The position numbers and the translations under genes are program-made. From contig NZ_WJBI01000003.1 in NCBI RefSeq assembly GCF_020804225.1, positions 44,518 through 90,040 of the forward strand: a stretch of 45,523 nucleotides of DNA, read 5' to 3'. This document shows positions 1 through 45,523 of the stretch, piece by piece (the first letter of the stretch is position 1; the number at the start of each line of letters is the position of its first letter). The notes beneath the pieces are model-generated. The model saw nothing but the letters and a program-made list of their open reading frames with translations, made no database searches and had not been told where the DNA came from. This DNA comes from Methanosarcina sp. DH2 (GTDB taxonomy: Archaea > Halobacteriota > Methanosarcinia > Methanosarcinales > Methanosarcinaceae).

Positions 1-185
1 GGCCCCAGGGATGAACCAAGCAGCTCGTCAATCTCTATGGCTGCCCTTTCAAGCTGGTCTATGAGCCCTTCTTCTTTTACCGGCTCGTCAATCTGGATCT
101 TATCTCTTATCGTCCGTGCCAGTTTTGCCATCCCGTCCTGGCTCTCCAATCTCGTACTGTTTGGTGTTTTTAGTTCGCTTGCCAT
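1..185 (-). CDS. Unknown protein, N-terminal fragment cut by window edge
   Basis: Sixty-one codons are visible, from an ATG at 185 to the window edge, so the C terminus is missing. The start has a purine-rich GGGGA ribosome site about 5 nt upstream. The visible part is soluble, charged and probably helical (for example KLARTIRDKIQIDEPVKEEG); I see no signal peptide, membrane segment or family motif. It lies 83 bp after the hydantoinase-like gene on the same strand, so it may be the last or next gene of the methyltransferase transcript. I do not recognise it, and a function in methyl transfer would be guesswork from position only. Confidence 0.7.
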   Translation of the reverse strand, partial: MASELKTPNSTRLESQDGMAKLARTIRDKIQIDEPVKEEGLIDQLERAAIEIDELLGSSLG

Positions 186-268
186 GTTTTTCCCCTTTTG
201 CTGCGGTTCCTGCCGTTTAAACCTCTTGCTTTTTAGACATGCTGAACGTTGCCGTTTCTACACGTTAT

Positions 269-2203
269 TTATGCCAGTTTTCCGGTTGTTCCTACACCGA
301 CTCCGACCAGACGGGTTTCCAGAGGGGCTTTTCCCCTACTTCCCACATCATTTTGTTTGAGGTCGAATTCTACATTTTCCATTTCAAGCCCGTACCCATC
401 CATGTATTCCAGAATCAGTCTGTGGCTGAGCTTAAGCCCGTAGTCCAGGGCTTCTCCATAATCTTCAAAGACCTCTTTTCCAAGCCTGGAGAATACAGAA
501 TATTCTGCTTTCCCTGCTGCTGAAGGGCGGATAAGGACCTCTGTCCTGTGGACTACTTTTCCTACAAGGGCGCCCACGGCATTTCCGACTTCATGGAAAG
601 CAGGAATCCTTATGTCTGCATCCACAGTCTCATTCAGTTCTTTCAGATACGCCCTTACAGGTGCGCCTACCAGCACTACAGGGACCTTTATGCGGAATTT
701 CAGGAAATTTTCTTTTACCAGAAGCTTTTCAATATCCTCTTTTTTCAGGTCCTCTGCAAAGAAGGAAATCAGTTCGAGAGTAAGTTTTCTTACGACTTCA
801 GCCTTAACCTGGGCTGAAAAATCCTCTGCCCCTTTTTTGAGGGTCTTTCCAAGAACTTTTGCTCCTATAAAGGAAGCCCTTCCGTCCCATCTTGCGTATT
901 CTCCAAGCACGTGCAGGGCGTCGGTTGGGGTAAACCCTATCTGACTGACGTGCCTTTTTCGGATGAGGCTTTTCAGAGTCCCTGCAAACATAAGCGGGTG
1001 TTTGCCTGTCCTCTCAGAGAGCTCCGATATCGAGAGGGGTTCTGTTCCCAGATGTTCGATAATTGCTCTCTCATCTTCTTCGAGATCCCCACTGAGAAGT
1101 TCAGGAGAGTTTATCCCGCTCCTTATGAAAAATGAGGTTGGCTGTATGATTTCATCCATTATGCGTTCGTTTGGGGCATCATCTTCCTCCAATTTCTTTA
1201 GAAGACCCGGGAACTCTGATGCTGCAAGACAGAGTGGAATAACCCTTGATGGCCCCAGATATGTTTTTCTTCTGATCCAGACCAGGCTATCTCCTCCGAG
1301 AGCTGAGGTCTCCATCCTGATCGCTTTTACCATGGTTTTCCAGCCCCCAACTCGTGCTCCCGAATCACTTATATCCGGTATGCCTCCGGAAATCATGGCA
1401 ATATCAGTACTTGTGCCTCCAACATCCACAGTTGCACAGGTATCCAGGCATGTGAGGTGTGCAGCTCCTACAAGGCTTGCTGCGGGTCCGGAAAAGATTG
1501 ATTCCACAGGTTTTTGCAGGGCTTCTTCTATGCGGACCAGGGACCCGTCACACTTCATCATCATCAGGGTTGCCTTTATCTCTTTTTCTTCCATTACTGT
1601 CTGGACGGATTTAATAAACTGTTTGCTTACAGGAATCAGTTCAGCGTTCAGGAGAGCTGTCACAGCCCTTTCGTAAGCCCCCAGGCTCATGGAAAGCTCG
1701 TGCCCGCAGACAACCGGCATGTCCGTTATTTCCTGAATTACTTCCTTTACCTTAAGCTCATGTTCCGGGTTCCTGACTCCGAAATAACCGGAGACTGCAA
1801 AAGCAGCCACTTTATTCTTTACCTGCCTGACAAACTCCCTGATTGTTTCCAGGTCTTCAAGGGGGGCAATTTCGTTCCCGTCCGAATCGTGCCCTCCTCC
1901 GATTGATATCACATAGCGACTGGCAAGTTTTTTGGGGATTGTATGCCCTATGAGGATTAGCCCTGCAGGATAGCCTTTGCCCTCAAGCGTAGTATTGGTG
2001 GCAAGGGTTGTAGAAACAGAAACGAATTTTATCCTTTTCAGATATCCCGGGTCCAGCCCTTCAATGGAATTCTTTATTCCCCTTATTAGGTCAGGATAAG
2101 TTGTAAGCGCTTTATTTGACTCAATCACATTTCCATTTGACATATCCATAATAGCGGCATCGGTATATGTCCCTCCAGTATCAATTCCCAGTCCCAGATA
2201 CAT
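269..2203 (-). CDS. Hydantoinase/oxoprolinase-family ATPase
   Basis: A 644-residue protein of the HyuA/N-methylhydantoinase A family, members of which use ATP to open cyclic amides or activate substrates. The ASKHA-type nucleotide site is visible at the N terminus (GIDTGGTYTDAAI, about residues 5-17) and a second glycine/threonine motif follows (VDVGGTSTDIAM). I chose the ATG at 2203 because GAGGAGG lies just upstream; a longer reading from TTG at 2221 would run through that ribosome site. The gene lies 620 bp downstream of the methyltransferase fusion on the same strand. No HyuB partner is visible. Family membership is clear; the substrate is not. A role in methylotrophic metabolism, or as an ATP-driven activator, is inference from location. 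Confidence 0.85.
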   Translation of the reverse strand: MYLGLGIDTGGTYTDAAIMDMSNGNVIESNKALTTYPDLIRGIKNSIEGLDPGYLKRIKFVSVSTTLATNTTLEGKGYPAGLILIGHTIPKKLASRYVISIGGGHDSDGNEIAPLEDLETIREFVRQVKNKVAAFAVSGYFGVRNPEHELKVKEVIQEITDMPVVCGHELSMSLGAYERAVTALLNAELIPVSKQFIKSVQTVMEEKEIKATLMMMKCDGSLVRIEEALQKPVESIFSGPAASLVGAAHLTCLDTCATVDVGGTSTDIAMISGGIPDISDSGARVGGWKTMVKAIRMETSALGGDSLVWIRRKTYLGPSRVIPLCLAASEFPGLLKKLEEDDAPNERIMDEIIQPTSFFIRSGINSPELLSGDLEEDERAIIEHLGTEPLSISELSERTGKHPLMFAGTLKSLIRKRHVSQIGFTPTDALHVLGEYARWDGRASFIGAKVLGKTLKKGAEDFSAQVKAEVVRKLTLELISFFAEDLKKEDIEKLLVKENFLKFRIKVPVVLVGAPVRAYLKELNETVDADIRIPAFHEVGNAVGALVGKVVHRTEVLIRPSAAGKAEYSVFSRLGKEVFEDYGEALDYGLKLSHRLILEYMDGYGLEMENVEFDLKQNDVGSRGKAPLETRLVGVGVGTTGKLA

Positions 2204-2823
2204 TACATTCCTCCTCTGCAACTTCTATGGCTGATGTTCTCTCACCTGCTTCGGTCTCTGTCTCTAACATTTCTACAGCCTACCTTACTTCTGCCCACTT
2301 TACCTCTGCTTTCTCCCAATTCTGAGAGCCCAACATTTTTTCAAAGGCAAAACCCTTTTTAAAAAAAGATCTTATAATTTTTACTTTGCGGCTTTTATAA
2401 TGGAGAGGGGCGGAGAAGACAAAGTCATATTAAATCCGCCCTTCAGGCTCTCTTTTTTTTGCTGCCTTTATAGTTAGTCCATCTCTTTTTTGTCCCACTT
2501 TTCATTTTTAGTCCCATTTTTCATCTTTATGGATTACATGCTGCTTTTAGTTTTTCTAAATGGAGGTTTCCCGCTTGTTCTTTACATAAAATAATGCGGT
2601 CTTCTGCTGATGCTCTGGAGCTCAGGAGCTAGATCAACTCCTGTATGGAGGTTAGAAAACGGTGAAAATGGTTTTTACTTTCTGTGGGTGTTTTTCTGTT
2701 TTTCCAAACTTTTAAAGGCCTTATGGAGATTTTTTTATTTGAGGCTCTGAACGCTATTGTTAAGTATTTGATCTTGATTTTAAATCGAAATGGGGAGAGG
2801 TTATTCACCTCATTAAAGAGAAT
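2204..2823 (-). other. Intergenic region between methyltransferase and hydantoinase genes
   Basis: About 620 bp with no credible gene on either strand. It is AT-rich with runs of T that could end transcription of the methyltransferase gene. It holds two adjacent 19-bp copies starting GTCCCACTTTTCAT (2492-2510 and 2511-2529). I see no convincing promoter or RNA gene. Confidence 0.5.
2492..2529. repeat. 19-bp tandem duplication, two copies
   Basis: Copies at 2492-2510 and 2511-2529 differ at only a few positions. The location is intergenic. The 19-bp period recurs in two other noncoding repeats of this window, at 10961 and 14301. Confidence 0.7.
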
Positions 2824-4728
2824 TTACCCCATTATCTTTTTCTGGAGTTCTGGACCGAACTCTTTTACTGTATTTACCATTGCCTGCACGGTGGTCAGCG
2901 GACCTCCGGGTGGGACTTCACAGCCAGTAGACAGGATATACTTGGACTGCAAGCCGTTCTCCTTGAGCACAGGTATCGCGTTTTCCAGCAGGGTTTTTGT
3001 GTCATCCCTGACCTTCTGCACACCTGCTGCAGAGCCGTCCATAAATTCAACAGGGTTTACTTCTCCCATCATGCAGCACATATCTCCGTATTTGGGGATG
3101 AGGTCTGCATAGTTCTGGGACCCCTTGTCCCTGGACTTCTCATAGTAGGCGTAGCTGTAAAGCGAAGTGCCAAACTTCTTGATCTGGGTCTCAAAGTGCA
3201 CAGCATCAGCGCAGTTGTGGATGATATACGGCTGATTGTACTGCTTGAATAGCGGGATGTGCTGGTCATAGACAAACTTCCCATCGAATTTCCAGTAGTC
3301 CTGCTCGCTCATAATAACGTTGTTTGACCAGAGGTTGTCAATACAGAGAGCATCACAGGCACCTTCGCTGAAAAAGAGTTCGGTGAGCTGGCAAATGTAA
3401 TCAGTACACTTCTGGACAGCTTCAAGGACAACATCAGGCTGGGTCTTCATGTCCATCAGGATGCGGTCTGCCCCCATCAGCTGGGTAAGGGTGAGCAGGG
3501 GACCTTCGTGGAAGCCGATAAAAGGAGTGTTGAGCTCTTTGTTGATTTTTTCCTTTGCCATCTTTGAAGCCATAACCAGTTCATAGCCACGGGTTCCTTT
3601 CTTGAGCTCAGGGACTTCAATCTTCTCATAGTCCTTGATGTGCCCTTCGGAGGACGGGGTATCGTCTTCAGGATATTTGATCTTACATCCGAAGTCCGCA
3701 GATGTAGCTGAAAGGTCGGCAAGGCCCACAAACATGTCAAGGTCAAGGTACTTGCAACCGAGGAAAGCGCTCTCTGTGAAAGCTTCTGCTTTTGTGGCAT
3801 AGTCCCTGTAGTTAACCCCTGCAAATTTTCTGAGGACACCGCAGGCAAGAGGATAGACAGGCAGGCGGTCGACCTTCTTGTCGGACATGGCGGATACCGT
3901 CCTGTCAATGTGGGTCATTTCCTCCTTGCTCTTCACACCAATGCTCTCGAACTCTTCTTTGATTTTGCTGGCAGTTTCAAGTCCGATATCCACTTTGTCG
4001 GAAACTGTCTTCTTTGCAAGGATCTCTCTGTACTTAATCTTCCCGAGGTTAATCTTCTCTTCACTCCACCTTGCAGCTTTGGGGTCGAGCTCCTTTACGG
4101 CTTCAGATGCCCAGGCGCTTGCGTGCATTGCATCAGGGTGGGTTGAATCAGCCCCAATTCCGGAGGCATATTCTTCGGAAACAGGAGCTCCACCAATCAT
4201 GATTTTTATGGAGTCACGTATGCCTTCTTCCTGAAGAATTTCAATGACTTTTTCCATATTGGTCATGGTTGTGGTCATCAGTGCGCTCATGGAAATAAGG
4301 TCAGCTTCGTGCTCTTTTGCGGTTTCGACAAACTTTTCTATGGGCACATCTGCACCAAGGTCGATCATCTTAAATCCGCCTGCACTGAGCATGGTCTTTA
4401 CCAGGTTCTTGCCTATGTCGTGTACATCTCCTTCAATGGTCCCTATGACTCCGACAGCCTGCAGGGCTCCCTCTTCCTTTGTCATTTCAGGGGAGAGGAT
4501 ATCCATGCCCGCGTACATTGCACCTGAAGCCAGGAGCAGGTGAGGTACAAAGGCTTCGCCTTTCTCATACTGGTCACTGACAATTGCCATCCCTCTTGCC
4601 AGCCCATTGACGATTGCGTCGTAGGGGTCAACGCCCTCGTTAAGTGCCTTCTGTGCCAGTTCTTCTGCAAGATCGTCGTCTCCGTCGACGACAGCTTCCG
4701 CTAATTGGTTTAAAATATCTGCTGCCAT
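2824..4728 (-). CDS. mtsD: Fused corrinoid protein/methyltransferase (Mts type)
   Basis: A 634-residue fusion. Residues 1 to about 215 are a MtaC-like corrinoid protein with a helical cap and the DxHxxG cobalt-ligand motif (D101, H103, G106). From about residue 250 it is a MtaA/MtbA-type methyltransferase of the uroporphyrinogen decarboxylase fold, with the zinc ligands of that family visible as H504-x-C506 and C603 near the end. Proteins of this architecture in Methanosarcina act in methylated-sulfur (dimethyl sulfide/methanethiol) metabolism, moving methyl groups to or from coenzyme M. The ATG at 4728 is preferred to one at 4746 because GGAGGA falls between them. It is preceded by a long leader and by its likely regulator and kinase. 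The choice of symbol mtsD over mtsF or mtsH rests on remembered gene order; the family call is firm. Confidence 0.9.
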   Translation of the reverse strand: MAADILNQLAEAVVDGDDDLAEELAQKALNEGVDPYDAIVNGLARGMAIVSDQYEKGEAFVPHLLLASGAMYAGMDILSPEMTKEEGALQAVGVIGTIEGDVHDIGKNLVKTMLSAGGFKMIDLGADVPIEKFVETAKEHEADLISMSALMTTTMTNMEKVIEILQEEGIRDSIKIMIGGAPVSEEYASGIGADSTHPDAMHASAWASEAVKELDPKAARWSEEKINLGKIKYREILAKKTVSDKVDIGLETASKIKEEFESIGVKSKEEMTHIDRTVSAMSDKKVDRLPVYPLACGVLRKFAGVNYRDYATKAEAFTESAFLGCKYLDLDMFVGLADLSATSADFGCKIKYPEDDTPSSEGHIKDYEKIEVPELKKGTRGYELVMASKMAKEKINKELNTPFIGFHEGPLLTLTQLMGADRILMDMKTQPDVVLEAVQKCTDYICQLTELFFSEGACDALCIDNLWSNNVIMSEQDYWKFDGKFVYDQHIPLFKQYNQPYIIHNCADAVHFETQIKKFGTSLYSYAYYEKSRDKGSQNYADLIPKYGDMCCMMGEVNPVEFMDGSAAGVQKVRDDTKTLLENAIPVLKENGLQSKYILSTGCEVPPGGPLTTVQAMVNTVKEFGPELQKKIMG

Positions 4729-4877
4729 AAAAAACGCTTCCTCCATTTTTACAGGTATTTCCTGGTTAACAGTTAGTAGCTCAATTTAGCTCAATTAAGG
4801 CTCATTGCTCAGTAAGCCTCTGTATGACTGTTAACTTCCGATCATACATTAATTGCAAAACATATAACATAAACGCA

Positions 4878-4905
4878 GAGATTTGATTAACGCAGTTAAC
4901 ATCTC
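4878..4905 (-). other. Imperfect hairpin in the methyltransferase leader
   Basis: GAGAT and ATCTC arms enclose a second pair, TTAAC and GTTAA, around a 3-nt centre. It would form in the leader RNA about 150 nt before the start codon. Its role is unknown; it could affect leader stability or translation. Confidence 0.4.
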
Positions 4906-5064
4906 TTCTGATGCTTAATTCTGCTTATTCTACTGATTTTATAAATTCCCCTGATCCAGTAATATTTACTGATATTGTTAACCCTCATGATCTCGTTGTT
5001 TAGCCCAATCTTACGAATCGGCCTGATTTTACAGGATACTTCTATTCTATAAGAGGGTTTAATC

Positions 5065-5083
5065 TGATCAAAGCCTTTGATCA
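5065..5083. promoter_or_regulatory. 19-bp perfect palindrome, candidate operator
   Basis: TGATCAAAGCCTTTGATCA is two 9-bp arms around one central base. It lies about 20-30 bp downstream of the minus-strand TATA-like element, on or next to the predicted transcription start. A further CTGATCAG palindrome is at 5093-5100. A dimeric winged-helix protein such as the adjacent Msr regulator could bind here; that link is inference. Confidence 0.5.
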
Positions 5084-5103
5084 CACAGGGGACTGATCAG
5101 CCG

Positions 5104-5112
5104 GGATATATG
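5104..5112 (-). promoter_or_regulatory. Candidate TATA box for the methyltransferase gene
   Basis: Reads CATATATCC on the minus strand, upstream of the palindrome. A weaker alternative (TTAAATA on the minus strand) is near 5214-5222. The position is plausible but not proven. Confidence 0.35.
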
Positions 5113-5382
5113 GGAAAGCAGTGAACTTTCTCAAGATGTGAGCTGCCGAAATTATCCAAAATCATGGCAAATTAAAAAAGTAAAAACAGAGAAACTTCTT
5201 TTTCATGTACTGGTATTTAAGTAGAAATTGCAGATGGTAAAGTGGATTGAAAAGGGGAGGCTGGAGATAATCGGTTTCGATCCACTCGCATTATATTCTG
5301 GAATGTTGTATTTCCTCATGGAATATTTTATCTCTTCATGTCCTTTACAGTTTAATTTCCTGATGAAGCTTTCAACTCTTCC

Positions 5383-6171
5383 TCATTCGATTTCCTTTAT
5401 TTCCTTTGAGTTTTTCATGTAATGCAAAAAGAGGTCTTCTCCCCATTTCAGGGCTGTTTTTTCCATGCTCAGCATTGCATGATTGTGGTATATCCCGTTT
5501 CTATAAAAGAGGGAGAGAGCTAGAAAATGGTCCGTTACTACACTTGATGCCACCTTTACAGGGCAGTCACAGACAAAGATTTTCGCATTATCTCTGTCCA
5601 GATATTCCCTGAGGGATACGCTATATTCTTTTTTCAGTCTTTCAAATACTGGCTTTGTGATTATCAGAGATACGTCAGTTCCTTTTTTCACGAGCTCAAC
5701 ATAGGTTGACGGGTAGGCAGGGTTAAAATAAGAGGAAACTTCCATAACATGGGTTGACCTGCTCAGTTTTTCTTCTATTTTCTGGGGGATTTCATACATC
5801 CGATCAAGGTCGGGCTCAATGAATTCACAGTGCCCGAGGTCATCTATTCGGTCCAGAAGGTTGACAGGGATTGCACTAATATTATGGTTCTCCCAGTAGT
5901 CCATATTCTCTGAAAACACTCCAAGGGTGTTAAGAAGAGGCCTCATTTTCTTGACTACTACCTTCCCGATATCCGAGAGTTTGTAAAGGTCATCCTCATG
6001 AGTAATAAGCCCCTGGCTGATGAGGATTTTGATCTGGGTCATGATCGCACTTGAAGTCACATTCAGTATGTTTTTTATCTCGTCAATGTTTCGGGGCTCT
6101 TCCATCAGCAGTAAAAGAAGGTCTTTCCTTTTGTCCGAGAGAAAAAGAGTGCCCAGTAGTTCCAGTTTCAT
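5383..6171 (-). CDS. msrF: Msr-type methyltransferase regulator (winged HTH + DUF1724)
   Basis: A 262-residue regulator. Residues about 8-80 form an ArsR-like winged helix (DEIKNILNVTSSAIMTQIKI is the recognition region), and the rest matches the C-terminal domain usual in Methanosarcina Msr/FilR-like proteins (DUF1724), with DHFLALSLFYRNGIYH near the end. Msr proteins turn methanol or methyl-sulfide methyltransferase genes on or off. The start has GGAG upstream (minus strand, about 8 nt). It sits 73 bp after the kinase gene and upstream of the methyltransferase fusion, so it is the obvious regulator of the latter. Two cysteines in FVCDCPV could be redox-sensitive, but that is speculation. 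The symbol is assigned by context. Confidence 0.85.
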   Translation of the reverse strand: MKLELLGTLFLSDKRKDLLLLLMEEPRNIDEIKNILNVTSSAIMTQIKILISQGLITHEDDLYKLSDIGKVVVKKMRPLLNTLGVFSENMDYWENHNISAIPVNLLDRIDDLGHCEFIEPDLDRMYEIPQKIEEKLSRSTHVMEVSSYFNPAYPSTYVELVKKGTDVSLIITKPVFERLKKEYSVSLREYLDRDNAKIFVCDCPVKVASSVVTDHFLALSLFYRNGIYHNHAMLSMEKTALKWGEDLFLHYMKNSKEIKEIE

Positions 6172-6244
6172 CGTAAATCTCCAGCCACTTCACTTAAACA
6201 TTTTTCAATTTTAGTTCTTAGCTCTTTTAATCCACATTTCCGAT

Positions 6245-9142
6245 TCAATAATTCTTTTTTGGAAGCCTTACATGCATCGTGGTTCCCGAACCTTCCTCGC
6301 TTTCTACCCAGATTTCCCCTTCATGAGCGTTGACAATGTTTTTACAGATATAGAACCCTGATTCAAGTCCCTGGTACCTGCGGGTCATGGAATCGTCAAC
6401 CTGGTAGATCCTGTGGAAAAGGTGAGGGATCAGCCTTTTATGGATACCTGTCCCGCTGTCTTTTACGGTTATGTGGATATTGCCTTCTTCCTCTGCAGCT
6501 TTTACTTCCAGTGTCCCGCCGTGAGGCGTAAACTTGATTGCATTGCCCATGAGAGTAGTGAACAGATCTGTCAGTTTCTGTTTATCACCCCGGATTGGTT
6601 GCAGGTTTGCAGGCAGTTCCTTCTCGACTTTCAGTTCTTTTTCATCTATCAGGAGTATCAGGTTAAGGTACACATCCGAAAGTATCTTTTTTATCTCGAC
6701 TTCGGCAAAAGAGTATTCGATCTTTCCTGCCTGTTCAAGACTCAGGTAGAGCAGGGAATCTACCATTTGTTTCAGCCTCTCCGAACTGTTAATTACTGCA
6801 TCTATAGCTTTCTGCTGCTGGTCTTCGATGGTTTCCAGGGTCTCGAAATCCATAAGGTCACTGTAATTTACTTTTATCTGAGGCAGGCTTTCAGCCATAA
6901 ATTCCGCTTTTATCCGGTTAAGGGACCTGAGTTCATCATTAGTTTTAGAGACGTCTTCAGAGTGAGCTTTAAGAGCATCTTCAAGCTGCTTTCTCTGGAT
7001 GAGCTGCCACATACCCTGCATGAGAAGGGTCAGCTGGCGTAAGTCCGATTCGTCATAAGGCTCGTCCTTATTTCCCACACCTGCAACTGCAACTATCCTA
7101 TCCCCGTCAAATACAGGCACGTTTACATGGCGGGTAAGGTGAACATGGTCTTTTGGATACCCTTTTTTCAGGGAACTGGGAGCCGTATAATCGTTCGTGA
7201 TAATGGGTTTACGCTGCCGGATTGCCTCTCCCCAGAGCCCTGTTGTTTTCACGGGATAAATAAAGCGCTTGTCTTCGATTGCACATTCTTCCATTGCGCT
7301 CTTTGACCAGGAATGCATGATCAGGGAGGTCTCATAGGCGTCCATAAACGCAAGGTACCCGAGTTTGCTGCCTGTAAGTCTGACCGCTTCTTCCCGGGCA
7401 AAGTCTGTTATTTCTTTTAAAGAGGCTCCTGTCATCCGGTTTAGCTTTACAAGGGCTTCGAGCCGGGCTTCATTAAGTTTCTGTGCTGCTTCGGCTTTCT
7501 TGCGTTCAGTAATGTCTCTGGCAACCGAAAGGATCGTTTTCTTCCCTTCGTAATTAATGATCCTGGCACTGACTTCAAGGGGGACAACTGTGCCGTCCTT
7601 GCAGATTGCTCCTGCTGCGTAAACCCTTGATCCCTCACTCTGAATCTTTTTAAGGTTCTCGCGGACAGAGTCCCAGTATTCAGCAGGGATAATCTCTTCG
7701 GCTTCCATTTTCAGGATCTCTTCTTTATCATATCCCAGCCGGTTTTCAACTGCCTGGTTTACATCCATGTAGCTTTTTCCTTCAGGTTCGCGGATATATA
7801 GCTGGTCATTGATATTATTGAAAATTGTCCTGAACTTATGCTCGGACTCCCGCAGGGTCTCTTCTGCCAGTTTATGTTCTACCGCTATCGCTGCCAGCTG
7901 GGCATTTGTTCTCATAAAATCCAGATCCTCTTTCTCTGGCCTGTGCGCCTCGCCGTAGTACATGGAAATAACCCCAAGGACTTCTCCAAAGGATGAAATT
8001 ATGGGTTCTGACCAGCAGGCTTTCAGCCCTGCCTCAGCTGCAAGTTCCCTGTATTCTGTCCAGTAAGGGTGTTCCATTACATTATCCACGGTCACCCTTT
8101 TTTTCAAGAAGGCTGCGGTTCCGAACGAAGTCGCTCCAAAGCCTACCTCAATCCCGTCAGTCTTCTGCCTGTAAAACTCCGGAAACCCTGGAGCAACGCA
8201 GTAAAAGAGATGTTTTTTCTCCCGGTCAAGCAGCATTACCGAGCATATGGAACCTGGTCTGATCTTTTCCATATTCCGAATAAGAAGGAGAAACACTTCT
8301 TCTAATGGAGCTCCGGAAGCTAGTTGACCGAGTACCATATTCTGTCCTTTAACCATTTCTTCAGCCAGTTTGCGCTCGGTTATATCCACGATTATGCCCT
8401 GGTAGTAAGTGATTTCTCCTTCTTTGTTTCTTCTGATAAGGGTCCTGTCATCGATATATCTTATCTTCCCTGACTTCGTAAGGACCCGATATTCCTAGGT
8501 ACATTCAGTATATCCGTTTCTGGAAAACTTTTCAACTTCAGTGCGAATTCTTTCCCTGTCCCCGGGATGGATAAGATCTGTGTACAGCATTCTCCTTGAG
8601 GTGAAATCTTCCGGGGTATAGCCAAGCTTTGTAATGTTTTCAGAAACGAATTCAACAGGCCAGCCCTCTTCAGGCCTGCATAAAAATACGAACACAGGGC
8701 TGCTGTTTATAACATTTTTCAATTCATTCTTCTTTTTCAGAGCTTTTTGCATCGATTCCTCAGCTTTTTTACGCTGCGTAGCGTCGCAGAGAGTGCCCTG
8801 ATAATGGCTAACTTTTCCATCCTCATCTCTTCTGACAAGAACTTTCACTTCACTCCACCGTGTTTCTCCTGAAGCTGTCAGTATTCTGTACTCCTGTGTC
8901 AGCTCAGTGCACCCCTTCTCCGAGAATTCGGCAACCTCCGATTTTACTCTTTCAACATCCTCAGGATGGACAATATCGAGATACCGGATATTTCCTGAGA
9001 TGAAGTCTTCAACTGCATATCCGAACTGCCAGATATTTTCCGTGATAAGTTCCACAGGCCAGCTCTCAGTTGATTTGCACAAAAAAATGACTATAGGGCT
9101 GCTGTTTATAAGCGATTCCAGATTTATATCGAATTGTTTCAT
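6245..9142 (-). CDS. rdmS: PAS/GAF sensor kinase with in-frame amber codon (RdmS/MsmS type)
   Basis: Read through the TAG at 8495-8497 this is one 965-residue protein: PAS1 (about 8-125), PAS2 (about 140-255, holding the amber at residue 216), GAF1 (about 275-425), PAS3 (about 437-550), GAF2 (about 565-715) and a kinase end (about 745-965) with N-box GNAIKF. The sequence just after the amber completes PAS2, so the two open halves are one gene. In PAS1 the equivalent residue is Gln (LTQEYRI against CT-amber-EYRV). GAF2 has a cysteine (Cys620, in MEECAI) at a place where heme-binding kinases of this type may hold heme. The usual phosphoacceptor histidine is missing and the G2 box is degenerate. 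Known relatives sense redox state and work with Msr regulators. The amber may be read as pyrrolysine or may break the gene. Confidence 0.8.
8495..8497 (-). other. Internal amber codon (possible pyrrolysine)
   Basis: TAG lies in frame at codon 216 of the kinase gene; the frame stays open for 749 more codons with clear homology. Methanosarcina decodes some TAG codons as pyrrolysine. A CAG-to-TAG change from the Gln seen in PAS1 would be a single transition. Whether it is decoded cannot be seen from the sequence. Confidence 0.75.
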
Positions 9143-9160
9143 CGTCCAATACCTTTGTTT

Positions 9161-9170
9161 TAATTATATG
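9161..9170 (-). promoter_or_regulatory. Candidate TATA box for the kinase gene
   Basis: CATATAATTA on the minus strand is centred about 24 nt before the ATG at 9142. This spacing would give a leaderless or nearly leaderless mRNA. Confidence 0.4.
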
Positions 9171-9754
9171 GGTTGCCCATTTCCATGAACAATATGCTTG
9201 AACTGCTTATTATGTTCAGGGCGCAGGGAACAAATTTCTATATAATCAACTGGTTTTGAGCTACTGTAACGTTGAGAAACGGGCTATACGCAAAAATGCT
9301 TTAAGGCGATTTTTTACTTCCATATCTAGTGCCATGAGGATTTTCGGTTTAAGGACTTAGAAGCTAACTATATGTAAAAAGCTGAATTCTTTTCAAATAA
9401 AATAGAATTACTGGCTTATTTATTTTTTTATTTTTTTATTTTTTATTTATCTTTTTATCAATTTATATTGCAAAAGTGTAAAGATGGACAACCTGGTTTT
9501 CTTTCCAGAAGTTTTACTTCGTGTGAGGATATCTTAACAGCCTCTACTTTTCGAGATAAGGCTTTTTCAGTCATCAGTAAAGAAAGTTTATAAAAAGAGG
9601 TATTTCTTTATAAACTTCGTTTTATATACAATTTGTATATAATATCTTAAGTAATTCTATGTTTTTCTATGATTCATCCTCGCCCCTATATACTATACTT
9701 AGACGACAAAATCATGGATTATTTTTTATTTTGGTCTTCAACTTTCAGGATACC
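9171..9754. other. Divergent intergenic region between kinase and AbrB-PhoU genes
   Basis: AT-rich, with long T runs around 9420-9465. No RNA gene or convincing protein gene is visible. The open frame from 9669 that enters the AbrB-PhoU gene is probably not translated before about 9822. Confidence 0.5.
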
Positions 9755-9762
9755 TTTATATA
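9755..9762 (+). promoter_or_regulatory. TATA box of the AbrB-PhoU gene
   Basis: A consensus TTTATATA. Initiation about 25 nt downstream (near 9787) would fall inside the longer open frame, which argues for a downstream translation start. A second possible box, CTATATAC near 9685, would instead place a leaderless start at the ATG at 9714. Confidence 0.5.
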
Positions 9763-9821
9763 TTAATATCGTCTATATAGATCTTTTAATATTCATTAGT
9801 ATCTCCTCAGGGGGCTTATTT

Positions 9822-10826
9822 ATTACCAAGGATAAAAGAAAAGTCCAGTTTACCGGAAATTCTACCTATATTGTGTCTCTTCCCATAAAATGGGTCAGGG
9901 ATATAGGGCTTGAGGCCGGGGACACACTTACTCTTACTCCCATGCCTAACAAAACGCTGCTTGTCTCCTCCAGTGCGGTTTCGAAAGATCATTCTGCCCT
10001 TAAAGCAACTATAGATTATCTTCACTCCGACAGTGCGGAAAACAACTTAAGGATCCTTATTTCTCATTATCTTGTAGGTTATGATGTAATCAGGCTGACT
10101 ACCAAAAAAGGTTTCAGTGCCTATGACCGCAAGTTTATAAAAGATTCTGTGCGCCAGAAACTTATAGGTCTGGAACTTGTGGAAGAATCGCGTAATGAAC
10201 TTGTTTTCCAGTGCCTCCTGAACTATAACGACTTGCCTCTCGGCCGTGTAATCAAAAACATGTATGGGCTCGTCCTCTCAATGCTTGAAGATTCCATGAC
10301 TGCCCTTAGGGACCATAATGTGGAAATCGCCGAGGATGTCATCCAGAGGGATGATGACGTGGACCGTTTTTACCTTCTTGCAGTCCGTCAGCTCAAGGCC
10401 TCAATTGAGGATATCGAACTCTCAGAAAAGATCGGAATCAGGCATCCACGGGAATGTCTCGGGTACAGGCTTATTACCAAGAGCATCGAGCGCGTAGGAG
10501 ACCATGCAGTAAGGATCGCCAGGAACGTCCTTAAAATGGACTCCGGAATCAGTACTGATGACCCGATTTTCAAGATGGCTGAACTCTCTCAGAAAGTTTT
10601 CGAGAGTTCAATATATTCAATGCAGGAAGAGGACCTGCAGGCTATAAACAAAATTGTTGTCGAAGCCAAAAAGGTTTCCCAGTTCGGAGTTTCTCTCGAA
10701 ACAAAGGGTGGAGACGACTCTGGCAACATCGAGCTTAGCATGATCCTTGAGAGCCTGCGAAGGGTTTCGGAATACAGCGCCGATATCGCAGAAGTTGCCC
10801 TCAACATGAACATAAAGCAGGTCTGA
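9822..10826 (+). CDS. AbrB-PhoU phosphate-type regulator
   Basis: About 334 residues. An AbrB/SpoVT-like DNA-binding strand region comes first (KDKRKVQFTGNSTYIVSLPI and following), then two PhoU helical-bundle repeats (for example MLEDSMTALRDHN and IERVGDHAVRIA). This fusion is common in archaea and differs from the short PhoU of the pst operon below. The frame is open from 9669, with an ATG at 9714, but the conserved protein begins at about 9825. A GGGGG ribosome site (9810-9814) sits 7 nt before an ATT at 9822, and the best TATA box is at 9755. I therefore place the start at the unusual ATT; the ATG at 9714 is the alternative and would add a hydrophobic 36-residue leader unlike the family. 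The next gene is convergent. The regulatory target is not visible. Confidence 0.85.
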   Translation: MTKDKRKVQFTGNSTYIVSLPIKWVRDIGLEAGDTLTLTPMPNKTLLVSSSAVSKDHSALKATIDYLHSDSAENNLRILISHYLVGYDVIRLTTKKGFSAYDRKFIKDSVRQKLIGLELVEESRNELVFQCLLNYNDLPLGRVIKNMYGLVLSMLEDSMTALRDHNVEIAEDVIQRDDDVDRFYLLAVRQLKASIEDIELSEKIGIRHPRECLGYRLITKSIERVGDHAVRIARNVLKMDSGISTDDPIFKMAELSQKVFESSIYSMQEEDLQAINKIVVEAKKVSQFGVSLETKGGDDSGNIELSMILESLRRVSEYSADIAEVALNMNIKQV

Positions 10827-10960
10827 ACCGAAAGGTTCCTATCCTGTTCCCTTTCATTTTTTATACTCTATATTTGCCTGATTTTTCCCGATTTTTTAAT
10901 TTTTGTGCTTCCACAATATCCGGTTGGTATTATTGGACTTACGCATTAAACTAAAAAATC

Positions 10961-10998
10961 AACAGTATTAACCCTTCTAAACAGTATTAACCCTTCTA
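10961..10998. repeat. 19-bp tandem duplication, two identical copies
   Basis: Copies of AACAGTATTAACCCTTCTA lie at 10961-10979 and 10980-10998, between two convergent genes. Confidence 0.85.
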
Positions 10999-11004
10999 TT
11001 ATCT

Positions 11005-11023
11005 AAAAAAGGGATTTAGTCCC
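11005..11023 (-). terminator. Hairpin plus T6, terminator of the surface-protein cluster
   Basis: On the minus strand GGGACTAAATCCC is followed by six T residues, 16 nt after the stop of the 105-residue protein. The stem is only four or five base pairs, so the T run may matter more. Confidence 0.5.
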
Positions 11024-11038
11024 TCTAAAAGGCTATGG

Positions 11039-11356
11039 TTAACGTTTATTTGGAAAAAGGAACTTGACCATACAAATCCCTATAATCAGGACTAGCAAAC
11101 TAAAGAGAGCCTGCATAAGTGCCTGGTACTTTGGATGGAAAAGGGCAATTATCGCCTCCTGCATATTGAAAAAAAAAGAAAACAATGCGATGAAAATAAG
11201 AGCCAAAAGAACAATCAGCACAGCTGCATTTACAAGTTTTTTAAATGATATATCATTATTTTCCAGTGTATGACCTGTCCCGGGCATTCGGACCTCCACA
11301 GAATGATGATCCGTATTTTTTTCCTCGATGTAGGGACTATCTTCTTTTCCGACCAT
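11039..11356 (-). CDS. Small membrane protein, unknown
   Basis: A 105-residue protein with two predicted membrane segments (about residues 41-66 and 80-99) after a polar, histidine-containing N terminus. I know no family. Its start overlaps the end of the upstream lipoprotein-like gene by 20 bp, which suggests translational coupling and a shared job at the membrane. The gene ends at TAA, followed by a hairpin and T run. It could be an accessory to the two surface proteins encoded upstream. Confidence 0.7.
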   Translation of the reverse strand: MVGKEDSPYIEEKNTDHHSVEVRMPGTGHTLENNDISFKKLVNAAVLIVLLALIFIALFSFFFNMQEAIIALFHPKYQALMQALFSLLVLIIGICMVKFLFPNKR

Positions 11357-12365
11357 TTAATCCCTCTTTTCCATTCTTTTTACTCTCAAGGTCCCCTTTT
11401 TTCATTATAATAACTGCAGCCAGCAAGAGAACCACACACATGACCAAACCCTCAAAACCGGGAGTCGGATCCTCGGAACTGGAAGTTCCTTCTTCGATCG
11501 GGGATTCAACAGGAGTGCCTTCTTCCACAAGTGGGTAATTTTTGGTAACACTCCGCTCTATCTTATCCATTTTTACTGTCTCAGTGACTTCGGAAGTGAT
11601 AATTTCCCTACCATTTTCTTCCACAGTAACCGAAAATGTATATTCCGCTCTTCTTGGGAGTACAAAGCGCACATGCCCTCTAAGCTGGCTTGAACCTTTG
11701 ACAATCCCGAGTTCGTCACTTTCAGTATATGCGGTGTACGCATCTGTTTTTGCAGTGACTACCATGGTCAGAGCTTTGGAATCTCCTCCCTGGTTATAAA
11801 CCCCGGGAGATATATCCACCACAACCTTTGTGTCCCTATCAGTGAACTGGGTAATTACAAGGTTCATATTGGTGAGCAGGATATCAGCCGGCTGGTCAGC
11901 GGAGGAGTTCGCTTTTATGGTGACAGACCTGCTCCAGGAATCAAGGAGCTGACCCTCCTCGAAAAGCTGGGTCTCCACTTCATAATTCCCTGGGTTTATA
12001 ACCCCCAGCGACAAACTATTGTAAGCAAGAGATTGGGCTTTGACGTAACCCATATCCATATCTCTTTCTGCAACAATCAGCTGGGTCTCCTGATCAATGA
12101 TCTTTACTTTAATAGAAAGCATAGAACTGTCAGTGTTCTGGTCATTGCGGATATAAGGAGTGGCTGTCAGAAGGGTGCCCTGGCCCTGGGGAGCGGACAT
12201 TACATCCACATTCTGGATGAAAACTTCATCATATTCCCTGAAAACGTCTCCTGACCTCTCAGAGCATCCAGTAGAGAGGATCAAAACCAGTGAAATGCTG
12301 ATTAGAAATCCACTGAAAAATAAAAGAGGAGATTTGTTAGGTTTTATATGAAACCCGAATCTCAT
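11337..12365 (-). CDS. Surface protein with lipobox-like signal and PGF-CTERM-like tail
   Basis: A 342-residue exported protein. An N-terminal signal segment ends in STGCS, a plausible lipobox (Cys about 34). The middle is a beta-rich region with two repeated Ig-like or CARDB-like parts (about 45-150 and 160-270). The C terminus has an acidic Ser/Thr/Pro spacer, then PTPGFEGLVMCVVLLLAAV and a basic end, which is the layout of a PGF-CTERM sorting signal cut by archaeosortase. Having both a lipid and a C-terminal anchor is odd; one may be unused. It ends in TAG, within the start of the next gene. The upstream neighbour is another lipoprotein with a related fold, 16 bp away. Function unknown; a cell-surface or S-layer-associated role is likely. 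Confidence 0.75.
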   Translation of the reverse strand: MRFGFHIKPNKSPLLFFSGFLISISLVLILSTGCSERSGDVFREYDEVFIQNVDVMSAPQGQGTLLTATPYIRNDQNTDSSMLSIKVKIIDQETQLIVAERDMDMGYVKAQSLAYNSLSLGVINPGNYEVETQLFEEGQLLDSWSRSVTIKANSSADQPADILLTNMNLVITQFTDRDTKVVVDISPGVYNQGGDSKALTMVVTAKTDAYTAYTESDELGIVKGSSQLRGHVRFVLPRRAEYTFSVTVEENGREIITSEVTETVKMDKIERSVTKNYPLVEEGTPVESPIEEGTSSSEDPTPGFEGLVMCVVLLLAAVIIMKKGDLESKKNGKEGLNGRKRR

Positions 12366-12381
12366 GAAAACCAGATCCTGA

Positions 12382-13176
12382 TTATAGTTTTACTTTAAGT
12401 ACAAGGGTCTGGGAATCAAGAAGATAATCCCCTTTCATCAGATTTACATACACATCAGTTTCCCCATTGGGAGCATCTTTTAGAATAGGAAGCGTCACAC
12501 CCCGTGTATAGGAAGTTCCTCCCTTTGCCATAGCCTCGGTAATATTAACGCTCGCATTGTTCCCAATTAGCTTGTTTTCGATGTCTACCAGCACGTACAT
12601 TGATCCGTTGGATATGGTCGTCTGTCCGCTGTTTTTTACAGAAAATTTCACTGTGACATTTCCGCCCTTCTCAGTTTCCCATGCAGAAACAGGGGGAGAT
12701 GCACGCAGCTTGTCCATGCTTTCGGCAAAGCCGACGAACTGAAGTTTCGCATCAGGCAATACAATGGTCTGTACAGGCATAACCTTCGTCTTGATTATGG
12801 TTTTTTCCTCTTTATCGATACCCGAAGCATATGATAAGGTCAACATCGAGGTATCTTCAACCCCATCAAACGAAGGAGCCATAACCCTGAAACTTACAGT
12901 GGCCTTGTTGCCAGGAGGAATATTCACCTGTGAACTTGGCTCTACAATTGTAAATAGATCAAATGAACTTACAGACACCGAGTCAATTGCCTGGGTGCTG
13001 TTATTATTCAATACATTCACGGAAATATCCTGCTCAGTAAACTCCTTGATTACCAGGGGTTCTATGCTCACAGCTAGCTCTTCCGGACTGACTGGTGAGC
13101 TTGTCTTTATCGTCGATGCACAGCCAGATATAAAGATCACTGAAATAAGTAGCATCAAAGCCAGTAACTTCTTCAT
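12382..13176 (-). CDS. Predicted surface lipoprotein
   Basis: A 264-residue protein starting MKKLLALMLLISVIFISGCA, a clear signal peptide with lipobox Cys at residue 19. I chose the ATG at 13176 because GGGGAGGG lies about 5-12 nt upstream; a longer open frame to 13287 would hide this signal peptide. The mature part has two beta-sandwich regions of the NEW3/CARDB style, as in many archaeal surface proteins (motifs such as VKFSVKNSGQTTISNGSMYV). It is the first gene of a three-gene cluster with the next two. I do not recognise a binding partner. Confidence 0.8.
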   Translation of the reverse strand: MKKLLALMLLISVIFISGCASTIKTSSPVSPEELAVSIEPLVIKEFTEQDISVNVLNNNSTQAIDSVSVSSFDLFTIVEPSSQVNIPPGNKATVSFRVMAPSFDGVEDTSMLTLSYASGIDKEEKTIIKTKVMPVQTIVLPDAKLQFVGFAESMDKLRASPPVSAWETEKGGNVTVKFSVKNSGQTTISNGSMYVLVDIENKLIGNNASVNITEAMAKGGTSYTRGVTLPILKDAPNGETDVYVNLMKGDYLLDSQTLVLKVKL

Positions 13177-13750
13177 ATTAGTACCCTCCCCGAATTTCAA
13201 ATCTGAGTATTGTCCTGTAACCACTGGGCAAAAGTGTAGAGAGTTTAATAATCTATCACCCAAAAATAAAATTACCTGAACATACACAGTAAATCGAAGA
13301 TTCGGTTCGCAATCTTTCTATCTATAAAATCCACGTATGTGAATATAATCTTTACTATCTGTAGTCGGCAATGAATTCATTTGCATATATGCGCATAAAA
13401 ACTTTCATTATTCTATTTATATCCTAAAATACTTCTATGGATATATAAAAATTATATTATTTTTTCGCATGACTCTTTGTTTTGAGGATGTATTCTCCAC
13501 ATTTATTCCTCTTGACTAATAACTTTCATGGTTATAAAATGAAAATCTAAGGGATATAGTTCTGAAAGTAAGATCTTCTAAAAACGTTGACTATAATTTC
13601 TAAGAAAAAGAGTAAGTGTTGCACGAGCTATTGGGCATGGTAAAGACACAATTTTCAGATGTGTTGGAGGTTAATAATGGTGTAATAAAACCATTAAAGT
13701 AGTTACAATGTATTTCCTCGGAGATATTTATCTTATAAAATACAGGTTGA
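13177..13750. other. Intergenic region before the transposon remnant
   Basis: About 570 bp, AT-rich, with many stops in every frame. It presumably holds the promoter of the lipoprotein cluster (minus strand), but no TATA box stands out. I see no RNA gene. Confidence 0.4.
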
Positions 13751-14044
13751 TTAGATCTGGTCATATCTAAAAATCACAATCTGGCTAAACACATTCTTGA
13801 TGCTGCCTGGAGTAAACTTGTAACTTATACTTCCTACAAAGCTGAAAACGCTGGTAGAAAACTAGTTCTTGTAAATCCTAAGAATACCTCTAAGATGTGT
13901 TCAAGTTGTGGTATGCTGGTAGAAAAAGACCTGTCAGAAAGAACTCATAATTGTCCTTTCTGCGGTCTATCTATCAACCGTGATCTTAATGCTTCTATTA
14001 ACATTCTCAGACTGGGATTGCAGTCTGTTCGTAAAAACCGATAG
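13751..14044 (+). pseudogene. tnpB (IS200/IS605 OrfB) 3' remnant
   Basis: About 97 codons of the C-terminal end of a TnpB protein remain, ending in TAG. The reading contains NHNLAKHILDAAWSKLV, the zinc finger CSSCG...CPFCG with two CxxC pairs, and the last RuvC motif INRDLNASINI. The N-terminal three quarters, including the first catalytic aspartate, is gone: a TGA stands just upstream in frame. Full TnpB is about 350-400 residues. TnpB is an RNA-guided nuclease encoded by insertion sequences, with the guide RNA overlapping the end of its gene, so the 3' part kept here includes that region. No tnpA is visible. Confidence 0.85.
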
Positions 14045-14110
14045 ATGCCCCTCATTTTAATGAAAGGAGCAGTCACTATGACTTAATGTCCTTCTATGCT
14101 TCAATAAGTT
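14045..14110 (+). mobile_element. Probable right end of the IS605-type element
   Basis: The sequence after the tnpB stop has a short imperfect hairpin (CCCCTCATT and AATGAAAGGAG), as expected for the right end and for the scaffold of a TnpB guide RNA. The outer boundary is a guess; it lies somewhere before about 14115. Confidence 0.4.
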
Positions 14111-14196
14111 ATCTTATATAGCGTACTTAGACAAAGTTGTCAGCGTTTATTTCTAACTTTAGCGTCCTACTTTCTAGTTACCCTGGCATCTCTTTT

Positions 14197-14395
14197 GTCT
14201 ATATAGATTTTATTAGATTTATTAGCATCTCCTCAGGGATTTATTTCTTATCAGGGATAAAAGAAAAGTCCAGTTTACCGGAAATTCTACCTCTATCTTG
14301 TTCCTTCCCATGAAATTTGTTCCTTCCCATGAAATTTGTTCCTTCCCATGAAATTTGTTCCTTCCCATGAAATGAGTTAGGGATAAGGGCTTGAG
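14197..14395 (+). pseudogene. Broken copy of the AbrB-PhoU gene start
   Basis: This stretch closely matches 9771-9919, the leader and first codons of the AbrB-PhoU gene (shared GTCTATATAGAT, ATCTCCTCAGGG, then GATAAAAGAAAAGTCCAGTT). The homology stops after GGGCTTGAG, so only about 35 codons were copied, and frame is lost. A 19-bp piece has multiplied to four copies inside it. It sits next to the tnpB remnant. Confidence 0.85.
14301..14376. repeat. 19-bp tandem repeat, four copies
   Basis: Units of TTCCTTCCCATGAAATTTG start at 14301, 14320, 14339 and 14358; only the last differs, at its 3' end. The unit derives from the part of the AbrB-PhoU gene coding for SLPIKW. The near-identity of the copies suggests recent expansion. 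Confidence 0.95.
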
Positions 14396-14693
14396 AATCC
14401 CATAACTGCTTTTCGGGATCACTCCTTTTTGTTTCGCACGGGAGGACCATCTTTTGTGCAAAAATAACTTTTATCCTTTTTTATTCTATTCAAGAGCTTA
14501 CTATGACATTTGTTCTCTTTCAAGGTTATGTTATAGTGTGTATTTCTCGCTTCGCTCAATAAGACTATTTAAATAAAGGGCTTCCAGACAGGCTGGCTGG
14601 GGCACTTAGTGACAGTGAACTAGAACCTTTGTTGAATTAAATAACTCATTTCTCGGATCAGGTGGAGTATTTTTTTCCTATATTCGGTTTCTT
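14396..14693. other. Intergenic, no gene seen
   Basis: About 300 bp downstream of the exporter operon. It contains CCAGACAGGCTGGC at 14584-14597, also present at 35918-35931, and a nearby CGCTTCGCTCAA stretch with a relative near 35645. These may be parts of a dispersed noncoding repeat. Confidence 0.4.
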
Positions 14694-15419
14694 TCACACA
14701 ACCGCTTTCCGGAATTGATATGTCCCGAGGATGACCATGATTCCGGCTCCGGCTGCAAGTCCAAGGATTCCATATACAGGGACTGTCCCTTCAAATAGCA
14801 GTCTTGTACTGTCTATCGCATAGCTGACCGGGTTAAGCCTTGCGAGCGTCCTCAACCAGACGGGCATGACATCATAAGGCATAAGAGCACTGCTTGTGAA
14901 AAACAGAGGCATACTGATCATACTGTTTACAGCTGAATAGCTGTCATGGTCGCTTAAGTACAGCCCTATCATGGTTGAGAGGGCAGAGAAAAATACCGAA
15001 AATAGGAACAGGGTCAGATATATCAGAACTATATTTATCGGGTTCAATAACCTTACTCCAAGAAGGGTAGCCATCAGGAGGATCACGGTTGCCTGCAGCA
15101 GGCCCCTTACGCTGATAAACAGGATTTTTCCGTACAGCATACTTTCTCGCGGGGAAGGCATGGCGAGAAACTTATTTAAAAAACCCAGTATTTTATCAAA
15201 AATCATAAGAGACCCGCCCTGCAGGGAGGAAAAGAGAGTTGTCATGACAAGGATGCCAGGGGTGATAAACTCAAGATAATTATCAGTAAACTTTGTGGGC
15301 AGGGCAAGCCCGACAAATATCAGCCAGGCTGCAGGCATGACGAGTGAGGAAATGACGGTTACTTTTCCTCTCAGCCATTTTACAAGGTCCCTTTCAAAAT
15401 AGTAGAATACGGCTTTCAT
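14694..15419 (-). CDS. ABC-2 type exporter permease (DrrB-like)
   Basis: A 241-residue integral membrane protein with about six hydrophobic segments and the ABC-2 family pattern, including RDLVKWLRGKVTVISSLVMP at the start and a late LNPVSYAIDSTR motif. It pairs with the ATPase encoded just upstream (the stop and start share one base), forming a DrrAB/NatAB-like exporter. It is the last gene of the long minus-strand run that includes the CobN-like chelatase. The substrate is unknown; lipids, drugs, metal ions or polysaccharides are all exported by this family. Confidence 0.88.
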   Translation of the reverse strand: MKAVFYYFERDLVKWLRGKVTVISSLVMPAAWLIFVGLALPTKFTDNYLEFITPGILVMTTLFSSLQGGSLMIFDKILGFLNKFLAMPSPRESMLYGKILFISVRGLLQATVILLMATLLGVRLLNPINIVLIYLTLFLFSVFFSALSTMIGLYLSDHDSYSAVNSMISMPLFFTSSALMPYDVMPVWLRTLARLNPVSYAIDSTRLLFEGTVPVYGILGLAAGAGIMVILGTYQFRKAVV

Positions 15420-16186
15420 TATCTCCGCCTCAAAAGGTTTCTAAACTGGGTTGAATTAAACCCTGCCTGCTCTTCAGGGGTTTTGACTTTTTCAAGGAAA
15501 ACATCATTAAGAGAAGCATTTTTTCCTGTGGAACTTATCAGGTTTTCAGGAGAGCCAACAGCTGCGATTCTTCCTTTATCAATAATGGCAACCCTGTTGC
15601 AGTACTTTTCTGCCTCCTCAAGGTAATGGGTTGTCATGAATATGGTCATTCCGTCGGCTTTCAACATCCTGATATGCTCCCATATCTTCCTTCTGCCGCT
15701 GATGTCAAGGCCGAGAGTAGGTTCGTCCAGGAAAAGGACTTCAGGCTCGTGCACAAGCGCCTGAGCAAGTTCAAGGCGCCTTCTCATTCCTCCCGAGTAT
15801 GTTTTGACAAGGTCACCTGCACGGTCAGAGAGCCCCATCATTTCAAGTACTTCCTCAACTTTTGAGCTCCTGTTCGGAACCCCATAGAGCTTTGCAAAAA
15901 GCAACACGTTTTCTCTGCCTGTGAGTTTTCGGTCCACTGCCATGTCCTGTGGGACATAGCTTATCTTTGACCTTACTTTTTTTGAGTCCCTTACAACATC
16001 ATATCCGCAGACCTTTGCAGTGCCACTGCTTGGTCTTAGAAGGGTTGTAAGCATCATGACTGTCGTACTTTTGCCTGCTCCATTGGGGCCCAGGAGGCCA
16101 AAAATCTCGTTTCCGACATCAAGGTCGAGATTATCAACAGCAAGCAGGTTTCCGAAGGATCGGGATAATTTTTTTATTTCTATCAC
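15419..16186 (-). CDS. ABC exporter ATPase (DrrA/NatA-like)
   Basis: A 255-residue ATP-binding subunit with Walker A GPNGAGKSTT (about residues 34-43), signature YSGGMRRRLELAQAL, Walker B VLFLDEPTLGLD and switch histidine in TTHYLEEAE. The SGGMRRR form of the signature is typical of DrrA/NatA exporters. Its ATG overlaps the ECF-T stop by 4 bp, so this exporter is translationally joined to the importer genes. Energises the permease encoded next. Confidence 0.92.
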   Translation of the reverse strand: MIEIKKLSRSFGNLLAVDNLDLDVGNEIFGLLGPNGAGKSTTVMMLTTLLRPSSGTAKVCGYDVVRDSKKVRSKISYVPQDMAVDRKLTGRENVLLFAKLYGVPNRSSKVEEVLEMMGLSDRAGDLVKTYSGGMRRRLELAQALVHEPEVLFLDEPTLGLDISGRRKIWEHIRMLKADGMTIFMTTHYLEEAEKYCNRVAIIDKGRIAAVGSPENLISSTGKNASLNDVFLEKVKTPEEQAGFNSTQFRNLLRRR

Positions 16187-17076
16187 AGGTATCCCCTTGC
16201 AATGGCATAAACAGGCCTTAAACCTGAAGTATAGTAAATTCCACTTGTGTACATATTGTAAAGAAGCTTTATGATCACAATACTTATGGCAGCAAAAATA
16301 CAGGCAGTGACCATTACTTTATCAAGTTCCGAAAACTTCAGTTTTTTGAGGTATGTCCTGCTCGGATTTGCCCTAAAAGCCCGGCTCTGGATAGAAACTG
16401 CAAGAGTGCCGGTCCTCCTTACGCAATTTGATAGAGTCGGGGTCAGGATATTAAGGGATGTTTTAATGATCCCTGACCCGAACCTTTTCGGATTAAAACC
16501 CCTGAGTCTCTGGACTGTTATCACGGTAGCTACTTCAGTGATTATTATTGGCAGAAACCGGACTGCTGTAACTAACATAAAAGCCACGCTGTAAGGGACC
16601 CTGAGCCCCACCAGGCCGTTTAGCATATCTCTCGAATCCGTGGTCCAGCATATCAGCAGGCCAAGGGACAGGATTGAAGCTGACCTTAAGCCCTGAATTG
16701 CACCGTGATGGAGCCCTTCCTCATATACGAACAGCCCTCCGTTTGTCAGCCAGCCCAGAACCGGAAAATCAGGCTGGATTATAGTAAAAATCACAGTCCT
16801 TGGGAGCTGGGAATAAAAAAGAGCCTGAGAATAAATAGTCCCCCAGATCAAAAGTATGAGCAGGAAAGCAAGGGTTTTGAGTTTTATTGCCGGCATCCTT
16901 GCAAGCGCAAATCCGGAAAGTATGGTCAGAAACAGCAGAAGCATGGTTTCGGGATTGTCCAGAGTTACTGCTACAAAAGCAGTGGAAATAAGGATAAGGA
17001 TTTTTGCCCGCGGGTCTGTCCTGTGAACAATTGTGTCTTTAATCGTCGGTTCTGCAATTGATCTGGCACCTATCAT
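16183..17076 (-). CDS. ECF transporter T component (CbiQ/EcfT family)
   Basis: A 297-residue membrane protein with an early HRTDPRAKI motif, several hydrophobic segments, and two Arg-rich coupling motifs (VQRLRGF about residue 190 and SIQSRAF about 235) that contact the ATPases. In energy-coupling factor importers this protein links the substrate-binding S protein to the two ATPases. It lies 25 bp after the double ATPase gene and overlaps the exporter ATPase gene by 4 bp. Confidence 0.88.
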   Translation of the reverse strand: MIGARSIAEPTIKDTIVHRTDPRAKILILISTAFVAVTLDNPETMLLLFLTILSGFALARMPAIKLKTLAFLLILLIWGTIYSQALFYSQLPRTVIFTIIQPDFPVLGWLTNGGLFVYEEGLHHGAIQGLRSASILSLGLLICWTTDSRDMLNGLVGLRVPYSVAFMLVTAVRFLPIIITEVATVITVQRLRGFNPKRFGSGIIKTSLNILTPTLSNCVRRTGTLAVSIQSRAFRANPSRTYLKKLKFSELDKVMVTACIFAAISIVIIKLLYNMYTSGIYYTSGLRPVYAIARGYL

Positions 17077-17101
17077 ATTATCACTTCAGGGTTCCTACAG
17101 G

Positions 17102-18910
17102 TCAGCATCTTATCACTTCACATTTTATCCCTTCAGAATTTATTACTTCAGAATTTATCACGTCAGAATTTATCACTTCAGAACCTCTACAGGCCAGCAT
17201 TTCCACAAGTTCTGTGACTGAAAAAGCGTCCACTCCCAGATAGTTTGCGATCTCGACGACCGGGGGTTGGGTAAGGGAGGCTTTCCTGAGGATCTCAATG
17301 TTCTTTATTACCTCTCTGCCCTTTCCATCTGCTATAATCCGACCCTCGTTCATCACAAGAATTCTTGTAGCATAGAGCATTGCAATCTCAATATCATGGG
17401 TACAGAAAACAAGTGTGGAACGGTTATTTTTGAAATAATCCATCATCTGTTCTATATTCACTCTATCCTGCCCTGTTGTAGGTTCGTCAAGGAGAATGAT
17501 TTCAGGATCTATTGAAAGTACCGAGGCAACGGCTGTCCTGAGCCTCTGCCCCCGGCTCAGAGATTGTGGAAGGTCCTGCTTGAGGTTTAAAATTGACATG
17601 GCTTCAAGAGAGGTCCTTGCCCTTTCCTCTATATTCTCAAACTTTAACTGAACAGGCCCAAATCTCGCCTCTTCTTCAGCTGAATCACAGAAGAGCATAA
17701 GGTCAGGGTTCTGGAATACGAACCCGACTCTGCCTGCAAAGGAATATGGGTTTTTTGACCTGGTGTCCTCCCCTAAGACCTTTACACTTCCTTTATATGG
17801 TTTAAGCATGGCTGCAAGGTTCAAAAGCAGGGTTGATTTGCCCGAGCCGTTTGTACCCATGACCGCAATCCTTTCTTCTTTATGAATTTCCAGATTTATG
17901 CATTTAAGCACCATCAGGTTTTTGTCATATCCAGACCACAGATCCCGGATAGAAATAATAGAATCATTATTTACAGAATCATTATTTACAGAATCATTAT
18001 TTCCGGCAGGGCCAGCTAGTGCACTAGTATCTGCACCAATATTTTCTTCCGGGTTCGGAAGGATCCGGGGAGTTATCATATTTTCTTTAGAGTTTTTCCT
18101 GTTCAGCACTAAGAGAGCTTCCCTGGCACTGAGGGGACTTGCTCTTATTCCCAGAGCGTGACAGAGCTCAACGGGTTCAGGAACCCGAAGCCCTAGCCTG
18201 TGAAATACCTCTAGATAATCAAAAGCTTTTGAAGCAGGCTGGTCAAAGATTATTTTTCCGCCATCCATTATGACAATCCTGTCTGCAAAAGGCGCAAGCT
18301 CGTGCAGTCTGTGCTCTACCAACAGAACGGTTATCTTCAGTTTCCTGTTAAGTTCCCTCACGGTATTCAGGACTTCCTGGGTGCCCCCTGGGTCCATCTG
18401 GCTTACAGGTTCGTCCATGGCCAGGATTTCAGGCATCATCGCAAGCATGTTTGCAATGCAGATCCTCTGTTTTTGCCCTCCTGAAAGCGAATTCGTGGAG
18501 CTCAGCCTGTGTCCGGACATCCCGACCATCTGAAGGGCTTCCTCTACCTTTTTATCAATCTCTTCCCTCTCAAAGCAAAGGTTTTCAGGCCCAAAGGCTA
18601 CTTCGTCCTCAACGGTTGTGGAAAAGATCTGGTCATCGGGGTTCTGGAAAACCAGGCCGACACCTCTTGAAAGCTCCATATGGTTTGAGTCTATGGTCTC
18701 AGTCCCGTTGATCCTTATGCTGCCTGAAAATATCCCTCCTGATTCATGGGGAATTATGCCGTTAAGTGTTTTCAGTAAAGTGCTCTTTCCGCAGCCTGTA
18801 GGGCCCGTCAGGAGGACGAATTCCCCTTTTTTTACTTTCAGATTAATCCCTTTTAAAGTCGGTTCCGTTCTTCCGGGATACGTGTACCACAGGTCTTTGA
18901 TCTCTATCAT
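17102..18910 (-). CDS. ECF transporter double ATPase (EcfA1-EcfA2 fusion)
   Basis: A 602-residue fusion of two ABC ATPase domains. Domain 1 (about 1-240): GPTGCGKSTLL, LSGGQKQRICIANML, ILAMDEP. Domain 2 (about 325-545): GTNGSGKSTLL, signature LSRGQRLRTAVASVL, IILLDEPTTGQD. The linker near residues 303-317 is a pentapeptide repeat (NDSVN), and the C terminus is another (SEVIN, about 576-600). Both are encoded by 15-bp tandem repeats. Such fused ATPases drive ECF importers of cobalt, nickel or vitamins. The gene lies between the ECF-S-like and ECF-T genes, in the same direction. Confidence 0.92.
   Translation of the reverse strand: MIEIKDLWYTYPGRTEPTLKGINLKVKKGEFVLLTGPTGCGKSTLLKTLNGIIPHESGGIFSGSIRINGTETIDSNHMELSRGVGLVFQNPDDQIFSTTVEDEVAFGPENLCFEREEIDKKVEEALQMVGMSGHRLSSTNSLSGGQKQRICIANMLAMMPEILAMDEPVSQMDPGGTQEVLNTVRELNRKLKITVLLVEHRLHELAPFADRIVIMDGGKIIFDQPASKAFDYLEVFHRLGLRVPEPVELCHALGIRASPLSAREALLVLNRKNSKENMITPRILPNPEENIGADTSALAGPAGNNDSVNNDSVNNDSIISIRDLWSGYDKNLMVLKCINLEIHKEERIAVMGTNGSGKSTLLLNLAAMLKPYKGSVKVLGEDTRSKNPYSFAGRVGFVFQNPDLMLFCDSAEEEARFGPVQLKFENIEERARTSLEAMSILNLKQDLPQSLSRGQRLRTAVASVLSIDPEIILLDEPTTGQDRVNIEQMMDYFKNNRSTLVFCTHDIEIAMLYATRILVMNEGRIIADGKGREVIKNIEILRKASLTQPPVVEIANYLGVDAFSVTELVEMLACRGSEVINSDVINSEVINSEGIKCEVIRC
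17109..17183. repeat. 15-bp tandem repeat at the end of the ATPase gene, five copies
   Basis: Units like TTTATCACTTCAGAA repeat five times and encode SEVIN-type pentapeptides in frame. A related stretch (CTTCAGGGTTCCTACAGGTC near 17084) lies beyond the stop, so the duplication seems to have run past the gene end. Confidence 0.9.
17960..18004. repeat. 15-bp tandem repeat in the ATPase linker, three copies
   Basis: AGAATCATTATTTAC occurs three times and codes for the NDSVN linker between the two ATPase domains. Frame is kept. Confidence 0.9.
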
Positions 18911-18953
18911 TGTACCACCTTTATTCTGCTACTGTACCACCTTATTCTGCTGC
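18911..18953. repeat. 22-bp duplication between ECF genes
   Basis: TGTACCACCTTTATTCTGCT and a copy lacking one T lie in tandem in the 48-bp gap between the ECF-S-like and ATPase genes, with a third partial TTTATTCTGC beyond. Confidence 0.7.
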
Positions 18954-18958
18954 TATCT

Positions 18959-20533
18959 TTATTCTGCAACTTTTTTCAGCCTGTTTCCCAGGCTTATTCC
19001 AAACCAGGCTCCTATGAAAGTGTAGAGGAAGCCATCGATCAGGATATTTGCCATAATATACCAGTCGCTGTAAAACAGCCTGTAGAGCACCATCCAGACG
19101 CTGAAAGACGCATACCCGCTGGTCATGTCGGCAATTCCGCAGACAACCCCCATCATGAACCTGTTTTCCGGGTCCGGATTTTTGCCGGTTATGCCTGCAG
19201 CATACATCATAACCTCCAGCAGTACCGCGCTCAGGGACAATGTTATGAAAGTGATCGGGGTGAAACTCCCGGTTATAAAGCCTCCAAGCAGGAACCTGAC
19301 CATCATAAAAAGGCTTACAACTCCGGGTTTTGGAATAAGGACAACAAGGGAGGCAATGAGCATATAGAGAAGAATCTCATAGAAAAGCCCTGTAAACAGG
19401 AAACTGAAAGGCCCGAATAAGGCATGGGACAGCTCCCACAGGATGGTCATGGGCAGGTTTATGGCTGCAAAAGAAACGGTTCCGAAAAGGGCAATCAGCA
19501 CAAGGTTGCGAGTCTTAAACTTGTCCATTATCTCCTTTGACCTTGAAAAGAAGAAGCTGACGGCGGTCAGTCCAAGTAAAGAGGAGACAAGAGTAATTAT
19601 TATGGGTCCCCATTTCCTCGAGATTGCAGTTATTTTCTGGTCTTTTGTTACTGCAGCCCAGTCGCTGCCAGTGAGCTTTACCTTAACCCTCAGCAGGTAC
19701 TCTCCTCTCATCGCACCCTCCGATATATAGAGAGGAATGCTTACCAGCGAACTTGAACCCGGGGTAAGGGTTAAAGTGGCATAGCACAGGGTATCTGCGT
19801 TCATTCCCATAATGGCAGGCTTAAAGGCTTTTACAGGTTCTCTGGTCTTAATGTCAAGGATCTCATAGGTGATTATAACAGGGACCGTACTGTCTCCTTT
19901 ATTGGTAAGCTCCACTCCTATGAAGGTTGAAGTAAGTTCCTCCCTATCGATCCGGAGGTCTGTAACCTTCAGCAGCTTTTTGAGAGCAGGAGATGTTTCC
20001 CGGATGACCAGGCTGTTGGAAGGGTGGCTCGGGTCTCCGTATCCGTCTTCATCCGATGGTATTATGAGCCCGGATACTTCGATCTCATCTGCGATTTCCT
20101 CTTTCGAAGCGACTTTGAGCCGGGTTCTGCGCACAATGGTATGCTCGTTTCCTTCAACCTCAACAACTGCAGTTGCAGTTATGTTATATATGCCAGGGGG
20201 GAGATCAACAGGCACATAAAAATCAACGAACCTGTACCAGTCCTCATACTCGGTCTGAAGCGAAAAAGAATGGACAGGGGTATCCTGAAGTATAAAACTC
20301 TCGGGTAAATCAAGTTCCATTGTCACATTCATGTTTCCGTAATAATAACTCTCAAAAAAAACATACGCCGAGAGGTTGCTGCCTCCGACTGCAAGGCCGC
20401 TTCCCTCTACTCCATGCGGGACCTGAATCATGAATGTGGTCATATCTTCAGGTTCAAATTCCTCCTTCACCTGTGCTGCTGCAGGTTGGATTGCCAGCAC
20501 CAGTACAAGGAAGAAAAAAACGATGTTTTTCAT
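18959..20533 (-). CDS. ECF-S-like membrane protein with N-terminal extracellular domain
   Basis: A 524-residue protein. It begins MKNIVFFFLVLVLAIQPAAA, a signal peptide; ATG 20533 is preferred to the longer frame to 20608 for that reason. Residues about 22-305 are a beta-rich exported region with two sandwich-like parts. A membrane helix (about 310-328) leads into five or six more helices (about 340-510) with features of ECF substrate-binding S proteins, including NLPMTILWELSHALFGPF and VCGIADMTSGYASF. Its position directly before the ECF ATPase and T genes supports this role. Most S proteins are just a 180-220-residue membrane unit, so an attached extracellular domain is unusual. The ligand is not recognisable; cobalt, a corrin or a vitamin are possibilities. 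Confidence 0.65.
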   Translation of the reverse strand: MKNIVFFFLVLVLAIQPAAAQVKEEFEPEDMTTFMIQVPHGVEGSGLAVGGSNLSAYVFFESYYYGNMNVTMELDLPESFILQDTPVHSFSLQTEYEDWYRFVDFYVPVDLPPGIYNITATAVVEVEGNEHTIVRRTRLKVASKEEIADEIEVSGLIIPSDEDGYGDPSHPSNSLVIRETSPALKKLLKVTDLRIDREELTSTFIGVELTNKGDSTVPVIITYEILDIKTREPVKAFKPAIMGMNADTLCYATLTLTPGSSSLVSIPLYISEGAMRGEYLLRVKVKLTGSDWAAVTKDQKITAISRKWGPIIITLVSSLLGLTAVSFFFSRSKEIMDKFKTRNLVLIALFGTVSFAAINLPMTILWELSHALFGPFSFLFTGLFYEILLYMLIASLVVLIPKPGVVSLFMMVRFLLGGFITGSFTPITFITLSLSAVLLEVMMYAAGITGKNPDPENRFMMGVVCGIADMTSGYASFSVWMVLYRLFYSDWYIMANILIDGFLYTFIGAWFGISLGNRLKKVAE

Positions 20534-20549
20534 TCCGCTACCTTTTTTC

Positions 20550-23500
20550 TTATTTGAGGATTTTTCGGATTTCCTGCATTTTCCGATCCCAGTCAGGGAC
20601 ATCTTCAAAGCTTATGATGTCCACAGCTCCTCCCTGGAACTCCCCTTCTCCTGCCAGCTCTTCCATCCAGCTCTCAATTTCAAGGTAAGAGTTTTTCAGG
20701 TCTTCAAGCACCTGCGGGTCCGGGTTCCAGAGCCCTCTTGACTGCGCTTCAAGGAGCCTGCGGGACATTTCCTCAAGCGCGTAGGGATTGTTCTCTTCAA
20801 AGAACCTGCGCATTTCTTCATCGAGCACGAACGCCTTTGTGATATCGTCAAAGATCCAGTCGTCCACTACCTGGGTAGAAGCTTCCCAACCGTAGACCCT
20901 TCCGACCCTCTTAGAAATATCCTGTGCACCCTTGTATCCGTGCTGTTTCATGCCTTCGATCCATTTGGGGTTTAAAAGTCTGGTTCTTACGACCCTCCGC
21001 AGTTCATCAGCCATATCCCGGACCTCGACATGCTGCGGTTCTCTTGTATCCCCAAAATAGACCTTCACGTCCCTGCCTGAAGCCTGCTTTGTGGCAGCTG
21101 TGAGCCCTCCGTGGACTCCAAAGTAACAGCAGCATCCCAGGAGGTCGTATTCGTCACTGACTACTTTGTTAAAGGTAGCATCAACCGTCTTGAGGTTTGA
21201 AGCAAGCTGGGTGTGGGCTTCCTGACCCTTTACGTCTTTTCCATAGGCATATCCGTTCCAGTAAAGAAAGATGTCTGCCAAGTCCTTTTCATCTTTCCAG
21301 GCACTTGCATAGACTGCAAGCTGTACTCCGGCGGAATAGGTCCCGGGTTTGCTTGAAAAGATCCTTAAAGTAGCTTCCCTTGAATCCGCGCCTTCCTCGA
21401 TCATCCTGCGGCTGTGTTTTTTAGGATAGTTCATCTCCTCAGGTTCATCAAGAGAAGCCACAGCCTGGATTGCCTCGTCTATTACCTCCAGGCAGTTCGG
21501 GAAGTTGTCCCTGAGAATTCCAGAGACCCTGATAGTAACATCAATCCTGGGCCTACCCAGCTCTTCAAGGGGGATTACTGCGAATCCCTTAAGGCGCCCG
21601 TTGCCAAGCCAGCGCGGTTCAACCCCGAGCAGGCTCATAATCTGGGCCATGCCCTCTCCATCAGCCCACATGATGTCGTTTGCCATCCAGTAAAATGCCA
21701 CGTTTTCAGGATAACGGCCTTCTTCTCTCAGGTGTTTATCAATCAAAACCCCTGAGAGCTGCTGTCCCACTCTCCAGGCAGCTTTTGTCGGGACCCGCTT
21801 GGGGTCAAGAGAATAAAAATTCCTGCCAGTTGGCAGTACGTCATCCCTTCCGCGCATGATTAAACCCGAAGGTCCGGCCGGAATGTACCCCCCGTCAAAA
21901 CCATGCAGAAGAGCTTCAATCTCCAGAGAGGCATCTATTCTGGACTCAAGGTCAAGGATCCTTTCACAGATTGCAGCAGCGATCCGGGAAGAGGTCGGGT
22001 TTATGATCTTTCCTGTAAAACTCTGTTCTTTGAATGCCGTTTCTGTAATAATCTGCTCTATAAAACTTTCTTCTGCAGCACTTTGTCCTGTAAAATCCTG
22101 CTCTGTTAAAATCTGCTCTATCAAAACCTGTTCTGTAATATTCTGCTCTGTAATATTCTGCTCTGTGAAATTCTGCCCTGTAAAAACCTCTTTGATTACC
22201 TGTTCAGGATCTTTTTCCGGGTTACTTATGAATGTCCTGATGAAATTTTTGGAGAGCGAATCAATCTCCTCAAGCCTCTGCCCATTTGACTTTCCATCTG
22301 CTGAAATCCGGCTCTGGTCAGAGATCAGTTCGTCAAGCTCAAGCCCCAGAAGTCCTGCAATCAGCCTTCGGATCGAAACACTGTTCTCTGCATTTTCCTG
22401 GTCATCATACCTTAAAATTGAGTTTATGAACTCTACCTTCTTCTCGCCTTCGGGGAGCTGTCCGAAGATATGCATCCCGTTATGGATCTGGGTGTTCCTG
22501 ATCTTTCCGAGGACTTCATGCGCTTTCCTTATAATTTCCTCAAAAGGAGTCTGGTGGTCGGCTTTTATCTCGGAGTCCAGGTTCGATTTTTTAATCTCAT
22601 CAAGGATCAGGTGCTTCAGGGCATGTGCCCGTCCCTTATCGTATTTTACCTGTTCGTATTCCCCGAGCAGCCTGTCAAGTTCTTCGAGGCTTCCATACAG
22701 CCTTCCTGAGGTCATGACTGTCTGCATATGGTCAATAAGACAGGCAAGGCTCCGGCGTTTGGCAATAGTGCCTTCCGGGGGGTTGTCGGAATTGTAAATG
22801 TAGAGGTGGGGGATAGTCCCGATTCCGATATCAGGATAACAGTCTCCTGAAAGCCCCACCCCTTTTCCGGGCAGGAATTCAAGGTTGCCGTGGGTCCCGA
22901 CGTGTACGAGCACATCGGCTCCAAAAGCGTTCTCCAGATACCTGTAGGTCGCAAGGTACTGATGGGTTGGAGGGACACCAGGGTCGTGCAGGATCTTGCA
23001 GACCTTTCCGTCACACCTGGCACCTGCACACCCGCGCTTCGGCTGCACACAGACAACAGCGTTTCCATACTGTATCCCGGTAACAACTATTTTGTTTTCA
23101 TAGACCATTGCAGCATGAATGTCGTTGACTTCTTCTCCAGGCGGGGTTCCCCATCCCTCGATTACCCGCTGTCTTACATTCGGGCTCAGGGTATTGAAAA
23201 ATTGTTCATACTCCTCTTTTTCCACAAAAGCCAGAACCCCTCCGTTTTTTACGATTTCATTAATCGGGGTCCATCTGAACTCGGAAATTGCTTTTTTCTT
23301 GAGAATGGTTTCGATAAGCTCCCTGCCGTCCAGGGGAGGGTTGACAGCATAGCCTGCTTCTCGCATCCGATTTAAAATTCTTGCCACACTTTCAAGGGAA
23401 TCAAGGTTAGCAGCATCCCCTACCGAGCCTTCAACTCCTGTGCAGGGCCTGTTGTGCAGGATAAAGGCAATTTTTCTCTGGTTTATCGGTTTTTTCCGGA

Positions 23501-24542
23501 GGGTTATCCATTTAAGGACCCTGGATGCAAGTTTTGAGCAGCGTTCCTGGATAGGGGCACGCCCTATGTAATTTCCTTCATTTTTGCCTGCCCCTATTAT
23601 GATGGGCTCGATTACACCCTCAAACTCAGGCAGAGCTACACCCCACCCGATCTCAGTGCTTAAACCCTGAGACTCCTGCCACTGCTCTTGTGTAACGTAG
23701 TGGGAAATAATCGGCTGGAAAACAGGTACGTCAAGGTTCTGTAGCAGTTCTACTCCTTTCTCGGCACATGAGCTTTCATCTTCTTTATTTTTGTTACTCA
23801 TTATGAAAAACGGAGAGAGTTTCACAAGAGCGTCTATGATGGGTTTGTCATTTTCAATGAAGTAATCTTCAATGACCTCATTCATGCCCCTGCTGCCAAG
23901 TTCTCTATCTTTTAACGAATACGCAAAAACAGGAATAACAGAAAGTCCAAGGTTTTCGAAATCTTTTATGAGGGTCTTCTCAATTTCAAGGTCATTGTTT
24001 ACCCAGGAAGTCCTGGAAATGAGCAGCCCCACGGTTTTATCCTTCAGGGGCCCGTACCAGTTCAGGTACTCCCGGAGGCTTGAGAACATTTCCCCGGCAT
24101 CCGGGTGATAGAGCCCGTCCCATGGAATTTTTACCGGGGGCTTTACTTCAATCTCAGCCCCAAAGACCTCTTTTAAGAGGTAGCACAGCATATTTCCAAA
24201 GTTTTCTTTTCCTCCATATATTATGTAAGAAAAACATGTGGCTGCAATCTCAAGTTTCACGGAGGAAAGGGTGAAACTGGAGGGGGTGCTTCCCACACAG
24301 ATTACGGGTATCCTTGTTTTTAAGGGTTCGAGCCTTTTATAGAACTCTTCCCAGAAAGGATTGGCTATATGGTAAATAAAGACGGCATCAGCGTGCTCAC
24401 ATGCAGAAAGCACCTTCTCAGTTTCTTCTGGGTCCTCTTCCAGAATTTTTGAGTAATAAGCCTCAAGCTCTATTCCAAGTTCTTCTGCGGCTTCAAGAAG
24501 AGTGGGAATGTATGAATTCCAGGTTACTGAAACGATTTTCAT
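20550..24542 (-). CDS. cobN: CobN/BchH-type metal chelatase large subunit
   Basis: A 1330-residue protein of the CobN/ChlH family, which binds the tetrapyrrole and inserts Co or Mg with help from an AAA+ motor (CobST or ChlID). The family block GTHGNLEFLPGKGVGLSGDC is clear (about residues 538-557), as are PKRGCAGARCDG and the C-terminal GVHGGLTAATKQASGRDVKV. ATG 24542 follows GAGGGGG; a longer reading to 24602 would overlap the previous gene. Residues 788-847 are a low-complexity insert of about twelve TEQNI-like pentapeptides, unlike the family. It lies 10 bp after the propeller lipoprotein gene and 16 bp before the ECF-S-like gene. Its motor partner is encoded divergently at 30554. Methanogens insert cobalt early by another enzyme, so the actual substrate is open. 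Confidence 0.9.
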   Translation of the reverse strand: MKIVSVTWNSYIPTLLEAAEELGIELEAYYSKILEEDPEETEKVLSACEHADAVFIYHIANPFWEEFYKRLEPLKTRIPVICVGSTPSSFTLSSVKLEIAATCFSYIIYGGKENFGNMLCYLLKEVFGAEIEVKPPVKIPWDGLYHPDAGEMFSSLREYLNWYGPLKDKTVGLLISRTSWVNNDLEIEKTLIKDFENLGLSVIPVFAYSLKDRELGSRGMNEVIEDYFIENDKPIIDALVKLSPFFIMSNKNKEDESSCAEKGVELLQNLDVPVFQPIISHYVTQEQWQESQGLSTEIGWGVALPEFEGVIEPIIIGAGKNEGNYIGRAPIQERCSKLASRVLKWITLRKKPINQRKIAFILHNRPCTGVEGSVGDAANLDSLESVARILNRMREAGYAVNPPLDGRELIETILKKKAISEFRWTPINEIVKNGGVLAFVEKEEYEQFFNTLSPNVRQRVIEGWGTPPGEEVNDIHAAMVYENKIVVTGIQYGNAVVCVQPKRGCAGARCDGKVCKILHDPGVPPTHQYLATYRYLENAFGADVLVHVGTHGNLEFLPGKGVGLSGDCYPDIGIGTIPHLYIYNSDNPPEGTIAKRRSLACLIDHMQTVMTSGRLYGSLEELDRLLGEYEQVKYDKGRAHALKHLILDEIKKSNLDSEIKADHQTPFEEIIRKAHEVLGKIRNTQIHNGMHIFGQLPEGEKKVEFINSILRYDDQENAENSVSIRRLIAGLLGLELDELISDQSRISADGKSNGQRLEEIDSLSKNFIRTFISNPEKDPEQVIKEVFTGQNFTEQNITEQNITEQVLIEQILTEQDFTGQSAAEESFIEQIITETAFKEQSFTGKIINPTSSRIAAAICERILDLESRIDASLEIEALLHGFDGGYIPAGPSGLIMRGRDDVLPTGRNFYSLDPKRVPTKAAWRVGQQLSGVLIDKHLREEGRYPENVAFYWMANDIMWADGEGMAQIMSLLGVEPRWLGNGRLKGFAVIPLEELGRPRIDVTIRVSGILRDNFPNCLEVIDEAIQAVASLDEPEEMNYPKKHSRRMIEEGADSREATLRIFSSKPGTYSAGVQLAVYASAWKDEKDLADIFLYWNGYAYGKDVKGQEAHTQLASNLKTVDATFNKVVSDEYDLLGCCCYFGVHGGLTAATKQASGRDVKVYFGDTREPQHVEVRDMADELRRVVRTRLLNPKWIEGMKQHGYKGAQDISKRVGRVYGWEASTQVVDDWIFDDITKAFVLDEEMRRFFEENNPYALEEMSRRLLEAQSRGLWNPDPQVLEDLKNSYLEIESWMEELAGEGEFQGGAVDIISFEDVPDWDRKMQEIRKILK
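22002..22181. repeat. 15-bp repeat array inside cobN, about twelve units
   Basis: Units resembling TGCTCTGTAATATTC encode pentapeptides such as TEQNI, TEQVL, IEQIL and TGQSA in an unbroken run. The units near the 5' end of the protein insert are most alike; others have drifted. Length is a multiple of three throughout. Confidence 0.85.
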
Positions 24543-24552
24543 TTTTTCCCCC

Positions 24553-26262
24553 TCATGTAAGAATATGCACTTTGTATTCTCCGAGCACGGTTCCGTCATC
24601 AAGCCTTGCAGGGGCTTCTAAGGCTGCAATATACCTGCCGTCAGAAGAGATATCCGCAGATACTGTAATCCCTTCGGTTCCGTAAATCTGGCTGAGCCTG
24701 GAACTTGCACCTCCGCTTTTTGAGACGTCAAAGACATAAACTCCGTGAACGCTCCTGTCCTCGGTTACCAGGTTCTGGGCAAGAGGGATCACGAGGTAAC
24801 GGTCATTCTGTGCACATTCCCCTGCATAGCCATCCAGTCTCCATTTCCACAGCAGGTTTCCGTCAGAATCATAGGCAAAGAGACTGTTTCCGCTGGGGTG
24901 TTCAAATGGGGCATCCTTATTCTTATCTTTGGAGAAAGTGCTCCCAATTGAAAAGATCAGGGTATCGTTGACAATGTAAGCATAATTTGCACTGCCGTAG
25001 ATGGGGACTCCACTGACAACTATCGGGGTTGAGATGTTCTGCTGCCAGGCAATCTCCGGGATCCCGGTCTCGATGATGCGGGAGTTATTGAATAAAAAGG
25101 CTCTGCCATCGCTTGTCATTGTAATTAGCTGTTCTCCGTCAGGAGTGATCTGTGTACTGTACCAGATTGAAGTATAGTCAAAGAACGGTTCAACAGGGAG
25201 GATCTGGTAGCTCCAGTGCTCTTCTCCCGTGTTTCCATTCAGGACATGCACAGTCCCGTCTTTCCAGTTATCCGCTTTTGTAAAACAGGTGGTGCCGAAA
25301 ACAGCGTATTCCCCTCCAGGGGTGGCATCAATCCATGTAACTCCCGAGTCCATAAGTTCTGATTCCGGGAATTTCCAGCGCAGGTTGCCTTCGGGATCAA
25401 AGGAATAAACCCTTCCCAGGTATTTGTATTTCTCACCGATGTAGCCGCAGGCCCTGCTGGCAGCGACATAAATATTCCCGTTTGAATCAAGTTTTATCTT
25501 TTTCATGGCAGGCATGTACTTGAGGTCTGAACCCAGTTCTTTCCCTGCCCCGAATTTCCATATTTCGGTGCCGTTGAGGTCAAAACAATAGATAAAAGCA
25601 TCCGGGCTCTCTTCTCCCACAATAAGGTGCTTGCTGTCTTCTGAAAACTCTATATCAGCGATCCTCGCATCCGATATCCCTTTAACAAGCTGCTTTTCCC
25701 AGACCTTTTCCCCGGTTGCAAGCTCTATAAATTTCAGAGAACCTCCATGGGTCCCAATCGCAAGATACTTGCTGTCAGGAGAGAATTTCGTCACGCCTTT
25801 TGTGTTCATTGAGGTTTTTTCGATAGGCCCGGGAGTTACATCCTCAAGCTCTATGGTGTACTCCTCTTTCAAAGCCGGTTTTTCAGGAGCATATACCTCA
25901 AGAGCACTGGATGCCCCAGAACCAGTTATTACCTCAAACTTATACCGGGTTTCAGGGGTCCAGTCAAAAGATAAAAAGGACTGGTCTTCGGTTTTTTCAA
26001 TATCAAGAACATCTACTTGGTTGTCTTCTGAAGAAATCCTGATCTCTGAGATCTCGGCTTCGTCTTTCAGAGTTAGCAGGGCTCCGGTCCTTGAGAAGAC
26101 TACCGAGTCGATGGGTACCCCGGCTTCGGAACTTATCTCCTGCGTATCTTCTATCCCTGAAGCCTGAGCCGATGCGCTGCTGCCGGACTCCTGGCTATTT
26201 TCAGCACATCCTGCAGTCATTAAAATCATAATAAGCAGGGCTATCAATAATTTCCATTTCAT
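24553..26262 (-). CDS. PQQ-like beta-propeller lipoprotein 1
   Basis: A 569-residue exported protein. MKWKLLIALLIMILMTAGCA is a signal peptide with lipobox Cys at about residue 19. After a short beta domain (about 45-130) comes a PQQ/WD-like propeller (about 150-565) with blades such as FSPDSKYLAIGTHGGSLKFI and SYQILPVEPF. ATG 26262 follows GGTGAGAG; the gap to the previous stop is 4 bp. The paralogue upstream has the same layout. Such propellers bind ligands or partners on the cell surface; no redox cofactor residues can be claimed. Its place in the chelatase/ECF operon suggests a surface role in capturing or handing over that system's substrate, which is inference. Confidence 0.82.
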   Translation of the reverse strand: MKWKLLIALLIMILMTAGCAENSQESGSSASAQASGIEDTQEISSEAGVPIDSVVFSRTGALLTLKDEAEISEIRISSEDNQVDVLDIEKTEDQSFLSFDWTPETRYKFEVITGSGASSALEVYAPEKPALKEEYTIELEDVTPGPIEKTSMNTKGVTKFSPDSKYLAIGTHGGSLKFIELATGEKVWEKQLVKGISDARIADIEFSEDSKHLIVGEESPDAFIYCFDLNGTEIWKFGAGKELGSDLKYMPAMKKIKLDSNGNIYVAASRACGYIGEKYKYLGRVYSFDPEGNLRWKFPESELMDSGVTWIDATPGGEYAVFGTTCFTKADNWKDGTVHVLNGNTGEEHWSYQILPVEPFFDYTSIWYSTQITPDGEQLITMTSDGRAFLFNNSRIIETGIPEIAWQQNISTPIVVSGVPIYGSANYAYIVNDTLIFSIGSTFSKDKNKDAPFEHPSGNSLFAYDSDGNLLWKWRLDGYAGECAQNDRYLVIPLAQNLVTEDRSVHGVYVFDVSKSGGASSRLSQIYGTEGITVSADISSDGRYIAALEAPARLDDGTVLGEYKVHILT

Positions 26263-26266
26263 TCTC

Positions 26267-27787
26267 TCACCTGACAATTATTAACCTGTGTTTTCCAGTT
26301 ACATCCCCTTTTTTGAGTTGCAGAGGGACTTCGACTGCGGCTACGGTACAGTCAGAAGAAATCTCAGCATCCACAACAACCCCTTCTGTATTGAAGGTCC
26401 AGAGCAGCTTTGAATTCCCATTCCCGGATTTCTGGGAATCAAATGCATGGACTCCATGAGCCTGAGTATCGCCTGCGGACATATCTTTTCCGACTGGCAG
26501 GACAAAGAACCTCATATCCGGAGAGAAGAAAATCCCTGCACAGCGTCCTCCCAGGTTATAGATCCAGGAAATTTCTCCTGTGTCTACATCGCATGATATG
26601 AGATAATTTTCAAGAGGGTGTGCCATCGGGACCTTATCTGGATAGTATGCGGGAAGTGTGGCTCCCGTAAGGTAGAGTACCTCATTTTCAGCAGCGATTT
26701 TTGCATTTTCGCCGTAAGTATATATGACACTTCCTTCAAGCCCCTCTGGAGCTGTCACGTTGGACTTCCATTTATCGGAGTACCACTCAGATTCGCCATC
26801 CCCTGGCTTTTTCATCTCTAAGTCATTAAAAAGGTATTTTCTCCCGTCTCCTGTATAGGCAGTTACCATGGACCCATCATCTGAAACATCAAGCCCGTGC
26901 CAGATGGCTGCAGAAACAAAATAAGGTCTGAGAGGAGGAATTTCATATTTCCAACGGAGATTTCCACCATCATTTACAGAGTAAACGACTGCATTTACTT
27001 CAAGGGAATTTGTCCAGTCCCCTGTTGAAAAAACTACATTTTTTCCGTCCTTGCTTGAATCAATCCAGTTCACACTCCGGGCGTAATTTTCTGCCGTCGG
27101 GAGTTTCCAGGAAAGGTTGCCATCGGGGCTGAATCTATACACCCTGGAAGCCAGCTCATATCCGGAATCTTTCCAGTACCTGCCTGCTGCAATGTACACA
27201 GCATTATCAGCAGTCGTTATTCTGTATATGCAGGGTTGATTTCTGGGGTTCGTGCCGGTTCCCAGGTCATCTGCAGTCCTATAACTGCAGATCTCTTCTC
27301 CTGTGCTGGCGTTCATGAAATGTATATAGCCGTCAATACTTCTCTCTCCAGCAAGCAGGTATTTTCCGTCTTCCGAGAATGTGAGGTCTGAAATGTTTCC
27401 CTTGAGGGCTTTTTCCCAGAGCACATTTTTGCCTGCTACGTCGATAACTGTAAGGTTCGAGCCTGTTCCGACAGCCACATATCTTCCATCCTGCGCATAA
27501 CTTACGCAGTCCTGAACGCTTGATCGCCCTTCACTTATGTTTTCCGGGGCTACATATCCAAGCTCGTACTCCCAATAAATATAGGGTGAAGACTTTTCAT
27601 AAGATGCCGTGTTTCCTTGATTCAACCCACTGCTCGGACTCTCTTCTCCGTTTTCATTCTCTTCATCCGAAGAGATACTGTCGGAAGATTCGCTATCATG
27701 GGACATTACTCCGGAAGACACACATCCCGAACATACTAAGAAAATAAGTGTAACTATGAGTATCAGTGTAACACTGCTCTTTTTCAT
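26267..27787 (-). CDS. PQQ-like beta-propeller lipoprotein 2
   Basis: A 506-residue exported protein with lipobox (IFLVCSGCV, Cys about 22), an acidic Ser-rich spacer (about 28-60) and a propeller of seven or eight blades (about 75-505), for example SYAQDGRYVAVGTGSNLTVI and FSEDGKYLLAGERSIDGYI. It is a paralogue of the next gene and lacks that protein's extra N-terminal beta domain. GAGGAG lies about 8 nt before the ATG. It lies 45 bp after the 195-residue protein gene. Confidence 0.82.
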   Translation of the reverse strand: MKKSSVTLILIVTLIFLVCSGCVSSGVMSHDSESSDSISSDEENENGEESPSSGLNQGNTASYEKSSPYIYWEYELGYVAPENISEGRSSVQDCVSYAQDGRYVAVGTGSNLTVIDVAGKNVLWEKALKGNISDLTFSEDGKYLLAGERSIDGYIHFMNASTGEEICSYRTADDLGTGTNPRNQPCIYRITTADNAVYIAAGRYWKDSGYELASRVYRFSPDGNLSWKLPTAENYARSVNWIDSSKDGKNVVFSTGDWTNSLEVNAVVYSVNDGGNLRWKYEIPPLRPYFVSAAIWHGLDVSDDGSMVTAYTGDGRKYLFNDLEMKKPGDGESEWYSDKWKSNVTAPEGLEGSVIYTYGENAKIAAENEVLYLTGATLPAYYPDKVPMAHPLENYLISCDVDTGEISWIYNLGGRCAGIFFSPDMRFFVLPVGKDMSAGDTQAHGVHAFDSQKSGNGNSKLLWTFNTEGVVVDAEISSDCTVAAVEVPLQLKKGDVTGKHRLIIVR

Positions 27788-27832
27788 TTTCTGGCTCCTC
27801 TGGTTTTCAGGCTTTTTTGATTTATTTTATGA

Positions 27833-28420
27833 TTAGCCGTATATTTTCAGGTCTGATATTCTCAAAATGTTCATGTGCTCGGTGCTGCTGTCCCCCAAAC
27901 CTGTACTCACTTTCACAATCCTTACATTTTCAGCAGGACCACAATATCTGGTATAATCCGAAACGAGATCTCTTTCAACCTGACTCATCGGGATTCCGGA
28001 GATCACAATAGAAGGAGAAAAACGCCGTCTATTTTCCCTGTCCCGGTAAAACTCGCCTTCAGACTGCGGGTTCCTGCTGCCGGCTGCAACATAGTAAATG
28101 GATTTATGATCACTGAATGTGACCTTTAACCAGAGGCTGAAATTATCCGTATCCTGCCCATCCCACTTCCAAGAAATTTTTCCAGGGGACAGGCTTACGT
28201 TTTTATTCCATACTCCTTCCTCGGTCTGTGCAGAGTTTTTAGTGTCCAGATACAGTGTGCCATCTTCACATCTGAGGAAATCTCCTTCAATCTCTGAGTT
28301 ATCCTCAAAATTTTCCTCATAAACTATCTTTTCAGCAGACGTCGTTTGAAAATACAATATTGCCAGAACTGCAAGAAGCAGGAATATAATTCCCAGTACA
28401 GTACTTTTTCCTGGCGACAT
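27833..28420 (-). CDS. Membrane-anchored beta-rich protein, unknown
   Basis: A 195-residue protein with one N-terminal hydrophobic segment (about 7-25; no lipobox) and a beta-sandwich-like outside domain (motifs ISWKWDGQDTDNFSLWLKVT and YYVAAGSRNPQ). The shape recalls carbohydrate-binding or LamG-like folds, but I do not recognise a family. First gene of the minus-strand chelatase/ECF run. The ATG has no ribosome site, and a TATA-like AAATATTTATT lies about 32 nt upstream, so the mRNA may be leaderless. Confidence 0.7.
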   Translation of the reverse strand: MSPGKSTVLGIIFLLLAVLAILYFQTTSAEKIVYEENFEDNSEIEGDFLRCEDGTLYLDTKNSAQTEEGVWNKNVSLSPGKISWKWDGQDTDNFSLWLKVTFSDHKSIYYVAAGSRNPQSEGEFYRDRENRRRFSPSIVISGIPMSQVERDLVSDYTRYCGPAENVRIVKVSTGLGDSSTEHMNILRISDLKIYG

Positions 28421-28772
28421 GAAAAATATTCATTATCTTAGAGTTAATAAATATTTCGAAATAATCTTAAATTTTACAAATATAGTTATATTTTTTTTAA
28501 AAATATGGTTACTTATTAGAACTAATTTTAAGAATTATATTTGCAAAAGATAAACTTCAAGTTCTCTCAAAAATAAACATATACTACTTTTCTGGTTTGC
28601 TTTTCTCTAGCTTTCAAAGTCAATGGACTATGTGCCATGTAGATCTCTCAAAAGGAACAGAGATATAAACTCCGAAATTGATCTCATTTGGATCTTTTTT
28701 CTCAAAATTTATTTCATTTAGAGTATCTCAAAAACGAAAAGGTTATTTAGTAATACTAGTGTTGCCATTATT
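28421..28772. other. Divergent promoter region of the chelatase island
   Basis: A 352-bp AT-rich region between the two divergent arms of the island. Minus-strand TATA-like sequence is near 28447-28457; a weak plus-strand one (TATTTAGT) is near 28744. No palindrome stands out. Both first genes lack ribosome sites. Shared regulation is likely but not shown. Confidence 0.45.
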
Positions 28773-30530
28773 ATGGACATTATCGATGATAAACATACTA
28801 TTTTACAAATTAAGCACGTAGTTTTTTTCATATTAATGGTTTTATTTATTACCATTCCTGTTGAAGGTGCTATTGAGCAAAGGGGGCAGCTCATTAGTAT
28901 TGCAGGAGGGGATCATCACATTCTCAATGCAGAAAACTGCCCGGGATTTTATTATTCAACCACTTCCGGGACATACTATGAGTCGCTGGAGCTTTCTTTT
29001 TCAGAGGACGGGTTTATTGATGCGGGAGATGCAATTTATACTTCAAAAATCAGCTCCGGTTCAACTGCTTTTTTTGGGAAGAAATATAAGGTCCTTGAGG
29101 ATGGGTTGCTCAGCGAAAGCCTGGTGAGTTCCGGAAGCCGTGATCTTCAAAAGGGGAATGACTTTGATCTCGGAAACGGCTGTAAACTGGTGCTTCAGGG
29201 GATAAACGGGAACTACGCTCTGCTCGAATTTCAAAAAAATTCCGTCCCTATTACTACGAAATCCGTTGAAGAAGGCTCAAAATTTAACTTCACGACAAAG
29301 GTCGACGGCACAGAATATGTGATCATGGAAGGAACTTTGGAAAAGGTTCTTGACAGCAAGGATCCCATCGTGCGCCTTAAAAGCGTAAACCAGTATTCAG
29401 ATACACCTCTTAAGATCGAAAAAGGAGATGAATACGGCAAGTTCGAAGTCACTGCAGTCACAAACAAAACTATCGAGTTGAAAAACAGCGCGCCTATAAG
29501 AATGCAGCTAGGAGATTATGTCACCATCCTTGACGACCTTATTGATTTAAGAGTTGCTGATAATGTGTATCGGGCATGTTCTTACAACATGACTCAGGAT
29601 ACTATCAAATCGTATAAGATCAGGGGCACATCCTTAGCTGTAAACCGTTCTGATTCCTCTCCGGACTCCTGCACCTGGACAGCCGATTCTTTTGGCATGC
29701 TTTTTTACGACCCCGAGTACGATCTGAGTACAGAAAGCCTTGAACTTTCCCTTGATGCCGGAAGCGACTGGATTCCGGAAGGGGGCCTGGTTTATGAGTC
29801 CTTGCCTGTTAAGGTCGCATATAAAAACCCGGAGATGGGGGATTACGGGGAAGACTGGTTCAATAAGGGATACTCAGTACTTGGCTGGAACGGTGAAAAA
29901 TACGCATATCTCGGAACTGACAGGGGCATTGTAAATATCCTTCTGGATGAGGATGAGAAAATCCTCCATCCCGATGAGGAATATGACCTGAAAGAAGGGC
30001 ATACCCTGAAAGTCACTGATCTGGATTCGGATAAAGCCTGCCTGACTGTTTTAAGGAACAACCTTCCTGTTTATTCGAGCATAATCTCTCCCGGCAAATC
30101 GGCAGACCTGGGCACCCACACCTTTCTCTACACAAAGGAATTAAATGGGGTTGAAGTACCCCTCTTTTCGGTATATGTTGACAGCGTCATGCAGGGGAAT
30201 GAACTTTCGGCTGTTAACCTTAAACACCTTTTGCATCTCTCTGACAGCCCATTGGAACTGAATCATGGGAAGGATTTTGGGGAACTTGCTGTTGTTGAGA
30301 CGTATCCGAAACTGAGACTGGAAAATAAGCATGTTGTCTGGTCTGGTTCGGATATCAATGTGACGGAAGAAATCTGGATTGGCCGGTTTGAAAAGAAGGC
30401 ATCAGGGAATTTGTATGTTACCTTTTACCCTTATATGAACAGGGTGGAAAGTGTGGACTCCATTCTCCCTTCCACAACTCCAGTGTCCATACCTGCAATG
30501 AGTGTTGAAGAATACCTGATCGGAATCTGA
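28773..30530 (+). CDS. S-layer duplication-domain protein without C-terminal anchor
   Basis: A 585-residue protein with a signal segment (about 15-33, cleavage near VEGA) and two tandem copies of the Methanosarcina S-layer duplication domain (about 40-270 and 275-560). Each copy has the SLELSF...DAGDAIY-type and KYKVLEDG or GYSVLGW segments. Major S-layer proteins of this family end in a spacer and a membrane helix; this one stops at VEEYLIGI with neither, so it must be released or held by partners. It is 23 bp before the ChlI-ChlD gene, an unexpected pairing, and divergent from the CobN operon. It is more likely an accessory surface protein of that system than bulk S-layer. Confidence 0.8.
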   Translation: MDIIDDKHTILQIKHVVFFILMVLFITIPVEGAIEQRGQLISIAGGDHHILNAENCPGFYYSTTSGTYYESLELSFSEDGFIDAGDAIYTSKISSGSTAFFGKKYKVLEDGLLSESLVSSGSRDLQKGNDFDLGNGCKLVLQGINGNYALLEFQKNSVPITTKSVEEGSKFNFTTKVDGTEYVIMEGTLEKVLDSKDPIVRLKSVNQYSDTPLKIEKGDEYGKFEVTAVTNKTIELKNSAPIRMQLGDYVTILDDLIDLRVADNVYRACSYNMTQDTIKSYKIRGTSLAVNRSDSSPDSCTWTADSFGMLFYDPEYDLSTESLELSLDAGSDWIPEGGLVYESLPVKVAYKNPEMGDYGEDWFNKGYSVLGWNGEKYAYLGTDRGIVNILLDEDEKILHPDEEYDLKEGHTLKVTDLDSDKACLTVLRNNLPVYSSIISPGKSADLGTHTFLYTKELNGVEVPLFSVYVDSVMQGNELSAVNLKHLLHLSDSPLELNHGKDFGELAVVETYPKLRLENKHVVWSGSDINVTEEIWIGRFEKKASGNLYVTFYPYMNRVESVDSILPSTTPVSIPAMSVEEYLIGI

Positions 30531-30553
30531 AAATAAATCCTTGAGGCAAAACC

Positions 30554-32608
30554 ATGAAGAACCACAATATTACTACCTACCCTTTTTCCGCTATAGTCGG
30601 GCAGGAAAAAATGAAAAAAGCCCTGGTCTTGAATCTCATCAACCCGAAAATCGGAGGAGTCCTTATCAGGGGTGAAAAAGGTACTGCCAAATCAACTGCA
30701 GTCCGGGCTCTTGCCAATCTCCTGCCTGAAATCGAGGTTGTTGAAGGTTGCAAGTTCAAATGCAGCCCTGATAATGAAAGTGGACTGTGTGAGGAGTGCC
30801 TTGAAAAACTAAAGACCGGAAACCTGAGAGTTTCCCCGGTAAAAATGAAAGTTGTGGACTTGCCCGTAAGCGCCACTGAAGATCGGGTTGTCGGGACTCT
30901 TGATATCGAACATGCCATTAAGAAAGGGGAAAAACGTTTTGAGCCCGGGGTGCTCGCAATGGCTCACAGGGGCATTCTGTATGTGGACGAGATAAACCTT
31001 CTCGATGACCATATTGTAGACGTACTCCTGGATTCTGCGGCAATGGGGATAAACACTATCGAAAGAGAAGGGATCTCTTATTCTCATTCTGCGACTTTTG
31101 TGCTCGTAGGCACCATGAATCCGGAAGAAGGAGAACTGCGGCCTCAGTTACTGGACCGTTTCGGTTTATGCGTGGATATAAGAGGCATTAATGATGTGGC
31201 CAGAAGAGTAGATCTTATAAAATACAGGCTGAGTTATGAGGCAGACCCTGAAGCTTTTGAAGCAAACTGGCAGGATGCCGAAACCGAGCTTTGCGGGCAG
31301 ATTCTTAATGCGAAGCAGCTGCTTCCTAATGTCACAATTTCGGATGAGATGCTTGAGTTAATCAGCCAGATCTGTGTTGACATGGGGGTTGATGGGCACA
31401 GGGCAGATATCACCATGATGAAAGCCTCAATCACCCTTGCAGCTTTTAACGGAAGGACTGATGTCCTTGAAGAGGACGTAAAAGAAGCTGCAGAACTGGT
31501 ACTCTCTCACCGTATGCGCAGGAAGCCTTTTGATTCCCATTCCGACAAACAGGATAAACTGGATGAAAGTATTGAAAAGCACAGAGAAAAACAGAAAGAA
31601 AAAGAGAAAAATAAACACGAGCAGCAGAAGCAGGAATATAATGAAAATCCTGAAAAACCACACGAACATCCCGAAGAGCAGCAGCCGGACAACACACAGA
31701 ACCAGATTGAAGGACAGCCGGACGCCTCTTCTGAAACTATTTTTTCGATGGGGGAAAATTATCAGATAAAACAACTGGTTCCTGAATTTCGCAGGGCTAA
31801 TCGAAACGGGTCAGGCAGGCGCAGCAAGACCCTGACTCGATCTAAAAAAGGCAGATATATAAAAAGTTCAATTCCTCATGAAAAAACCACAGACCTTGCT
31901 TTTGATGCCACCCTGAGGGCTGCTGCTCCCTTCCAGCTTACGCGGGAAAAGAATAGCAATTCCGTAGCAATTCATGAATCCGATTTCAGGGAAAAAATCC
32001 GGGGGAAAAAGATCGGTAATCTTGTACTCTTTGTGGTTGATGCCAGCGGTTCTATGGGAGCCCGGCAGCGCATGGTTGCTTCCAAAGGTGCGGTCCTTTC
32101 AATGCTTATGGACGCCTATCAGAAACGTGACAAAGTGGGGCTTATCGCTTTTAAAGGGGATAGTGCGGAACTGCTGCTGCCTCCAACATCCAGTATAGAA
32201 CTGGCTCAAAAGTATTTGCAGGAAATGCCTACGGGTGGAAAGACGCCTCTTTCCCGAGGACTTGTCAAAGGGTATGAGGTCATAAAAACTGAACTCCAGC
32301 GTGATCCTGACACCTGTCCTTTTATGGTTCTGATCTCTGACGGCAGGGCCAATGTCAGTATGAATGGAGAATCTCCTCTTCAGGAAACGAAAACAGTAGC
32401 TTCCCGGTTAAGAGAGGAAGGCATACAATCTGCCGTAATTGACACCGAAAACAGCATGATAAAATTCGGGCTTGCACAGCAGATTTCTACAGCACTTGGG
32501 GCCACATACCTGACCCTTGAAAGTTTAAAAGCAGATTCTATAGTCAGTGCCGTTCGAGCTTCGGCCCCGTTTGAGGTCCGGCCACCTTCAGGCGGTTTTT
32601 CAGTTTGA
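30554..32608 (+). CDS. ChlI-ChlD fusion (AAA+ and VWA chelatase motor)
   Basis: A 684-residue protein. Residues about 8-320 are a ChlI/CobS-type AAA+ ATPase with Walker [10 protein letters not shown] (about 38-46), a Cys-rich insert ([17 protein letters not shown]) that could bind a metal, and Walker [14 protein letters not shown] charged Lys/Glu/Gln linker (about 335-400) leads to a VWA domain (about 490-680) with the MIDAS motif DASGSMG. This is the layout of Mg-chelatase subunit D/cobaltochelatase CobT-like proteins, which pair with CobN/ChlH. The ATG follows TTGAGG. The CobN partner is encoded about 6 kb away in the divergent operon. Confidence 0.92.
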
Positions 32609-32687
32609 GTTCTTTTGTATCACCTATTTTTAGTATCTGGCATACTTTTTTCAAAACAGGGTTTTATTTCTCAAAAATACAACAAAA

Positions 32688-32695
32688 GCTATATG
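32688..32695 (+). promoter_or_regulatory. Candidate TATA box of the DNA polymerase gene
   Basis: GCTATATG is centred about 28 nt before the ATG at 32720, and no ribosome site is seen, which fits a leaderless mRNA. Confidence 0.5.
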
Positions 32696-32719
32696 TCTAT
32701 CTAAAGCCGTAAACCATCT

Positions 32720-35578
32720 ATGGATTTTCAGATCTTGGATGCTGATTACGAAATCGTTGACAGCAGTCCTGTCATCCGCCTCTTTGGCAGGGGAGCGGAC
32801 GGTAAAAGTGTATGCTGCTTTGTCCCGAATTTTGAGCCTTACTTTTATCTCAAGGCCTCCGGAGACCTGCACGTTGTAGCGAGGCTTATAAAAGACACTT
32901 TCGAGCAGGTCAAAAAGGTTGAGATTGTCGAAAAGTTCGAGCCTGTGGGATACCAGAAAACAAAGAAAGAAATGCTCAGGATCACAACCAGCCTGCCAAG
33001 GGATGTACCTGAGATCAGGGATGAGATTCTGAAGATCCGGGATGTTTTGAGGGCAGAAGGCGACTGGCAGGTTTATGAAAGTGACATTCTTTTCAGAAAT
33101 CGTTTTTTAATTGACAGGGATCTCGGAGGCATGGTCTGGGTTTCTGCAGAAGGACAGTCAGTTGACCCTTCCAGGTACTTAAGGGCAGGTTCTACAGGCA
33201 GCTCCCGCTGTGAAAACTTTGCATGTGATGCCTCATTCCTCGCTTCCGGGCTAAAAAGAGTTGAAAATCTGACTATTGCTCCTCTAAAGTATCTTTCTTT
33301 TGATATTGAGTGCCTACCCTTTGAGGGGGGGATGCCTTCTCCAGATGTCTCGCCCATAGTCATGATCAGTTTTTCTTTCGAGCCCGAATATAAAGGGCAT
33401 AAGACCCTTATTCTGCTGGCAAAACCTGCTGCCGATATGGACGGAGATGTCCTTCCCTGCAAAGACGAAACCGAGATGTTAAACCGCTTTTTCGAGATTT
33501 TTTGCGAATATGATCCTGACATTATTGCTGGGTACAACCACCAGGACTTCGATATTCCTTACATCACTGACAGAGTTAAAACCCTGACTGGAAAAGGGGA
33601 AATTATCAATCCGGTTGCTGGCAGGGATGGCAGCCAAATAGGTTATAGGAGGTTCGGTCTTCTTACCCGGACTGAATTGAAAGGAAGGGTGGTTGTGGAT
33701 GCCCTTCCTCTTGTAAGGAGAGCTTTCAGCCTGAAACAATATACCCTGCGAGCCGTTTCAAAAGAGCTTCTTAACCGTGAGAAACTTGATGTTCCTCCGC
33801 TGGAAATGGAAGAGCACTGGAATGACTCAGGGGAGAAATTCCGGAAATTCGTTGATTATGCACGCAGAGACTCCGAGCTTGCCCTTGAGCTTGTCCTTAA
33901 GCTGAGGCTTCTTGATAAATACATTGCCCTTGCCCAGGTAAGCGGGAGCCTGCTCCAGGAGATTGTTGATGGGGGCCAGACTTCCATGGTCGAGACTCTT
34001 CTCCTCAGGGAATTCGGGTTAAGGGACAGGGTTATTCTTCCTAAGCCAGGGGACGAACTTTCGGCAGAAAGGTTTGATATGAGTTCGGACCTGAAAGGCG
34101 GAGAGGTGCTGGAACCGAAAAAGGGCCTTCTGGAAAACGTTCTGATTCTTGACTACAAGTCTCTTTATCCGACCATTATGATGGCTCACAACCTGTGTTA
34201 TACAACTGTTGTGACTCGAAACCAAGACCGGCCCGAAGGAGAAACTATTAAACCTCCTTCGGGGGGAGAATTCGTGCCTCCTGAGGTCTATAGAGGGATT
34301 GTACCTTCCATTCTTGAAGACCTGCTTAACCAGAGAGGAGAGACAAAGAAGAGAATGAAGCGGGCTTCGGATGAAAACGAGTACCGAGTACTTGATGCCA
34401 CCCAGCTCGCTATAAAAATCCTGCTGAACAGTTTTTACGGCTATTCAGGGTATGCACGGGCAAGGCTCTACAGCCTACCACTTGCAAATGCCGTAACCAG
34501 TTTTGGGAGAAGCAATATCCTCAACACCCGGGACCTTATCAATAACGATATAGGAAAAATCGTTCTCAGGGACTCGGCAGCTTTACTTCTCGAAGAAGCA
34601 GGGGAACTCTCCTCTCAGGACAGAATAGTCGAAATTTCAGTTGCCTACGGTGATACGGACAGTGTTTTTGTGCAATGCAGGTCCGGAGGAAACCTTTCTC
34701 TTGAAGAGGTCAGCCTTGTGGGGAACCGACTCGCAGGAATTGTTTCGGCTTCTCTTCCCGACCCGATGGAGCTTGAGTTTGAGGCTATTGCGGAACGAGC
34801 ACTTCTCATTGCAAAGAAGCGTTATGCGCTCTGGCTTTTTGAGCCCAGAAACTCAGGCTGGGAAAGCAAAATCAAGGTCAAAGGTATGGAAACTGTTCGC
34901 AGGGACTGGTGCGAACTGACCTCGATCACCCTCAACAAGGTTCTTGAGCTTGTGCTTATAGAGGGTGATGTTGACCAGGCTGTAGAATATGTCCGTAAGG
35001 TGGTCAGTGATGTCCGAAATCTTGACCCCGGGAAAGATGCCGAGCTTATTGAAAAGCTTGTTCTGACTCGGACCCTCACCCGAAAAACGGACAGCTATAA
35101 AAATAAGCAGCCTCACCTGACAGTCGCGGAAAATCTGAAAAAAAGGACCGGGGTTATGCCTTCAATAGGGACAAGGATTCCTTTTGTCATCACTGCAGGA
35201 AAAGGCCTCTTTGTAGACCGCGCCGAAGACCCTGACTATGTCCGAGAACATAATGTGTCTATAGACGTCGATTATTATGTTAAGAAACAGATCCTGCCTC
35301 CTGTAGAACGTATTCTGGAAGTCTTCGGGGTCAAAATGTTATCTCTTGACTTTGATGCAAAACAGAAAGGTCTCTTTGACTTTGAAGTGAAGAACTCTGA
35401 AGTGAAGAACCCTGAAGTGAAGAACTCTGAAGTGAAGAACCCTGAAGTGAAGAACCCTGAAGTGAAAAAGCAGGAAAAAATATTCTCTCAAAGGGAGAAT
35501 GAAGGGATATTGCAGGAAGAGAAAACCCAGTGTCTGGAGAATGGGCGTGCAGAGCAGCGTTCCCTGTTCGACTTTTGA
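32720..35578 (+). CDS. polB: Family B replicative DNA polymerase
   Basis: A 952-residue archaeal PolB. The proofreading nuclease is present (ExoI SFDIECLP, ExoII GYNHQDFDIPY, ExoIII YARRDSELAL) and the polymerase motifs are complete: DYKSLYPTIM (A), NSFYGYSGYARARLYS (B) and YGDTDSVF (C). It copies DNA at the fork with the sliding clamp. The C terminus is unusual: a PCNA-box-like QKGLFDF (882-888), five EVKNS/P pentapeptides from a 15-bp repeat (889-913), a polar linker, then a second PCNA-box-like QRSLFDF as the last seven residues. The usual enzyme has one such box at the end. Neighbours are unrelated. Confidence 0.97.
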   Translation: MDFQILDADYEIVDSSPVIRLFGRGADGKSVCCFVPNFEPYFYLKASGDLHVVARLIKDTFEQVKKVEIVEKFEPVGYQKTKKEMLRITTSLPRDVPEIRDEILKIRDVLRAEGDWQVYESDILFRNRFLIDRDLGGMVWVSAEGQSVDPSRYLRAGSTGSSRCENFACDASFLASGLKRVENLTIAPLKYLSFDIECLPFEGGMPSPDVSPIVMISFSFEPEYKGHKTLILLAKPAADMDGDVLPCKDETEMLNRFFEIFCEYDPDIIAGYNHQDFDIPYITDRVKTLTGKGEIINPVAGRDGSQIGYRRFGLLTRTELKGRVVVDALPLVRRAFSLKQYTLRAVSKELLNREKLDVPPLEMEEHWNDSGEKFRKFVDYARRDSELALELVLKLRLLDKYIALAQVSGSLLQEIVDGGQTSMVETLLLREFGLRDRVILPKPGDELSAERFDMSSDLKGGEVLEPKKGLLENVLILDYKSLYPTIMMAHNLCYTTVVTRNQDRPEGETIKPPSGGEFVPPEVYRGIVPSILEDLLNQRGETKKRMKRASDENEYRVLDATQLAIKILLNSFYGYSGYARARLYSLPLANAVTSFGRSNILNTRDLINNDIGKIVLRDSAALLLEEAGELSSQDRIVEISVAYGDTDSVFVQCRSGGNLSLEEVSLVGNRLAGIVSASLPDPMELEFEAIAERALLIAKKRYALWLFEPRNSGWESKIKVKGMETVRRDWCELTSITLNKVLELVLIEGDVDQAVEYVRKVVSDVRNLDPGKDAELIEKLVLTRTLTRKTDSYKNKQPHLTVAENLKKRTGVMPSIGTRIPFVITAGKGLFVDRAEDPDYVREHNVSIDVDYYVKKQILPPVERILEVFGVKMLSLDFDAKQKGLFDFEVKNSEVKNPEVKNSEVKNPEVKNPEVKKQEKIFSQRENEGILQEEKTQCLENGRAEQRSLFDF
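35384..35473. repeat. 15-bp tandem repeat in polB, five full copies plus one partial
   Basis: Units alternate GAAGTGAAGAACTCT and GAAGTGAAGAACCCT from 35384 to 35458, then a diverged sixth. They encode EVKNS and EVKNP in frame. Near-identity at the DNA level implies recent expansion. Confidence 0.95.
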
Positions 35579-36273
35579 ATTTTCTGAGTTTCGCTTCCTT
35601 CTCCAAATTGCGCCCCGGGAGTACGTGGTCCTTTTCGCTTCACTTCGTTTCGCTCAAGAGGACTAAATTAAAAATTCCGATGAAGGGACTCGACGAAGGA
35701 GAGCGGTCTTTCCCGTAAAAAGAAGAAAAAAATTATTATAGAGCCAGTAAGTAGTCAGTACGTAAGAATTGTCAATTAAGAACTAGCGTGGGCGACTGTA
35801 AATAACTCATAAATGCGACTGTAAATAACTCATAAATGCGACTGTAAATAACTCATAAATAAAAGAATTTCTTCAATTTCCTTTTTTACTTTTCTTTTTG
35901 CTTCTTTCTACGGACCACCAGACAGGCTGGCGAGTACTTCCTATATTTACCTGTGAAATAAAACCGGTTTCCGGGTCAAGAGAAGTATTTTCCAGTAAGG
36001 AATGTATTTCTTTATTTAGTTTCTCTTAATACCAGCACGAATCCACTTTTTATTATTTCTTTCGCGGCTGGTTGACGGCTTTAGCCTCAGGGTACAGAAG
36101 AAGAAAACTAAAGATTCCATTCCTGGATATTCTGAGTAATATTAACGATTAATCAGGGATTATCAGGTTATTGGCAGTGATTTACCTATATGTCATACGC
36201 TATCTATATAGTTAAGTGGTTTCATTGGGGTTTATTATTTGTATGTACTTCCATATACTTTATATTGGGAATC
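35579..36273. other. Intergenic region upstream of the pst operon
   Basis: About 700 bp without a gene. It holds a possible hairpin near 35628-35663 (GTCCTTTT and AAGAGGAC arms) that could end polB transcription, a 23-bp triple repeat, and the 14-bp sequence CCAGACAGGCTGGC at 35918-35931 shared with 14584. I see no tRNA or small RNA. Confidence 0.5.
35792..35860. repeat. 23-bp tandem repeat, three perfect copies
   Basis: Each unit begins GCGACTGTAAATAACTCATA; starts are 35792, 35815 and 35838. Noncoding. Confidence 0.95.
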
Positions 36274-36281
36274 TTTATATA
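36274..36281 (+). promoter_or_regulatory. TATA box of the pst operon
   Basis: A consensus TTTATATA about 100 nt before the chosen pstS start, giving a leader of about 70 nt. No phosphate-control operator can be picked out with confidence. Confidence 0.55.
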
Positions 36282-36374
36282 TTTCTCTCATTTTATAGTG
36301 AATTGTACTGGAAATGTTTCAGATAGCTATAGATTGTGAACTTATTACTATTTATTTCTTGGAGTATGTGTAAC

Positions 36375-37262
36375 ATGACAAATAATTTAAAAACATACAC
36401 GATCCTCACTCTACTGGTGGTTGGACTCGTATTTTTGGGAATTGGGTGTACCGGAAATGAGAATAGTGAGGGCCCTTCCGAGGGAGCCCCTGCAGCCGAA
36501 TCACAGAGTATTTTTCTGAAAGGTTCAGATACAGTTCTCCCCCTTGCTCAGGCTGAAGCCGAAGAATTCATGATTGAAAACACTGATAAAAGTGTAACTG
36601 TTACCGGGGGCGGGTCAGGTGTTGGGCTTACAGCTCTCATTGACGGCGAGGTAGACATTGCTACTGCGTCCAGAGAAATTAAAACTGAAGAAATAGAAGC
36701 TGCTAAAGCAAATGGCATCGATCCGGTGGAGACTACTATTGCCTATGACGGTATTTCAGTTGTTATAAATCCTGAGAACCCTGTTACTGAACTTACTTTT
36801 GACCAGTTGCGCGGCATCTACAATGGAAGCATCAGCAATTGGGAGGATGTTGGCGGAGAGGACAGACAGATTGTGGTGATTTCCAGGGACAGCAGTTCCG
36901 GGACTTACGAATACTTCAAAGAGGAAGTTTTACAGGGAGACGAATATCGGCCTGACGCCCTTACCCAGCCTGCTACAGGTGGAATAGTAGGTGAAGTTTC
37001 TCAGAACCCCAATGCAATCGGTTATATCGGCGTTGCTTACCTTGATGGCAGTGTAAAAGCCTTAAGCCTGGATGCCGGGAACGGCTCTGAAGCTCCAAGC
37101 TCTGAAAACATCCTCAATGGTGCATACCCGCTTTCGAGAGCTCTCTACTTCTACACTAACGGGGAACCCTCAGGCCTCACAAAGGAATTCGTTGACTATG
37201 TGCTGAGCGAGACAGGGCAGAGTCTGGTTACTGAAGTCGGATACTTCCCGATAGAACAGTAA
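36375..37262 (+). CDS. pstS: Phosphate ABC transporter, phosphate-binding lipoprotein
   Basis: A 295-residue periplasmic-type binding protein that captures phosphate outside the cell. It has a signal peptide with lipobox (VFLGIGCTG, Cys about 25). Phosphate-site motifs follow: SDTVLPL, GGGSGVGL and SRDSSSGTYEYF. I chose ATG 36375, which has GGAG 10 nt upstream, over a longer GTG reading from 36336. First gene of pstSCAB-phoU; pstC follows after 48 bp. Confidence 0.95.
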   Translation: MTNNLKTYTILTLLVVGLVFLGIGCTGNENSEGPSEGAPAAESQSIFLKGSDTVLPLAQAEAEEFMIENTDKSVTVTGGGSGVGLTALIDGEVDIATASREIKTEEIEAAKANGIDPVETTIAYDGISVVINPENPVTELTFDQLRGIYNGSISNWEDVGGEDRQIVVISRDSSSGTYEYFKEEVLQGDEYRPDALTQPATGGIVGEVSQNPNAIGYIGVAYLDGSVKALSLDAGNGSEAPSSENILNGAYPLSRALYFYTNGEPSGLTKEFVDYVLSETGQSLVTEVGYFPIEQ

Positions 37263-37310
37263 TAACGGTAGATTAGTACAGACGGTAAAAGTTATTTCAA
37301 GGGAAAAAAT

Positions 37311-38201
37311 ATGTTTAATAGGAATTATAAGGAAAAAACAATCGAATCGGTGCTGTTCTCAGTAAGCGCCCTTACGGTCGTTATCCTTCTCCTTATATGC
37401 CTCTTTTTATTCAGGGACAGCTTACTTCTCTTCAAAGAGACCTCCCTTCTCGACTTTCTCACAGGGAAATTCTGGTACCCGACGTCCGTGAACAGGCAGT
37501 TCGGGCTATTGCCTCTCTTTTTCGGCTCCCTTATTGTTACTGCCGGAGCAATCCTTTTTGCAGTACCTCTGGGAATTGCTTCTGCTATTTATATTTCTGA
37601 GATCGCACACCCGAAGGTTGCAGATGCCCTGAAACCCTTTATTGAGATCCTTGCAGGGATCCCTTCTGTTGTATTCGGGTTCTTCGGGCTTGTTATACTG
37701 GTCCCGGCTGTGCAGAATACATTTAACCTGCCTACCGGACAAACTGCCCTTACAGGTTCCATTATGCTTGGAATCATGGCACTTCCTACAATAATTACTA
37801 TTTCGGAGGACGCCATAAGTTCGGTCCCTAGCACTATCAAGCAGGGTTCTCTGGCTCTGGGTGCCACAAGATGGCAAACCATATACAAGGTCATAGTCCC
37901 TGCAGCTCTGTCCGGAATTTCAGCCGCCGTAATGTTAGGGATGGGGAGGGCTATAGGGGAGACAATGACTCTTATGATGGTAACCGGAAACACTGCAGTA
38001 ATTCCTTCTTTTCCCGGAGGGATCCTGGACCCTGTAAGGACGATGACTGCCACAATTGCACTTGAGATGGGTGAAGTTCCTCAGGGAAGTGCCCATTTCC
38101 ATGCCCTCTTCGCGGTCGGAACTGTGCTTTTCACCATAACTTTCCTGATTAACCTGATTGCGGATTTGATCAAAAATAGATACAGGTTCAAGGTGGACTG
38201 A
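37311..38201 (+). CDS. pstC: Phosphate ABC transporter permease PstC
   Basis: A 296-residue permease with about six membrane helices and the binding-protein-dependent transport loop ALGATRWQTIYKVIVPAAL. PstC and PstA form the phosphate channel. Its end, GGTGGACTGAG, is repeated 66 bp later inside the pstA start region. Confidence 0.95.
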   Translation: MFNRNYKEKTIESVLFSVSALTVVILLLICLFLFRDSLLLFKETSLLDFLTGKFWYPTSVNRQFGLLPLFFGSLIVTAGAILFAVPLGIASAIYISEIAHPKVADALKPFIEILAGIPSVVFGFFGLVILVPAVQNTFNLPTGQTALTGSIMLGIMALPTIITISEDAISSVPSTIKQGSLALGATRWQTIYKVIVPAALSGISAAVMLGMGRAIGETMTLMMVTGNTAVIPSFPGGILDPVRTMTATIALEMGEVPQGSAHFHALFAVGTVLFTITFLINLIADLIKNRYRFKVD

Positions 38202-38203
38202 GC

Positions 38204-39127
38204 GTGGAATTAAGTTCAAAAGTATATGAAAAGGATCATAAATCTATTCGGGCGCAGGGTGGACTGAGTATGGGACTGAATGCAAGAACAAATGAAAGAA
38301 TCGCTTTTACATTGCTCACCCTTTCAGCAATGACAGTAGCGGGGTTTGTGGTGATTATCCTCGCCTATATTATTTACAACGGATACAGTGTAATTAGCAT
38401 AGAATTCCTTACTGAGATGCCCCGTATGAGAATGACCCAGGGTGGAATCTATCCGGCAATTGTAGGTACTGTTCTCCTTATCATAGGGTCGATGGGTGTA
38501 GCTCTTCCCATGGGAGTTATGGCTGCCATTTATCTGAACGAATACGCAGGAGAAACCCGCACTACCTGGCTTATAGAAATGGCGATCAACAACCTTGCAG
38601 GCACTCCTTCTGTAGTGTTTGGGCTTTTCGGGCTGGCACTGTTTGTTAAGTACGTTGGTTTCGGTTCTTCTCTACTGTCGGCTTGCCTTACCCTCTCTCT
38701 TCTGATTATCCCGGTAATTATCCGCTCTACCCAGGAAGCCCTGATTGCAGTTCCTAATGAGTATCGGGACTCCTCACTTGCACTTGGGATCAGTAAATGG
38801 CAGACTATAAGGCATGTGGTACTGCCGGCTGCCATTCCGGGAATTATTACAGGTTCGATTCTGAGTATCGGGAGGGTTGCAGGGGAAACGGCCCCTATTC
38901 TTCTAACAGGTGCTGCTTACTTTCTGCCAAGGCTGCCTGATTCGATATATTCCCAGTTTATGGCTCTTCCTTACCATCTTTTCGTGCTGGCAACCTCCGG
39001 GACAAACATTACTCAGAATCGGCCCATTCAGTACGGTACGGCTCTGGTTTTATTGAGTATAGTACTGGGCCTGAACATCATTGCGGTTTTGATCCGCAGG
39101 CATTATAGGCAAAAATTGCAAATTTGA
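38204..39127 (+). CDS. pstA: Phosphate ABC transporter permease PstA
   Basis: A 307-residue permease (285 if it starts at the ATG at 38270). It has six membrane helices and the EAA-type loop ALGISKWQTIRHVVLPAAI. Two start sites are possible, GTG 38204 and ATG 38270. Each follows GGTGGACTGAG, because a 16-bp stretch is duplicated 66 bp apart. The extra 22 residues are polar and not conserved in the family as I know it, so 38270 may be the original start. Confidence 0.93.
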   Translation: MELSSKVYEKDHKSIRAQGGLSMGLNARTNERIAFTLLTLSAMTVAGFVVIILAYIIYNGYSVISIEFLTEMPRMRMTQGGIYPAIVGTVLLIIGSMGVALPMGVMAAIYLNEYAGETRTTWLIEMAINNLAGTPSVVFGLFGLALFVKYVGFGSSLLSACLTLSLLIIPVIIRSTQEALIAVPNEYRDSSLALGISKWQTIRHVVLPAAIPGIITGSILSIGRVAGETAPILLTGAAYFLPRLPDSIYSQFMALPYHLFVLATSGTNITQNRPIQYGTALVLLSIVLGLNIIAVLIRRHYRQKLQI

Positions 39128-39175
39128 TTAAATTCTGATTTGATTAAATTCTGTATAATATTTGATTGAATTCTG
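39122..39175. repeat. 16-bp repeat between pstA and pstB, three copies
   Basis: ATTTGATTAAATTCTG occurs at 39122 and 39138, and with one change at 39160. The pstA stop codon lies in the first copy, so the repeat overlaps the end of the gene. Confidence 0.85.
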
Positions 39176-39251
39176 AGACGTAAAATATAAGTTTGACATA
39201 AGTTTAGATTCTTAATAAATTCTCAGGTTTATATATAATTGGGGTCGGTAA

Positions 39252-40043
39252 ATGACTGAAGTTGTTCAAAACATAGCTCAGCCTCGTGTGGCTCAGCCTC
39301 ATATAACTGTAGGAAATCTTAATCTGTGGTACGGGGAAAAGCAAGCTCTTAAGAACATATCCATGCACATCCCCAAAAACAGTGTAACTGCTCTTATAGG
39401 TCCTTCCGGCTGCGGCAAGTCTACTTTTATCCGCTGCTTAAACAGGATGAATGATCTTGTTAAAAACTGCAGGATTGAAGGCAAGGTTTTAATTGAAAAT
39501 AAGGATATCTATGGAGCAGATGTTGATGTTGTTGAGCTCCGGAAACAGGTAGGTATGGTTTTCCAGAAGCCCAATCCCTTTCCCATGTCTATTTATGACA
39601 ATGTTGCATATGGGCCGCGTATTCATGGTGTAAATAAGAAGGATATCAACGGAGTTGTCGAGGGTGCTCTTCATTCTGCTGCTCTCTGGGATGAAACTTC
39701 AGACAGACTCAAATCTCCTGCTCTTTCTCTAAGCGGTGGACAGCAGCAAAGACTGTGTATTGCCAGGACTCTGGCAGTGAAGCCCAGAATTATTCTTTTT
39801 GATGAGCCTACCAGTGCTCTTGACCCGATTTCTACTTCAAGGATTGAAGATCTAATCATGAATCTTAAAAAAGATTATACAATAGTAATCGTAACTCATA
39901 ATATGCAACAGGCAGCCAGGATATCAGATTATACCGGTTTTTTCTTTATGGGCGAATTGATTGAGTTCGGTCAGACAAGGCAGATATTTCATAGTCCAAA
40001 GGAAAAGAGCACTGAGGATTACATTACTGGCAGGTTCGGGTGA
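39252..40043 (+). CDS. pstB: Phosphate ABC transporter ATPase PstB
   Basis: A 263-residue ATPase with Walker [11 protein letters not shown]-loop [20 protein letters not shown] (typical of PstB), signature [15 protein letters not shown] and Walker [13 protein letters not shown]. It powers the PstCA channel. It lies about 125 bp after pstA; phoU follows at once. Confidence 0.97.
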
Positions 40044-40048
40044 TTAAA

Positions 40049-40699
40049 ATGGTTCGAGAACGATACCTTCAGCAACTGGACCTGCTTAAAAAGTCCGTAC
40101 TTTCTTTAGGGAAAATGTCCGAGCTGATCTTTCACGATTCTATGGAAGCGGTTATAGACCTCAACGTCGAGCTTGCCAGAGAGACTCTTGCCCATGAGTC
40201 TGAAGTGGATAAACTTGAGAAAGGAATTGAAGCCTCTGTTTTCGACCTGCTTGCGCTTCAGCAACCTATGGCAAGTGACCTCCGGCTTGTCGTATCAGCA
40301 CTTAAGATCTCAGCAGACCTTAGAAGAATTGTAGGCCTTTCAATTAATATTGCCAAAATCCCTGGAAAAATCGAAGGCGGACATATAAAGCCGCTCATAG
40401 ATACGAAAAGAATGGCAGATATTGCAGCATATATGCTTGAAAACTCTATGAAAGCCTTCTTGACTCAGGATGCGGGACTTGCAAGAGCAACAGCAGCCCG
40501 GGATGAAGAGGTCGACAAGCTCTTTTACTCAGTATGGGTTGAGTTGATAGAAATGATGGCAAAAGATACCAGTATTATTTCTAAAGCCACATATTTGCTT
40601 TTCCTGATTCGTTATATTGAAAGGATTGCGGATCACTGCTGTAATATTTGTGAAAGCGTTGTCTACCTTACTACAGCTGAACATGTCAAACTCAACTAA
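40049..40699 (+). CDS. phoU: PhoU phosphate-signalling protein
   Basis: A 216-residue protein made of two three-helix PhoU repeats; metal-binding type motifs DKLEKGIEA and RYIERIADHCCNI are visible. PhoU restrains Pst uptake and signals phosphate sufficiency. ATG 40049 is preferred because GGGTGATT, complementary to the 16S 3' end, precedes it; a GTG at 40040 overlaps the pstB stop. It has no DNA-binding domain, unlike the AbrB-PhoU protein at 9822. Confidence 0.95.
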   Translation: MVRERYLQQLDLLKKSVLSLGKMSELIFHDSMEAVIDLNVELARETLAHESEVDKLEKGIEASVFDLLALQQPMASDLRLVVSALKISADLRRIVGLSINIAKIPGKIEGGHIKPLIDTKRMADIAAYMLENSMKAFLTQDAGLARATAARDEEVDKLFYSVWVELIEMMAKDTSIISKATYLLFLIRYIERIADHCCNICESVVYLTTAEHVKLN

Positions 40700-40740
40700 T
40701 CTTTTCTTTTTTATTTTTCTACTTTTTTATTTTTTCTCTC
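40700..40740 (+). terminator. Oligo-T terminator after phoU
   Basis: Several runs of five to seven T lie just past the phoU stop, as usual for archaeal termination. The region before pyrC is otherwise featureless. Confidence 0.5.
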
Positions 40741-40843
40741 CAAAAGGCTTTTCCTTTATGTTTTTTCTACTTCTTTTTCATGCCCGGTTCTCAGTTTCCG
40801 CCGATGTACATGTTTTAAGTACGTTTTAAGCGTATAGACGCCC

Positions 40844-42253
40844 ATGCCTGATATTCATATCAAAAATACGAGAATTTATTACAATAATTCTCTTCAGCCT
40901 GCAGAAATCATTATTGAGAATGGCAGAATTACAAAAATCGGAAAGGATTTCCGGGTCTCAAGTTCGGATATGGTAATAGATGCAGGAGGTGCACTTACCC
41001 TGCCTGCCGGAATTGATGTGCACGTCCACTTCAGGGAACCGGGTATGACCCTGAAAGAAAACTGGTATACAGGATCATGCTCTGCAGCTGCCGGAGGGAT
41101 TACCACTGTTATCGACCAGCCAAACACCATACCTCCTACAACGGACAGGCGTTCTTTTGAACAGAAACTTAAACTTGCCCGGAAGAAGTCTATTGTTGAT
41201 TTCGGGATCAATGGCGGGGTAACAGGAAATATCGAAAAGCTCAAAGAGCTCTGGAGGCTGGGTGTTATGGCTTTCGGGGAGATTTTCATGGCTGAGTCTA
41301 CAGGCGGGCTGAATATCAATGAGGAAACATTTGAAGAAGCCCTGGCTGAGATCAAAAATCTCGGAGCTCTTGCTACAATCCATGCCGAGGACGAAAAAAT
41401 GCGCCTTGAATTGGAACAGCTGTTAAAAGATGACGTTTCTTATGATTACCATTCAAGGGTACGCCCAAACGCCTGCGAGTCATCGGCTGTCCAGAATGCT
41501 CTAGAGCTTGTTTCCAGACTCCAGGTAAGGGCACATTTCTGCCATCTGAGTACGCTTGAAGCTGTGGGAATGATCCGAAAAGAAAGATATCTTGCAAAAA
41601 GGGAAAACAAAACACCCGTTTTTACATGTGAAGTCACTCCCCATCACCTTTTTCTTTCCATAAAAGACTGGGAGAGGCTCAAGGCTTTTGGCAAAATGAA
41701 TCCTCCTTTACGAGGGGGCCACAGCATAAAAGCGCTTGTAAACGGGCTGAATGACGGGACTATCGACATGGTAGCGTCAGACCATGCTCCACATCTTGAG
41801 TCTGAAAAGGATCTTGATATCAGGTTTGCTCCTTCCGGGGTGCCCGGAGTTGAGACTCTCATGCCTCTTATGCTTGCGGCAGTCAGGAAAAATATCCTGC
41901 CTCTTTCACAGATGATAATGGTTACAAGCTGGAACCCGGCAAAGGCTTTCGGGCTGGACAGCAAGGGCAAGGGCAGGCTTGAGGTGGGTTTTGATGCAGA
42001 CCTTATGATTGTAGATCCGCGCAACCTTCAACCCATAAGGGCTGAGATGCTGCACAGTAAAGCTAGCTGGACACCTTTTGAAGGCATGGATGCAGTCTTC
42101 CCGGAGTATACGTTATCCAGAGGTGAAATTATCTGGATGGAAGAGTCCATTAATGCAAAGCCTGGCAGGGGTAACTTCCTTGAGGGCGGTGGAAAAAGAT
42201 CAAAAGAAGATGAGGAAGACGAAGAAAACTCTGAAGAGGCCGGATCCGATTGA
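40844..42253 (+). CDS. pyrC: Dihydroorotase
   Basis: A 469-residue amidohydrolase for the third step of pyrimidine synthesis (carbamoyl aspartate to dihydroorotate). Metal ligands are visible: DVHVHFRE (about 57-64), a histidine in HAEDEKM, HFCHLST, and the catalytic Asp in VASDHAPH; NPPLRG binds substrate. The extended acidic C-terminal tail (EDEEDEENSEEAG) is not part of the fold. Alternative family members such as allantoinase are less likely, given the archaeal context. It converges on the KH-protein gene, with only 29 bp between. Confidence 0.9.
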   Translation: MPDIHIKNTRIYYNNSLQPAEIIIENGRITKIGKDFRVSSSDMVIDAGGALTLPAGIDVHVHFREPGMTLKENWYTGSCSAAAGGITTVIDQPNTIPPTTDRRSFEQKLKLARKKSIVDFGINGGVTGNIEKLKELWRLGVMAFGEIFMAESTGGLNINEETFEEALAEIKNLGALATIHAEDEKMRLELEQLLKDDVSYDYHSRVRPNACESSAVQNALELVSRLQVRAHFCHLSTLEAVGMIRKERYLAKRENKTPVFTCEVTPHHLFLSIKDWERLKAFGKMNPPLRGGHSIKALVNGLNDGTIDMVASDHAPHLESEKDLDIRFAPSGVPGVETLMPLMLAAVRKNILPLSQMIMVTSWNPAKAFGLDSKGKGRLEVGFDADLMIVDPRNLQPIRAEMLHSKASWTPFEGMDAVFPEYTLSRGEIIWMEESINAKPGRGNFLEGGGKRSKEDEEDEENSEEAGSD

Positions 42254-42263
42254 GGTTCCGGAA

Positions 42264-42283
42264 CTCTTTTTTAAACGTTTTTT
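42264..42283 (+). terminator. Oligo-T terminator after pyrC
   Basis: Two T runs of six sit in and just beyond the 29-bp convergent gap after pyrC. Confidence 0.4.
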
Positions 42284-42831
42284 CAGTAAAAATCAATTGA
42301 ATCCAGTTGCGAGTGCATAAGTTCCTGATGTTTCTTTTCAAGGAACTTGTAGACTGCGCCGTGAGTAGCTCCGTCAAGCAGCATTTTTATGGCTGTCCGT
42401 ATTATGGTATTCTGCTCAGGGTATCCGAGTATGGATACGGTTTTCCCGTATACGGAAATCTTGACATTTATCAGGCTTTCTGCAAGTTCTCTGGTTCGAC
42501 CATTTCTCCCTATTATCCTGCCTTTTACTCGCTGGAGTTCTTTTGGAGTAGTAGCAACGTCGGAAAGGTCAATTACCTCAAGCATCAGCATGTCGTCTTC
42601 AAGGATTTCAAGAGCTTTTTCGGGACTGAAGCCTCTTCCTATGGCTTTGAGGGTTTCAAGAATCCTGAATTCTTTTAATGGATCTCCCTCGCAGGTAACA
42701 TCGATTTTTCCGCTTTCGCTGTCTATGTCCAGTTGACAAGCGGTTTTATCCTCGATAAATTTCTTTGTTTCTCCTTTCGGGCCAATAATTGCTCCGATTC
42801 TCTCTTTGGGAATTTTGAGGTACTGGGTCAT
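42283..42831 (-). CDS. KH-domain ribosome assembly protein (Dim2/Pno1-like)
   Basis: A 182-residue RNA-binding protein with two KH domains: GAIIGPKGETKKFIED (about 12-27) and RIIGRNGRTRELAESL (about 108-123). Archaeal Dim2/Pno1 proteins bind the 3' end of pre-16S rRNA during small-subunit maturation. Its ATG overlaps the rio1 stop by 4 bp, completing the common aIF1A-rio1-KH cluster. Confidence 0.93.
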   Translation of the reverse strand: MTQYLKIPKERIGAIIGPKGETKKFIEDKTACQLDIDSESGKIDVTCEGDPLKEFRILETLKAIGRGFSPEKALEILEDDMLMLEVIDLSDVATTPKELQRVKGRIIGRNGRTRELAESLINVKISVYGKTVSILGYPEQNTIIRTAIKMLLDGATHGAVYKFLEKKHQELMHSQLDSIDFY

Positions 42832-43613
42832 GTAGTTTCCGCCTGTATTTTTGAAAGTAGTTCTTCAGGTTTGTCCTTGATTCCGTATCGGCCGAAGAAC
42901 CTGAGTATATTTTGAATGTCTCTGTAGAGAAACTCTCTGGCATTAGGATGTTCCAGAGTCACAGACTGTCCCATATCGATGAAAACAGGGGTCGTATCTG
43001 TCGGATCAATGAGGATATTGTACTCACTCAGGTCAGCGTGCACGAGATTAGCTTCTTTATAGAGCAGACGCATATATTCAACGACTCTGTCATAAACAAG
43101 CTTTGCCTCATCATTTTCCAGGTGCGTATTCTTTAACAGGGGATAGGGTATCTTTTCTTTTCCCATGAACTCCATGATAAGAATATTTTTCTCCGCAATC
43201 ACTGGCTCAGGCACTCGTACTCCTGCGATCTTTGCACGCTTAAGGTTCTGGGATTCTTTGCGTGTCCATGCAAAAATTATATCTCGCCTGTTATTTCGAA
43301 TATTTGTAAAGCGAGGGTCTTTCATAATATAGGGGTTCATCGCCTTGAAAGTACTGTTGGCAATTCTGTATATCTTTACTACCAGTTCTCTTTTTTCCTC
43401 GCCTTCTGCATAGAAGACATTCGCTTCCTTTCCAGTACTGATGGATCCCCCCAGTGCCTTTATTATACCTTTATTGGAAAGGGTATAAAGGATCTTTAGA
43501 GTAGGAACATCAAATACGTTCTCTTCCACTTTCAGCCGCTCGGAGTCTTTCTCCCTGGCACGCGACTTATCCTTGGCGGTATCAATGCGCCTTATTTTCT
43601 CGTCCTGGTCCAT
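42828..43613 (-). CDS. rio1: RIO1-type serine kinase
   Basis: A 261-residue RIO kinase/ATPase. ATP loop STGKEANVFYA, catalytic HADLSEYNILI and metal-binding FIDMGQSV are present; the peptide-binding loop of ordinary kinases is absent, as usual for RIO. It acts in late maturation of the small ribosomal subunit. It lies 7 bp after aIF1A and overlaps the KH gene. Confidence 0.95.
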   Translation of the reverse strand: MDQDEKIRRIDTAKDKSRAREKDSERLKVEENVFDVPTLKILYTLSNKGIIKALGGSISTGKEANVFYAEGEEKRELVVKIYRIANSTFKAMNPYIMKDPRFTNIRNNRRDIIFAWTRKESQNLKRAKIAGVRVPEPVIAEKNILIMEFMGKEKIPYPLLKNTHLENDEAKLVYDRVVEYMRLLYKEANLVHADLSEYNILIDPTDTTPVFIDMGQSVTLEHPNAREFLYRDIQNILRFFGRYGIKDKPEELLSKIQAETT

Positions 43614-43620
43614 TCCTGTA

Positions 43621-43950
43621 TTATCCTTTCAGGTACCCTTTTCTCTCGAGCCAGTCTACCTGTGGTCTTGTATATTTCCATATCACGTCTGCCTTTTCGT
43701 TCTGAAACTCCCATGGCACAACAATGACGACATCTCCCTCTCTAATCCAGGTTTTCTTCTTCATCGAACCCGGAATTCTCCCCATACGGACGATCCCATC
43801 TATGCAACGGAGCCTGAGACGATTTGCACCAAGGAGACTTTCAACGGTTGCCAGAATCTCATTATTTTCCTTGCGCGGAGTGCGTACTCTTGTAATTGGC
43901 TCTTCCGTACTGGGATTGGCTTTTGATGCAGGTTTCTTTAAGTCTGCCAG
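43621..43950 (-). CDS. eif1A: Translation initiation factor aIF1A, probable CTG start
   Basis: A 109-residue S1/OB-fold factor: [20 protein letters not shown], then [20 protein letters not shown] and [15 protein letters not shown], ending near KGYLKG. It binds the small-subunit A site during initiation. No ATG, GTG or TTG is available: in frame upstream there is only GGT ATC ACA CTG before a TGA. GAGGT ends 6 nt before the CTG at 43950, so CTG is the likely start. First gene of the operon with rio1 and the KH gene. Confidence 0.92.
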
Positions 43951-43997
43951 TGTGATACCTCATTATATGTAGTTTGTAATTATTATTTTATTTATTA

Positions 43998-44006
43998 TTT
44001 TTATAC
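43998..44006 (-). promoter_or_regulatory. TATA box of the aIF1A-rio1-KH operon
   Basis: GTATAAAAA on the minus strand, about 50 nt before the aIF1A start. Predicted initiation near 43975 gives a leader of about 25 nt that includes the GAGGT site. Confidence 0.5.
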
Positions 44007-44316
44007 CCTTAAATATCCTTATATCTCTTTTTTCGGGCTTTAAGGTTATTCGTCATGCAGCTTTCAACTTTCTGTTGTTATTTTAATGCTGCGCTTTTCT
44101 GTTTTTTTTTCTGTGCCTCTTTTCATTGTTTTTTTCAAGGTAGTGCGCTAGGCGACAGGTATATATATCGGATGTGTGTTTGCATGTCTCATGCGCAAAA
44201 CAAGCGTGCGCCGCTCTCGAATTATTAATTCCAGGGTGGAATTCAGGAACTGAAAAAACAAAATTCCATTATATGTTATGTTTGTTTTTCTTTATAATGT
44301 TTCCTGAATGAAAAGC
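44007..44316. other. Intergenic region between aIF1A promoter and rRNA promoters
   Basis: T-rich, with no gene visible. Contains the upstream flank of the first rRNA promoter. Confidence 0.4.
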
Positions 44317-44324
44317 TTTATATA
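44317..44324 (+). promoter_or_regulatory. rRNA promoter P1 TATA box
   Basis: TTTATATA within GAAAAGCTTTATATACTA. The first of three strong TATA boxes at even spacing. Confidence 0.6.
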
Positions 44325-44437
44325 CTAAAACTAATGTATATATGTTTCCCGTTCCAGCATGAATATTGTTGTGCTGGTTGGTTCTCTCATAGTTATATTG
44401 GTTAATGTTTCTCCGTTTTAAAAGGGAAATAGATACC

Positions 44438-44445
44438 TTTAAATA
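44438..44445 (+). promoter_or_regulatory. rRNA promoter P2 TATA box
   Basis: TTTAAATA in GATACCTTTAAATACGATG; 121 bp after P1. Confidence 0.65.
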
Positions 44446-44561
44446 CGATGGGTGCATACATATGTATTCCTGATCTAGTGTGGTTCTAATAACATGCTAG
44501 AGGGTTTTTCTCATAGTGATCTGGTTGAAGATCCTTCCTGTCAAAAGGGGAATTCGATACC

Positions 44562-44569
44562 TTTAAATA
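44562..44569 (+). promoter_or_regulatory. rRNA promoter P3 TATA box
   Basis: TTTAAATA in GATACCTTTAAATACTATG; 124 bp after P2 and about 230 bp before the mature 16S end. The leader between holds small hairpins (TGCATCATAAATGCA; GATAG and CTATC arms near 44690-44715) that may take part in processing. Confidence 0.65.
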
Positions 44570-44793
44570 CTATGAGTGAGTAACTATAACTTCCTGCATC
44601 ATAAATGCAGCAATTACTATTCATTAAAAATGGAGACAGAAGTTGTTTTCTGTCTGACGAGGATTTGTCGGTTCGGTTAATTCTGGGTGATAGGTGTTTT
44701 CACATCTATCGCGAAATGAACTAACTGAATTTGATGTTGTTAGTGCAAGTTTCTGCGACCAAGACCTTTAATTTCAACGAGTGTGCTATAACA

Positions 44794-45523
<730 letters not shown>

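Follow-up and report, generated by a model that had tools for sequence, protein, structure and literature searches.

A conserved amber codon in the PAS2 domain of the sensor kinase gene rdmS of Methanosarcina is kept by selection and very likely decoded as pyrrolysine

We analyzed a 45,523-nucleotide stretch of DNA from Methanosarcina sp. DH2 (contig NZ_WJBI01000003.1, positions 44,518 to 90,040; hereafter the window), in which the minus strand between positions 6245 and 9142 encodes a multi-domain sensor kinase. Counting TAG as a residue joined the region into a single open 965-residue frame, in which TAG occurs only once, at codon 216 (8495–8497). Pfam searches resolved the order PAS1 (residues ~7–130; 8753–9124), PAS2 (residues ~140–254; 8381–8725; PF08447 and PF00989), GAF1 (residues ~280–421; 7880–8305), PAS3 (residues ~453–546; 7505–7786), GAF2 (residues ~573–716; 6995–7426), and a HATPase_c ATP-binding domain (residues ~852–963; 6254–6589), all on the minus strand; the placement of PAS1 and PAS2 also drew on predicted secondary structure, and Cys620 in GAF2 was invariant in 33/33 aligned homologues. 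PAS1 and PAS2 resemble each other, and their comparison gave Gln83 (CAG) as the PAS1 equivalent of residue 216. An earlier sequence-only reading had put the TAG at 8495 inside PAS2 and had noted the Gln codon in PAS1, and it was right on both counts. More precisely, codon 216 lies in a predicted strand, Gbeta (residues 213–221), in the secondary structure of an AlphaFold2 model. When the whole model was searched by fold against the PDB, the matches were phytochromes and generic multi-domain sensor kinases. By eye, the H-box region reads AEFMAESLPQIKV as against the usual SHELRTP, and the phospho-accepting His is apparently missing.

The window copy was 88% identical over 963 residues, with the same domain order, to a copy in an M. 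acetivorans-like genome (L028/L071 in G001), which we take to be RdmS (MA0863) of Methanosarcina acetivorans. The two share sequence, domain order, neighbors and the amber codon at position 216, and only the species differs. RdmS was reportedly described by Fiege and Frankenberg-Dinkel in 2019 as a "methyltransferase associated sensor kinase." In both genomes rdmS is flanked by phoU and by a gene for an msrF-type transcription regulator, which in the window adjoins rdmS (5383–6171, minus strand) and carries an ArsR-like HTH and a FilR1_middle domain by Pfam. The neighbors in the window also include a gene for a hydantoinase-like protein and one for a corrinoid protein fused to a URO-D/MtaA-like methyltransferase of the MtsD/F/H type (2824–4746, minus strand), the latter assigned by domain search. 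The link to methyl-sulfide use that had been drawn for this kinase fits these neighbors and published work on RdmS (PMC6944256). We also observed that the hydantoinase/oxoprolinase-like gene (269–2221, minus strand) adjoins the fusion methyltransferase gene, and that frames similar to these two adjoin msmS in L069 and L070, as judged by eye. There are hints in these gene orders that the hydantoinase-like protein might work with methyl-sulfide methyltransferases, perhaps in corrinoid reactivation.

A further comparison is with MsmS (MA4561), a paralogous heme sensor kinase that is 60–62% identical to RdmS over the full length, has the same PAS-PAS-GAF-PAS-GAF-ATPase order, and likewise adjoins an MsrF/G-type regulator. 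Unlike RdmS, MsmS has Lys (AAG) at position 216, Phe at 214 and Trp at 155, and no amber codon. An internal TGA in the MsmS copies was considered and rejected, as their frames read through cleanly and the TGA is apparently terminal.

We then searched 112 genomes of the family with stops read through. Full-length rdmS was found in 16 of them (12 Methanosarcina species and four of a sister genus), and each of the 16 copies contained exactly one internal stop, a TAG at the identical aligned codon; an rdmS with a sense codon at position 216 was found in none of the 112 genomes. The comparison across orthologues proposed in the sequence-only reading gave TAG throughout, the opposite of sense codons in all of them. 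At the corresponding site, three MsmS copies had AAG (Lys) and 14 outgroup kinases had Gln. A misread CAG, one transition away from TAG, cannot account for this pattern: nothing beyond that single transition speaks for a sequencing or assembly error, and the same codon recurs in 16 separately sequenced genomes, several of them complete. In a phylogenetic tree, RdmS copies formed one clade apart from MsmS with a support of 100/99 (the L012/KYL-1 row duplicates the G022 record and was left out of the tree and of the retention test described below). Because this clade is fully supported, the simplest reading of the sequences is that the TAG had a single origin, at the base of the RdmS clade. The ancestral triplet would have been a Gln or Lys codon, changed after the split of rdmS and msmS and held thereafter by purifying selection.

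Under translation table 11 the gene splits into two ORFs in the same frame, one of 215 residues that ends at the TAG (8495–9142) and one of 714 residues that begins with GTG (6245–8389), as would be expected of a pseudogene or of two genes, one for a PAS protein and one for a kinase downstream of it. We consider a premature stop of either kind very improbable. Such a stop would cut the PAS2 fold in strand Gbeta, and the earliest start codon downstream of the TAG is the GTG at codon 252, so that reinitiation would drop most of PAS2. To quantify constraint along the frame, pairwise dN/dS was calculated by the Nei-Gojobori method with the window copy as the reference. The ratio was ~0.06–0.12 before codon 216 and ~0.03–0.07 after residue 251. 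Codons 217–251, which precede any start and would be untranslated if synthesis resumed at GTG 252, gave ~0.04–0.09, a range drawn from about half of the pairs, as dS was saturated in the rest; this low dN/dS counts against a restart. The identical layout in 16 genomes and the lack of other decay point the same way. Pseudogene, split gene and sequencing error were all discarded on the combined strength of the 16-genome conservation and dN/dS. The suggestions that the frame is intact on both sides of the codon and belongs to one kinase, and that the gene is not an old pseudogene, were therefore borne out by the 965-codon frame with its full-length match to RdmS, by the absence of a second internal stop, and by dN/dS far below 1 on either side.

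Next, we asked how often a TAG would survive in all of these species by chance. A codon model was applied with rates taken from 202 four-fold sites on a 16-species tree (four-fold tree length 4.7); across the same species, 11/202 four-fold sites were unchanged. If sense replacements were neutral, the probability of TAG being kept at all 16 tips was 7.1e-6, and at one quarter of the neutral rate it was 0.045. Since neutral retention in 16 species is so improbable, the UAG at position 216 is kept by purifying selection, and it follows that pyrrolysine, or UAG itself, matters in RdmS. A residue that is merely a neutral passenger, with any amino acid tolerated, has been proposed for Thg1 of M. acetivorans. 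For RdmS, the Gln of the outgroup kinases and the Lys of MsmS would suit such a passenger, as would the folding of an O216K variant (PMC7542351), but the retention test speaks strongly against it. Moreover, Thg1 resembles RdmS in carrying the residue outside the methyltransferases, but its amber codon is limited to one species and was judged neutral (PMC2933860), whereas that of rdmS is selected and is kept in 16/16 species of two genera with no exception. A Thg1-like neutral pyrrolysine was thus rejected on the codon-retention test, and we regard it as improbable.

The genome of the window has what is needed to decode UAG. tRNA-Pyl (CUA), PylS, PylB, PylC and PylD were found in one cluster, and mtmB of the same genome, used as a positive control, had its expected TAG. 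Among the 16 genomes with rdmS, PylS scored above the cut-off in 15, the exception being a genome (G027) that is 60% complete. We did not find a PYLIS-like stable RNA structure after the UAG (z-score −0.88), and the region downstream of codon 216 gave a weak consensus fold with a covariation term of −0.57 kcal/mol, in which no cis element was seen. This agrees with pyrrolysine insertion needing no such structure, as a PYLIS is not required (PMC8211752). Two further observations were made on these genes. The mtmB match was split between two different reading frames (profile positions 65–450, with the TAG, and 2–67; L077 and L079, G000:C26:449276-450623), as if by a frameshift near the start, which could be an assembly error. 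In pylB (L080, 9319–10434, minus strand), the frame runs on past a TAG if that codon is taken as sense, and the PylB match stops before the extended frame ends, in agreement with the published assignment of this TAG as a true stop (PMC2933860).

Overall, amber codon 216 of rdmS is very likely decoded as pyrrolysine. Of the two possibilities raised in the sequence-only reading, pyrrolysine or nonsense, the former is strongly supported by the TAG in every orthologue, purifying selection through the codon and the complete pyrrolysine machinery. We infer that incorporation occurs in Methanosarcina sp. DH2 itself. In the process that we propose, tRNA-Pyl and PylRS would let the ribosome read UAG 216 as pyrrolysine; no special mRNA signal would be needed, and the release factor would compete. 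The product would be a single full-length, soluble PAS-PAS-GAF-PAS-GAF-ATPase sensor protein, possibly with a 215-residue PAS1 fragment as a by-product, and RdmS would act together with the neighboring MsrF-type regulator on methyl-sulfide methyltransferase genes. We hold with high confidence that the gene is rdmS, that its selected UAG is read as pyrrolysine, and that one full-length sensor results which works with the MsrF-type regulator on methyl-sulfide genes.

RdmS and its Pyl216 are already known in the literature. O is the one-letter code for pyrrolysine. The Frankenberg-Dinkel group made the protein in E. coli as RdmS_O216K (PMC7542351), a name which implies that residue 216 had been recognized in print as pyrrolysine. 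In addition, one of the better candidates for a selected UAG in a 2013 survey was a cluster in which a "sensory transduction histidine kinase" of M. acetivorans occurs with an in-frame hypothetical protein (PMC3639795). An rdmS annotated as two pieces would look like this, although identity with the same gene is not proven. The strict 16/16 conservation, the single origin and the residues Cys155 and Cys214 (see below) are apparently additional, in that no report of them was found in a search of papers other than the original RdmS paper. According to a review, the known pyrrolysine proteins are limited to methyltransferases, some transposases and Thg1 (PMC8211752). MtmB, MtbB and MttB share with RdmS a UAG read as pyrrolysine by the same pyl machinery and conserved across species under selection, but in these enzymes pyrrolysine belongs to the active site (PMC8211752), whereas in RdmS it lies within a sensor PAS domain. 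A pyrrolysine maintained by selection in signaling would clearly exemplify the use of the 22nd amino acid outside methylamine catalysis, or else of UAG as a regulatory gate.

Conservation alone cannot tell whether selection favors the residue or favors UAG as a stop under regulation. In the latter case, synthesis of full-length kinase would require an ample supply of charged tRNA-Pyl, and the residue itself would be unimportant. The conservation of the codon fits this equally well. Pyrrolysine is dispensable for folding and heme binding, as RdmS_O216K from E. coli does both (PMC7542351), and the retained heme binding is again as a gate would have it. MsmS lacks the codon, so that only one of these two related sensors would be gated, and in the bacterium Acetohalobium UAG decoding depends on the growth substrate (reviewed in PMC8211752). 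On the other hand, no regulatory element was seen at codon 216, and the fixation of Cys155 and Cys214 in the same domain suggests a change in the domain that a pure gate would not need. We consider the gate a real but minor possibility, and the same holds for its corollary, that methyl-sulfide gene control would be coupled to methylamine and pyl status. The sequence-only reading had proposed, as a hypothesis, cross-talk of this sort between methylamine and methyl-sulfide metabolism through a pyrrolysine-limited level of the kinase.

A role for the residue itself was considered from the alignment of PAS2. Three positions of this domain set RdmS apart from MsmS and the outgroup, namely Cys155 (8678–8680, minus strand), Cys214 (8501–8503, minus strand) and codon 216, where the others have Lys or Gln. 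Position 155, always Cys in RdmS, is Trp in MsmS and usually Trp but sometimes Arg in the outgroup; position 214 is likewise always Cys in RdmS, with Phe in both MsmS and the outgroup. This grouping is suggestive only, because the alignment contained 51 sense-residue positions in all that are invariant in RdmS but different in the others, with ~17 of the 51 lying in PAS1 and compared with MsmS only, as the outgroup has no sequence there. Cys214 shares the predicted strand of Pyl216, and by alternation the two side chains would point to the same face. We infer that Pyl216 contributes to PAS2 jointly with the RdmS-specific Cys214 and Cys155. It is conceivable, though we think it rather doubtful, that the electrophilic imine of Pyl216 forms with the two cysteines a site for sensing small molecules or thiol redox state that sets RdmS output. 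Such a site might, for instance, bind amines or sulfur nucleophiles reversibly as adducts. M. acetivorans RdmS has covalently bound heme and shows thiol-dependent behavior (PMC7542351, PMC7278568).

If Pyl216 does sense, biochemistry on the O216K protein was done on a molecule that lacked the sensing group. As the E. coli variant is O216K, native RdmS with pyrrolysine may never have been assayed. In a 2025 revision, RdmS is given as an ATP-hydrolysing kinase that is not an autokinase, with protein produced in E. coli (PMC11784639); the non-autokinase result may need to be repeated on native RdmS. Finally, a second PAS-domain protein with a single in-frame TAG was observed in a Methanosarcina genome (L039, G015:C14:27906-28706).

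Follow-up and report, generated by a model that had tools for sequence, protein, structure and literature searches.

Why would a single-chain archaeal DNA polymerase carry two putative sliding-clamp boxes on one tail, and what does the repeat that separates them contribute? The polymerase in question is encoded on the plus strand at 32720..35578 of the 45,523-nucleotide stretch of Methanosarcina sp. DH2 DNA analysed here (the window). Its open reading frame specifies 952 aa, its Pfam matches place it in family B (DNA_pol_B, 4e-111; DNA_pol_B_exo1, 4e-37), and its nearest solved relatives are catalytic subunits of Pol delta. A first-pass annotation of this DNA had claimed two PCNA-box-like motifs, and both are present exactly at the coordinates and residue numbers it gave: box 1, QKGLFDF, is an inner motif that follows the RIL of the thumb helix by 15 residues (residues 882-888; 35363..35383, plus strand), and box 2, QRSLFDF, makes up the last seven residues of the protein, with a TGA directly after it (residues 946-952; 35555..35575, plus strand). 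The pattern Q..[ILMV]..[FYWH] matches only these two sites in the 952 residues; a shorter pattern also picks up QEKIF (918-922), for which the genus alignment shows no conservation. Both boxes have the Q, the hydrophobic residue at +3 and the aromatic at +6 of a PIP box (Q..L..F) in a flexible or terminal segment, here a tail of low pLDDT, and the second consensus aromatic, at +7, is missing in both. From their position, and from the motif they share with EndoQ and RFC-L, we infer that either box may bind PCNA.

In the 4.6-Mb host assembly (37 contigs) this is the only PolB match, and there is one PCNA gene, so the clamp is expected to be a homotrimeric ring that offers three equivalent pockets. 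The best PDB sequence match of the polymerase is Pol delta (2e-113, vs 4e-101 for the best archaeal enzyme), and the top five Foldseek hits are all Pol delta (9ekb, 6p1h, 3iay, 7kc0, 6tny), followed by Thermococcales PolB; by this PDB search and Foldseek ranking, its sequence and fold are nearer to Pol delta than to other archaeal PolBs, as in the Delta-like archaeal PolBs of group B6. It resembles the group B6 polymerases (PMC7544198) and the methanomicrobial PolB3 (PMC4104785) in coming from the same taxa and in its affinity to Pol delta/zeta, near which both groups have been placed in print, with a caution in the second paper that the grouping of PolB3 may be a tree artefact. For group B6, cysteines are described as conserved within ExoI, ExoIII and motif A (PMC7544198); in the PDB alignment our polymerase keeps FDIEC and HNLCYTT and has YARRD opposite YCLKD. 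The word "PCNA" is absent from the main texts of both papers, the tail goes unmentioned in their passages on these PolBs, and in the titles, abstracts and passages of the open-licence PMC literature that we searched we found no description of an archaeal PolB with two PIP boxes.

An inner box buried in the polymerase fold would have counted against the first-pass proposal. In an AlphaFold2 model built on 44 aligned sequences (mean pLDDT 78.7), the ordered fold ends with the last thumb helices at residues 850-879 (35267..35356, plus strand; predicted helices 850-867, 873-876 and 878-881), and residues 880-912 and 914-952 all have pLDDT values under 50, placing box 1 beyond the fold. The low pLDDT, a suggestion of disorder rather than proof of it, points to a tail that is disordered past about residue 879.

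We compared tails from 154 loci, four of them without a C-terminus (L028, L030, L080, L082) and one running off its contig (L071); the remaining 149 gave 124 distinct homologues after identical last 300 residues were merged. The C-terminal box is found in all 124, with the full pattern in 121 and an end at Q..LF in three. An inner box is found in 110, a count that includes six weak matches (QQRLFDL, QQQLCEL) because the pattern admits L at the last place, and it begins 15 residues after RIL in 106 of these and 14 residues after it in the other four. Family f6 has a divergent box 1 (e.g. QQRLFDL, QCNLLGF), and +4 of box 1 is non-aromatic in some further tails (QKGLGDF, QKGLHDF). The 14 homologues without an inner box comprise 12 Methanoperedens-like tails together with L121 and L133, and their existence means that box 1 is not essential to the polymerase clade. 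Judged from these sequences, both boxes are ancient. A second PolB in genome G169 (L139, contig 1), about 50% identical to the window PolB and present beside the usual copy, also has both boxes (QKGLFDF, QKSLFEY), and in the assembly of genome G002 the polB match is split and contains an in-frame TGA (L027).

Across the 110 two-box homologues the spacer ranges from 6 to 164 aa: 16 have 6-10 aa, none 11-20, 25 have 21-26, 37 have 27-35, 26 have 36-46, two have 47-60 (this PolB and L002) and four have more than 100. Spacers of 123-164 aa are seen in the PolBs of L087, L098, L100 and L101; that of L087 contains acidic repeats, and L087 and L098 are the named Methanimicrococcus. These lengths bear on the suggestion, made in the first pass, that two boxes might let one polymerase touch two subunits of the clamp ring or keep hold while switching. 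Simultaneous binding of two subunits of one ring would lock the polymerase on, and the single PCNA gene, with its three equal pockets, and the reach of the 57-aa linker, whose contour is about 205 Å at 3.6 Å per residue, would both allow it here. However, the 16 homologues with 6-10-aa spacers can span at most about 40 Å, the Methanoperedens-like enzymes have one box to offer, and in PolD the nearest free pocket is described as 70 Å off the last ordered residue, a distance for which a 40-aa linker is hardly enough (PMC7101311). Because of the short spacers, bridging is not the general function of the tail, although it is possible for the linker in the window, and we consider it an unlikely explanation overall. 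Of the two suggestions, then, touching two subunits finds little support, given these short spacers and the single-box homologues, whereas keeping hold while switching fits and has a direct precedent in what is described for PolD (PMC7101311).

Selection sets the boxes apart from what lies between them. Pooled over 29 Methanosarcina sequences, pN/pS was 0.022 for box 1, 0.087 for box 2, 0.369 for the spacer, 0.070 for the 35 codons that lead up to box 1 and 0.149 for the 115 codons further upstream, values that are meaningful only as a ranking, with synonymous differences near saturation. The residues of boxes 1 and 2 are held in these 29 sequences while their synonymous codons vary, with four Gly and six Leu codons in use, TTA and TTG included; because the residues are kept despite this wide variety, and pN/pS is low, the boxes are far from chance. 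Strong constraint on box 1 might also be expected if the segment served to finish the thumb fold rather than to bind PCNA, and its fixed offset from the thumb helix and its pN/pS, the lowest of the PolB segments measured, would suit such a role. Yet pLDDT is already below 50 from residue 880, the motif is missing in 14 of the 124 homologues, and its position is that of the C-terminal box in other archaeal PolBs, so that we find this role hard to credit.

The spacer of the window PolB begins with five EVKN[S/P] units (889-913) and a sixth unit, EVKKQ, which together form a 15-bp tandem repeat at 35384..35473 (plus strand; Tandem Repeats Finder, 35383-35466, period 15, 5.6 copies, 95% match, and motif scan), and continues as a polar, charged linker of residues 919-945 (35474..35554, plus strand; pLDDT about 25). 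The unit count is two or fewer in 27 of 29 Methanosarcina sequences, and expansion is confined to the window PolB, with unit GAAGTGAAGAACYCT, and L002, with unit GAAGTTAAGAAACCT; the unit codons differ between the two species (GTG/AAC vs GTT/AAA). In L004, a close relative without the expansion, GAAGTGAAGAAACCTGAAGTG is already present at the repeat spot, and local growth therefore accounts for the repeat without any seeding from elsewhere. On whether the window PolB (L001) and L002 acquired their expansions independently, a tree that omits three genus members with incomplete coordinates (L014, L027, L029) gives a support of 0.003 to the node that joins L001 with L002, L004, L006 and L008. Slippage in steps of 15 bp, which preserves the frame, is a simple explanation of the EVKN repeat, which by the comparison within the genus appears to be recent and species-specific. 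The first-pass view of the repeat as a spacer of changeable length thus holds in so far as the unit is 15 bp, in frame and expanded here and in one relative, but not for the other 27 of 29 sequences, with two units at most; the repeat embellishes a linker that is already variable in length. Whether linker length is tuned in a regulated manner, through contingency-like variation of the repeat, is a further question, to which the in-frame units with their 95% match, and the fact that the two species with an expansion use unlike unit codons, might suggest a positive answer. Such tuning is nonetheless very unlikely in our judgement, given the 27 sequences with no more than two units and the wide variation of spacer length elsewhere without any repeat.

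We also considered whether a dispersed repeat had seeded the polB array. A genome search with the 15-bp array DNA returned one other match (window 17078-17165, minus strand, 73%), and most of the 15-bp arrays viewed in other Methanosarcina consist of different units. The match falls within an intergenic 15-bp tandem array at window 17078-17183, whose minus strand resembles the polB unit (73%) and which is the only other such place in the genome; genome G011 (L167) has a 20-copy array of that intergenic unit at a similar distance from polB. Perfect tandem repeats are present in the window at 35792-35860 (23 bp x 3, downstream of polB) and at 14298-14373 (19 bp x 4).

A separate pattern concerns the 3' end of polB in two other genomes, G027 (L168/L018, same sequence as Methanosarcina spelaei L035) and G029 (L016/L183). 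Their last ~200 polB bases and the downstream DNA match, and the matching tails end in QRSLFDWT, although the polB cores fall into different clades. Genome G027 has another polB 3' end, of native type (residues 692-952), about 2.4 kb downstream, past an adenylosuccinate synthetase-like gene. The pattern has the appearance of a polB tail exchanged through recombination.

Where, then, might the two boxes have come from? In short-query alignments box 1 aligns without gaps with the C-terminal EKSLLDF of PolB 5mdn, which we take to be the Pyrobaculum enzyme, and a single gap places its KQKG opposite KQVG of P. abyssi PolB. We hand-picked 14 further PolBs of the phylum from a search in which 386 of 390 genomes gave a match of some kind; in 12 of the 14 the chain stops after one box, at an offset of 13-15. 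The single-box archaeal PolBs (Pyrococcus, Thermococcus, Pyrobaculum) have their box roughly as far from the thumb as box 1 and stop there, whereas the window PolB adds a linker and a second box. Since the chain of most other phylum PolBs examined goes no further than the place of box 1, that box probably represents the ancestral PolB clamp dock, with box 2 an addition in this lineage that serves as a tether. The remaining two of the 14, PolBs of family f14 (L181, L182), have a box at the usual place and a second PIP-like C-terminus (TLDMFM), possibly a convergent one.

Box 2 has counterparts at the ends of other proteins of the host. A DNA pattern for Q..LF[DE]F followed by a stop occurs at three places in the 4.6 Mb, in PolB, an EndoQ homologue and the RFC large subunit, against one for a backward control; the count alone is weak, and it is the identities of the proteins that carry the argument. 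The host EndoQ homologue matches P. furiosus EndoQ at 5e-114, and for Thermococcus EndoQ the stimulation by PCNA is described as depending on the C-terminal box, the likely PCNA-binding site (PMC4858679). Of 30 Methanosarcina EndoQ loci (L215-L244), one lacks the C-terminus (L243) and all 29 others end in Q..[LI]F[DE]F, 27 of them (not L238 and L240) also having an inner Q.S[FL]..[LF] box, which a linker of 19-57 residues separates from the C-terminal one. In 27 EndoQ sequences pN/pS was 0.192 for the inner box, 0.167 for the C-terminal box, 0.655 for the linker and 0.230 for 40 core codons. In a second genus of the family (g11; represented by G161 and taken as Methanolobus), 26 genomes were searched, one gave no locus, and all 25 EndoQ loci found (L246-L270) have the C-terminal box only. 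RFC-L ends in Q[KR][ST]LFDF at 28 of 29 loci (L186-L214, the exception being L214), with zero non-synonymous changes in this box over 27 sequences, and an inner Q[KR][TIM][LFI] motif, a poorer PIP match, is present at 27 of the 28 loci with the box end.

This sharing also speaks to the idea that box 2 mainly binds some other partner, such as primase, RPA or a repair factor, leaving box 1 as the sole clamp box. The linker would permit it, and a cPIP peptide of P. abyssi PolD is described as binding primase better than PCNA (PMC7101311). A QxxLFDF carboxyl end common to EndoQ and RFC-L of the same genome, however, should mean a common partner, PCNA, and the Methanoperedens-like PolBs retain only their C-terminal box. 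PCNA fits both observations better, a second partner being possible, and we think it improbable that another protein is the main target.

In EndoQ and RFC-L of Methanosarcina, the inner Q-box precedes a fast-evolving charged linker. We put forward only tentatively the possibility that PCNA clients in Methanosarcina repeatedly make use of such a tail, with its inner box, fast-evolving charged linker and C-terminal QxxLFDF; if so, it may be old in PolB of the class, a recent gain for the genus in EndoQ, and of similar make in RFC-L. Were this the case, one box could keep a client tethered during exchange of the other in the pocket, a hand-over within one chain, and the PolB tail would be the one-chain counterpart of the p125 box and the flexible p66 and p12 boxes.

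For the polymerase itself, our preferred reading, to which we assign a probability of about two in three, is that of a disordered clamp-binding tail whose two boxes differ in origin and in job, box 1 serving as dock and box 2 as tether. We infer the division of labour from the sequence and its conservation, the fixed and free positions of the boxes, the disorder in the model and the box-1 alignment. Box 1, at a fixed distance past the thumb, would most likely be the dock that keeps the polymerase on one PCNA subunit as it synthesises DNA. Box 2, which terminates a linker of variable length, would most likely be the first to catch or re-catch PCNA, or would hold it when box 1 releases it, during proofreading, at a lesion or in client exchange, as proposed for the cPIP and iPIP of PolD. 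The EVKN repeat would be a product of in-frame 15-bp slippage that lengthened the linker with a neutral or mildly tuning effect.

Multi-box clamp binding, with boxes that have different jobs, is known from Pol delta, Pol eta and PolD. For the mechanism, the closest parallel is the DP2 subunit of P. abyssi PolD, which is described as having an inner box (iPIP), a linker of about 40 aa whose length and composition vary across archaea and a C-terminal box (cPIP), used in a two-step model in which cPIP recruits PCNA, and also binds primase, while iPIP is engaged in synthesis, the binding of the two being judged mutually exclusive (PMC7101311). The window PolB has the same layout, an inner box near the fold, a variable linker and a C-terminal box, all in one chain. 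PolD differs in belonging to an unrelated polymerase family and in carrying iPIP in a loop of its clamp-1 domain; with the window PolB in family B by Pfam, the likeness is one of architecture only. In the DP2 of the host genome, the last 220 residues hold one match to Q..[LIMV]..[FYWL], QLGLSDF near the end, a pattern that a non-canonical inner box would escape. In a review, two boxes are said to be needed for PolD with PCNA and one for PolB with PCNA (PMC3984812).

Pol delta offers a second comparison. Its human p125 subunit has a box after the catalytic core, GLLAFA from residue 1001, which docks one PCNA subunit and whose key residues L1002 and F1005 severely cut activity when mutated, and its p66 and p12 subunits carry flexible boxes, mutation of the p66 box having a minimal effect on activity (PMC7048817). 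By analogy with p66, box 2 could be minor. Like Pol delta, the window PolB has a box after the core (GLFDFE for GLLAFA) and a further one on a flexible end; Pol delta differs in placing the extra boxes on other subunits, p66 and p12, and in the cysteine modules of the p125 C-terminal domain. CysA and CysB modules after the thumb have no equivalent in the window PolB, whose tail (880-952) contains one cysteine. The PDB alignment to p125 ends at residue 971, and because the box offset differs between the two proteins we call box 1 and the p125 box analogous in position, not proven homologous.

These comparisons extend the multi-box clamp arrangement to an archaeal polymerase of one chain, a neighbour of Pol delta in published trees. 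Its natural variants, in which the boxes are 6, 30, 57 or 164 residues apart or the inner one is absent, form a series in which the reason that polymerases carry more than one clamp box is testable in a one-subunit enzyme, and which bears on how the Pol delta boxes came onto several subunits. The architecture of the tail mirrors the iPIP, linker and cPIP of PolD and, spread over subunits, that of Pol delta.
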